Virus record (IMG/VR): IMGVR_UViG_3300034418_002820 | Span: 1-29,116 of that record | DNA length: 29,116 nt | Reading direction: 5' to 3' (one strand) | From: a virus | Shown: in pieces, positions 1 through 29,116 of the stretch | How positions within the stretch are numbered: position 1 is the stretch's first letter | Layout: the number at the start of each line of letters is the position of its first letter | The notes under the pieces: generated by a model | Told to the model about the DNA's origin: nothing | Database searches by the model: none | The model's input: only the letters and a program-made list of their open reading frames with translations | Position numbers and translations under genes: made by a program

Positions 1-30
1 CAATCGGCTCGGAATGTGCAAGGTAGAGGA

Positions 31-357
31 TCATGTGAAAGCTGCCTCGTATACGTTGGGGAGTTGCTCCTCGAAGATGTCCTTGACGGCTTGAGCAATC
101 AGACGGTGCTCCAGCTGTGTCTCGATACCTGCGCGGATCTGGATGTAGTGGATCCAGCTGCGGATGCTGCCATCAATGTCAACAGGTGGTGCGGCGATGA
201 ACGCCATAATGAAACATGCCGTCGCAGCAAGGAGACATGGAATCATGAGGACACCGAAGTGCCCTACATAAAGGCGATTGTTGACAGAAGTCACCCAGTT
301 GAGATACTTTTCCCACAGTGATGACTGCTGCCTTTGAATAGCAATTGATGCAGTCAT
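31..357 (-). CDS. psbA: Chimeric ORF: photosystem II D1 N-terminus fused in frame to a ThyX C-terminus
   Basis: Residues 1-62 are an unmistakable cyanophage-type D1 start: the '[12 protein letters not shown]' and '[14 protein letters not shown]' segments, the first membrane helix (about 33-55) and 'AAPPVDIDG'. D1 should continue 'IREP...' for about 360 residues. Instead, from about residue 63 the sequence is a flavin-dependent thymidylate synthase tail: '[15 protein letters not shown]', then a [10 protein letters not shown] helix and 'EQLPNVYEA', to a stop at 31. The join lies near 166-174. ThyX carries an 'NGS-(L/I)-RSW' motif there, so short shared DNA (ATGGC, GCATCCG) could explain it. The D1 catalytic part and the ThyX RHR motif are both missing, so neither activity is expected. 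ATG at 357 follows the upstream stop by 11 nt. A complete but different ThyX is encoded at 20111-20752. The product could be a recombination remnant or a contig-end assembly chimera. Confidence 0.85.
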
Positions 358-368
358 GTTTTTTTATC

Positions 369-752
369 TTAAAATGTATACTTCAGGCCAAGCTTTACAT
401 TGGAGCTCAGTGAATTGAAATCGTAGTTGTCCGCTGTAATAGCGGCGAACTCCCCATAAGCATCCAGGTCGCTGTTCAAAGCAGTGGAGACTCCCACCTT
501 GCCAGAAGCAGCCTGGGTACTTTCGCCAGTATCGGGGAGAATGAAAGCGGGACCCCCCTGGATGTACCAGGAAGAACTCTTTCCCAATGCAGACTCATAG
601 CCCACGTGACTTTCAATACTAGTAGCGGAGTAGTCACTACCAGAGAAACCAGAGTTGGTCTCCACATTTACATAGGGACCAGCAATAGCGGGGGAGGCAA
701 TGCCATGGAGAAGACCAAGGGCAGCACCAGAAACAATAGCAGTTTTAATCAT
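369..752 (-). CDS. Secreted outer-membrane beta-barrel-like protein
   Basis: A 127-residue protein between hli and psbA. Residues 1-24 form a classic signal peptide: 'MIK', a hydrophobic stretch, and a cut after 'PAIA'. The mature part alternates polar and hydrophobic residues in short strands (YVNVET, ATSIESHVGYES, WYIQGGPAFI, KVGVSTAL, YGEFAAIT) and ends in 'LGLKYTF'. A terminal Phe is typical of proteins handled by the outer-membrane insertion machinery. The ATG at 752 is chosen because upstream in-frame codons run back through hli and would bury the signal peptide. No SD is seen. Its place in the photosynthesis-gene cassette suggests acquired host-type cargo. A porin-like or surface-modifying role is inference; the exact family is not recognised. 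Confidence 0.75.
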   Translation of the reverse strand: MIKTAIVSGAALGLLHGIASPAIAGPYVNVETNSGFSGSDYSATSIESHVGYESALGKSSSWYIQGGPAFILPDTGESTQAASGKVGVSTALNSDLDAYGEFAAITADNYDFNSLSSNVKLGLKYTF

Positions 753-771
753 TATAAATGAGGGTGAATGT

Positions 772-897
772 TTACCAAAAACCAGGAATGATCTGTCCTG
801 TAACAGCGTAGGAACCAATGGCAGCTACAACGCCCAGCATCGCCAGGCGTCCATTCAGCAGCTCACCTTGTTCCCACTTATTTTGTAAATAGTCCAT
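772..897 (-). CDS. hli: High-light-inducible protein (Hli/Hlip)
   Basis: A 41-residue protein containing the chlorophyll a/b-binding-like Hlip core 'ELLNGRLAMLGVVAAIGSY' followed by 'AVTGQIIPGFW'. The E-x(2)-NGR-x-AM pattern is the chlorophyll-ligating first half of a light-harvesting-type helix, and the ending is typical of cyanophage Hlips. Known Hlips bind chlorophyll and protect photosystem II under excess light, and cyanophages commonly carry hli next to psbA, as here. The ATG at 897 lies 5 nt after the stop of the small basic gene upstream, and the stop precedes the beta-barrel gene start by 19 nt. This points to one late/middle operon: scaffold, small genes, hli, beta-barrel protein, psbA. 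Confidence 0.93.
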   Translation of the reverse strand: MDYLQNKWEQGELLNGRLAMLGVVAAIGSYAVTGQIIPGFW

Positions 898-902
898 GGT
901 GG

Positions 903-1040
903 TTATTTAAACCCACGCTTCATCTTGGCGTAGGCTTTAGGAGAAATAGTAGATTTTTTTTTGGATCGGGAGGTGCCAGCTTTGCGGCGTTTATTAATGT
1001 TGCAGTAAAGACCGCAGCGATTACTTGCCTTTTTTGCCAC
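903..1040 (-). CDS. Small Lys/Arg-rich conserved phage protein
   Basis: A 45-residue ORF starting at GTG (1040): 'AKKASNRCGLYCNINKRRK' then 'AGTSRSKKKSTISPKAYAKM' and 'KRGFK'. Very basic, with two Cys three residues apart. The pattern (GLY-x-N-I-N-K-R-R, Lys/Ser-rich centre, K-A-Y) resembles small basic proteins that recur in marine phages, from memory and without a search. It overlaps the end of the 16-codon ORF at 1021-1071 and ends 5 nt before hli. No function is known; nucleic-acid binding or a virion accessory role would suit the charge. Confidence 0.65.
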   Translation of the reverse strand: MAKKASNRCGLYCNINKRRKAGTSRSKKKSTISPKAYAKMKRGFK

Positions 1041-1071
1041 CGCCTTTACATCCTTTTCTAGAATTGAACAT
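1021..1071 (-). CDS. Possible 16-residue Gly/Lys micropeptide
   Basis: An ATG at 1071 inside the 3' end of the scaffold gene opens a 16-codon frame, 'MFNSRKGCKGGGKKGK'. It ends at 1021 inside the next gene's start region and bridges scaffold (stop 1058) and the 45-residue gene (start 1040). The composition is extreme (Gly/Lys). It may simply couple translation between neighbours or be chance. Kept at low confidence because only reading-frame and overlap arguments support it. Confidence 0.25.
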   Translation of the reverse strand: MFNSRKGCKGGGKKGK

Positions 1072-1795
1072 CAGAACGACTCAGTTTTTCAAAGACATCA
1101 TTGCGGTATGCAGGATCATTGTCATAACGAGGATCAGACATAGCTTGTACTACCTCTGCTTGGCTACGGAAGACATCAGGTGTCTCAGTCGCAGCCTTAC
1201 CAGTTAGCATCCGTCCTTCATAACCGTTCTGGTTTTCATACTCAGCCATCAACCCACGAACAGCAAGTTGAATAGCCCGTGCTGAACCACTCTGAACAAG
1301 TTCATCAAAAGCATTGACATAGTTCTGGTCAAGAGTGTTAGCAGCCCAGTCCATCAATGCACCGTACTGCTCCTTGCCACCAACATAATTTTGGATGGCA
1401 TTCATTTCTTCTTCACTCAGATCATCTGCTTGTGGAGGAGCTTGGTTCTGGAGAGCAGAGAAAATATCCTCATACTCAAGATTGTCCAGTTGCTCTTTCA
1501 ACTCATCAGTCAGCTTGCCAGTCTCTTGATAAGTGTTCAGCGCCTGGGCCAAGTAGTCAGGTTCTTCCTGAACTTCCTCAGCTTCAGCTTCAGGCTCAAC
1601 TTCTTGCTTACCTTCACCCATCTTTTGTTGGAGTTCAAGGTAAGCCTTTTCAAGTTGCTCAGCATTTTCAAACTTGCCAGCCAGCATCTGATTCTGCTGC
1701 TGTTCCAGTTGTTCACCAACTCGGAGAGAATCTTGTTCCTCCTCACTGAACTCAGGCTGGTCAGCAGGGGTGGGGTCATACGTCAGTTGAGCCAT
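1058..1795 (-). CDS. Capsid assembly scaffolding protein (T7 gp9-like)
   Basis: 245 residues, strongly acidic and Gln/Glu-rich, predicted mostly helical with a coiled-coil stretch around residues 20-75 ('EQLEQQQNQML', 'NAEQLEKAYLELQQKMGEG'). It has low sequence complexity and no enzymatic motif. It lies directly downstream of the portal gene and a small basic gene, the position of T7 gene 9. Scaffold proteins of this group form the internal core on which the procapsid assembles and are later released. ATG 1795 overlaps the upstream gene by 20 nt. The major capsid gene that follows in T7 is not in the window; here the hli/psbA cassette comes next. Confidence 0.85.
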   Translation of the reverse strand: MAQLTYDPTPADQPEFSEEEQDSLRVGEQLEQQQNQMLAGKFENAEQLEKAYLELQQKMGEGKQEVEPEAEAEEVQEEPDYLAQALNTYQETGKLTDELKEQLDNLEYEDIFSALQNQAPPQADDLSEEEMNAIQNYVGGKEQYGALMDWAANTLDQNYVNAFDELVQSGSARAIQLAVRGLMAEYENQNGYEGRMLTGKAATETPDVFRSQAEVVQAMSDPRYDNDPAYRNDVFEKLSRSDVQF

Positions 1796-2072
1796 CTTGT
1801 ACGTAGTTACGATAGGTAGGTGGGTTGTGGTTTAGAACTCGGAGATTATTGTTGGCGCTATAAGTAACGACCATATCCTCAGTTCCTGGTGCTTTTATAG
1901 TTGGAGCACCAACCTTAGGTTTCCTAAGATTATTGCGAGCAGGCTTAGCCTCAGTAGGGCCTGCCGTTCCAGTCCGACGTGGTTTATCCCGTACGTTCTC
2001 AGGCTTCTGGACTGGGGGGTTCTTCGGTTTGGTTGCCCTCGATTTCGGAGAGGGCTTGGGCGGATTCGACAT
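1776..2072 (-). CDS. Small basic Pro/Lys-rich protein between portal and scaffold
   Basis: 98 residues. The first ~60 are basic and Pro/Lys-rich, probably disordered ('KPSPKSRATKPKNPPVQKPE'). The tail is more ordered ('MVVTYSANNNLRVLNHNPP', 'TYRNYVQDGSTD'). It overlaps the portal 3' end by 74 nt and the scaffold start by 20 nt. The N-terminal part lies in the portal overlap, so a shorter form starting inside is possible. No function is recognised; by position, a virion or assembly role is likely. Confidence 0.6.
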   Translation of the reverse strand: MSNPPKPSPKSRATKPKNPPVQKPENVRDKPRRTGTAGPTEAKPARNNLRKPKVGAPTIKAPGTEDMVVTYSANNNLRVLNHNPPTYRNYVQDGSTDV

Positions 2073-3621
2073 TAGCTTTCTGTTGATCTACTTGTACTTT
2101 CTGCATAGCAGCTTCTTGCTTAGTCAGCTCTTGTTGCTGCTGCATCTGCATGTTCTGCTGCATATCCTGCTGCAGTTGCTGTTCTGTCTTAACTAGGTTC
2201 AGGGTATCAATACCTTGAGCAGTAGCTAGACGCTTGATGTATTCTGCTGGATCAATGTATCTCTGAATCGCTTCAGGACCCATTGTCTGTGAGATCGTCG
2301 TGATAAATTGAGTGAGGCTTTGATAATCTTGGCCTCTTCCAAGTGCATTAACACCAGCGACAACAGTAGGGCGAACCAAATTTTTTGGAATCTTTGGTAG
2401 GACACCTTTACGTTGGAGAAGGAACAGAGTCCTGTTCAGATAAGGAACGAGGAACTCAGAAGTAAGCAAGGTGAACAAGCCACCGAGTTGAGCATCTGTC
2501 TCCAACTGAGTGAGGCGAACCTCCTCAGCTGTGGTGCGTTCAGACTGACGAACATTCAAGATCAGGAATGCTTCACTGATCCTGCGTTCCAATACACTTG
2601 CCAGTTCATAGGCAGTACGGAAGTCAGCAGTCTTACCAACTTGAACAACACCAATGTCATCAGGTCGGCCCTGGATGATGGCACCGTTGCCAGCATTAGC
2701 CAGGGACTGTGGCTTGGTAGTAGCACTGGGGCTAACAACAAACACAACCTTGGCTGCGGCTGCAGAGCCTTCAATGATTGCCTGGCTCAGCGCTTCCAGT
2801 GACTTGAGATCACCAAGGAACTCTTCCACTCGTCCACGTCCATAGTCTTCACCGTCAACAGTGGAGAACCTAAGGGGCATCCAACACGGTGCAGAGTCAG
2901 GGCAGGAGCTACGGCTATCAGGAAGAATCTTGTCGTTCACCTCCTGGTGCCAGGTCCACTTCTTCTTACCAATGTCATGCTTGACGTAGGTGTAAACCTC
3001 TACTTCATCAGGGTCGGAAGGAGCACTAGGTCCGTTACCTCCAACACCAGACTGAGGATCATTTACTTTACCCTCTTCTGATTGTGTCAGTCCAGGTACG
3101 GATGACTTGTGTACCATCTCTTTGCAGACAATCTCAATGACCTGACCATCACCATCTCTGTTAACAACAAAGCGATTGAAGGGGTAGTGCCTGAGACCAT
3201 CCTTGGAATAATAGAGGAGTGCATTACCACCTACGACTAGAGATTTTATAGCTTCGTGAACAACAACTCGATCATTAGTAGCATTAAGATAATCCATAAC
3301 CATCCGTTCCATCTTGGACATGGCGAGGTCGAGTTCTGACTTAATGGCTGGATTGAGTTCTCCGTTAAGCGTGTCATCTCTAATCTGCAGCTTAAAGAAT
3401 GTAGTTTGTGGTGGCAGCAATGCAAGCATCAGCTTAGAAGCCAATGTCACAACAGCCTTTGCACCAACTGATTGCCACGGGGTTTTAATATGCATCATCG
3501 TTTCAGGCCCCGTGTCCTGACGAATCAAATAAGGAAGAGTCAGCTTGGATCCCTCGACTGCCTTATCGAGGAACTGGTTACGTGAACCACAGAGCTGACT
3601 GTATCGTGTACGTGCTTTCAT
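1999..3621 (-). CDS. Portal (head-tail connector) protein, T7 gp8-like
   Basis: 540 residues, the usual length for T7-type portals (about 536). The N-terminus has the family pattern 'YSQLCGSRNQFLDKAVEGS' followed by 'LTLPYLI' and 'TPWQSVGAKAVVTLASKLML', then 'LLPPQTTFFKL'. The C-terminal third is helical and Gln-rich (QQLQQDMQQNMQMQQQQ), as in other podovirus portals. The dodecameric portal sits at one capsid vertex, is the DNA channel for packaging by the terminase, and anchors the tail. ATG 3621 overlaps the upstream stop by one base (TGATG), so translation is probably coupled. Confidence 0.95.
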   Translation of the reverse strand: MKARTRYSQLCGSRNQFLDKAVEGSKLTLPYLIRQDTGPETMMHIKTPWQSVGAKAVVTLASKLMLALLPPQTTFFKLQIRDDTLNGELNPAIKSELDLAMSKMERMVMDYLNATNDRVVVHEAIKSLVVGGNALLYYSKDGLRHYPFNRFVVNRDGDGQVIEIVCKEMVHKSSVPGLTQSEEGKVNDPQSGVGGNGPSAPSDPDEVEVYTYVKHDIGKKKWTWHQEVNDKILPDSRSSCPDSAPCWMPLRFSTVDGEDYGRGRVEEFLGDLKSLEALSQAIIEGSAAAAKVVFVVSPSATTKPQSLANAGNGAIIQGRPDDIGVVQVGKTADFRTAYELASVLERRISEAFLILNVRQSERTTAEEVRLTQLETDAQLGGLFTLLTSEFLVPYLNRTLFLLQRKGVLPKIPKNLVRPTVVAGVNALGRGQDYQSLTQFITTISQTMGPEAIQRYIDPAEYIKRLATAQGIDTLNLVKTEQQLQQDMQQNMQMQQQQELTKQEAAMQKVQVDQQKANVESAQALSEIEGNQTEEPPSPEA

Positions 3622-3986
3622 CAGATTGATAGGCCACTCGCTCCACTACCAAAGCCACCAAGACCTGCAGAAGGCGAGTAAGCAAACTGACTTACACCTC
3701 TGTTGGTTACACCCAGACGATCCCTGCGGGACTTCCTGCGAGTGATACCAACTTGTGTGTCTGGTCGGAGTGATACTGCTTCAGGAGCAGCGATCGGAGG
3801 TGGTGCTGGGGGAGGAGGTGGTGCTACTTGAGCTGTTGGTCCAGGCGTTCCATGTGCTTGGACATGAGCTGCATAATTACGATTTAGTGCTCTTGCAGGT
3901 CTCTTTCGGCTTGCAATGTGGGAGGCTGTGCCATGACCCAGACCCATTGCAATAGACTGGTCATAGTGAGCTTGACTCCATGCCAT
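3621..3986 (-). CDS. Virion/tail assembly protein, gp7.3-like by position
   Basis: 121 residues: a helical start ('MAWSQAHYDQSIAMGLGHG'), a Pro-rich linker (APPPPPAPPPI), a basic patch (ITRRKSRRDRLG) and a Gly/Ser tail ending 'GLGGFGSGASGLSI'. T7 gp7.3, encoded just before the portal, likewise has a basic segment and a Gly/Ser tail ending in GGGINI. Position plus that shared architecture suggests the same host-range/tail-assembly role; sequence identity is not demonstrated. It overlaps the upstream gene by 26 nt and the portal by one base. Confidence 0.65.
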   Translation of the reverse strand: MAWSQAHYDQSIAMGLGHGTASHIASRKRPARALNRNYAAHVQAHGTPGPTAQVAPPPPPAPPPIAAPEAVSLRPDTQVGITRRKSRRDRLGVTNRGVSQFAYSPSAGLGGFGSGASGLSI

Positions 3987-4167
3987 TTTGTTCTTCTAAT
4001 TTAAGTTGTATCCAATCAACTACACTTCGCTGACCTGAGCGGTACATGATGTATTCGATTGGTTGATCTGGGGTGGGTGAAACGGGTGGAAAGGTTTCGT
4101 CCAACTCCTGAATGAGGGTTCGGGCTTGCATCCCGAATGCCTCAAGCATATTGAGGGAGGTTGACAT
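3961..4167 (-). CDS. Conserved small cyanophage protein downstream of nrdB
   Basis: 68 residues from the ATG at 4167 (72 if 4179 is used). The core is 'MLEAFGMQARTLIQELDETF', then 'PPVSPTPDQPIEYIMYRSGQ', then 'RSVVDWIQLKLEE'. The even mix of helix-forming residues argues for a real gene. It overlaps nrdB by 26 nt and the next gene by 26 nt, typical of this operon. No motif points to a function; it lies between nucleotide metabolism and virion genes. Confidence 0.65.
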   Translation of the reverse strand: MSTSLNMLEAFGMQARTLIQELDETFPPVSPTPDQPIEYIMYRSGQRSVVDWIQLKLEEQNGMESSSL

Positions 4168-4861
4168 TAGAGTGTTCAAAAAATGCAGGCATTCTGGCCC
4201 GACGTGTTTCAGAAAGTCCTTTGGCTGTACCCTGATACATTAAAGAGTCACTGGAATCCAGCCAAAATTTTTTATTCAAAAATTTGGAGTCACTGCTACC
4301 AAGTGGCTCAAGCACCCAATTAATAGTAGCCTTGCGCAGCTTGTCCAAAGATTGGGAGGGGGTAAGACCAAGCTCTGCACAAACAATGCTGTTTGTAGCA
4401 ACATGGATCTGTTCATCTCTGGAGATATCTGCGCTTGTGCTCCTCAGTCCAGCGTCACCACAGAACCTGAAGAACGGCAGGAGAACAAAGAATATGCTTC
4501 TCTCCAATACCATTGCTTTGCAGATGGTGTGGTCTGGATGATCTGCCCAAGCTTTTGTAATTGCTCGTGCTTCTTTTTCTGCAGCGCTCGTTCCATCGAT
4601 ACCGTGTGCTCGTGCTGCATAGCTAAGTGCGACATCATGATTTTCCTCATCAGTAATGTTCATTTCAAGAATCTTGCGAGCCTTGGAAGGTACATCCCCC
4701 TTGAGCCCACTCTTGATAAAGTCGCCAACTGGTAGCTCCAGATGACGAAGGGCCAAAGCTCTGTAGATAGTCTCCTCAGAGCCTGGCATCAACTCTCCAG
4801 CTTCTACTTGAACTGGAGTCCACTTACGTTTGCGTTCAATTAAATTTTGATAGGGGTTCAT
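4142..4861 (-). CDS. nrdB: Ribonucleotide reductase class I beta subunit, radical-Tyr-less type
   Basis: 239 residues from ATG 4861, which overlaps the nrdA stop (ATGA); the upstream TTG at 4870 is less likely. It is a ferritin-like di-metal protein. Ligand motifs are visible: E72-E-N-H75 (ExxH), a single Glu in 'VLERSIFF' (E120), and E150-Q-I-H153 (second ExxH in 'SRDEQIH'). The beta subunit makes the radical that the alpha subunit uses to reduce ribonucleotides. The residue four after the first His, where E. coli has Tyr122, is Leu79; the nearest Tyr is Y81. This matches published re-analysis of cyanophage RNRs as class I enzymes with unusual beta subunits. It is shorter than host NrdB (about 350). 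Confidence 0.85.
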   Translation of the reverse strand: MNPYQNLIERKRKWTPVQVEAGELMPGSEETIYRALALRHLELPVGDFIKSGLKGDVPSKARKILEMNITDEENHDVALSYAARAHGIDGTSAAEKEARAITKAWADHPDHTICKAMVLERSIFFVLLPFFRFCGDAGLRSTSADISRDEQIHVATNSIVCAELGLTPSQSLDKLRKATINWVLEPLGSSDSKFLNKKFWLDSSDSLMYQGTAKGLSETRRARMPAFFEHSNVNLPQYA

Positions 4862-6240
4862 TCCTGACAATCACATTCAAGTTCACCGAGATCAGACCAT
4901 TCGTGACGGATCTCATTAATATAGTCTTCAATGTTGATGTCCTTCAGTGCAGCATAAGCATCACTTTTATCCTGGACATCACCCATTACTTGAAGAGAGT
5001 AATAGAGAGAAGTCTGGGGCGAACTCAGCCACTCTTCAATGAACGCATTGTCATAGGTCACAACATCACTCCAAGAGTTGAAGCTGTAACCGTGAAGAAG
5101 TCCAGTCTTTTCCAACATGGTCATGATGCCATCGGCTACTGCCTTGTAAGCATCCCAACCAACTTCACTTGCAATTTCCACTTCACCATAGCTGTAACTC
5201 TGAACACCAAAGGTGCCCGAATCACGATCAATGCTACGTGCAATAGGTGGTGCGATCTCTGGGGTGCAAGTAAACCCATCAAGATCTTTACTACGGTAGC
5301 TGCAGGAGGCCGTAGGAGCGATGGCAAATGCCCGCACCATATCAAACCCTTCAGCTACTCGTGCAGCCCTGTTGATGCCCTCCTCAAGGGACAATGCAAT
5401 GTCATGTGCATCAGTCGCACTAACTAATCCATTGTTTACATCATTCAGGGCTTGACCAAACTCCTTGTAAGTTACACCGTACCGCCGTAAGAGGTTGGCA
5501 AGCCCGAGCATTCCCAATCCAACTTGTCGATCGACTTTGGAGTCGAGGTATTCATTGGATTCTCCAACACCTGTGACAGAATGGAGGCTGCACAGCTCAG
5601 ACATACCGTCAGTGAAAGCTCCTGGGATGTCGGCGATGCGACAGGCACCAAGATTGACATGTTGGAGCAGGCAGGTCCCGCGTGAGGGCAGGTAAACTTC
5701 AAGGCAGACGTTTCCTCGGATTCGTTTGCCATCTTTGTCATACTTTACTTTGTTTAGCCAGATGTCACCAGCCTTGATGCCATAAAGCAGCTGGTCTTTA
5801 AACTCACAAGCATCCCACCACTCTTGGGTGATGTTGATGCAACGCTTTACCCACGGGAGTTCAGAACGTGGGGTTGTAATAAACTCAAGAGCATCGGGGT
5901 GCTCCAGATCCAGGTGCAATACAGCGGCACCATTCTTATAGGTGCCACCCCTGCGAAGGATCTCATTGAGTGTTGAGTAGATTTTACCAAAGGATACAGG
6001 ACCACTAGCAGTCAGTCCTTTACCATTCTCACTTCCTTTGGGTCGGAGGTTGGACAGGTGAATTGCAACACCAGCTCCATAACGTAGTGCATGAGAAACG
6101 AAACGCCATGAAGCCTCAATCCCTTCGGGACCTTCCATGCTGTCATCAACGACAAACACGGTGCAGCTAACAGGGAGACGACCTTCAGGTTCATCAATCC
6201 ATGACTGGACTCGACCAGTGCGGGAGATGAGGTTATTCAT
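4858..6240 (-). CDS. nrdA: Ribonucleotide reductase class I alpha (catalytic) subunit, short cyanophage form
   Basis: 460 residues, much shorter than bacterial NrdA (about 750) because the N-terminal ATP-cone region is absent. Catalytic features are present: redox Cys in 'PVSCTVF' (C26), the active-site N177-V-C179-L-E181 triad in 'RGNVCLEV', a downstream Cys in 'HVNLGAC', the Tyr-Tyr dyad of class I enzymes in 'SLYYSL' (Y413, Y414), and a C-terminal Cys pair 'ECDCQE'. It reduces ribonucleotides to supply dNTPs for phage replication. The YY dyad and the adjacent nrdB show it is class I, although cyanophage homologues have often been labelled class II. It overlaps the MazG-like gene (ATGA at 6240) and nrdB. 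Confidence 0.93.
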   Translation of the reverse strand: MNNLISRTGRVQSWIDEPEGRLPVSCTVFVVDDSMEGPEGIEASWRFVSHALRYGAGVAIHLSNLRPKGSENGKGLTASGPVSFGKIYSTLNEILRRGGTYKNGAAVLHLDLEHPDALEFITTPRSELPWVKRCINITQEWWDACEFKDQLLYGIKAGDIWLNKVKYDKDGKRIRGNVCLEVYLPSRGTCLLQHVNLGACRIADIPGAFTDGMSELCSLHSVTGVGESNEYLDSKVDRQVGLGMLGLANLLRRYGVTYKEFGQALNDVNNGLVSATDAHDIALSLEEGINRAARVAEGFDMVRAFAIAPTASCSYRSKDLDGFTCTPEIAPPIARSIDRDSGTFGVQSYSYGEVEIASEVGWDAYKAVADGIMTMLEKTGLLHGYSFNSWSDVVTYDNAFIEEWLSSPQTSLYYSLQVMGDVQDKSDAYAALKDINIEDYINEIRHEWSDLGELECDCQE

Positions 6241-6605
6241 ACTAAATCAGACAGGTTGGGTGGTTGATAATTAGGGCCTTTGAGAACCTTTCCGTCCTCT
6301 CGGTAAATAGGTTTGCCATCTTCACCGAGCTTGCTCATGTTGCTCTTGTGGACACGGCGAAGTGCTTGCTCAATATCCCAGTTCATATTTTCTGCATACT
6401 GAGCACACACATAGACAAGATCAGCCAGTTCCTTGAGGCAATGCTCCCGTGTGTGGGGTAGTGCCATCTGGATATTATGATCTGCCTCAATAAATTCTTT
6501 GAACTCCTCAACGATCAAATTCTTCTGCATCGTACGGGAGTTCAAGTCGTTCTGTATACCGTACGCCTGGCGGAACTGAATTGCTTGATTGCTGAGCAGT
6601 GACAT
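6237..6605 (-). CDS. MazG-like nucleotide pyrophosphohydrolase
   Basis: 122 residues with an all-alpha NTP pyrophosphohydrolase pattern: acidic motif 'LIVEEFKEFIEA', a second acidic helix 'LKELADLVYVCAQYA', then 'ALRRVHKSNMSKLGEDGKP' and 'GPNYQPPNL', a tail typical of cyanophage MazG/PRA-PH-like proteins. The Glu/Asp residues bind the metal used to hydrolyse nucleoside triphosphates. Suggested phage roles are nucleotide recycling and perhaps altering alarmone signalling in the host. It directly precedes nrdA with an ATGA overlap, consistent with the nucleotide role. Confidence 0.85.
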   Translation of the reverse strand: MSLLSNQAIQFRQAYGIQNDLNSRTMQKNLIVEEFKEFIEADHNIQMALPHTREHCLKELADLVYVCAQYAENMNWDIEQALRRVHKSNMSKLGEDGKPIYREDGKVLKGPNYQPPNLSDLV

Positions 6606-6789
6606 TGAGTAGTTCGTTTTCTAGATAGTGGATAGCTTTTGTTAGATCTTGTTTGATGTCATCCTTGTGACCTGCACGGCAGATGTATTTGACTGCACAA
6701 CCAAGGTGGTAGTTCAGGTCTTGGTCTCGGATAAAATCCCAAACCTGGATGTTGCCTCGATTGTAATAACTAGGTGAGGTGATGTCCAT
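6508..6789 (-). CDS. DUF3310 family protein
   Basis: 93 residues from ATG 6789; upstream in-frame codons lie in the HNH gene. The core 'VWDFIRDQDLNYHLGCAVKY' then 'ICRAGHKDDIKQDLTKAIHY' and 'LENEL' matches the DUF3310 pattern seen in many phages (D-F-I, L-G-x-A-x-K-Y, R-A-G-x-K-x-D, DL-x-KA-x-YL). Its molecular role is unknown; homologues are common beside nucleotide-metabolism genes, as here. The tail (from about residue 62) overlaps the MazG-like gene by 98 nt in another frame. Confidence 0.82.
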   Translation of the reverse strand: MDITSPSYYNRGNIQVWDFIRDQDLNYHLGCAVKYICRAGHKDDIKQDLTKAIHYLENELLNVTAQQSSNSVPPGVRYTERLELPYDAEEFDR

Positions 6790-7108
6790 TTTCAAAAGTG
6801 TGGATTTGGTGGCAGTTGGCACACAGCACTTCACATTTGGCCAGTTCAAGGACCAATTTTTCCATTGAAATGCTGATCAACTCTTTACCAATGGAGTATG
6901 TTTTAGTTGTAGGGTCAATGTGATTCAGTTCGAGTGCTACAGGATGAGCGTTGTACCCACATTGAGCACAGCCTCTCTCCAACTTGTATTCGTTTACAAA
7001 GTCACGCTTTTTTTGCAAGCGCTGCCTGTTGTATTCTTTATTACAAGATCTACAGTATGAACTGGTAGTGTATCTCTCACCTACTCCACATTTGGAGCAG
7101 AGTTTCAT
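6770..7108 (-). CDS. HNH endonuclease
   Basis: 112 residues. The N-terminal zinc ribbon is 'CSKCGVGERYTTSSYCRSCN' (two CxxC pairs), followed by a basic helix. The HNH core is 'CAQCGYNAHPVALELNHIDP' and 'CEVLCANCHQIHT', with L-N-H-I-D, a metal-binding Cys set and a final N-C-H. HNH nucleases nick or cut DNA; free-standing copies in phages may act as homing genes or in DNA processing. It sits between the exonuclease operon and nucleotide-metabolism genes, overlapping upstream by ATGA and downstream by 20 nt, so it is well integrated in the operon. No intron or split neighbour is evident. Confidence 0.88.
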   Translation of the reverse strand: MKLCSKCGVGERYTTSSYCRSCNKEYNRQRLQKKRDFVNEYKLERGCAQCGYNAHPVALELNHIDPTTKTYSIGKELISISMEKLVLELAKCEVLCANCHQIHTFENGHHLT

Positions 7109-7284
7109 TCAAGTGAGGCAATAGTTGTCGGGTTTGGCCATTCTTTTAACATCTGTTTGATGGTATTTGCCATCGCAAAGTTCTGCCTTTGCAATGCTAG
7201 AAGGACAGTGATGATGTCTTCTTTCTCGGATTTGGGGAGTAGATCACTCAGCTGCCTCAGCTTTAGATCCTGCTCCATTGTCAT
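7105..7284 (-). CDS. Small helical cyanophage protein after the exonuclease
   Basis: 59 residues from ATG 7284 ('MTMEQDLKLRQLSDLLPKSE', 'DIITVLLALQRQNFAMANTI', 'KQMLKEWPNP'). A frame open to 7329 would add 15 less plausible residues inside the exonuclease. Two amphipathic helices, mildly acidic N-terminus. It overlaps the exonuclease end by 41 nt and the HNH start by ATGA. No family function is recognised; position suggests replication or recombination. Confidence 0.65.
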   Translation of the reverse strand: MTMEQDLKLRQLSDLLPKSEKEDIITVLLALQRQNFAMANTIKQMLKEWPNPTTIASLE

Positions 7285-8011
7285 CTGTGTGACTGGCATC
7301 GGGGGGAACCCATAATCGGATGGTTTCATTGGGGTAGTCTTCGTACTGCAGAATCTTTGCTAGTCGTGCATTACTCAATGCAACTTCCTCACTCAATCCT
7401 TTCGATTTGAATGCTTTGACAACTGTTTGCCACGTGCATCCTTCATCATCAAGTAAGGCGTTTGCTCGCTTAACTCCAATTGTCGGGATACCTGCGTATC
7501 CGTCTGTACTGTCCCCAGCCATTGTTTGGATGTAATGCCAGCGGTCACCTTCTTCCTTGGTAATAGTTTGGACAGGATTAGTAAGGTCAAATAACTCTCC
7601 AGGAATTTGACGCATATCTTTATCAGGTGAGCAGATAATGTGCCCTGGATATTGAGTTGCATAAATACCCAACGCATCATCCGCTTCCATGTCAGGCCAC
7701 TTGATGACTGGAAAGTCTTCTTTGAGTTTGTTAATTACCCTTTTGTAACCACAAGGCTTCTTTCTATTTCGGTGACCCTTGTAATCTGGGGAAATTTTTT
7801 TCCTGAAATTTTTCGAGTCCGAAAAGAATAGGATTGAATCATCGAATGTCCCCAGACACTCAGCAATAGAATACAACTCACGAAGCACCATGTCATAAGC
7901 TTCGGAGAACTTGCTAGTGACAACAATAACATCGTCACCCCAGTCGATCTCATCCTCACAGGATGCACAGCATTTGTAGACAATGAAGTCAGCGTCAATT
8001 AGTAGGCTCAT
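7244..8011 (-). CDS. 5'-3' exonuclease, T7 gp6-like (FEN family)
   Basis: 255 residues from ATG 8011, which overlaps the upstream stop (ATGA). FEN/5'-nuclease acidic motifs are visible: 'LLIDADFIVYKC' at the N-terminus, 'FSDSKNFRKKI' then 'YKGHRN' (Lys/Arg arch), 'DMEADDALGIYA', 'ICSPDKDMRQI', and 'AGDSTDGYAGIPTIGVKRA' (helix-3-turn-helix DNA-binding region). In T7 the gp6 enzyme removes RNA primers and degrades host DNA to recycle nucleotides. It lies after the polymerase and a PD-(D/E)XK nuclease gene. Confidence 0.92.
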   Translation of the reverse strand: MSLLIDADFIVYKCCASCEDEIDWGDDVIVVTSKFSEAYDMVLRELYSIAECLGTFDDSILFFSDSKNFRKKISPDYKGHRNRKKPCGYKRVINKLKEDFPVIKWPDMEADDALGIYATQYPGHIICSPDKDMRQIPGELFDLTNPVQTITKEEGDRWHYIQTMAGDSTDGYAGIPTIGVKRANALLDDEGCTWQTVVKAFKSKGLSEEVALSNARLAKILQYEDYPNETIRLWVPPDASHTDDNGAGSKAEAAE

Positions 8012-8406
8012 TTCCAGAAATCCTCCCAACCTTCAGGTGCTCGGAACCATTTGATGTGCTTGGTTTCGGGGTGTACAACAATGATGGGAACTTTGACCTT
8101 GTAGTCAGCACCATTCATGTGAGTACGGGGCTTCACATCAACTTCAAGTACCTTGCCTTGGTATTTGAGGATCAGATCAGTCTTACCCTGGCAGCTGGCA
8201 TTCTTGAATACCTCTGCTCCCTTCTCCCAGCACTTGAGCATCACATAGTGCTCATAATAATCACCCTTTAGATTGTTATTGCGAGTCTTATCAGTGAGTG
8301 TCTGCCCAGGTTGCTCCTTCTGTTGCTTCTGCGGCAATGGGACATCGGAGGTTGTAGTACTCCCCTGCTGCTGCTGCGCTGTATACCAGGGATGTTCGTA
8401 AGTCAT
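8008..8406 (-). CDS. Putative PD-(D/E)XK-type nuclease
   Basis: The conserved part is the last ~88 residues: 'KGDYYEHYVMLKCWEKGAEV', 'ASCQGKTDLILKYQGKVLEV', 'DVKPRTH'. G-x-x-x-E, (K)TD-x-(L), then E-V-D-V-K gives the acidic/lysine active-site pattern of PD-(D/E)XK nucleases, a fold shared by Holliday-junction resolvases. Upstream of this core no ATG lies between the polymerase stop (8291) and the domain, so the start must be inside the polymerase gene. ATG 8406 is chosen; ATG 8445 or 8472 or a TTG near 8339 are alternatives. The N-terminal ~40 Gln-rich residues may be a shadow of the polymerase. Confidence 0.65.
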   Translation of the reverse strand: MTYEHPWYTAQQQQGSTTTSDVPLPQKQQKEQPGQTLTDKTRNNNLKGDYYEHYVMLKCWEKGAEVFKNASCQGKTDLILKYQGKVLEVDVKPRTHMNGADYKVKVPIIVVHPETKHIKWFRAPEGWEDFWK

Positions 8407-9619
8407 TAACGTGTAAAGGGGTGGTTTCAAACTGAAGCTCGTCATGTATGAATGCCAATTGGTGAGCTTCAATGCCAGTTGACTTAATAGTGTCTTGGTT
8501 TATTGCCATCCATCTTTTCGCGATCACACCAGCAGATCCCTGCAGGAGGTAGTTGAGCGCTTTGTGAGGTGACTCAACCGCAATTGAACGTCCATCAACC
8601 AGCCGCACACTGCCACACTCAGCCTTATGTTTAATCGCATCAAGAAGAGTGCCAAGTCCGTCAATTGCATCAACAAACGCTTCACGAATCTCTTTGCCTT
8701 TGGATTTAGCTGCAGAACTGCTGAGAGATGAATCATAAGAAGTGCCAATTTTTTCGTTGCCTGCCCCATAGAGGAAGGCATAAGTTACGGTTTTAACTTC
8801 TCTTCTACTGATGCCAATCTTGTCGGCATTGACCTGGTGAATGTCTCCATTGAGGAGGATGTCGCCGTATCTGCCTCCGTCGTAACGGGCCAAATAGTGA
8901 GCAAGCATCCGCAACTCAATGCCACTAAGATCAGCCCCGACAAGCACCATGTTCGGACTGGCAGTAAATAATCTTCTGTATTCTGAATCACTGGGTACTT
9001 GCCCCAGATTTGGCTTCCTGTGAGCGCATCTATGCGTGTTTGTAGCCACTGAACAATGGTGGTGGATCCTATTAGCAGTCGTAGATAATTTCAGCCAAGC
9101 GTTCACGCCTTCTGAGATCATCCCCAACTTCTTTGTAATATCGAGACACCTTGCAAACTTCTTTGCAATTGGTGTTCCGATCTCTGTTAGAACAACTTCG
9201 TCGATCATGGGCTTGCCCGTTGCAGTTAATTGCTTGGGCTCCCATCCGTAGTGAGTCTTGAGGATCCATGAGATGTGATCTCTAGAGGTTGGATTGAGTT
9301 CTTTGAGACGGGTGAATGTGGCTCCAGTTATGTAGCCCTGTGTTTTGTTAGGTCTCTTAGGAGTGAACTCTGCTCCTTCAACGTAAGGGTGCATCCCCCG
9401 TAATACTTCACCAAGGTCATGAAGTTCTCTTCCGAGAGACGATGCAAGTTTCCATGCAGATGTCTCATCAAAGTACCATCCATGTAATTCTTGTTGAGTA
9501 AGTATTTGTGCGACTTGGTGCTCTAAAGCTACCCAGTCAGGTATTTTTGGAAATGATGCCAAAGTTTGGTGGTAACAACAACATCCTGCTCCATGTAGGC
9601 TTCCATCTCTGGAGACCAT
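8291..9619 (-). CDS. DNA polymerase, family A polymerase domain (T7 gp5-like), frameshifted from its exonuclease domain
   Basis: The open frame carries the complete polymerase domain: motif A 'GADLSGIELRMLAHYLARYD', motif B 'RREVKTVTYAFLYGAG', motif C 'FIHDELQFE'. In T7 numbering the K522 and Y526 positions correspond to K and Y of 'KTVTYAF', making this a Tyr762-type (E. coli Pol I numbering) enzyme. T7 gp5 is one polypeptide with an exonuclease domain. Here the exonuclease is in another frame (9529-10044) and the two overlap by 91 nt. Coding quality in this frame begins around 'PKIPDWVALEHQVA' (~9550); the ATG at 9619 lies in the overlap and its first ~23 residues look like noise. A -1 shift at the A5 run (9544-9548) would join the two. 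Confidence 0.9.
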   Translation of the reverse strand: MVSRDGSLHGAGCCCYHQTLASFPKIPDWVALEHQVAQILTQQELHGWYFDETSAWKLASSLGRELHDLGEVLRGMHPYVEGAEFTPKRPNKTQGYITGATFTRLKELNPTSRDHISWILKTHYGWEPKQLTATGKPMIDEVVLTEIGTPIAKKFARCLDITKKLGMISEGVNAWLKLSTTANRIHHHCSVATNTHRCAHRKPNLGQVPSDSEYRRLFTASPNMVLVGADLSGIELRMLAHYLARYDGGRYGDILLNGDIHQVNADKIGISRREVKTVTYAFLYGAGNEKIGTSYDSSLSSSAAKSKGKEIREAFVDAIDGLGTLLDAIKHKAECGSVRLVDGRSIAVESPHKALNYLLQGSAGVIAKRWMAINQDTIKSTGIEAHQLAFIHDELQFETTPLHVNDLRTSLVYSAAAAGEYYNLRCPIAAEATEGATWADTH

Positions 9620-10044
9620 TGGGACCAGTCGGCAGTCTTACCGAACTCTCCCTTGTAACAATTAAGCCTGTGCCCATAGGCTTCCAAGCTGTGCCGCCCA
9701 TAGAGCTGTAGCGGCATATGTTTCCACTTCCTCCGTTGATCTACAGAAAGAATGTCCGCATGAAAAAGCCTACTAAGTAGAAGAGTGTCAATGACACCAG
9801 CACGACGATCAAAGAAGCCGTAGAGTTTGCTAATTGCGGGGCAGTCAAAGCCAATAACATTATGACCAATAATGTGATCTGCATCCTGGAGATACGTGAT
9901 TCCACGACTGATTGGTTCTTTGTCTCCTCCCTCATCGTTGAAGATTTGAGTGGATTTGGCATTGAGATCATGGATGCATAAACAGTGGATTTTGGTAAGA
10001 TCAAAGAGAAGTCCGTTCGTTTCTAAGTCAAAAACTAAATTCAC
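9529..10044 (-). CDS. DNA polymerase 3'-5' exonuclease domain (N-terminal half of gp5-like polymerase)
   Basis: 171 residues from a GTG start (10044) that overlaps the previous stop (GTGA). DnaQ-like exonuclease motifs: Exo I 'LVFDLETNGL' (DxE), Exo II 'DADHIIGHNVIGFD' (HN-x(3)-D), Exo III 'MEAYMEQDVVVT' (Y-x(3)-D). It proofreads DNA synthesis when linked to the polymerase domain. The frame closes at 9529, soon after the A5 run, giving 'HHFQKYLTG-stop'; the -1 frame continues into 'PDWVALEHQV' of the polymerase. The gene is either truly split, expressed by frameshifting, or carries a 1-base sequencing/assembly error. Confidence 0.9.
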   Translation of the reverse strand: MNLVFDLETNGLLFDLTKIHCLCIHDLNAKSTQIFNDEGGDKEPISRGITYLQDADHIIGHNVIGFDCPAISKLYGFFDRRAGVIDTLLLSRLFHADILSVDQRRKWKHMPLQLYGRHSLEAYGHRLNCYKGEFGKTADWSQWSPEMEAYMEQDVVVTTKLWHHFQKYLTG

Positions 10045-10157
10045 TTAGCGTGCCATTTATAAGTTTTATCCTTAAACTTTGCCCGCTCAACCATATCTTG
10101 AGTGGGTGGTTTAGGGCGACGGAGATCTAGTTCAGTGCTAGAAATCGGTTGTCGCAT
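10041..10157 (-). CDS. 38-residue protein between helicase and polymerase
   Basis: ATG 10157 lies inside the helicase 3' end. The frame 'MRQPISSTELDLRRPKPPTQ' then 'DMVERAKFKDKTYKWHAK' ends in a TGA that overlaps the GTG start of the polymerase exonuclease ORF (GTGA). The ordered composition, fit to the only gap here and overlaps at both ends support a real gene and explain the otherwise empty 93 bases. Function unknown; basic C-terminal half. Confidence 0.62.
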   Translation of the reverse strand: MRQPISSTELDLRRPKPPTQDMVERAKFKDKTYKWHAK

Positions 10158-11757
10158 CGAAATCGGGTTCAGCTTCATGTTCTTCAAATTTACAAGTATC
10201 TAGGTTGTATTTCAGAGTGCATCCGACACCAGTCTCGCCAGAATGACGGTTCTTAAGGACTCGCACTGTAGTAGCAGAGTTTCCAGATCCATCTTGCTGA
10301 TTCCGTTCAAGGGCGATGACGCTATCTGAGAGCTGAGAGATTGCAGCGGAGCCACGTAATTGACCAAGGGTAACTCTTGCTCCTTCTTCATGGTTCTGAT
10401 CTGATTGTGTACGGCGTAAGTGACTAACAAGGAACAGGGTGATACCTGTACGTTCAACAAGTGAGCGGAGACGTGTCATTGTTTGATCAATCATTCGCCT
10501 CTCGTCACCATCCAATCCAGACAACAGAATGGAAAGGTGATCTAGAAATATGATCCTGCAGTCGAGTCCAGTAGCCAGGTACTCAATTCGGTTGTAGATG
10601 ACATCAGGATCAAAAGACCCAAAGCCGTCATAAAGAAACAGGTTCCAATTAGCAAGAGTGTCCTGATACGCTTGGGTGAGATCAGCTCGTTCATGTTCTC
10701 CAATGTGAAATGGTTTGCCCAGAGCACTGGACATCAAGCCCAGAGCAGTACGTCGGTTTGATTCTTCAAGAGCCAGATAACCAACCCGTCCTCCATTTTG
10801 TAATAAGTGAGTCGCAAGCTCCCTGCAGAAGCTGGACTTGCCGATACCAGTTCCTGCAGTAATTGTGACAAGTTCTCCATATCGGATGCCGCACAGTAGG
10901 TTGTTGAGGCCGTTGTAGGGGTAGTCATAGTCATTGGGTGGGTTAGGTGTAGTTACAAGCTCCAGTAGATTGCGGCCATCGATGATGCCATCAGGTCTAT
11001 AGGCTTTTGCGTCCCAGACAGCTCTTTGAATAGATTCAAGATCATTCTTTTGCAGCGCTTCTGACGCATCCTTGTACCCATCAACGAAATTGATGAATAC
11101 CTGGCCTGGTGGGAGAATTGACGCAGCCTCTTTCGCCGCAGATCTGCCCGCCTCATCGTCATCAAATAGCAATACAACCTTTTCATATCCTTGGAGCCAC
11201 TCAAGATTCTTCTTGATGCTCTTCTTCGCACCTGCTGCACCACTAGGTAGTGATACAACAGGCCACGTCCTCAGGACCTGAAAGACACTGGCACAATCAA
11301 GTTCTCCTTCAGTAATGACAACCATCTTTCCAGATGATGGCCAAAGATGTTGCCCGAAGAACGTGCCATCTGTTTCACCTTCGTACCTGAAGGTTTTGTC
11401 CTTTGTCTTGGTCTTACAACCAATTACTTCACCATCTGCACTGTGGTAATAGAACCGCAGCCTGTCGGAATCCTTGTGGATTCGGTATTTCTGGCAGGTA
11501 GCCTCATAGAGTCCTCGTTTGTTAAGTCTGACGGGAAAACCCTCAAGTAGAATCCTTTGACTGGACATGGTGGTGGAGCGTACGGAACTACCTTCAGCTG
11601 GTGTGTAGGTGTTGCAAGAAAAACAGAACTGATGCCCATCGGAATAGATGGAGTTAGCATCACTGCTCCCGCACTTCGGGCAAGGGCTGTGTCTTAAGAA
11701 CTCGCTGTCGGACTCGCTCAAGTTTCTTTGCAACATTGACGTGGTAGATAAGCTCAT
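10138..11757 (-). CDS. DNA primase/helicase, T7 gp4-like
   Basis: 539 residues from ATG 11757 (a TTG at 11763 and ATG 11736 are alternatives). N-terminal zinc finger: 'CPKCGSS' (C26, C29) and 'CFSC' (C45, C48). Toprim primase core: 'VVITEGELDCAS' (E150) and 'LLFDDDEAGRSAA' (D199-D201). RecA-like helicase: Walker A 'GTGIGKSS' (302-309), Walker B 'RIIFLDHLSI', then 'LFLVSHLRR' and 'GQLRGSAAISQLSD'. The tail is acidic and ends in Phe ('DFDATTDF'), as in T7 gp4, where it contacts the polymerase. It unwinds DNA and lays primers at the fork. Zinc-finger codons overlap the 3' end of the preceding gene. Confidence 0.95.
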   Translation of the reverse strand: MSLSTTSMLQRNLSESDSEFLRHSPCPKCGSSDANSIYSDGHQFCFSCNTYTPAEGSSVRSTTMSSQRILLEGFPVRLNKRGLYEATCQKYRIHKDSDRLRFYYHSADGEVIGCKTKTKDKTFRYEGETDGTFFGQHLWPSSGKMVVITEGELDCASVFQVLRTWPVVSLPSGAAGAKKSIKKNLEWLQGYEKVVLLFDDDEAGRSAAKEAASILPPGQVFINFVDGYKDASEALQKNDLESIQRAVWDAKAYRPDGIIDGRNLLELVTTPNPPNDYDYPYNGLNNLLCGIRYGELVTITAGTGIGKSSFCRELATHLLQNGGRVGYLALEESNRRTALGLMSSALGKPFHIGEHERADLTQAYQDTLANWNLFLYDGFGSFDPDVIYNRIEYLATGLDCRIIFLDHLSILLSGLDGDERRMIDQTMTRLRSLVERTGITLFLVSHLRRTQSDQNHEEGARVTLGQLRGSAAISQLSDSVIALERNQQDGSGNSATTVRVLKNRHSGETGVGCTLKYNLDTCKFEEHEAEPDFDATTDF

Positions 11758-11893
11758 TCTCAATAGCCATCAATAGGCCAGTGAAGATTGCTTCTTCATT
11801 GTCTGAATCATCTTCGATGATGTCGCACAGAAGATCAGCAAATAAATGTTGATAGGTTTCAGCAGGGAACTTGCTAGTAGTTACGTCAGCCAT
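11660..11893 (-). CDS. Small acidic helical protein between endonuclease I and primase
   Basis: 77 residues: 'MADVTTSKFPAETYQHLFAD', 'LLCDIIEDDSDNEEAIFTGL', then a basic amphipathic tail 'VAKKLERVRQRVLKTQ'. It resembles the 74-residue protein at 12230-12451 in layout (acidic helical domain, basic helical tail), and the two flank the endonuclease gene; they could be distant paralogues. ATG 11893 overlaps the endonuclease stop by 13 nt. Its last ~98 nt are shared with the primase frame. Function unknown. Confidence 0.65.
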   Translation of the reverse strand: MADVTTSKFPAETYQHLFADLLCDIIEDDSDNEEAIFTGLLMAIENELIYHVNVAKKLERVRQRVLKTQPLPEVREQ

Positions 11894-12237
11894 TCAATTG
11901 GGATGGAGTGGAATGAAGCCCATGGGATGCCATGCTTCTCGCAGAATGCCGCATAGGTGGTTTTGGATCCTTTGTAGATTTTGTTGTAGGGGGCTTGAAA
12001 GACCATCCGTAGATCCAAATCGGGATTGTCTTTCTTTACTTGTAAGATCTTTCGGCGATCAGATGATTCCCACAAGCCTTTGGCTTCAATGTGGACACCA
12101 TTAGGGAGTACGAAATCAGGAGTGTAATTACATTGAAGGGTGTAAGCAATCTTGATTGGTTCGTATTCATAAATCACCCCCAGGTTGGAGAAGAGATCAG
12201 CGATCCGCTCCTCCAAACCTGAGCGGAATTTAGTCAT
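11881..12237 (-). CDS. Endonuclease I (Holliday-junction resolvase), T7 gp3-like
   Basis: 118 residues, slightly shorter than T7 gp3 (149). Active-site pattern: N-terminal 'FRSGLEERIADLFSNLGV' with a catalytic Glu, 'YEYEPIKIAY', then 'YTPDFVLPNGVHIEAKGLW' giving the D-x(n)-E-x-K set of the nuclease fold. T7 endonuclease I resolves branched DNA and helps break down host DNA. ATG 12237 overlaps the upstream stop by 8 nt and the downstream gene by 13 nt, preserving the T7 order gp2.5 - gp3 - gp4. Confidence 0.92.
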   Translation of the reverse strand: MTKFRSGLEERIADLFSNLGVIYEYEPIKIAYTLQCNYTPDFVLPNGVHIEAKGLWESSDRRKILQVKKDNPDLDLRMVFQAPYNKIYKGSKTTYAAFCEKHGIPWASFHSIPIEWLT

Positions 12238-12451
12238 CGAGTGCTGCCTTTACCCTCGCCTTCATCTGCTTGTACGCTTCAGATTGGTTCTGGTGATATT
12301 CAAGCCAATCATCAATGGCTCTGTAGAAGCCCTGAATAATGTTGTCCATACTGTCTTTGTATGGACCCTCTAGTTCAACATCGGCAAGGATGTCGCTAAA
12401 CATTTCAGCGTAGCACTCAACAGTGCCATAGGTGGAATCAGAAGTCATCAT
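12230..12451 (-). CDS. Small conserved cyanophage protein between ssb and endonuclease
   Basis: 73 residues from ATG 12451 (12448 also possible; 12454 is GTG). Acidic helical core 'YAEMFSDILADVELEGPYKD' and 'NIIQGFYRAIDDWLEYHQNQ', ending in a basic helix 'AYKQMKARVKAALDD'. It overlaps the ssb stop by 14 nt. No enzymatic motif. Layout is like the 77-residue protein at 11660-11893. Position in the replication operon is the only functional hint. Confidence 0.65.
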   Translation of the reverse strand: MMTSDSTYGTVECYAEMFSDILADVELEGPYKDSMDNIIQGFYRAIDDWLEYHQNQSEAYKQMKARVKAALDD

Positions 12452-13016
12452 CACCAGGCATTACGGATTCGGGGATATTCGCGATCACGTTTGGCTCGCT
12501 GGCTTTATAGCCTTTGGTCTTACCAAACAGGTTCGCTACATCATCAGCAGACAAGTCACCACTATCGACACCAGCCTCAGAGTTAATACTCACAACTTGT
12601 ACACCGACAAGCTTGAGGCTTGTACCGTAGGTGACACCATCCCGAAGGATGTAAGGCTTTTGATAGAAGGCTAGCTTGACCTTTGCACCTGAGTAGATAG
12701 GCAGGTTCTCATCAGTGATGTGAGTACCCTCAGTATCGACAATCACAGGTTTAGTTTCCTCATTCCAGGAGAACTTCACCTTGTAACTACCTTCGGTGAC
12801 TTCTTCCCAAGGTTCGGGCTTGAGAGTAGAACGCTTCGGGTTCTTCAATTTAGACTCAGCCCATTTGATGGTATCAGTACGATCTGATTCCAGTTGATCT
12901 ACCAAGACCTGATCAATCAGGGCAGACAGTGAATAGCCAAACTTACTTGGCTTCAGTACTGCTTGATAACCTTCAAGGGTGACAGGATCAGCAGTTTTCA
13001 GGATGTTTCGTGCCAT
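12438..13016 (-). CDS. ssb: Single-stranded DNA-binding protein, T7 gp2.5-like
   Basis: 192 residues, about the length of T7 gp2.5 (232) and its cyanophage relatives. Central beta-rich OB-like region ('SYKVKFSWNEETKPVIVDTE', 'IYSGAKVKLAFYQKPYI', 'TSLKLVGVQVVSI'). The tail is acidic and ends in an aromatic residue ('VMPGDDDF'), the hallmark by which gp2.5-type SSBs contact polymerase and helicase. It coats ssDNA during replication and recombination. It precedes endonuclease and primase in the T7 order. ATG 13016 follows the previous stop by 13 nt. Confidence 0.92.
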   Translation of the reverse strand: MARNILKTADPVTLEGYQAVLKPSKFGYSLSALIDQVLVDQLESDRTDTIKWAESKLKNPKRSTLKPEPWEEVTEGSYKVKFSWNEETKPVIVDTEGTHITDENLPIYSGAKVKLAFYQKPYILRDGVTYGTSLKLVGVQVVSINSEAGVDSGDLSADDVANLFGKTKGYKASEPNVIANIPESVMPGDDDF

Positions 13017-13029
13017 TAGTTTAGGTGAA

Positions 13030-13488
13030 TTAGTTAGAAGTCAGGATAGCTTTATAAGAAGCTAACCGTTGTTTACGTGTTTGTTCATAGAAGAGATTTT
13101 CTTGCTCAGGATCAACCCAAGTACCAAGTAAGCATTTACCAATCATCCCCATACGCAAGATGCCTAGCTCAGTTGTCAGAGCTTGTTCAGGTAGTTGAGG
13201 ATTAATCAGTCGCTGTGTTCTGTACTCAATAGCTTTGGGTAATTCTTGAAGCAACCGTCGTAACGGATCAACAAGAACCCATACATTGTTGACTGTTTTA
13301 TACAGGTTGTAGTTTACATTGGCATGTTTGATGTCAGCTTTAGCTGCCATGACACGGCCACGACCAGCACTTAATCCAAGCTTAGGGTTAGAGATACCGT
13401 AGTCAGCACTGGCATTGAGTACATACTCCATCTCTCCTTCATCTTGACAAGATGCCAGGAGATCAAACACTAGTTTAGAATTCAACAT
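13030..13488 (-). CDS. Hypothetical protein upstream of ssb
   Basis: 152 residues from ATG 13488 ('MLNSKLVFDLLASCQDEGEM'), which overlaps the upstream gene by 14 nt. The frame stays open to 13725, but that extension has a poor composition and lies wholly inside the neighbour. Middle part 'YGISNPKLGLSAGRGRVMAA' and 'VWVLVDPLRRLLQELPKAIE'; C-terminus 'NLFYEQTRKQRLASYKAIL'. Mixed alpha/beta, no catalytic motif recognised. Between RNA polymerase and ssb, so probably early/middle. Confidence 0.7.
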   Translation of the reverse strand: MLNSKLVFDLLASCQDEGEMEYVLNASADYGISNPKLGLSAGRGRVMAAKADIKHANVNYNLYKTVNNVWVLVDPLRRLLQELPKAIEYRTQRLINPQLPEQALTTELGILRMGMIGKCLLGTWVDPEQENLFYEQTRKQRLASYKAILTSN

Positions 13489-14155
13489 CAATAATTTGGG
13501 TGGTAATGTTTTGGATAGAATTGCGTTCGATAAACGATTCAGAGTAATTAACGATGTCCTGTAGTGTTTGGAGCAGTCGTTGTTGTTGCGCTGGTTGCAG
13601 TCGCTCATGGAAATACTCATCGACCATGCCACTGGCAAGGTCAGACAAGAGACCAGCAGAACTAGCGATAATGCTGGAATCAATAACAGTCTCTCGGATG
13701 TTATTAGTTTCAGCAGCACCAACACGGCGAATCAGTTCGTCATTCTCTTTACGGAGACGACGGATCTCAGCAGCTTTGATCTCTTTGTCTGGATCCTCTT
13801 TGATGATCTCTTTGATCACCTCACGGACTTCAGGTTCAGCTTTGGCGTACTCACGGGCAGCACGGGCAGTTGGTAGTGCTTCAGAGAGCTTTTGAGCTTC
13901 AGAACTGTTGGACATGTCCAACAATCCAACACCCCTAGCTTCCATCAGGATCTCCCTACCTGTTTGTGAGTTCAGGTTGATTTCCCGATACCAAGCTTCC
14001 ATATTGCGACCACTGTTGTATTCAGCAGCCACGGCTTGACGCTTCATGTGGCGTCCATGCTTCTCAACAGCATCACCCAAGCGATACCAATCAGCAGTGT
14101 CAGCTGACGTTGGCTGAGTTGGTAACTCTTGAGTCAGTTTGACTAGATCAGTCAT
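13475..14155 (-). CDS. Hypothetical coiled-coil protein downstream of RNA polymerase
   Basis: 226 residues from ATG 14155, which overlaps the RNA polymerase stop by one base (TGATG). N-terminal helical part with 'WYRLGDAVEKHGRHMKRQAV' and 'NSQTGREILMEARGVGLLDM'. A long charged coiled coil around residues 105-145 ('EVREVIKEIIKEDPDKEIKA', 'AEIRRLRKENDELIRRVGAA'). Helical C-terminus ('LQPAQQQRLLQTLQDIVNY'). Tight coupling to the polymerase gene suggests a partner or regulator, but no family is recognised. Confidence 0.72.
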   Translation of the reverse strand: MTDLVKLTQELPTQPTSADTADWYRLGDAVEKHGRHMKRQAVAAEYNSGRNMEAWYREINLNSQTGREILMEARGVGLLDMSNSSEAQKLSEALPTARAAREYAKAEPEVREVIKEIIKEDPDKEIKAAEIRRLRKENDELIRRVGAAETNNIRETVIDSSIIASSAGLLSDLASGMVDEYFHERLQPAQQQRLLQTLQDIVNYSESFIERNSIQNITTQIIDVEF

Positions 14156-16632
14156 CAACAGAAAAAATAGGTGCTCTCAATAACGCTCTCAGGCTCAAGA
14201 TCTCCCACCATGGGAGGGGGAGTTGTTGACCCGATTTGCTTGCCCCAATCGACTAGGTACTCATGCTCCGCGAAGAGATGCATGTATGTCTCACGAACAA
14301 TGGCTGATAAACAAGCCATGTCAGTAGCACGACATAAAACCGAGTCATGTATGAGGGCCAGCGGGTGATCAAACTTGAGCGAAGAAAGACATAAGATGGA
14401 GGCATCTAGTGAATGGATCAGATTGGGGCTAGTTGCACTTTTATGCTTGGCAGTATTAACAACATCAGAATCTCCAGTTGCCACTGAGACCTTCTTAATC
14501 TTTCCAAGTAATTGTGTTTCAGCTCGCTCAATCTCCGGTTTCATGATTTTCTGTGAAACCTTGAAACCACTAGGAGTTGTCCAACACAGCTCTGTTGCAC
14601 CATTGGCTAGAGCTTCACTGACCTTCTCCTCAATCCAGTCCATCACCTTGATAGGACCAGGGAAAATGCCAGTTTCATTATCTCTATCCCACACTGCATT
14701 CCTCAATGCATGGGTGACAGCAGTAATGTGCTCTCTGTCCTCCTTTGTTTTATGAGGGACACCCTTATCAACAAGAGCATCCTTTACATAACCCCAATTG
14801 CTCTTAAACTTTGCATTGTAAGGGATAGTCATCACTAGCCTTTTGGCTACGCTCCTATCAATCTTGTCTTGCAAATGCTCAGGACAATTAGGTTTGGCAT
14901 ACTCTGCTACTGCTTTGTATGCATCTTGAGGTGATTCGCTGGGCAACACATTGACTAGACGAGCGGTGGAAGCATCTTTGGCAAGTCCACTCAAAATCTG
15001 AAGACCGCTACATGTTGCATCAACTGCAATCGGTAGTCCTGTTGTTGTTCTCGTCTGGTCAATTAACAGTGCGTTGTACTCCTCACAAGCTGCAAGGAAT
15101 TGGAACGGCTCATCCGCGACTTCCCAATCGCATATCTTGCCAAGTGGATCAATTGCGATTTGGTGAATGAGGTCTTCGTGATCGCGAGCCCATTGCAGAC
15201 GTTCTGCCATAGGCTTTTTATCCAAGCCGTAGGTGGTAGCAACTTGGAATCGCAGCCAATCAGCAGCTTCAGAGTCAGGCATCATCACCGCTTCATCAGC
15301 GAATCTGATTAAACTCTTCCCCCAATCTGTATCCTGTGGAGATAGATAAGGAGCTATTGGATACACCCTTCCACGGTAATCGAACGACCACACATGGTAG
15401 AAGCGCTCAACACCTTTGAAGCGTCGCATGACCTTCATTGTCTGTTGAGTCCTGACAGACTTCTTTTTCAGAGCATTGTTGCGACTATGCACATCAGCAG
15501 CTCGTCGGCAGTAGTCATGCCTCGACTCCTTGTTTGTCTCAATATCAACAGGCTTGGGAGGTAGAGGTTCATATGATGTGTGAGGGATGAACTTGGGTTT
15601 CTTCCCAATCGTAATCCCCCTTTCATAGAGAACCTCAGACACCTCAACCATGTAATCATTCAAGGTGTATGCCACCTCTTGGATCTTGTTGAGGAATTGG
15701 ACAGGGGCTTCCCCCTGTATACATGTCGGGTTACCCCGACGCACCATGTCATGGCCCCGCATCACCGCATCAAGAAGGTAACCACCAGGCTCTGTCAATG
15801 ACCATGGACGGGGAGGGATGAGCATTGGCCAACACTCAGCCGTGAACAGCTCTGCCTGCTCCATCATCTTGTCCTTGGCATCGGAGAACGATGCGCTTGG
15901 GATTAAGAACAGCTGCTTGTTCCTACCGTCACGAGTTTGTAGTGGTTCAAACCAGTCACAGGATTGGCACACAGCATCAACCAATACAGAGCCAAGCTTG
16001 ACTCTTGTTAGCCGTGGCCATGTCTTCCAATTGACACCATAGCGATTCATGAGTGTCTGTACAACAGTCACCTTCTGATCTGTGCCAATTGCACGGTGCC
16101 AATAGTTCTCCTTCAGGGTGTGTAGCAGACCAGGAGCGTTGGTCTGGTAGTAGCGGAGCTGGCATTCATTCTGCATTGCCCGACCAACTGAGTCGTAGAT
16201 GTTGGTGAGTAGTGCATCCTCTTCATCAGCGCTGAATACCTTGTCAAAGAGCACCTTGAGCGTGATTCCAGCAGCCACCAGAGGCTCGATGTCAAAGATA
16301 TACTCTTTGATTTCTTTGTAAGCAACACCTGCATTACCCTTGCGGAAGCGTAGGTACATCTCCTGCAGCTTTGCCTCAACAACTGGCAGCAACTGTTGGA
16401 TTGAGTGGACCCCGTACACCGTTGAGCTGGCGTAACTCTTTAGCTCAGCCTTGTCTGTAATGCGCTGCAGGTTCTTAAGACCAACACTGATCTGATTGAG
16501 CTCCTGTTCGTACTGCTTATCGGTAAGTTCCTGCAGTTCCTTGCTTATCGAGGTCTCGCTCTGCGATGGCGATCTCCCGTGATAAATCCTCTCCAGCTGT
16601 TTGAAGTTGGTTGAGTTGGTTGAGTTCTCCAT
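14155..16632 (-). CDS. Single-subunit DNA-directed RNA polymerase, T7 gp1-like
   Basis: 825 residues from ATG 16632; 849 if the ATG at 16704 is used. T7 RNAP (883) signatures are present in order: 'WSFDYRGRVYPIAPYLSPQD' (DxRGR), 'IAVDATCSGLQILSGL' (catalytic Asp of motif A), 'VAKRLVMTIPYNAKF' (motif B Lys/Tyr), 'ATSPNLIHSLDAS', and 'LALIHDSVLCR' (second catalytic Asp, motif C). It transcribes middle and late phage genes from phage promoters. The first ~60 codons overlap another well-formed small ORF, so the internal ATG at 16632 or a later start is likely. Codons at 15710-15733 ('NPTCIQGE') are repeated exactly at 20925-20948. A terminator lies upstream at 16762-16787. Confidence 0.95.
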   Translation of the reverse strand: MENSTNSTNFKQLERIYHGRSPSQSETSISKELQELTDKQYEQELNQISVGLKNLQRITDKAELKSYASSTVYGVHSIQQLLPVVEAKLQEMYLRFRKGNAGVAYKEIKEYIFDIEPLVAAGITLKVLFDKVFSADEEDALLTNIYDSVGRAMQNECQLRYYQTNAPGLLHTLKENYWHRAIGTDQKVTVVQTLMNRYGVNWKTWPRLTRVKLGSVLVDAVCQSCDWFEPLQTRDGRNKQLFLIPSASFSDAKDKMMEQAELFTAECWPMLIPPRPWSLTEPGGYLLDAVMRGHDMVRRGNPTCIQGEAPVQFLNKIQEVAYTLNDYMVEVSEVLYERGITIGKKPKFIPHTSYEPLPPKPVDIETNKESRHDYCRRAADVHSRNNALKKKSVRTQQTMKVMRRFKGVERFYHVWSFDYRGRVYPIAPYLSPQDTDWGKSLIRFADEAVMMPDSEAADWLRFQVATTYGLDKKPMAERLQWARDHEDLIHQIAIDPLGKICDWEVADEPFQFLAACEEYNALLIDQTRTTTGLPIAVDATCSGLQILSGLAKDASTARLVNVLPSESPQDAYKAVAEYAKPNCPEHLQDKIDRSVAKRLVMTIPYNAKFKSNWGYVKDALVDKGVPHKTKEDREHITAVTHALRNAVWDRDNETGIFPGPIKVMDWIEEKVSEALANGATELCWTTPSGFKVSQKIMKPEIERAETQLLGKIKKVSVATGDSDVVNTAKHKSATSPNLIHSLDASILCLSSLKFDHPLALIHDSVLCRATDMACLSAIVRETYMHLFAEHEYLVDWGKQIGSTTPPPMVGDLEPESVIESTYFFC
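15710..15733. repeat. 24-bp exact direct repeat, copy 1 (inside RNA polymerase gene)
   Basis: The 24 bases starting TCCCCC and continuing TGTATACATGTCGGGTTA are identical to 20925-20948, same orientation. Here they encode 'NPTCIQGE' on the minus strand, within a conserved part of the polymerase, so this copy is under coding constraint. It contains the 8-bp palindrome TGTATACA. Confidence 0.9.
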
Positions 16633-16699
16633 ACATTCGCTCTCGCTGCCGTGCAAGTCGGGCTCGGTTTTTTTGAGATTTTGTGAGTGGTTTTGCCAT
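16517..16699 (-). CDS. 60-residue basic/coiled-coil protein overlapping the RNA polymerase start
   Basis: ATG 16699 opens a frame with a basic N-terminus 'MAKPLTKSQKNRARLARQRE', then an amphipathic helix 'RMYGELNQLNQLQTAGEDL' and 'SREIAIAERDLDKQ'. This composition looks more natural than that of the RNA polymerase frame over the same bases (Ser/Asn/Thr-rich). Its ATG is 5 nt from the upstream polymerase-frame ATG. If real, it is the first gene after the attP/terminator and the polymerase starts inside it. Function unknown. Confidence 0.5.
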   Translation of the reverse strand: MAKPLTKSQKNRARLARQRERMYGELNQLNQLQTAGEDLSREIAIAERDLDKQGTAGTYR

Positions 16700-16761
16700 G
16701 TCATCGAGGTGAGAATTGCAGTTAGAACCGGGTTTTAGATCCTCTGCCTAGTGGAGGGGTA

Positions 16762-16790
16762 GATCAAATAAGAGAGGTGGGCCTCTCCCC
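16762..16790 (-). terminator. Candidate Rho-independent terminator after integrase/attP
   Basis: On the minus strand a 6-bp GC-rich stem (GAGAGG / CCTCTC, 16787-16782 and 16777-16772) with a CCCA loop is followed by TTATTT. It lies between the integrase-attP segment and the RNA polymerase gene and would separate early host-driven transcription from the RNAP operon. The stem is short, so strength is uncertain. Confidence 0.5.
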
Positions 16791-16828
16791 CCTAATCCTA
16801 TGCCATGTGGAGCGTAGACGTTGGTCGC

Positions 16829-16868
16829 ACCTGAAACTAGCGCGTCTACCGATTCCGCCACATCCGCC
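16829..16868 (-). other. attP: tRNA-Leu 5' half: probable phage attachment site (attP)
   Basis: Read on the minus strand, the 40 bases match the 5' half of a bacterial tRNA-Leu: acceptor strand GCGGATG, TG, D-arm GCGGAATCGGTAGACGCGC, anticodon stem CTAGT and loop TTCAGGT with anticodon CAG. The sequence then departs from a tRNA: the 3' anticodon stem does not pair properly, and no variable arm, T-loop or acceptor 3' strand follows. So it is a fragment, not a gene. It begins 83 nt after the integrase stop. A published marine cyanopodovirus (P-SSP7) carries a similar integrase-adjacent match to host tRNA-Leu, interpreted as attP. The upstream bases 16869-16950 show nothing else. Confidence 0.85.
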
Positions 16869-16950
16869 AGTGGATTCCAGCGATTGGACTCGCTGAGAAT
16901 GTCTCCGTTGAGACCTTCAAATCGTAGCAGACGGGGGGTGTTAGACACGT

Positions 16951-17811
16951 TTAGATCAGCTGCAGAGCTTCGGTACGGGCCTTGTCGGTGACCTTGGCAT
17001 AGATCAGGGTTGTCTCGATCCTCTTGTGCCCTGCTAACTCCTTGATGGTCAGCATGGGTACACCAGATTCAGCGAGCCAGGTGCAGAAGCTGTGACGGAA
17101 GCTGTGAAAACACAGCCGCTCATCAAACTGGCACCACTTGTGAACCTTTCTAAAGGCTCTCATTAAAACGTCGCCGTTTGCCCAGTCATCAAAGACACGG
17201 GTATTGGGAGAAGCATGTTCCAGACGCTCCCGCATGATCGTGATAATTGCGTCATGGATGGGGATGGTGCGGTAGTTGTTGGCTTTCGTCTGAAAGTCAG
17301 GCAACCCACCAACATGGATCAGGTTGGCACCTAGGTCCACATCCCTTGCCTTGAGCTGTAGTAGCTCTCCCCTCCTCATCCCTGTGTAGGGAGCAACCAT
17401 TGAGATATCCCAAAGGTCACGCCTCTCAAAGGGGTCCAGACAGCCCTGTAAGAACTGTTGATGCTGTTCCTTGGTGAAGTAGGCACGACGGCTCTCACCC
17501 TCCTTCCTGCGCCTCAGCTTTGGTGCTGATGGGATCAGACCATCAAAGGCACAATGGTTAAGAACAGTGGACACAGCAGACACAACACGATTGATGGTTG
17601 CATCGCTTTTACCTTCATCTTCAAGTTCAATGGATGCTTGTGTGATGACAGGTTGGCTGATCTTTGCAATGGGAAATGATCTCCCACGCAATCGGGTGAA
17701 ATGACCCGCATTGATTAGAGCCGTCTTTTTACCATTGCCATGCCTCCATGTGTGGCGTGTTTTGAGTGTGTAATCAAGCGCCTGTCCCCAGGTCTTGATT
17801 TGATCAGACAT
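16951..17811 (-). CDS. int: Tyrosine-family site-specific integrase
   Basis: 286 residues from ATG 17811, which overlaps the MarR-like stop by 8 nt (a TTG at 17826 is less likely). N-terminal SAM-like core-binding domain (about 1-100). The catalytic domain shows the full set: Arg in 'TGMRRGELLQL' (R146), Lys in 'TKANNYRTIPI' (K176), 'HSFRHSF' (H236, R239), 'ELAGHKRIETT' (H262) and the nucleophile in 'LIYAKVT' (Y271). All residues are intact, so the enzyme should be active. It would recombine the adjacent tRNA-Leu attP with a host tRNA-Leu. Lysogeny in marine T7-like cyanophages is rarely observed despite such genes. Confidence 0.95.
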   Translation of the reverse strand: MSDQIKTWGQALDYTLKTRHTWRHGNGKKTALINAGHFTRLRGRSFPIAKISQPVITQASIELEDEGKSDATINRVVSAVSTVLNHCAFDGLIPSAPKLRRRKEGESRRAYFTKEQHQQFLQGCLDPFERRDLWDISMVAPYTGMRRGELLQLKARDVDLGANLIHVGGLPDFQTKANNYRTIPIHDAIITIMRERLEHASPNTRVFDDWANGDVLMRAFRKVHKWCQFDERLCFHSFRHSFCTWLAESGVPMLTIKELAGHKRIETTLIYAKVTDKARTEALQLI

Positions 17812-18160
17812 AAACGATGTCCTCAATTTGGTTGCGTAGAGATTTACCCTTCTCAGTTAATCGGAGGTACTGACGACGACGACAAGCGGGATCGGTGTAC
17901 TTCTCAATTAAACCGAGACCTGGTTTGCCTAAGCGGTGATAGTCAGATAACCAATCAGTCACACGTGATGCTGATGCAGTGCGTAGACCTAGGTCCTCTT
18001 CCATCGCCAACTTATGGCAATTGTCATGGCTGCATATGTAGAAGAAGCATGACACCAATTGACCTGGGATCTCTCGATCCATGAGTCTGAGAAGCTCAAA
18101 GGCTTTCATCAGCTTCAGCATTTGGACATCGGTGACAGCCCTCTTCAACGGATCAGCCAT
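17804..18160 (-). CDS. MarR-like winged-helix transcriptional regulator
   Basis: 118 residues from ATG 18160 (TTG 18175 possible). The centre and C-terminal half read as a winged helix: helix 'MDREIPGQLVSCFFYICSHD', HTH region 'LAMEEDLGLRTASASRVTDW', wing 'LGLIEKYTDPACRRRQYLRL', then 'TEKGKSLRNQIEDI', the last two being the typical MarR wing and following helix. Several marine cyanopodoviruses carry a MarR-family gene next to integrase/RNAP. With integrase directly downstream (8-nt overlap) it may control the lysis-lysogeny choice or early genes; the repeats at 18996-19211 are possible operators. Target is inference. Confidence 0.8.
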   Translation of the reverse strand: MADPLKRAVTDVQMLKLMKAFELLRLMDREIPGQLVSCFFYICSHDNCHKLAMEEDLGLRTASASRVTDWLSDYHRLGKPGLGLIEKYTDPACRRRQYLRLTEKGKSLRNQIEDIVYV

Positions 18161-18278
18161 AAGGTGGGAGGTCAATCTCTATCCGAATCCTACCTAGGTG
18201 GAGGTGAAAAGTACAGGAACACATGTACCAGTCCCATGAAGAGTCTTTGAAAGTCCTCAAATAAAACAAGTGGCTGCC

Positions 18279-18443
18279 TCAAACCCAAGTGATGCGAGAA
18301 GCGTTTCCATTCTCACAGAGAAAGTATAACATGTTATGTGGAGCGGTTGTGAAGTTGTTTGTACTTACCGATCCATCAGCAAGAAACAGGCTGTAGTCCT
18401 CAGGTGATAGTGATTCAATCATCTCCTGAGTCATCGTCATCAT
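18279..18443 (-). CDS. Small early hypothetical protein
   Basis: 54 residues from one of a cluster of ATGs (18443, 18440, 18434 or 18422): 'MMTMTQEMIESLSPEDYSLF', 'LADGSVSTNNFTTAPHNMLY', 'FLCENGNASRITWV'. It overlaps the acidic end of the upstream gene by about 28 nt; an AGGAG lies just before ATG 18422. No known family. The 118 bases between it and the MarR-like gene hold no other feature that I can support. Confidence 0.55.
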   Translation of the reverse strand: MMTMTQEMIESLSPEDYSLFLADGSVSTNNFTTAPHNMLYFLCENGNASRITWV

Positions 18444-18717
18444 CGGGGTCAAAGTTGGCAACAACGTAGTAGTGTTCATCAGAAAGAACGGTGATTTCAA
18501 TGGGATCGTCTACCTCCAACTCCCGCCCCAATCGATTGACTGCTGCAAGTCGCTGTTGATATACATGCTCAGCCACCTTATTGGTCCTGAGATTATGTAC
18601 TCGCATGATGCAAAGTACGCTACTTGGTATTTCATATCCAGTTGTCTTTTGCTCGATTAAATCCTCAACACTGAACTGTTCAGCACAGTGAGCAAAGATT
18701 TCATTAGGAGCATTCAT
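18415..18717 (-). CDS. Early hypothetical protein with acidic tail
   Basis: 100 residues from ATG 18717, 17 nt after the upstream stop with a purine-rich GGAAAGAAG before it; ATG 18759 or 18771 would extend into the neighbour. Core 'FSVEDLIEQKTTGYEIPSSV' and 'LCIMRVHNLRTNKVAEHVYQ', then 'QRLAAVNRLGRELEVDDPIE'. The tail is a run of Asp ('DPDDDDDSGDD'), which could mimic nucleic acid; that is speculation. Probably expressed early because it lies between the putative genome end and integrase. Confidence 0.65.
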   Translation of the reverse strand: MNAPNEIFAHCAEQFSVEDLIEQKTTGYEIPSSVLCIMRVHNLRTNKVAEHVYQQRLAAVNRLGRELEVDDPIEITVLSDEHYYVVANFDPDDDDDSGDD

Positions 18718-18733
18718 TACTTCTTTCCAGTTG

Positions 18734-18943
18734 TTAGCGAAGTACTTCTTTCTTCCCATACTCAGTGTCAATGATGTGCAGATATTGGGATTGGACAGTC
18801 AAAGACTGGGCTACATTGGCAGCCTCACCTACATCCACAGCTTTAACCATGAATGAATCAGTGGGTGTGATGACATAGAAATGTTTGGGTGTGGGGGTGT
18901 GTTTCAAATGGGAGGAGGGGTGCGTGCTGGGTGGGTGTGGCAT
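18734..18943 (-). CDS. Small early hypothetical protein with uncertain start
   Basis: The convincing part is 'KHFYVITPTDSFMVKAVDVG' and 'EAANVAQSLTVQSQYLHIID', ending 'TEYGKKEVLR'. No ATG sits just before this segment. The ATG at 18943 adds ~19 His/Pro/Ser residues from a G/T-rich stretch (18888-18950), and a TTG is present within it. The internal ATG (Met32) would give 38 residues. The missing start could mean an indel in the G-rich tract. Function unknown. Confidence 0.5.
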   Translation of the reverse strand: MPHPPSTHPSSHLKHTPTPKHFYVITPTDSFMVKAVDVGEAANVAQSLTVQSQYLHIIDTEYGKKEVLR

Positions 18944-18995
18944 GTGTATCCATTAGAATGGGGTCATTCATCCATTTCTTAGGAGGCGGAGCCCG

Positions 18996-19032
18996 TGATC
19001 GTGAAGAGTGATCGTGAGTCCTTTGATCGTGA
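18996..19032. repeat. Three direct copies of a 9-bp repeat (TGATCGTGA)
   Basis: TGATCGTGA occurs at 18996-19004, 19009-19017 and 19024-19032, spaced 13 and 15 bases apart, in a non-coding stretch just upstream of the early gene at 18943. Regular spacing and exact identity suggest a protein-binding site such as an operator or replication iteron. It directly adjoins the 24-bp repeat array. Confidence 0.75.
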
Positions 19033-19043
19033 TAATAAGAATT

Positions 19044-19211
19044 AAACAGTGCTGTCTTATTCAAATTAAACACCATTGTTTTAATAGAATCAATCAGTGT
19101 TAAGTAATAACAATCAATCAACGCTAACTAATAATAATTAATCAGCACCAACTAGTTATTGTTAGTCAGTGCTGATTTATTTTAATTAATCAGTGATGAT
19201 TAGATGTTACC
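19044..19211. repeat. Seven degenerate tandem copies of a 24-bp AT-rich repeat
   Basis: Units start at 19044, 19068, 19092, 19116, 19140, 19164 and 19188, each exactly 24 bases. First half approximates AATCAGTGCTAA and second half CTAATAATAATT. Best-kept positions are the CA at 4-5 and the A/T-rich second half. The last unit runs into the 3' end of the gene at 19200-19451. It occupies most of the non-coding 18944-19199. Candidate roles: terminal-repeat flanking array (T7 has short repeat arrays there), origin/unwinding element, or multi-site regulator binding. Confidence 0.75.
19065..19093 (-). promoter_or_regulatory. Candidate host sigma-70-type promoter for the early/integrase operon
   Basis: On the minus strand, TTGATT (19093-19088), a 17-base spacer and TTTAAT (19070-19065) resemble -35 and -10 boxes. 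Transcription would start near 19058 and run into the small early genes, MarR and integrase. It is embedded in the repeat array, whose AT-richness makes chance matches likely. Confidence 0.3.
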
Positions 19212-19451
19212 CATCCATCCCCAACGTGAAGGCTCATCAACCGTGACGTAAATAAGGCTATCTAAAATCTCACTTAGGTTAAACATATCTACCGCTTCTT
19301 CCCAACTCATGGGTTCATAATCAAAGCGCTTAGTTACTGTTGCATAGCTATCTCCATCCGCAGTGAACTCAATCCCTACAACAGAGTCACCTAAGTTTTC
19401 CTCAATGTAATCCATGGTTTCAGAATCAAAGACAGCTTTAACTTCAAACAT
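19200..19451 (-). CDS. Acidic early hypothetical protein
   Basis: 83 residues, clearly acidic: 'MFEVKAVFDSETMDYIEENL', 'GDSVVGIEFTADGDSYATVT', 'KRFDYEPMSWEEAVDMFNLS', ending 'VDEPSRWGWMGNI'. Mixed alpha/beta, no known motif. Small acidic early proteins of T7-like phages often bind and inhibit host proteins (for example T7 gp0.4 or gp2); that parallel is inference. It follows the 58-residue ORF by 32 nt. Confidence 0.65.
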   Translation of the reverse strand: MFEVKAVFDSETMDYIEENLGDSVVGIEFTADGDSYATVTKRFDYEPMSWEEAVDMFNLSEILDSLIYVTVDEPSRWGWMGNI

Positions 19452-19483
19452 GATGATTAGAATGCAGTGCTAAGTGGAAGGGT

Positions 19484-19660
19484 TCAAGCTAAGTTAGTAA
19501 CGTATTTCTTACCGCTACCATGTGCCTCAACAAACACATTCAACTTATCACCAGAGCATAACTTGCAAGTTAGGCAAGTAGCCTGGCTGTTGTCTACAGT
19601 TGTAGACGCTTGCTTGGCTTGGACCTTGTTGAGTTGCTGGCGGATGAATGAGCGGATCAT
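19484..19660 (-). CDS. 58-residue early protein with a Cys cluster
   Basis: ATG 19660, 'MIRSFIRQQLNKVQAKQAST', 'TVDNSQATCLTCKLCSGDKL', 'NVFVEAHGSGKKYVTNLA'. The C-x(2)-C-x(2)-C cluster could bind metal, but a fourth ligand is not obvious. The start overlaps the stop of the ORF at 19657-19881 (ATGA), which favours translation of both. Sequence is well ordered for its length. Confidence 0.6.
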   Translation of the reverse strand: MIRSFIRQQLNKVQAKQASTTVDNSQATCLTCKLCSGDKLNVFVEAHGSGKKYVTNLA

Positions 19661-19881
19661 TGGGTGAGCTGTGTGATCTGCAGTAATGGTATCCGAGTGG
19701 AATAGTTACCTGAGTGGAGCAGTGTGCCACCTGGTGAACTGGTTTTATCTGTTGACTTGGTGCCTTTTGATTTGCTAGGTTGGTGTGGTAAGTCTTGACA
19801 GATGTTTTGGTAATCATTCTCATTAGACTCATGATAAGACTGGCTAGTTCTATGGTATGATTCCACTAAGCAAAGGGTCAT
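19657..19881 (-). CDS. Possible 74-residue early protein, first gene after the genome-end region
   Basis: Ser/Gln/Thr-rich frame, 'MTLCLVESYHRTSQSYHESN' and so on, with no motif. It ends 'LLQITQLTQ' with a stop overlapping the next ATG (ATGA); that coupling is the main support. A competing frame (19832-19548) is open over the same bases but would run through the better-supported 58-residue gene. Low confidence. Confidence 0.35.
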   Translation of the reverse strand: MTLCLVESYHRTSQSYHESNENDYQNICQDLPHQPSKSKGTKSTDKTSSPGGTLLHSGNYSTRIPLLQITQLTQ

Positions 19882-19936
19882 CCCTGCTTCATCCGTCAGA
19901 CTCGGGGTCTAACGTGGAGGGTGGGCACCTAATTCT

Positions 19937-19986
19937 CGCGATCACAGGGGGGGCATGGGGGGGAAAAGCGGCCCCGCCCCATCGCG
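19937..19986. other. GC-rich imperfect inverted repeat with two G7 tracts
   Basis: CGCGAT (19937-19942) pairs with ATCGCG (19981-19986). Inside, a G7 run (19947-19953) faces CCCCGCCCC (19972-19980), with a second G7 run (19957-19963) in the loop. It is sharply GC-rich against AT-rich surroundings and lies in the non-coding 19882-20007 between thyX and the early genes. It could be a stem-loop or G-quadruplex former at the packaging or genome-end junction. Confidence 0.6.
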
Positions 19987-20007
19987 GATAGGGTTCAGAA
20001 AATTATG

Positions 20008-20085
20008 TCATTTTTTTGAGACATGCTCAGACACAAACTTCTGATAATCCACAGTATAACCAGGTAACCAGGTATGAGGTGTCAT
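20008..20085 (-). CDS. Possible 25-residue ORF downstream of thyX
   Basis: ATG 20085, 'MTPHTWLPGYTVDYQKFVSE' then 'HVSKK'. Aromatic and charged residues are balanced as in real proteins. The ATG sits in the loop of a 6-bp hairpin (GGTGTC / GACACC), which might regulate initiation. It is too short for certainty. Confidence 0.35.
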   Translation of the reverse strand: MTPHTWLPGYTVDYQKFVSEHVSKK

Positions 20086-20110
20086 GCAGACACCCCAATT
20101 ACTAGGATAC

Positions 20111-20752
20111 CTAAGACAAACAGGTACCATCACCCCACATAGCTGCATAAACATTAGGATAATAGTCACAAACAAGTTCTTTTACCTCATTAGCTATCAA
20201 CATATGTTCTTTCTGTGTCCCATTAGCACACCTAAGGTCACAATAATGCAACCAAGACCTCAAAGACCCATTCATATACAACCTTGTAGGAGTAGCCAAG
20301 GGAAGAACATCTCTAGCACATTCTTTTGCTACACCTGCTGCTAACATCTCTTCATAAAGACTATAACTCAGATCAAACAACCCTTGCTGTTTAACTTTAA
20401 ACTCCTCCTTAGTATTATCATCAATATTATCAATACTATTCTGTCTATTCTTAGTATCCTGACTCCTAATATCAACAGGTAAAGCCTTATCAGTCTTAGC
20501 ATACCGTTGACTAAACTCTTGGAAGCTAAAGCTCCTATGACGGAGTATTTGAGCAGCTACACTCCTGGTAGTCTCAATCTCAACACACATGTTCACCATT
20601 TCAAAGGGTGACCAATGTTTATGTTTAATCAGGTACTTAATCAATCCTTGATAATCATTACTATCTTGATTATTAGGATTAGAGACTCTTGCCATATAGG
20701 CTATCAATTGTTCTCCATCCTCGGTGGTATGGATAAGAGATACATGACTCAT
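20111..20752 (-). CDS. thyX: Flavin-dependent thymidylate synthase (complete)
   Basis: 213 residues. Contains the ThyX signature RHR-x7-S ('ILRHRSFSFQEFSQRYA', residues 69-85), 'EMVNMCVEIETTRSVAAQIL' before it, and the C-terminal substrate site 'LYMNGSLRSWLHYCDLR' and 'GTQKEHMLIANEVKEL'. It methylates dUMP to dTMP using FAD, NADPH and methylene-tetrahydrofolate, supporting phage DNA synthesis. The gene is visibly richer in A+T than its neighbours and sits alone between terminase and the early region rather than beside the RNR genes, suggesting separate acquisition. Its C-terminus differs from the ThyX fragment at 31-357. Confidence 0.95.
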   Translation of the reverse strand: MSHVSLIHTTEDGEQLIAYMARVSNPNNQDSNDYQGLIKYLIKHKHWSPFEMVNMCVEIETTRSVAAQILRHRSFSFQEFSQRYAKTDKALPVDIRSQDTKNRQNSIDNIDDNTKEEFKVKQQGLFDLSYSLYEEMLAAGVAKECARDVLPLATPTRLYMNGSLRSWLHYCDLRCANGTQKEHMLIANEVKELVCDYYPNVYAAMWGDGTCLS

Positions 20753-20786
20753 ATGATAATAATAGAAAGGTGGGTTAAAATGGTGG

Positions 20787-20851
20787 TAATAACAGTAGTA
20801 TTTAGTGTGAGTAATGTTGGTCTTTGCAGTCCCCTAATATTCACAGTATAT
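20787..20851 (-). promoter_or_regulatory. Possible promoter region for thyX
   Basis: The non-coding 20753-20860 is AT-rich and contains, on the minus strand, TATACT near 20848, close to the -10 consensus, about 95 bases before the thyX ATG. No convincing -35 box is seen, and no SD precedes the ATG. Recorded only as a weak candidate that would give thyX its own start. Confidence 0.2.
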
Positions 20852-20861
20852 AGTAAGTAAA

Positions 20862-20908
20862 GGGGAAGGTTTGTCTTCTTTGAAGGCAACGCCTTCCCCC
20901 TGAGGGGG
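20862..20908. other. Nested hairpins after large terminase
   Basis: Three inverted repeats overlap: GGGGAAGG (20862-20869) with CCTTCCCC (20892-20899); a tight GAAGGC-AAC-GCCTTC (20882-20896); and CCCCC-TGA-GGGGG (20896-20908). The arms compete, so alternative folds exist. No T-run follows on the minus strand, so it does not look like a simple terminator; a transcript-processing or attenuation structure between terL and thyX is possible. Confidence 0.6.
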
Positions 20909-20924
20909 CGGGTCCACCCTTCCC

Positions 20925-20948
20925 TCCCCCTGTATACATGTCGGGTTA
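20925..20948. repeat. 24-bp exact direct repeat, copy 2 (terminase-thyX spacer)
   Basis: Identical to 15710-15733 in the RNA polymerase gene and in the same orientation. Here it starts 4 bases beyond the end of the terminase gene in non-coding DNA, next to the hairpins at 20862-20908. Flanks differ, so this is a short transplanted or convergent block. Confidence 0.9.
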
Positions 20949-20951
20949 GCT

Positions 20952-22685
20952 CTAAACCCAGTTGTGGACAGTCTTTTGGCCTTTGTGTCTTCTAACTTGT
21001 TGTCTTTGCTCATAAGACATGCCGAACACCATGGCGTTAGCTGCCATTTGGGGGTCTTCTTCCCACATTTTCTGTAAATCGTTCCAATCTTCCCGATTTC
21101 TCTCCTTAACTGTTTCATAAGCAGAGATAGCAAGGGCATCTGTGAAGTATTTAACGCCTTGTGCAAGGGTATCTAAGCGGTCATCGTGCTTAATTGCACC
21201 CTTTTCACGGCACATACGACTCATTTGATGAAAGAGCATGTATCCGAGGCGTTCTTCTGGGGGAAGATCTTGGTTGGATTTATAGTCCCAATCAATGACC
21301 CCACGATCAATGACCAACCGATGTTGATTAAGGATAGGCTCCAGAGCATCAATGATACGGTCTTCTTTTCTGACATTAGCTCTTGTCTCTTCAATGTCAA
21401 TATTTAGTTTGCCTTGTTGGAGATGTTTTCTGAAGAGTTCAGAAACGATTCCATCTCCGAAGTTACTTTCAATAACGAGCTTGGTAACTCCATACTTCTT
21501 ACATCCCCTGAGGATGTCCAGGAGTGTACTGTCGCTGTATCCGTCGTGATATGCACGCATTTCATGCAAGTACAGGAAACCGTGTCGCTGGGATATATAA
21601 GCTGCTGCTGTTTCATCTGATCCACGACCTGACGGGTCAACTGAGCAGATTGTCTCGGTGTAAGGCCCCCATTCTCCTTGGAGTTGCATTGGAGAGTAGA
21701 AATAATCTCCAGGAAGACCAACCGTGGGGAGTTCTTTGATGACATTCTGGGGGTCTGAGCACCAGACGACAGCATCAGGAGCATTGGAAGGATTAACAGA
21801 GGTGACAACAAGGTCAGCCATTTTAAGCGGGAACTTTTGAGCATCACTTAAACTTGTATCTAACATGAACTGGAGCATGAAGTTAGATCTGCCCATAGCA
21901 GCTTCACGCTCTAGGAGATCCTCTTCACTAAATCTGTCTCCATCTGTGAGACCCCAAGGATCAGCCCCAGCATCAAGATCTTCTTGGATTTGAGGGGCTA
22001 GGTTGTCGTCATAGTCACTGAGGTTACGTGGGTACCTAGCGGGCCATACAAACGGCTTGTAGTTCCTCTCAGCGAGCTTACGGTAAACAGTAAATGAGGT
22101 TTGGGGTGTACCTAGGTAGCAGATCCTTGAGTCTTTCTTAGGGGTAAGGATAGACTCAGCTTCAGTACAGAGTTGAAGGAGTTTTTCCCGCATCAACTCA
22201 GTCATTGAGTTACCAGGAACTTCAATATCATCCAATACCATGAGGTCAGCACGACTACCAGTTAGCTGACCAGTAATTCCTACACTCTTAACGGATGGAG
22301 CTTGGTGAGGGGAGCAGTTGACATCAAAGCTAATCCTTGACCAGCGTGCTTCATCACTTTTTGGTCTTAGGTGAGATAACCAAGGAGTTTCAATGATGAG
22401 CTTCTGTAGAAAGATGGACATGTTGTCTGCACGCTCTTTAGAGGCAGAGATCACCATGATCTTCTTCTCTGGGTCTTTGAAGAGTGTCCAAAGGATGAAT
22501 GCACCAGTAATCCAGCTCTTACCGACTCCTCGGAAGGCTTGGATCTGTAGTCGTTTAGGTCCACGCTGAAGGTAATCAGCAATGGCATATTGTGCTCTTG
22601 TAGGAGACGGTAAATCAAGCTGCTGCCACAGTGCTTGTAGAAACAGCTTGAAATCGTCCTGCAAGGCGGTTAAAACATCTTGCAT
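20952..22685 (-). CDS. terL: Terminase large subunit (DNA maturase B), T7 gp19-like
   Basis: 577 residues, close to T7 gp19 (586). ATPase: Walker A 'FRGVGKSW' (GVGKS 53-57), Walker B 'LMVLDDIE' (148-154), and motif III 'ICYLGTPQT'. Nuclease: 'CSVDPSGRGSDE' (D350), 'VIESNFGDG' (E406), 'HDDRLDTLAQG' (D501/D502). It docks on the portal, cuts concatemers at genome ends and pumps DNA into the procapsid. It is normally the last large gene at the right end of T7-like genomes. ATG 22685 follows the previous stop by 35 nt. Confidence 0.96.
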   Translation of the reverse strand: MQDVLTALQDDFKLFLQALWQQLDLPSPTRAQYAIADYLQRGPKRLQIQAFRGVGKSWITGAFILWTLFKDPEKKIMVISASKERADNMSIFLQKLIIETPWLSHLRPKSDEARWSRISFDVNCSPHQAPSVKSVGITGQLTGSRADLMVLDDIEVPGNSMTELMREKLLQLCTEAESILTPKKDSRICYLGTPQTSFTVYRKLAERNYKPFVWPARYPRNLSDYDDNLAPQIQEDLDAGADPWGLTDGDRFSEEDLLEREAAMGRSNFMLQFMLDTSLSDAQKFPLKMADLVVTSVNPSNAPDAVVWCSDPQNVIKELPTVGLPGDYFYSPMQLQGEWGPYTETICSVDPSGRGSDETAAAYISQRHGFLYLHEMRAYHDGYSDSTLLDILRGCKKYGVTKLVIESNFGDGIVSELFRKHLQQGKLNIDIEETRANVRKEDRIIDALEPILNQHRLVIDRGVIDWDYKSNQDLPPEERLGYMLFHQMSRMCREKGAIKHDDRLDTLAQGVKYFTDALAISAYETVKERNREDWNDLQKMWEEDPQMAANAMVFGMSYEQRQQVRRHKGQKTVHNWV

Positions 22686-22720
22686 AGGGGAATGTATCTA
22701 ATTAGCTCTAGAGGGGGCTT

Positions 22721-22936
22721 CTAGGAGCCGCTAGCGTCCTCTGAGAGGTATTCAACGATGAAGTCGTTGAGATCTCTGATGTGATCCCTTAGAATTTGGA
22801 TATAAGTACCGTTGAAGTTAGAGCTAGGTTGTGCTTCTAATTCTGCAACCTTAGTTTCAAGAAAGAGAATTTTGGCACGTAAAGAAGCAATAGGACCACT
22901 CAGAAGAACAGGATCATAGAAGGTAATTGGTTTCAT
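22721..22936 (-). CDS. Small coiled-coil protein upstream of large terminase
   Basis: 71 residues: 'MKPITFYDPVLLSGPIASLR', then a heptad-like helix 'AKILFLETKVAELEAQ', and 'YIQILRDHIRDLNDFIVEYL'. Start overlaps the previous stop (ATGA). No enzymatic motif. Between terS and terL, it could be a packaging or virion accessory protein, but nothing in the sequence proves it. Confidence 0.65.
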   Translation of the reverse strand: MKPITFYDPVLLSGPIASLRAKILFLETKVAELEAQPSSNFNGTYIQILRDHIRDLNDFIVEYLSEDASGS

Positions 22937-23682
22937 CGCACAGCAAATAACTTGCCGTCAAATTCAAATGTATCCAAACCTGCACCTTTAGCTTGTGCAT
23001 AGGCCCTATCAAATTGATTTTCATAGGTTCCAACTCGACCTTCACCAACTCTCAAACGGTTACGGATGGTGCCATCAGGATCCATGGTGTTGTACTTACC
23101 AATGGAACGCTCAGCATCACCTCGACTACGAACACCAACAGTGCTAGGTGTATCCCTATTGCTAGTGGATTGGTTGAACACAGAATCAATTACACCGCCA
23201 CGTGAGAACAGCTTGAGAGCATTACGTCCCAAGCTGCGGAGGCTATTAACGTTTTGTTGGGTTTGACTACCACGGTTGTAAGGACTACGAGTAGGTGCAG
23301 GAGTACGGGTAGTAGTGGGACGTTCTCCCAGCAGACCACGTACAGCACGTTCAGGTCCTTGTTGAGGAGCAGTCCGAGGTCCTTGTGCTCCACGGTTACC
23401 AGTTGCAGGGCGAGTGCTTACACCCCGACCACGGGTCATAGTATTTGGTCCACCTTTTGCACGTGCAGATCGAGCAGACTTGATACGGTTACCACGTTGT
23501 TGAGAAGTGGTAGCGTTTTTACTTTCTCCACGGTTACGACGACCTTCAGCCATCGTCTGACGCATACTGCGACTTTGACCGTCTTTAGTGATCTTTACCT
23601 TTTTACGGTTAGTATTATTAGGGCTTTTACTGAAAAGAAGATCACCTAATCCACGTAAAAGAATTTCAGTTGTGCTATCCAT
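22933..23682 (-). CDS. Arg-rich disordered structural-type protein
   Basis: 249 residues. The first ~140 are low-complexity and basic (Arg, Gly, Asn, Thr, Pro), likely disordered. A middle segment 'VNSLRSLGRNALKLFSRGGV' is helical. The end 'FDRAYAQAKGAGLDTFEFDG' then 'KLFAVR' resembles a short C-terminal motif (A-x-A-x-x-x-G-x-x-T-F-x-(W/F)-(N/D)-G-K) that I recall from marine phage proteins. DNA or virion association is plausible from charge. It overlaps the HNH gene by 8 nt. Confidence 0.65.
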   Translation of the reverse strand: MDSTTEILLRGLGDLLFSKSPNNTNRKKVKITKDGQSRSMRQTMAEGRRNRGESKNATTSQQRGNRIKSARSARAKGGPNTMTRGRGVSTRPATGNRGAQGPRTAPQQGPERAVRGLLGERPTTTRTPAPTRSPYNRGSQTQQNVNSLRSLGRNALKLFSRGGVIDSVFNQSTSNRDTPSTVGVRSRGDAERSIGKYNTMDPDGTIRNRLRVGEGRVGTYENQFDRAYAQAKGAGLDTFEFDGKLFAVR

Positions 23683-24007
23683 TAATGTGATTTAAAATAC
23701 GTTGTTGTCTATCGGGATGAAAGCCAAATCTGGCTAACATCCATTCATCCCAAGGTTCGCTTCCTTTACTCTGATTACAGTTAACGCAGGCTGGTACGCA
23801 GTTACTTGATATTGTTTCGCCACCTTTAGAACGAGGATGGACGTGATCAATAGTGAGGTCATTGTAATCATAAGTTTCTCCACAATAAACACATGTACAG
23901 TCAAAAGACTCTTTAATTGCTCGCCTCCAAAGGCGAGTAGCTTCAGAGGATGTCATGGTTATTAGGTTTGCAATGTAGTAATCAGGATTAGGAAGCAATG
24001 GAGGCAT
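23675..24007 (-). CDS. HNH endonuclease (terminase-adjacent)
   Basis: 110 residues. HNH core: 'CTCVYCGETYDYNDLTIDHV' and 'HPRSKGGETISSNCVPACVN', then 'CNQSKGSEPWDEW'. This has the two CxxC zinc pairs, D-H-x-x-P-x-S-x-G-G and N-C-x(n)-N-x-x-K-G, the McrA-like type. The start at 24007 overlaps the upstream stop as TAATG; Met18 is an alternative. HNH proteins next to terminase genes are common in phages and in some systems assist packaging-site cleavage; here that is inference. Confidence 0.88.
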   Translation of the reverse strand: MPPLLPNPDYYIANLITMTSSEATRLWRRAIKESFDCTCVYCGETYDYNDLTIDHVHPRSKGGETISSNCVPACVNCNQSKGSEPWDEWMLARFGFHPDRQQRILNHING

Positions 24008-24294
24008 TACCGTTTACGCCTCCGCATACGTGCCTTCTTTCGGGCACCGTCTTGTCGATTCTTTTTGGCATCACATGGGACAACTTTTCCGCCTTTTGTG
24101 TGGCACATGTCCTTGCCGCCTTTGCCCATCAGGCCAGCAGCACGACGTTTGATAGCAAGTTCACGGCGGTAAGCACGATCCTTAGGAGATTTGTTCTCCT
24201 TGGTATCGTTAGCTAGTTTTCTTTTGTATGCTTCTGGGTTAGCTCTGTAGTAACGGGTGGTTTTACCAGGGCTCTTGGTTTTACGCGGAGCCAT
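24007..24294 (-). CDS. Highly basic Lys/Arg-rich protein
   Basis: 95 residues: 'MAPRKTKSPGKTTRYYRANP', 'EAYKRKLANDTKENKSPKDR', then 'GKGGKDMCHTKGGKVV' and an Arg/Lys tail 'GARKKARMRRRKR'. The 'GKD-M-x-HTKGG' motif recurs, as I recall, in basic proteins of marine phages annotated as structural or unknown. Probably binds DNA or packs in the virion. It overlaps terS by 14 nt. Confidence 0.72.
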   Translation of the reverse strand: MAPRKTKSPGKTTRYYRANPEAYKRKLANDTKENKSPKDRAYRRELAIKRRAAGLMGKGGKDMCHTKGGKVVPCDAKKNRQDGARKKARMRRRKR

Positions 24295-24523
24295 AAAGAC
24301 GTTGTTTTACTAGTTCTGGGTCTACTTTTGGCATAAGAGTTGCCAATTTATCCAAGGGGTTGCCGTCATATGCAACACCTGAGATATCATTAGTTTTTAA
24401 CCAATCACACGCAGCTTTAAGGTCAGCAGTAGATGCTTCACCGCTTTTGATACGTGATAGGAATTCCTTTGTAATTAAATTGTGGAGTTCGTTGAATTGG
24501 TCTTCTGTTGCTTTCTTTTTCAT
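24281..24523 (-). CDS. terS: Terminase small subunit (DNA maturase A), T7 gp18-like
   Basis: 80 residues, near the T7 gp18 length (89). 'ATEDQFNELHNLITKEFLSR' then 'IKSGEASTADLKAACDWLKT', 'NDISGV'; the I-x-S-G-E-A-(S/T)-T-A-D-L-K-A-A-x-x-W-L-K-x-N pattern is characteristic of small terminases in T7-like and related phages. It recognises the phage DNA and regulates the large subunit. The start lies 86 nt inside the preceding secreted-protein gene. It is separated from terL by four genes. Confidence 0.85.
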   Translation of the reverse strand: MKKKATEDQFNELHNLITKEFLSRIKSGEASTADLKAACDWLKTNDISGVAYDGNPLDKLATLMPKVDPELVKQRLYGSA

Positions 24524-25136
24524 AAGCTGTAATTGCTACGACATCTGAGCACATATGAGCGACCCGAGACCCAGGACGGAGCATAAATCCATTTTTCTGG
24601 ATCTCGGAACACTTCAATGCTCGTGTCAGTTCATAATCTAAACGCATCTTATCTTCATATCTTGCAGCTATAGACTTACATTGCTCAATCATGCCTCCAT
24701 CTAACGGAATAGCGACACTAGCTTGAAGACCCCAATTAGCAGTTGTAGTCCTGCTATGGTAATCATAAGGAGAAGTATTACTTCCCATAAGAAAAGGGGT
24801 AACATTAAGTGTTGCTCCATTACATGAATTGTTAGGTCCAAAATACTGGCGACTAGGAGCACCACTATTCTGTATCTGTACAGCTTGATTAGTTACATTG
24901 CCAGTTGCAGCTGCTACAGGGTTAGATGTGTTTTGTACTCTTGGTTCTTCAGCATTTACTGGGAGAACACAGAGAGCGAGGTAGTAGTAGATGAAAAGTC
25001 GATATCTCGTGTGATGTCGATTGTTTCGATTACCCCTGCTGATCGTTCTGTTACTTCGTACTGGAAAGGCTCGCCTGCAGTATCGATTGTAAAACTGGAC
25101 AAGTCTGCTGAGGGGGTTACGTTTGAACCAGACCAT
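24438..25136 (-). CDS. Secreted cyanophage protein overlapping both neighbours
   Basis: Open from ATG 25136 (232 residues). The first ~46 residues are Arg/Asn-rich and lie wholly inside the previous gene. Then comes a signal-peptide-like segment 'RLFIYYYLALCVLPVNA' and the conserved body 'EEPRVQNTSNPVAAATGNVT', 'QIQNSGAPSRQYFGPNNSCN', 'WGLQASVAIPLDGG', 'IEQCKSIAARYEDKMRLDYE', 'HMCSDVVAI'. Four Cys in the body suggest disulphides. No ATG, GTG or TTG lies between 25136 and the signal peptide, so either the long form is made or a rare start is used. The 3' end overlaps terS by 86 nt. Similar secreted pairs are remembered from other cyanophages; function unknown. Confidence 0.72.
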   Translation of the reverse strand: MVWFKRNPLSRLVQFYNRYCRRAFPVRSNRTISRGNRNNRHHTRYRLFIYYYLALCVLPVNAEEPRVQNTSNPVAAATGNVTNQAVQIQNSGAPSRQYFGPNNSCNGATLNVTPFLMGSNTSPYDYHSRTTTANWGLQASVAIPLDGGMIEQCKSIAARYEDKMRLDYELTRALKCSEIQKNGFMLRPGSRVAHMCSDVVAITAYEKESNRRPIQRTPQFNYKGIPITYQKR

Positions 25137-25291
25137 GAGGAATAAGTCCCTCCATAAATTTCATGTGCAACGGTCTCCGTAATAGTTTGAGTGGTGGTAG
25201 TCGTTGCCTGCATTGAACCCTGTGTAAAGTTAGGGGTAGTCTGGGCAATAGCAGCAGTTTGGAAAAGGAAAAAGAGAAGGAATAATTTCAT
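24956..25291 (-). CDS. Secreted Thr-rich cyanophage protein
   Basis: 111 residues. Signal peptide 'MKLFLLFFLFQTAAIA', cut before 'QTTPNF'. Mature part is Thr/Ser-rich and beta-prone: 'GSMQATTTTTQTITETVAHE', 'GGTYSSWSGSNVTPSAD', 'AGEPFQYEVTERSAGVIETI', 'TTTSLSVFSQ'. ATG 25291 overlaps the 28-residue ORF upstream (ATGA). The last 181 nt are shared with the downstream secreted protein in another frame. Together they are candidates for virion surface or envelope-related functions (spanin-like nesting is one idea, though no lipobox is seen). Confidence 0.75.
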   Translation of the reverse strand: MKLFLLFFLFQTAAIAQTTPNFTQGSMQATTTTTQTITETVAHEIYGGTYSSWSGSNVTPSADLSSFTIDTAGEPFQYEVTERSAGVIETIDITRDIDFSSTTTSLSVFSQ

Positions 25292-25374
25292 GATTTTTTC
25301 TCTCGGGTGATGTGAAATGTAGCTAGTGTTCCACTCAAAATAGAAGCAACATAGGTAGGATCCATCTTAGGCAT
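25288..25374 (-). CDS. 28-residue ORF filling the gap between two genes
   Basis: ATG 25374 overlaps the upstream stop (TAATG) and its TGA overlaps the next ATG (ATGA). The peptide 'MPKMDPTYVASILSGTLATF' then 'HITREKKS' has a short hydrophobic stretch and a basic end, as in small membrane peptides. Perfect coupling at both ends favours a real gene or a translational bridge. Confidence 0.5.
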   Translation of the reverse strand: MPKMDPTYVASILSGTLATFHITREKKS

Positions 25375-25886
25375 TAATCCTGCGTATGACGCTGTAAGTA
25401 TTCCAGCCGACCAGGCAAGTATGAGGAACCTGACGAACGTTTCTTTTTTGTTAGACGATTCCATGCTTGTTTAATAATGGGTTTAAATACACTTACTAAA
25501 CGCTTGAAAAGGGCAGTAGCTGTTAAAGTGGCTGCTACTGAAACTGTTGCAGTTGTACCAGCTGTGATAAGAACATCAGGAGCAGGTAGAGGTACCTCCA
25601 CTTCAGTAAAAGGTATTTCAACTTTCCTCATACCAGGTAATACTGGTTGTTTAGGGGGAGGTGGAGTGGGTGCCTTAGAAGGGGGAGGAGCCTTCTCTTG
25701 TTCAGAGTTAACTCCTCCTTTAACGCCAGGAGGCGCTCTAAGGGTGTTAGGAGGCGCTACAAGGGGCGTGTAACTAGGTATCTGGGGAATTGGTATCTCC
25801 AGAGTAGGAACAGGCATTGTAGGCGCTTCTGGAAGGTCAAGAGTCGGGATAGAGATTCCGCTTGACAAGTTCAACCGCTGCGTCAT
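25374..25886 (-). CDS. Pro-rich protein with one membrane segment
   Basis: 170 residues. Residues 1-80 are Pro-rich with repeated 'P-x-P/I-P' elements ('LDLPEAPTMPVPTLEIPIPQ', 'KAPTPPPPKQPVLPG'). Then 'EIPFTEVEVPLPAPD' leads into a hydrophobic helix 'VLITAGTTATVSVAATLTAT', followed by a basic tail 'IKQAWNRLTKKKRSSG'. This suggests a membrane or channel-associated virion protein with the basic end inside. No known domain. It lies between the small membrane/coiled-coil gene and the secreted pair. Confidence 0.68.
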   Translation of the reverse strand: MTQRLNLSSGISIPTLDLPEAPTMPVPTLEIPIPQIPSYTPLVAPPNTLRAPPGVKGGVNSEQEKAPPPSKAPTPPPPKQPVLPGMRKVEIPFTEVEVPLPAPDVLITAGTTATVSVAATLTATALFKRLVSVFKPIIKQAWNRLTKKKRSSGSSYLPGRLEYLQRHTQD

Positions 25887-25898
25887 CTATAAATAGAA

Positions 25899-26126
25899 TC
25901 AACGTGCTAAAGTATCAATCTTGGTTTCAATACGAATCATGTGTTGTTCCACCCGTTCTAGTGCTGCACTAAACTCTGCTTTACTAAGGTAATTCTCGGC
26001 AATACGGAGTTCAGTGCGATCTAATCGTCTATCCAATTCATGGATACGATTATGCAGTCGGGTGGTAACTGCGCCTAGACCGGACACAACAGCAAGGATT
26101 ACTGGGAGTCCGAGTTCAAGCATCAT
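25899..26126 (-). CDS. Small membrane-anchored coiled-coil protein (holin-position candidate)
   Basis: 75 residues: an N-terminal membrane segment 'LELGLPVILAVVSGLGAVTT' followed by a charged coiled coil 'RIHELDRRLDRTELRIAENY' and 'ALERVEQHMIRIETKID'. T7 gp17.5, a single-helix holin, is encoded at this place between the tail fibre and small terminase. Position and size make this the best holin candidate in the window, but the topology (short helix, long coiled coil) also fits other small membrane proteins. ATG 26126 follows the previous stop by 3 nt. Confidence 0.68.
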   Translation of the reverse strand: MMLELGLPVILAVVSGLGAVTTRLHNRIHELDRRLDRTELRIAENYLSKAEFSAALERVEQHMIRIETKIDTLAR

Positions 26127-26129
26127 TCA

Positions 26130-26618
26130 TCAATAAGTTGTGACATCATCTGGCTGCTCTGTATATGCAAAACCAGCATCAACTAAAACTTTAAGAGCAG
26201 GTACATCAGCTGCAGCATTAATAGCAAGACAATGTGCATCAACACTTGAACGGATAGATGCACGGAATGCAGTTACTGAAGCAGGAACAGGTGCTTCTGA
26301 ATAACCAAGTTCTTGTTGACGTACAATATACCAGTCAGTAGCTTTTAGCAAATTAAAAGCAGTGGTCTTTACTTCACGAATAAAGTTAGTTTTTAACTCT
26401 GCTAAATCACGTGGAGTAGAGTTGTATTGACCAGTTGAATCGGGTCCAGAAACAATGTAAAACCTACCATCAGGACGTTGACCAACGACTACTTGTGTAA
26501 AACCAAGCTCAATAAATTTATCGTGGTTAGCACCATACTTTGTATATTGTGTACCGTTATAGGTAAAAGGAGTACCTACACGGTAGCGTTTATTCGTTTG
26601 TGGGTCGAGATAGAACAT
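26130..26618 (-). CDS. Tail-fibre-associated or assembly protein
   Basis: 162 residues. N-terminal half 'MFYLDPQTNKRYRVGTPFTY' and 'GFTQVVVGQRPDGRFYIVSG' is beta-rich. C-terminal half 'FNLLKATDWYIVRQQELGYS', 'VPASVTAFRASIRSSVDAHC' is helical. The 'L-L-x-x-(T)-D-W ... P ... (Y/F)-R' layout recalls tail-fibre assembly chaperones and fibre-neighbour proteins such as DUF4376. It starts 3 nt after the fibre gene stop, a usual place for such a chaperone. Family assignment is tentative. Confidence 0.62.
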   Translation of the reverse strand: MFYLDPQTNKRYRVGTPFTYNGTQYTKYGANHDKFIELGFTQVVVGQRPDGRFYIVSGPDSTGQYNSTPRDLAELKTNFIREVKTTAFNLLKATDWYIVRQQELGYSEAPVPASVTAFRASIRSSVDAHCLAINAAADVPALKVLVDAGFAYTEQPDDVTTY

Positions 26619-26621
26619 AGT

Positions 26622-29116
26622 TTATCGTGCGGTTGCGGGTGATTGGAATGGGTTCTCTGCGAAGGCGGCGTAGATGTAATCTGCGGTTGAATTAACAGCC
26701 GCGTTGGTGGTCCTCAGCTTGAACCCATTGCTCAGGAAGTCGATGTCATGGGTGGCCCCTGTCAGTTCCGCAGCGGTGGTATTTGCCTCTAGCGGGTGTT
26801 GGCTTGGGTTGTAGGTGTCCCTAGTGCTGTCGTAGATCCACCAGTTGCCTGCAGCGTTTGACTTGATCAACACGAACGCAGGACTGAAGCCAAGGTAGAC
26901 AAACGGTCCATTAGCATTGGCGTTGCCTGTGTAAGAACCAAAGGCGGAGTACCCAGGTACTGATGCCCAAAGATAGGCGACAAAAGTGTTTGTGATCGGC
27001 CCATTGGTCCTGACAACGCTGTTGTCGTACTTCACAGTAAAATGACTAGAGGTTGGAGCTGTATTGCCCCAAACATCTAAAGTCTGCCGAGCATTATTTA
27101 CATCCATCCACATGACATAGTTTTGTGGGTTGGTTGCATCTACTCCAGAATGGTAAACCTGAAAAGAACTGGTTTGTCTACACTTAACAATCATCATCTG
27201 AGGAGTAGCACCCAGGTTGTGATTGATTGTCCTGTTGGTAGCTGTTCCGTCACCAGTGTAAGTAATAATCTCAAACCCATTAGTTGAGGGGTTAGAAGAG
27301 TTGTAGTCCCAGCACCAAGCAACAGACTCGCCAGTAGGTGCTGTGTACGCAGCCTCTGCTGTGAGCGTGGGGCTGGTCAAGGCAAGATCCCCACCCCTCA
27401 CGCTATCTACCAGCTGGTGCTGGTTAGAGTTGGCGCGATCCTTGATCCACCAGAGACCAGAGGGGAAGGCCTCTTTGGCTTGATCCAGAATGCCTAAGGG
27501 GGAAACATTAACTTGATTGACCCATGCGCCTGTGCCACCACCGGCATAAGAAACGTAGATAGCGATAGAGGTAACACCAGTCAGTGGTGTTGTCGGTCTC
27601 CAGCGGGACCAAAATGTTCCACTTTGGCAATAGCTATTTCCAAACGGGGTGGTCAATATCCCATTAAAAAGATTGTGTCGTGGGCCAAGGTCTCCAACAT
27701 AAGTCACCCAATTTGTTGGATAAGTAGCAGAGTTGAAGGCTGTCGTGCTGCTTTGCACTTGATCATTGTCGCTTAATTCTGTGCCAGCCTCAATCAGAAG
27801 GGTGCCATTGATCTCAATCCCATACCATCTTGGCGACGCTGCAGACTGACCAGTGATCGCAATCTCCTCCAATATGCCGTCAATAGGCGCAGGCAGTTGA
27901 ACCTTGATCACCTGTTCAGAGTAGGGTGTGGGCAGCCCGCCATTGCCAGGTCCAGTAAGCGCCTGGAAGTGGTCCCGACCATTGGCGATCGGGGCAGCAG
28001 GCATCTTGGCAGTGGACAGCGGTAGGAACCCTTCGGGTGGGGTGTAGCGGAAGGGTTGTTGACCGAAGTTAATATCGGTATTGGCAACGCCGTAGTTGCC
28101 TTCTACGATGTAATATTCAGCAGGGTCGATAGTTGCACCTTCGCCAGTGCCAGCAACAGGATCTCCACCATTAAACCAAGTGCCATTCAAGGCAACCCAA
28201 TACTTGCCAGCATCGGCATCATACGCAAACTCGAACTCGTCAGTGCTTGACGTTGCTACAGGTCCAATCCCAGTCGCATACACTCCATTGATATAACCAG
28301 CACCATCATGCTGGATGCCAACACCTGGGTTAAAGAAATCTGCGTATTGCTCATTTGAGGCAATAGATATTTGTTGACGTAAACCGTAAATAGTGGAAGC
28401 GCTAAAGGTAGTGCCTGTCGCTTTCTCCCAATACCACTTCCCAGTCGCTGGAAGCTTGATTGTTGGAACAGCATTCCACCAACTAGATGCAGTCGTTGAA
28501 AGATTGGCGTTCGTCTCTGTTGTAGTGGTCGGGACTAGCGGGTTCCACGTCGCAAAGTTATTGGTCGGGCTGTCCTGCATGATGTCGTAGGTGGAACCGT
28601 CTGAGTTGTCTACAATTCGCACGCCGTTTATAAGCAACCCACTCCAGCAGTCTTGACCACCAACGCTTAAGGTTACATTGATGGCAAGCGACTGAAGAGT
28701 TCCACTAAATCCAGCTGGCAAGTTGATGGTCGCTGCAGTATTGCGGTCGCCAGGGAAAGTTTGTCCTGTGCTGACACCATTTACCAGCACATCATAAACA
28801 GGGTTGGGAAAGTGAGCAGCAAGAGATGTAACGTTTGCAAACGGAGTTGACGGGCGGTAAACGAACCAGTTGTCCGCTACACTTGAGCTAATAGCCCAGG
28901 TGTTATTGTCATTGTTAAATGAAGCAGCTGCGTTAGCACCAGCGGCAGGGTTTATGTTCTTATCGGTTGTCGCAAGATTTAATGGCGTTGCAGAGGTGTA
29001 CAAGTCAGAGCTAAATATCCCAACAGGGGCAGTATCAAACCCAGTAGCAGTGAAGTCATTCCCATTCCCGCTGTAATCCTTACCAAGATCGCCAGGGTCA
29101 GCGAAGGTCAGGTGGA
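26622..29116 (-). CDS. Tail fibre / host-recognition protein with SPRY-like and DUF7483-like regions (5' end outside window)
   Basis: The frame is open to the window edge, so the gene is cut; about 830 residues are visible, and an apparent start at 29003 is only an internal TTG. The first visible residues include 'LGKDYSGNGNDFTATGF'. A SPRY/concanavalin-like region follows ('LPATGKWYWEKATG', 'FEFAYDADAGKYWVALNGTW', 'INFGQQPFRYTPPEGF'). Then come two related beta modules with 'RPSTPFANVTS' and 'RPTTPLTGVTS'. The C-terminal ~230 residues ('YTGDGTATNRTINHNLGATP', 'VAYLWASVPGYSAFGSYTGN', 'DFLSNGFKLRTTNA', 'YIYAAFAENPF') match a repeat pair common in phage fibres (DUF7483-like). It likely binds host surface glycans. 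Confidence 0.82.
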   Translation of the reverse strand, partial: HLTFADPGDLGKDYSGNGNDFTATGFDTAPVGIFSSDLYTSATPLNLATTDKNINPAAGANAAASFNNDNNTWAISSSVADNWFVYRPSTPFANVTSLAAHFPNPVYDVLVNGVSTGQTFPGDRNTAATINLPAGFSGTLQSLAINVTLSVGGQDCWSGLLINGVRIVDNSDGSTYDIMQDSPTNNFATWNPLVPTTTTETNANLSTTASSWWNAVPTIKLPATGKWYWEKATGTTFSASTIYGLRQQISIASNEQYADFFNPGVGIQHDGAGYINGVYATGIGPVATSSTDEFEFAYDADAGKYWVALNGTWFNGGDPVAGTGEGATIDPAEYYIVEGNYGVANTDINFGQQPFRYTPPEGFLPLSTAKMPAAPIANGRDHFQALTGPGNGGLPTPYSEQVIKVQLPAPIDGILEEIAITGQSAASPRWYGIEINGTLLIEAGTELSDNDQVQSSTTAFNSATYPTNWVTYVGDLGPRHNLFNGILTTPFGNSYCQSGTFWSRWRPTTPLTGVTSIAIYVSYAGGGTGAWVNQVNVSPLGILDQAKEAFPSGLWWIKDRANSNQHQLVDSVRGGDLALTSPTLTAEAAYTAPTGESVAWCWDYNSSNPSTNGFEIITYTGDGTATNRTINHNLGATPQMMIVKCRQTSSFQVYHSGVDATNPQNYVMWMDVNNARQTLDVWGNTAPTSSHFTVKYDNSVVRTNGPITNTFVAYLWASVPGYSAFGSYTGNANANGPFVYLGFSPAFVLIKSNAAGNWWIYDSTRDTYNPSQHPLEANTTAAELTGATHDIDFLSNGFKLRTTNAAVNSTADYIYAAFAENPFQSPATAR

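Follow-up and report, generated by a model that had tools for sequence, protein, structure and literature searches.

A tRNA-Leu(CAG) 5'-half attachment site in a T7-like cyanophage lies between conserved promoter-like and terminator-like elements

The 29,116-nt stretch of viral DNA analysed here (the window) carries on its minus strand, in this order, a MarR-like regulator, a tyrosine integrase (int), a phage attachment site (attP), and a T7-like RNA polymerase (RNAP) (Table 1). The MarR-like label was taken from the annotations of int neighbours in S-CBP1, S-CBP2, and P-SSP7. The genome is T7-like, with a single-subunit RNAP (PF00940) and a T7-type terminase (Terminase-T7, PF22530). The integrase keeps all catalytic residues (R146, K176, H236, R239, H262, and Y271), which are invariant in an alignment with the S-TIP37 and P-SSP7 integrases; judged by these residues, it is intact and catalytically competent, in line with the earlier note, which had called it apparently intact. 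attP lies 83 bp downstream of int on the same strand (int ends at 16951 and attP starts at 16867). Elsewhere in the window (31–357, minus strand), near the contig end, one ORF is an in-frame fusion of the photosystem II D1 N-terminus (psbA, aa 1 to about 62) with the C-terminus of thymidylate synthase ThyX. No reference phage covering 80% of this ORF in one place was found, and it is either a genuine chimera or the product of an assembly junction.

Table 1. Window coordinates of the genes and sequence elements around attP.
Feature	Position	Strand	Basis
T7-like RNA polymerase, first gene downstream of attP	14155..16704	-	PF00940 E=1.6e-65; PF14700
Putative P'-arm integrase sites TCCACTAG, GATCTAA, GTTCTAA	16722..16755	-	CTA-centred repeats
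Intrinsic-terminator-like hairpin GGGAGAGG-CCCA-CCTCTCTT then ATTTGATCTA	16770..16789	-	Terminator scan
attP identity segment, tRNA-Leu(CAG) 5' half, 39-mer GCGGATGTGGCGGAATCGGTAGACGCGCTAGTTTCAGGT	16829..16867	-	Exact match to hosts
Anticodon loop TTCAGGT, likely strand-exchange (overlap) region	16835-16829	-	Last 7 bases of the 39-mer
Leader hairpin TCAGCGA-GTCCAA-TCGCTGG	16877..16896	-	Ends 9 nt before the tRNA; above shuffles
Extended -10 promoter-like motif TGCTACGAT (TGNTANNNT)	16921..16929	-	Conserved place in 57/60 phage clusters; predicted function
Putative P-arm integrase sites GATCTAA and TGTCTAA	16941..16957	-	CTA-centred repeats
Tyrosine integrase, 286 aa, ATG start	16951..17811	-	PF00589 E=2.3e-26; phrog_1
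Small transcriptional regulator upstream of int	17804..18175	-	phrog_9665 E=7e-40; MarR-like annotation in relatives

The attP core occurs once in the window even when up to 3 mismatches are allowed (chance expectation, none), and it was found exactly in 21 GTDB picocyanobacterial contigs. ARAGORN predicted a complete tRNA-Leu(CAG) in 20 of these 21 contigs, starting at or adjoining the first base of the 39-mer. These exact host matches confirmed the earlier identification of the fragment as the 5' half of tRNA-Leu(CAG), spanning the acceptor 5' strand, the D arm, the 5' anticodon strand, and the anticodon loop. Of the coordinates proposed for it, 16829–16868, the start was correct and the end was one base too far: base 16868 lies outside the tRNA, placing the boundary at 16867 and reducing the length from 40 to 39 bp, and the 40-mer made of the 39-mer and one further window base on its 5' side had no match in IMG/VR. 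After the 39-mer, the hosts read ACTAGTG (the anticodon stem 3' strand) whereas the window reads GCGACC, so the identity ends with the last base of the anticodon loop; an extension past 16829 restoring a full tRNA, which the earlier note had named as counting against its reading, was not seen. Consistently, neither ARAGORN nor Rfam found a tRNA in the 29,116-nt window. By the general anticodon-loop rule for tyrosine integrases (PMC8371274), strand exchange likely takes place at TTCAGGT. One mark of the T7-like cyanophage integrase/attP module, a 39-bp segment matching the 5' half of a tRNA-Leu gene from cyanobacteria without mismatch, is thus present here, and we identify the feature as a T7-like cyanophage (Autographiviridae) attP.

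The CAG-type site was collected from at least 119 IMG/VR contigs and 5 named phages (124 in total), and in none of the 124 was the 39-mer followed by a tRNA 3' half. Among the matches listed, all 112 contigs with enough sequence had int upstream of the site and on its strand, the 12 contigs without int beginning <360 nt upstream of the site; RNAP was located downstream of attP in 101 of the 124 and upstream of int in 12. In P-SSP7, attP corresponds instead to the 5' half of tRNA-Leu(UAA). This form was collected separately in 120 further contigs, which showed the same order as the CAG family except for 8 complete tRNA genes without int.

Among 400 Cyanobiaceae genomes, 222 contained the CAG form of the site (C and T variants), once in 220 of them. 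The double site in one genome (G327) was rejected as an assembly artefact, since it consisted of two overlapping contig ends of one intact locus. This set, which was scanned for integrases and extra site copies, holds one genome per species and would therefore miss rare strain-level integration events; in its 400 genomes, this phage was nowhere seen integrated at tRNA-Leu(CAG), and no stable integrated prophage, the mark of a temperate phage, was observed there. Intact prophages are likewise absent according to published work. In addition, for the integrase matches with retrieved flanking loci (23–47% identity, the strongest included), no tRNA-Leu(CAG) lay nearby. One picocyanobacterial genome (G052, locus L152) encodes an integrase 37% identical to that of the window beside a permuted tmRNA gene, a possible tmRNA-targeting relative. 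In Ca. Synechococcus spongiarum SP3 (L018:4420-4526), the other genome with two copies of the site, murA, the host leader, and the 39-mer are followed by 68 nt of non-tRNA sequence up to the contig end; the same MAG holds an intact tRNA-Leu(CAG) preceded not by murA but by a Fic-like gene. The 68-nt tail matched none of the phage sequences examined, and the broken copy may mark the junction of a different element or reflect a mixture of strains.

Integration of S-TIP37 and P-SSP7 in the course of lytic infection is reported by Shitrit et al. 2021 (PMC8776855). As described there, S-TIP37 integration at tRNA-Leu was detected by PCR and was abolished in Δint and ΔattP phages; it was rare (about 0.3–1% of infected cells) and integration was transient, with no stable lysogens among about 3 × 10^9 plated cells, and the same text reports no lytic-repressor homologues for the phage group. 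The earlier suggestion that attP and the integrase form a lysogeny signal finds no support in these published data on the same attP class or in the 400 genomes, where no integrated copy was seen at the site; expecting lysogeny from attP would mislead ecological inference. The rarity of integration in relatives and the lack of known lysogens would also suit a fragment that is a mere relic of host DNA and does not work as an attachment site in this phage, but the exact 39-bp identity to the hosts, the intact integrase, and a gene order shared by all testable relatives among the matches listed render this explanation highly improbable.

Joining the window in silico with three host loci regenerated tRNA-Leu(CAG) on the int side (attR) only, not in attL or attP. 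This outcome is as the earlier note had predicted, namely a host 3' half joined to a phage 5' half in a tRNA gene downstream of int. Since the tRNA is rebuilt on the int side only, the rebuilt gene loses the host promoter. Recombinant bacterial tRNAs keep their original promoter with very few exceptions, and element-driven expression is seldom met in bacteria (PMC8371274); for these reasons, we examined the int–attP interval for a promoter. Sites of the 5'-half type are indeed in the minority, as had been asserted: Islander lists 3760 islands with a 3' tDNA fragment and 159 with a 5' fragment (PMC4383910). Such sites raise the question of what transcribes the rebuilt tRNA, to which the promoter-like and terminator-like elements around attP offer a concrete answer.

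For this analysis, shared 8-mers were used to sort 116 phage sequences into 60 clusters. In 53 of these clusters, the extended -10 promoter-like motif TGNTANNNT occurred between -100 and -20, compared with 3.0 in dinucleotide shuffles (sd 1.5, maximum 7), and in 57 it occurred between -130 and 0; downstream of attP it was found in only 1 of 60. Its offset varied by subgroup (-62 to -65, -43, about -93, and about -121), the window copy, TGCTACGAT, being placed 62 nt before the 5' end of the tRNA. In P-SSP7, a perfect TGTTATAAT ends 19 nt before the tRNA half, and S-TIP37, the phage tested for integration, is without the TG of the motif (GTAGTACCAT). By itself, TGNTANNNT is weak, with 16 matches on the window minus strand, and its weight as a predicted promoter comes only from its conserved position among related, non-independent phages.

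On the other side of attP, a terminator-like hairpin with a T-rich tail was detected in 48 of the 60 clusters (1.9 in shuffles) and in none of 59 when a control stretch of int was scanned; the remaining 12 clusters were without a terminator by the rule applied. Both elements were present in 45 of the 60 clusters; shuffles gave 2–3 of 60. In the UAA family, TGNTANNNT was found in 14 of 23 clusters, a -10-like sequence in 20, and a terminator in 21 (0.3 in shuffles). The tRNA-Leu(UAA) attP family, of the P-SSP7 type, thus repeats the succession of int, promoter-like motif, tRNA half, and terminator-like hairpin.

A leader hairpin about 8–9 nt before the tRNA was enriched in the phages (score 12.9 vs 8.6 in shuffles, sd 0.6) and likewise in host tRNA-Leu leaders (14.7 vs 11.0), suggesting that the phage side is a copy of the host layout. 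Leader hairpins were judged by these scores against shuffles and not by covariation counts, the MAFFT alignment having lost register, and our confidence in this claim is consequently moderate. In Syn5 (L185:7540-7590), whose int has no attP, an apparent degraded promoter-hairpin remnant (GCGCTACATTCGG...GATCGCTGAGATTCG) lies downstream of int, as a single case. CTA-centred repeats flank attP on both sides, at conserved offsets in the relatives of about -88 and -78 on the P-arm side and about +110, +126, and +139 on the P'-arm side. At these fixed offsets they look like integrase arm sites; the first putative P-arm site of the window overlaps the int stop codon. The TCGCTGGAATCC block that adjoins attP on its upstream side is shifted away from the core by 10 bp, roughly one helical turn, in a subgroup of five sequences (L036, L067, L072, L075, and L077) relative to the main group, a shift that might fit the expectation for a protein-binding site.

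Together, the succession of int, promoter-like motif, tRNA half, and terminator-like hairpin suggests that a phage promoter probably drives the rebuilt tRNA while the terminator insulates the phage genes. In such a mechanism, the integrase would recombine attP, inside the anticodon loop, with its identical counterpart in the tRNA-Leu(CAG) gene of the host. Because the phage 5' half adjoins int, the rebuilt tRNA, made of the phage upstream region, the phage 5' half, and the host 3' half, would lie downstream of int and, separated from its own promoter, would be transcribed from the extended -10 promoter of the phage in the int–attP interval. The host promoter, at the other junction, would read into the host 5' half and phage DNA, and the conserved terminator would halt it before the phage genes. 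Phage control of the transcription of the rebuilt tRNA, which the earlier note had anticipated, is plausible given the promoter-like motif. Promoter activity, termination, the arm sites, and the crossover point are predicted from sequence, as is the whole mechanism for this particular phage. A promoter swap, in which the host tRNA promoter would drive the phage RNAP and make integration unstable, was dropped as the terminator-like hairpin lies between the two.

Both elements could instead serve ordinary phage transcription, the tRNA being incidental: the terminator would close an early int operon, and the promoter would help to transcribe the RNAP gene with read-through. RNAP indeed lies downstream of attP in 101 of the 124 contigs among the matches listed, and since another TGNTANNNT stands between the terminator and RNAP in only 1 of 60 clusters, RNAP may depend on the int–attP promoter. 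Against this, the terminator separates RNAP from that promoter, and both elements are retained, with tight spacing, in all 12 contigs whose RNAP precedes int, indicating that the motif is not simply an RNAP promoter. We therefore regard ordinary transcription as unlikely. A further alternative is that promoter, hairpin, tRNA half, and terminator make up a phage small-RNA gene of about 150 nt used in lytic infection, with integration as a side use. By its predicted elements, the locus would form a complete transcription unit even without integration, and strong hairpins lie near both ends of the predicted RNA; the whole RNA, however, folds barely better than shuffles (z = -1.3), there is little conservation outside the tRNA half, and Rfam gave no match in the window, making a small-RNA gene quite improbable.

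Transcription of the rebuilt tRNA from a phage promoter, with insulation by the terminator, may be put in a more specific form, in which attP is an insulated tRNA-repair cassette, the crossover separating its promoter, leader hairpin, and 5' half from its terminator. We consider the chances of this stronger version to be even. If it is true, tRNA-Leu would stay expressed from the phage promoter and the host tRNA promoter would be barred from the phage genes. The elements around attP are found in two attP families of abundant viruses that integrate without forming lysogens.

The 5'-half attP class is already published; what is added here is the conserved promoter-like and terminator-like layout, of which no description was found in the accessible text of Shitrit et al. 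(PMC8776855) or in the open-access papers searched. That text records attP in 11 of 13 integrase-bearing T7-like cyanophages, in groups I–IV, as 39 bp equal to the first half of the host tRNA-Leu and directly downstream of int, as in the window, which differs in that its CAG-type site is the C variant (AATCGG). The closest named relative, Synechococcus phage S-CBP1 (KC310802), has an integrase 58% identical to that of the window and shares the order of MarR-like gene, int, attP, and RNAP, but has the T variant of the 39-mer and divergent flanks. The pTN3-like archaeal integrases (PMC8371274) likewise use a tRNA-Leu 5' half, with the rebuilt tRNA expressed from element DNA; there, the integrase promoter is cited and int is split by integration, whereas in this phage int would remain undivided and attP is preceded by a distinct promoter-like motif. 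With typical tRNA-integrating phages and islands (Islander, PMC4383910), the window shares a tyrosine integrase, an anticodon-loop subsite, and a tRNA rebuilt on one side. Typical 3'-fragment elements keep the host promoter (PMC4383910); this phage brings the 5' half and has to bring a promoter as well.
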